From Desulfuromonas sp. SDB (GTDB taxonomy: Bacteria > SDB-A), in the NCBI GenBank assembly GCA_001412365.1, contig LKUE01000418.1:1-6098 (forward strand): 6,098 nucleotides of DNA. The letters run 5' to 3'. How positions within the stretch are numbered: position 1 is the first letter of the stretch; each line of letters starts with the position of its first letter. The notes beneath the pieces are model-generated. The model was not told the DNA's origin and made no database searches. It was given only the letters and a program-made list of their open reading frames with translations. Shown here one piece after another: positions 1-6,098 of this stretch. The position numbers were made by a program, and so were the translations under genes.

Positions 1-140
1 AACCAATTGATTTTCTACTAAATTAAACTTGTAAACAGCAAAACATAAACATTTAAATAAATATTCCGTTCATATTAAATTGTTTATAATTAAGCACTTG
101 TCACTTTTTAAAAAATTAACAAAATAAAAACACGAGGAGA

Positions 141-169
141 TTGCACATAGCTTAAACTTTTTTTATAAT
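141..169 (+). promoter_or_regulatory. Candidate sigma-70-type promoter for the cyclase gene
   Basis: A perfect TATAAT (164-169) lies 17 bases after TTGCAC (141-146), which matches only the first three bases of the TTGACA consensus. Transcription would start near 175-177, giving a very short leader before the AGGAG at 183-187. The region is so AT-rich that a -10 match by chance is easy; a second TATAAT at 85-90 has no good -35 partner. The call rests on spacing and position only. Confidence 0.35.
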
Positions 170-206
170 TAGATTTTAAAACAGGAGACAGTATTAGAAA
201 TCTAAT
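168..206 (+). promoter_or_regulatory. Nine-base inverted repeat flanking the ribosome site and start
   Basis: ATTAGATTT (168-176) and AAATCTAAT (198-206) are perfect reverse complements. They enclose a 21-base loop that contains the AGGAG and the ATT start. The right arm can also pair locally: ATTAG (193-197) with CTAAT (202-206) over a four-base loop. The left arm overlaps the candidate -10 box, so the dyad could be a DNA operator. It could act as an RNA hairpin only if transcription starts further upstream. The arms contain just one G-C pair, so an RNA stem would be weak. Confidence 0.4.
183..195 (+). promoter_or_regulatory. Ribosome binding site AGGAG with ATT as probable start codon
   Basis: AGGAG (183-187) is followed after five bases by ATT (193-195), which is in frame with the cyclase gene. 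No ATG, GTG or TTG occurs in frame between the upstream stop TAA (166-168) and the GTG at 232, and that GTG has no purine-rich site before it. This ribosome site therefore points to initiation at ATT, a rare but known bacterial start codon (infC is the classic case). A G-to-T sequencing error in an original ATG would give the same picture. Confidence 0.6.
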
Positions 207-231
207 CCCGAAGTTAATTGCCGATAAATGG
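193..231 (+). other. Probable N-terminal extension of the cyclase (13 codons)
   Basis: This is an open reading frame in phase with the GTG at 232. It reads (I/M)RNLIPKLIADKW and continues into VNNQFSGEF. Many class III cyclases of the tandem-cyclase type have a short Leu/Pro-rich helix of this sort (a pattern like LxPxLI) directly before the first catalytic strand; soluble adenylyl cyclase has a similar LPDLIV segment. The match suggests that the protein starts here and is 1,276 residues long, not 1,263. The similarity is judged by eye. Confidence 0.6.
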
Positions 232-3200
232 GTGAATAATCAGTTCAGTGGGGAATTTAGCAGCGGGTCCATGTTTGTGGATATCTCCGGATTTACCGCT
301 TTAACCAGGGAGATGATGACCAAGGGCAAGGAAGGCGCTGAATTGATTGCCCAGATTATCAATGAAGTTTTCACCGGGGCAATTCAGGTAATTTATCAAA
401 ATAACTGCTATATCACCACTTTCGGGGGAGATGCATTCAACGCCCTGACCAACTGCTCCCCAAATAAATTTCAAGACCTGGAGAACCTGTTAACTGCAGC
501 CTGTCAAATCAACCGGATCTTCAAGGAAAAACCTCAAGTAGAAAATAAATTCGGCACTTTTCCCCTGTCCGTGAAAATTGGATTATCTTATGGAAAGGTG
601 GAGTGGGGAATAATAAAAAGTAAACAACTAAGTTCTTATTACTTCAAAGGACCAGCTATAGACAGATGTGCAGGTGCGGAGAAAAAATGCTGTTCCCAGG
701 AAATCATATTCGACCAGCATTTTCTGAATAATATCAAAGACAATACAAAAATTGAATACAACCATATATCCGGACAATATTATAAGCTAACCGATTTTAA
801 TCTTCCCCAAAGAGTGCCTGAATTTTCCTATCCGGATATTAATTTAGATATTCAGCAAAATTTCTATCCGTCAAAGTTAATAACTACCAAATTAAGAGGT
901 GAATTCAGGGGAGTTATCAGCTGCTTTATCTCCTTCCTGGATCAGCCGGGTGCAGACCTGTCAATTTCCCGGATTATGGATGAAACCATAAAATATGGAG
1001 GATACTTCAACCGGATTAGTTTCGGAGATAAAGGCGGTTTTCTGCTGGTTTTCTTCGGAGCACCGGTGAGTAGAGAAAACCTGTTCAAACGGGCTGCAGA
1101 TTTTACCCTTTCCATTATGAGGATTAAAGATGCAAAATTGCGAGTTGGAATGACTTATGGAACTGCCTTTACCGGTTTCACCGGCAATGATCACCGGGCT
1201 GAGTACACCGCTCAGGGACAAAAGGTTAACCTGGCCGCCAGATTTATGACTTCTGCTGAATTTCAAGAAATATTAACCGATAATTCAATATATGAAAAAT
1301 TACAGGAAAGCTATGAATTTAAAATAAAACCGTCCAAAAAATTTAAAGGTTATAATCAACCTCTGCCTTTCTACCAGCTGATAAAACCCAAGTCAAAGAC
1401 TATAGATGAACAGCCTGAAGTCAGTTTAGTGGGAAGATTAGATGAAATAAAAAAAATAAATCAAGTAATTGACGGTCCCGGTCAGAAGAGATTTGCCGGT
1501 ATAATCTACGTAGATGGAGAACCGGGTATAGGAAAATCCCGGCTTATCAATGAGGTAAAAATTACCCATCCCCGGGATAAGTTAACTTGGATGAAATTCC
1601 CCTGTGATGAAATTTTAAGAACCAGTTTAAATTCCATTTACACCTTTATTAAAAATTACTTTGAAATATCAGATCAATCCGATCAACAGACTATTCTAGA
1701 TAAATTTGAAGCCAAGATTAATAATCTGACCAGTTCTATTGACGATCAGGAGATATCCCAGGAAATTCAAAGAACTAAACCGATTCTGGCCAGGTTAGCC
1801 GGGATTGATTATCCTCTGGGAATCTTCGCTGATCTGGATGCTAAAGCTATCTATGAAAACACCCTTCATGCTCTTAAAAATTTAATTAAAGCGGAATGTC
1901 TTTTAAAACCGGTAGTCATTGAAATTGAAGATGCCCACTGGATTGATGGTGAATCGGAAAATTTCTTCAGCTTACTTTCCAGGAATATTGGAAATTACCC
2001 TTTAACCATCCTAGCCAGTTGCCGGTTTCTGGATGACGGCAGTCAATATCATCTAAATCTGGACAGCGGTGAACAGATGAGAATTGAATTAAACCGTTTA
2101 GACATGGAAAGTTCCAGACAGATGATTTTAGACATCTATAACACTTCATCAGTGCCTGAAAATACCCTGGGAGAGATTTTCACCAGAAGCGAAGGAAACC
2201 CTTTTTATCTGGAACAAATATCCCTGTATTTAAAAGAGCACAAATTACTGGATCAAAAATTCAATTTAAAATCCACTGATTTTGAACTTCCTTCGGACAT
2301 CAACTCTATCATCATATCCAGAATTGACCGTTTGACCCAGCAGTTACAGGAAGTGGTTAAAACTGCATCCGTGCTGGGAAGAGAATTTGCAGTGAAAGTC
2401 CTGGCTGAAATGCTAAATTTACAACCGTTGGAACCTTATCTGGATGACGGAGAAAAGCAGTTGATCTGGTCTCATATTACCGAACTGCGTTATATATTCA
2501 AGCATGCCCTGATCAGAGAAAGCGTATATCAGATGCAGTTGAAAGACCGTTTGAGAAATCTTCACCAATTAGCTGCTCAAACAATTGAACAGGTTTTTCC
2601 GGATTCACTGGATTCTCATTATGCCGAGTTAGCTCAGCATTATCAAAAAGCGGAAGATACTGAAAATGCAGTTAAATACCTTAAAAAGGCAGCTAGATTT
2701 GCTCATGAAAATTACAAGCTGGATGAAGAAAAAAAGATGTATATTGACCTTCTTAAATACTCACTATCTATGGAGGACGAAATACTCATAAGCCAGGAGT
2801 TAGGATTCAATTATCGATTATCTGGAAATTTAAAGGATGCTGAAGCATATTTTTCCAGAGCATTAAAAATTGCTGAACAGCATGATATGGATTATAAAAT
2901 TGCTGATTTATTAATTGACCTAGCTTCAGTGTATAATAGTACTGCGGATTTCGATAAATCTATAAAATATTTAGACAATGCTCATAAAATTAGTGAAAAG
3001 ATAAATGATAAAAAAATAATTGCAAAGATTCTTAAAAATAAAGGTTTATACTACCATTTTCAAAATAATGACCATAAGGCATTGGAATGTTTCCAGCAAG
3101 CGTTGAATATTTATACTGATCTTGAAATGGTCAGCAGCAGGGCAAATTGCCTTGCAGATATTGGTATTTTTTGTGGATATATAATTGGTTTGGATAAAGT

Positions 3201-4023
3201 GTTGGGATTATTACATGAATCCTTAGAGATTTATAAACAGGAAAGAGATCTGATTGGACAAAGTAGGAGTTACTCTAATATCGGCTTGACCTATAAGGAA
3301 GTGTACTTAGATCAAGCAAAATCACTGGAATACTATTTGAAATCAATTGAAATTGATAAAAAAATCGGAAATATCAAATCTCAAATGGTCACTATGAATA
3401 ATGTTGGAGGATTATATATGGAGAAAAAGGAATATAAAACTGCTAAAGCTTATTTTGAAAAATCCTTAGCGATGACCAAAGAAGTTGGCAATTATATTCA
3501 CATGATAAATCCATTGGCTAATTTATCCTCTTACTACCATGCTATGGGAAAATTAGATTTGGCATATGATTACATTGATCAAGCATTAGATATTATCGAA
3601 CGAAAAAATTTTTATTGGTCTTATCAGGATTTTCTAAAACAAAAGATTGAAATTTTGATTGATTCAGATAAATTGGAAGAAGCTGAACAGGTAAATCAAA
3701 AATTATATAAATTCAATCAGCAAAAACATCCTGAAGATTTAGACTATTTTAACATATTACTTACTGCAAAAATTAAAAGTAAGACTAATCCCAATCAATC
3801 CGAAGAACTGTTGAAATCATTGTTGATTAATGAGCTACCAATTCTGCAAGAATCAGATGTTAATTACCAACTCTGGAAAATCACCGGTAAGAAAGAATAT
3901 CGTCTTGCTGCGCTTAACCTTTATCATAAAGTATGTAATGAAGTCATTGACGATTATAAGGACTACAGTCATTACGAAAGATACCAGGAATTAAAAAACT
4001 ACCAGTCAGTTGACCAGGGGTAG
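232..4023 (+). CDS. Tandem class III nucleotidyl cyclase - AAA/STAND ATPase - TPR protein (soluble adenylyl cyclase-like)
   Basis: Probably makes a cyclic nucleotide (cAMP most likely) in the cytosol; no signal peptide or membrane segment is visible. Numbered from the GTG at 232, cyclase domain 1 (about 8-160) has FVDISGFT with D17 and FGGDAF with D67, the two metal-binding aspartates. Domain 2 (about 225-385) has the DKG motif (266-268), EYT (324-326) and VNLAAR with N333 and R337, but no metal aspartates. The ATPase follows (about 396-780): Walker A GEPGIGKS (429-436), Walker B-like VVIEIEDAHW (561-570), and EGNPFYLEQ (654-662). About seven 40-residue TPRs fill about 795-1120, then a helical tail. 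Order and length class match ADCY10-type proteins, though this one is shorter than the human enzyme. The GTG is the first canonical start; real translation probably begins at 193. Base composition becomes much more AT-rich after about 2640. A guanylyl cyclase or an inactive cyclase cannot be excluded. The family call is firm; substrate is inferred. Confidence 0.93.
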   Translation: MNNQFSGEFSSGSMFVDISGFTALTREMMTKGKEGAELIAQIINEVFTGAIQVIYQNNCYITTFGGDAFNALTNCSPNKFQDLENLLTAACQINRIFKEKPQVENKFGTFPLSVKIGLSYGKVEWGIIKSKQLSSYYFKGPAIDRCAGAEKKCCSQEIIFDQHFLNNIKDNTKIEYNHISGQYYKLTDFNLPQRVPEFSYPDINLDIQQNFYPSKLITTKLRGEFRGVISCFISFLDQPGADLSISRIMDETIKYGGYFNRISFGDKGGFLLVFFGAPVSRENLFKRAADFTLSIMRIKDAKLRVGMTYGTAFTGFTGNDHRAEYTAQGQKVNLAARFMTSAEFQEILTDNSIYEKLQESYEFKIKPSKKFKGYNQPLPFYQLIKPKSKTIDEQPEVSLVGRLDEIKKINQVIDGPGQKRFAGIIYVDGEPGIGKSRLINEVKITHPRDKLTWMKFPCDEILRTSLNSIYTFIKNYFEISDQSDQQTILDKFEAKINNLTSSIDDQEISQEIQRTKPILARLAGIDYPLGIFADLDAKAIYENTLHALKNLIKAECLLKPVVIEIEDAHWIDGESENFFSLLSRNIGNYPLTILASCRFLDDGSQYHLNLDSGEQMRIELNRLDMESSRQMILDIYNTSSVPENTLGEIFTRSEGNPFYLEQISLYLKEHKLLDQKFNLKSTDFELPSDINSIIISRIDRLTQQLQEVVKTASVLGREFAVKVLAEMLNLQPLEPYLDDGEKQLIWSHITELRYIFKHALIRESVYQMQLKDRLRNLHQLAAQTIEQVFPDSLDSHYAELAQHYQKAEDTENAVKYLKKAARFAHENYKLDEEKKMYIDLLKYSLSMEDEILISQELGFNYRLSGNLKDAEAYFSRALKIAEQHDMDYKIADLLIDLASVYNSTADFDKSIKYLDNAHKISEKINDKKIIAKILKNKGLYYHFQNNDHKALECFQQALNIYTDLEMVSSRANCLADIGIFCGYIIGLDKVLGLLHESLEIYKQERDLIGQSRSYSNIGLTYKEVYLDQAKSLEYYLKSIEIDKKIGNIKSQMVTMNNVGGLYMEKKEYKTAKAYFEKSLAMTKEVGNYIHMINPLANLSSYYHAMGKLDLAYDYIDQALDIIERKNFYWSYQDFLKQKIEILIDSDKLEEAEQVNQKLYKFNQQKHPEDLDYFNILLTAKIKSKTNPNQSEELLKSLLINELPILQESDVNYQLWKITGKKEYRLAALNLYHKVCNEVIDDYKDYSHYERYQELKNYQSVDQG

Positions 4024-4027
4024 TTTT
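3995..4027. terminator. Bidirectional terminator inside the overlapping gene ends
   Basis: AAAACTACC (3995-4003) pairs perfectly with GGTAGTTTT (4019-4027) across a 15-base loop, which itself can form GTC/GAC (4005-4007 with 4012-4014). On the minus strand the hairpin ends in a run of six T (3998-3993), a good intrinsic terminator for the kinase gene. On the plus strand the run is four T (4024-4027), weaker. It spans both stop codons, and there is no intergenic space for any other terminator. The stem has only three G-C pairs, so strength is uncertain. Confidence 0.55.
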
Positions 4028-5757
4028 AGCTTAAACACACTGCCCACTCCCACTTCAGATTCCACCGAAATTTCACCCTGGTGAAGGTTAACCAGTTTTT
4101 TCACAATGGATAAACCCAAGCCGGTAGTGGTTTCCCCTTCTGTGCCAACTCTTCTGGCCGAAGTGAATTTTTTAAAAATCTCCTCAAGTTGATTTTCAGG
4201 GATGCCAATGCCGGTATCTTTAATTGAAATAAGGACATAATCTGGTTTCTCCGGTGATTCCATTTTTTTCAGTTCTATATCAATTTTACCGTTGCGGGGA
4301 GTGAATTTAACTGCATTGGACATCAGGTTGTGTACAACTTGCCAAAACCGGTTCAAATCAATTTTGCAAACTAAATTTTCAAAACCGGGATTATAATTTA
4401 ATTTTATATCTTTTTTCAATGCCATCTGGGAAAAACTTTTGTAGTATTCAAAAAATACATCCACTATATTTATTTCCTGAAGATCTAAACTAAACCCTTC
4501 CATGTCAATCCGGTTAGCCTCTAGGATATCATCAACCAACAAAAGTGACCGGTTTATATTGTCTTTAATCATGTTAAGGGTTTGAATTACCTCTGTATCC
4601 AGTTTTCGTTTAAAGCTAATCATATCGCACAGGGGTATAATCGAACCAATCGTTCCTTTTAAATCATGGGAGACTATCCTCAGTATTGAATCTTTGGACT
4701 GGTTGAGTTCATTTAATTCTTTGTTTACATTCTCCAGTTCAATTTTCTGCTGTTCGATTTTATCTTTAGCATCTGCCAACTCCACATTCTTCAAACGGTA
4801 TATCTCTGCTTCCCTTTTTTGTACTGCTACTTCAAACTTGGCTTCCATTTCTGCTATTCTCCGGGATGACTTCTCATTGAAAATTGTATCCTTAACTTCA
4901 GTATATATTTTATGATAACTGAGAGCTTGTTGATAATCTTCAAGTTCTTCATAGACATCAGCAAGCTTCTCACTGACACTCATCTTCAAATGATTATTTT
5001 CCATCTGCCCCACTAAGTCCAGTGCTTGATGGTAATAATCCAATGCTTCTTTGTAATTCTCCTGTTCCCGGTTTATTAAACCCATATTGATCAAGGATAT
5101 TGCCAACGCCCTTCGGTCTCCCACTTTTTGCTTGATTTCTAAAGCTCTTTGATAATAATCCAGGGCATTATCCAAATCTCCCATTTCCCGGTAACACTCT
5201 CCAATATTATTGTAAACCATAGCTTCAGATCTTTTTCTGTCCAGTTTTCTGGCTATTTCCAAAGATTTAAATAAATTTTCCAGGGCTTTATCATAATCCT
5301 TAGCCTTCCGGTAAATATTGGATATATTATTCAAGGATTGCTGAATAGCCCTGTGATTATCCATCTCTTTCCTCATCTGTAAAGCTTTCAGCTGATAATC
5401 CAGAGCTTTATCCAATATCATCATTTTACCGTAAACAATTCCCATACCGTCATAGGCAGTGGCAGTATTAGCATCATCCGAACTATTCTGAGCTGCTTCC
5501 TGGAAAAAACTGATGGCAGTATCATATTCCCCAGCTCGGTAATTGATAAAACCAAGTCTTATTTTTGCCAAAGGTACGGAAGCTTGATCATCCAGAGATA
5601 AAGCAAGTTCTAATGCTTTACGGGCGTAGAATTCACCTTTGGACAGATATGACGAATCCTGGCATTTACGGGCAAGCTCCAACAGAGATTCAATCTTCAG
5701 TTGATTATCCGGTAACTGGTTAATATCCAGTTCCAGATCTGTTATTTCCTGTTTCAT
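4006..5757 (-). CDS. Soluble TPR-coupled sensor histidine kinase
   Basis: Predicted cytosolic two-component kinase that autophosphorylates on His364 and would pass phosphate to a response regulator not found here. About six TPRs occupy residues 20-290; the five from 118 on recur at exactly 40 residues (conserved Ala-Leu at 118, 158, 198, 238, 278). A charged coiled coil (about 295-357) leads into HisKA with SHDLKG (363-368). The HATPase_c domain shows the N box around HNLMSNAVKF (476-485), G1 DTGIGIP (514-520), F box IFKKF (527-531) and G2 GLGLS (546-550), all intact. No membrane segment, PAS, HAMP or receiver domain is visible, so input must come through the TPRs. An in-frame TGA at 5766-5764 lies two codons before the ATG, so no longer start is possible; the ribosome site is weak. 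The H box has Gly-Thr where many kinases have Thr-Pro. It overlaps the cyclase gene end by 18 bp. A role linked to the cyclase is only suggested by position. Confidence 0.95.
   Translation of the reverse strand: MKQEITDLELDINQLPDNQLKIESLLELARKCQDSSYLSKGEFYARKALELALSLDDQASVPLAKIRLGFINYRAGEYDTAISFFQEAAQNSSDDANTATAYDGMGIVYGKMMILDKALDYQLKALQMRKEMDNHRAIQQSLNNISNIYRKAKDYDKALENLFKSLEIARKLDRKRSEAMVYNNIGECYREMGDLDNALDYYQRALEIKQKVGDRRALAISLINMGLINREQENYKEALDYYHQALDLVGQMENNHLKMSVSEKLADVYEELEDYQQALSYHKIYTEVKDTIFNEKSSRRIAEMEAKFEVAVQKREAEIYRLKNVELADAKDKIEQQKIELENVNKELNELNQSKDSILRIVSHDLKGTIGSIIPLCDMISFKRKLDTEVIQTLNMIKDNINRSLLLVDDILEANRIDMEGFSLDLQEINIVDVFFEYYKSFSQMALKKDIKLNYNPGFENLVCKIDLNRFWQVVHNLMSNAVKFTPRNGKIDIELKKMESPEKPDYVLISIKDTGIGIPENQLEEIFKKFTSARRVGTEGETTTGLGLSIVKKLVNLHQGEISVESEVGVGSVFKLKLPLVN
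4911..5410 (-). repeat. 120-bp periodic repeat encoding the kinase TPRs
   Basis: At positions 5391, 5271, 5151 and 5031 (plus strand), exactly 120 bases apart, related segments recur; the closest pair reads GATAATAATCCAGGGC and GGTAATAATCCAATGC, and a more diverged copy sits at 4911. Each unit encodes one 40-residue TPR with the pattern ALxxxxxAL. The exact spacing with no indels, and similarity at DNA level, suggest expansion by tandem duplication of one unit. This is part of the kinase gene, not a separate element. Confidence 0.7.
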
Positions 5758-5799
5758 ATTATTTCACTAATTTATTTAAGAAATTCTAAATGTTAAAAG

Positions 5800-5811
5800 T
5801 TGATTAATCAA
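5800..5811. promoter_or_regulatory. Perfect 12-bp palindrome TTGATTAATCAA, possible operator
   Basis: TTGATTAATCAA is a perfect self-complementary 12-mer. It lies immediately downstream of, and by one base overlaps, the candidate -10 of the kinase promoter, covering the predicted transcription start. A repressor dimer bound there would block initiation. No regulator gene is in the window, and I do not assign the site to a known regulon. Confidence 0.4.
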
Positions 5812-5838
5812 TATTAAAAATAATTAAGATTTAGACAA
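5811..5838 (-). promoter_or_regulatory. Candidate promoter for the histidine kinase gene
   Basis: On the minus strand TTGTCT (5838-5833) and TAATAT (5816-5811) match the -35 and -10 consensus hexamers at four of six positions each, with a 16-base spacer. Transcription would begin near 5804, about 46 bases before the ATG. The surrounding DNA is very AT-rich, so the match is suggestive only. Confidence 0.4.
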
Positions 5839-5850
5839 GATTGCTGCATT

Positions 5851-5972
5851 CCATCCCCCCAGCCTGGAGTGTAGTACTCCGAGTTGGGTAAGAATGTTCG
5901 GAGTTGAACTCTGTTTTCACCTGCCATAGCTGGCAGCTGAATCCGCTTTCCGTTATCCCTGGAGTGGGGTGG
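5851..5972. other. Structured, GC-richer intergenic element of unknown function
   Basis: After the AT-rich kinase promoter the composition changes and several complementary segments appear: CCATCCC (5851-5857) with GGGGTGG (5966-5972, one G-T pair) as a possible closing stem; GGAGT/ACTCC (5866-5870, 5876-5880); ACTCCGA/TCGGAGT (5876-5882, 5898-5904), which competes with it; and CTGCCA/TGGCAG (5921-5926, 5931-5936) on a four-base loop. CCTGGAGTG occurs twice (5863-5871, 5958-5966). No long open frame is present. It could be a small RNA, a repeat-family member (REP-like) or a decayed element; I do not recognise it. Confidence 0.45.
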
Positions 5973-6000
5973 TTGGTATTCGTGTTAATTAGTAGTCTTT

Positions 6001-6020
6001 GGCTGTTCTAACGAACAGCT
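6001..6020. other. Hairpin with 7-bp stem and 4-base loop
   Basis: GCTGTTC (6002-6008) and GAACAGC (6013-6019) are perfect complements around TAAC, with a possible extra G-T pair at 6001/6020. It is followed by CCCCA-C-TGGGG (6022-6032), an odd-centred palindrome whose left half can instead pair with AGTGGGG at 5963-5969. No T run follows, so it is not an obvious intrinsic terminator. Confidence 0.5.
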
Positions 6021-6034
6021 CCCCCACTGGGGTT

Positions 6035-6082
6035 ATTGTTAGGTGGTTTATTGTTAATTGATCATTGTTTAATTGTTCATTG
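6035..6082. repeat. Degenerate 14-15 bp tandem repeat (ATTG-spaced)
   Basis: ATTG recurs at 6035, 6050, 6064 and 6079. TTATTGTTA is found at 6033-6041 and 6048-6056. TTAATTGATCATTG (6054-6067) and TTAATTGTTCATTG (6069-6082) differ at one base. The array is AT-rich and non-coding. Confidence 0.55.
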
Positions 6083-6098
6083 ACCAAGGGATTCGTGT

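Follow-up and report, generated by a model that had tools for sequence, protein, structure and literature searches.

Initiation factor IF3 discriminates against AUU-type codons and autoregulates infC, its own gene, by this route. The start codon of infC is AUU, AUA or AUC; to our knowledge, AUU-started genes other than infC and pcnB are seldom documented. In E. coli, the AUU start of pcnB, which encodes poly(A) polymerase I, keeps expression low (Binns and Masters 2002, as related in PMC13009471). In S. aureus, cvfC1 starts at AUU and ccpN at AUA, and AUU/AUA starts with extended Shine-Dalgarno (SD) sequences reach about 10% of the output of AUG in poor medium (PMC13009471). Reporters of Listeria rsbW follow the order ATG > ATA > ATT, with the output of ATT being the lowest yet detectable (PMC13068326).

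The window, i.e., the whole stretch of DNA analysed here, is a complete contig of 6098 bases (C418 of source genome G000) that carries a class III cyclase gene. According to the best-supported reading of its sequence, translation of this gene most probably initiates, with low output, at an ATT codon at position 193. The source genome is a 3.14-Mb draft in 433 contigs, and it belongs to a bacterium from the family of a 'candidate division WOR-3' MAG. It was compared with three genomes of the same family (G001, G002 and G003), giving four genomes of the phylum in total; the cyclase locus on contig C23 of G002 is also found in JAFGIG010000030.1, assigned to 'candidate division WOR-3 bacterium Zod_Metabat.185'. 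The window contains two genes, the cyclase on the + strand, ending at 4023, and a TPR histidine kinase on the - strand (5757-4006), and both of these long ORFs are intact. The two genes are convergent and their coding ends share 18 bases (4006-4023). Rfam gave no match and ARAGORN no tRNA in the window. The features of the cyclase gene are the following:

141-169, + strand: candidate sigma-70-type promoter, with TTGCAC at 141-146 as a weak -35 element, a 17-nt spacer and TATAAT at 164-169
183-187, + strand: SD-like AGGAG, 5 nt upstream of ATT 193, with a probability of chance occurrence of 0.4-1.5%
193-4023, + strand: sAC-like class III cyclase of 1276 codons, from the putative start ATT to TAG at 4021-4023
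193-195, + strand: ATT, the putative initiation codon, indicated by homologue alignment, an SD at optimal spacing and the lack of a canonical alternative before the conserved motif
196-231, + strand: lead-in RNLIPKLIADKW, corresponding to the conserved family N-terminus and lost with a start at GTG 232
232-234, + strand: GTG, the first canonical start in this frame, not taken as the real one because it has no SD and no homologue starts there
271-624, + strand: first cyclase domain (Pfam, aa 27-144), aligned to ADCY10
994-1380, + strand: second cyclase domain, with aa 268-396 aligned to ADCY10 328-462

The cyclase resembles infC in that a strong SD lies a short distance before a non-canonical AUN codon. 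However, the product of infC autoregulates its own gene, whereas the cyclase would be without such a direct loop, and the cyclase ATT is not common to its paralogues. Like pcnB, the cyclase is a non-ribosomal gene with an apparent AUU start; it differs in gene and lineage, and the start was shown experimentally for pcnB but is deduced for the cyclase. Initiation at AUN codons and reduced output also link the cyclase, as predicted here, to cvfC1 and ccpN of S. aureus and to the ATA/ATT mutants of Listeria rsbW. The evidence for these starts comes from ribosome profiling and/or reporters, and the rsbW cases arose under laboratory selection. The cyclase would add to the small class of AUU-started genes formed by infC and pcnB.

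The domain order of the encoded enzyme comprises tandem cyclase domains, an AAA ATPase and TPRs (Pfam Guanylate_cyc, AAA_16 and TPR_12), an arrangement in common with human ADCY10 (sAC) and the bacterial CyaB-type cyclases. Both cyclase domains match human ADCY10 in PDB sequences (4clf, 4oya) with E about 1e-20. The first cyclase domain retains both metal-binding Asp motifs (FVDISGFT and GGDAF), and the Asn/Arg motif of the second, QGQKVNLAARFM (QKVNLAAR), aligns with GQKVNLAARMM of ADCY10. In contrast to ADCY10, the window cyclase is bacterial and belongs to a large paralogous family. On these grounds, the gene is predicted to encode a full-length sAC-like class III cyclase, a paralogue in a large cyclase-cyclase-AAA-TPR family. 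This family is greatly expanded in G000-G003: each of these 2-3 Mb genomes gives 22-28 matches, a remarkable load of second-messenger enzymes for draft genomes this small.

The start region of the gene reads ...TTTTAAAACAGGAGACAGTATTAGAAATCTAATCCCG... and contains, as the initial annotation had pointed out, AGGAG 5 nt before the in-frame ATT 193, the spacer being ACAGT (188-192). The same annotation had noted that GTG 232 is the first canonical start and is without a ribosome site, and indeed no SD precedes this codon; the cyclase ORF as listed from GTG 232 has 1263 codons. The frame is open from 169, following an in-frame stop at 166, and the in-frame codons between 169 and 229 include no ATG, GTG or TTG. 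Furthermore, none of the frames contains an ATG between 90 and 227, and a one-base indel error would therefore uncover none.

The position of the start was assessed with 132 homologues, 15 from the source genome, 38 from the three same-family genomes and 79 from other bacteria. This set consists of 53 loci of the four genomes, read at their 5' ends, to which 80 from named genomes of several phyla were added, with one duplicate removed; a single-sequence query of genome_contigs matched no relatives, and an alignment query matched these 80. In [KR]NL[IV]PxFI, the motif conserved as the N-terminus of the family, the conserved Pro served as anchor. This motif is encoded in the window by the 13 codons before GTG 232, where it reads NLIPKLI, in agreement with the earlier view of these codons as a conserved class III cyclase lead-in. 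P6 and I9 of the lead-in are invariant in the alignment, and GTG 232 lies 8 codons downstream of the invariant Pro.

A canonical start before the motif Pro is present in all 132 homologues, with the window gene being the sole exception. The initial annotation had proposed to align homologues and see whether ATG stands at the position of the ATT; this is the case in 86 of the 132, and 102 have a canonical start exactly there when TTG (11) and GTG (5) are included. Of the other 30, 27 carry their canonical start no more than nine codons upstream or four codons downstream from the ATT position, and three carry it 25-37 codons upstream. A first canonical start at the position of GTG 232, which had been named as a finding that would speak against the ATT, occurs in none of the 132. 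The conserved lead-in and the homologue starts upstream of the Pro indicate that the lead-in is translated, that the start lies at or just before codon 196, and that GTG 232 is not the start. ATT 193 emerges as the sole candidate that combines the right position with an SD. Since gene callers propose no AUU starts, an annotated protein would miss the conserved first 13 residues of this cyclase.

The closest match to the window cyclase among the relatives is 39% identical, and no close orthologue suitable for testing the conservation of the ATT was found in the four phylum genomes or genome_contigs. The ATT start is specific to the window paralogue, the only one of about 25 in the source genome in which it is seen. 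Another paralogue of this genome (L049, G000:C318) has ATA at the aligned start position and an in-frame ATG eight codons upstream. The three homologues whose nearest canonical start lies 25-37 codons upstream are L211 and L253 of Bacterium UASB270 and L185 of a Neomarinimicrobiota; their aligned codons are ATC, GTC and AGA, and they may have either an N-terminal extension or further non-canonical starts.

To estimate how often such an SD arises by chance, strong SD-like words were defined as AGGAG, GGAGG or GAGGT within 13-14 nt before a position. They precede ~0.4% of random positions in shuffled upstream DNA of the window and 1.2-1.5% in genome backgrounds. In a 302-kb sample of the source genome, they precede 19% of the 5'-most ATG starts, which shows that the organism does use SDs; the partial 16S of this genome ends at model position 902, short of the anti-SD tail. 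Within the cyclase family (source genome and relatives), members with ATG exactly at the start position have a strong SD in 0/27 and a 4-nt SD in 1/27 cases, versus a 4-nt SD in 4/10 members with TTG or GTG (Fisher p = 0.014, window gene excluded). Counted for TTG alone, SDs are present before 4/8 starts, with nearly none before ATG. A possible explanation is that the SDs before the TTG starts compensate for weak start codons. The crude 302-kb sample revealed no genome-wide rule of more SDs at weak start codons, and the association within the family, which rests on small numbers, is therefore a lead only.

Non-canonical starts also appear in other genes of this lineage. infC of the source genome lacks a canonical start upstream of the IF3 N-terminal domain; its start region is AAGGAGG-GAATA-ATT-AAA (L112, about 1456-1461), with ATT 5 nt after GGAGG; possibly, the ATA one codon before this ATT is used instead. 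infC of G002 (L133) reads GGAGG-TAGCT-ATT, and that of G001 (L134) has a non-canonical ATT or ATC. In this lineage, infC is thus predicted to use a GGAGG and a non-canonical AUN start, which is also the case in other bacteria. Together with the homologue starts, the GGAGG-5 nt-ATT arrangement in the same genome supports the original proposal that the cyclase is initiated at its ATT.

A scan of 84 genes for non-canonical starts flagged further loci, of which only mreC held up; the remaining ones were attributed to antisense ORFs or to frames that extend locally beyond an ATG close by. In none of the four genomes does a canonical start precede the conserved N-terminus of mreC (L255-L258, from G000, G003, G002 and G001, respectively; also L162, reverse complement from 18904). 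In all four, the gene opens instead at a conserved ATA, which shares bases with the stop codon of mreB (ATAG). An in-frame stop one codon before this ATA in G001 and G002 leaves no other upstream AUN codon, and the conserved ATA is likely the mreC start, with initiation possibly occurring by termination-reinitiation. No account of non-canonical mreC starts turned up in a literature search. As the lack of canonical starts in infC and mreC is conserved across genomes, these cases cannot be isolated miscalls. A predicted weak start on a second-messenger enzyme, in a genome where neither infC nor mreC has a canonical start, offers a concrete test of expression being set by weak starts in uncultured phyla.

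Initiation at ATT 193 would imply that the start codon was changed to ATT where relatives carry ATG, TTG or GTG. The strong SD AGGAG, 5 nt from the ATT, would position the 30S subunit, and the initiator tRNA would pair imperfectly with AUU. The product would be M-RNLIPKLIADKW..., made at low yield, and its output would depend on the stringency of IF3. IF3-dependent regulation of the cyclase is plausible.

A base-call, assembly or strain-mixture error at 193-195 would instead hide a canonical codon, most likely ATG via a substitution at 195; among the alternatives to an ATT start, such a substitution error is the strongest. ATT is one substitution away from ATG, the genome is a draft in 433 contigs, and no orthologue in the four phylum genomes or genome_contigs confirms the ATT. 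Such an error is nevertheless unlikely, considering that both long ORFs of the contig are unbroken and that the lineage has other genuine non-canonical starts, which are conserved across genomes. Moreover, the window gene has a strong SD, like infC, but the ATG-started relatives do not; if its ATT were a miscalled ATG, one would expect no such SD, an argument which, owing to the small numbers and to the lack of the same trend in the genome-wide sample, lowers the probability of an error without eliminating it. Initiation at GTG 232, leaving the 13 upstream codons untranslated, would make use of the first canonical in-frame start, but is very improbable for a codon that has no SD, that serves as a start in 0/132 homologues and that follows codons for the conserved N-terminus of the family. 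It is hardly conceivable that a canonical start in another frame is joined via a frameshift or indel error, because ATG is missing from all frames between 90 and 227, and TTG 98, TTG 141 and TTG 218 open ORFs of only 9, 4 and 5 codons.

A different question is whether the ATT has a selected function. The start codon could have mutated recently, and the ATT would then be a real but weak start in an early pseudogene or a neutral variant without regulatory role; this opposes a selected function and not the ATT as start. The restriction of the ATT to one of about 25 paralogues fits such a history, and redundancy among these paralogues would relax selection. The 1276-codon frame and the catalytic motifs are intact, however, and a strong SD has been retained at good spacing; a recent mutation of this kind is quite possible, though less likely than not. 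If only the window paralogue is affected, the ATT is a small, ordinary piece of evolution. At the other extreme, AUN starts could have a common role in this bacterial family, keeping the output of a set of genes (infC, mreC and one or more cyclase paralogues) low and sensitive to IF3; second-messenger signalling and cell-shape genes would then be coupled to translation capacity via the level of IF3, a speculative scheme that is improbable as a whole.

Inverted repeats surround the ATT: ATTAG-AAAT-CTAAT at 193-206, and TTAGATTT with AAATCTAA within 170-205. Folding of the corresponding hairpins, AUUAG/CUAAU (193-206) and UUAGAUUU (170-177) with AAAUCUAA (198-205), is no better than that of shuffles (z = 0.23, -0.21 and 0.65), and a structural switch at the start is therefore not claimed. 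The sequence at 141-169 is suggestive of a sigma-70-type promoter and can also be read in another register, TGCACA-16-TATAAT, with a 10/12 match; three promoter matches were observed versus 1.7 expected in shuffles, which is little above chance. From this candidate promoter, transcription would start near 176, and about 17 nt of leader, including the SD, would precede the ATT.
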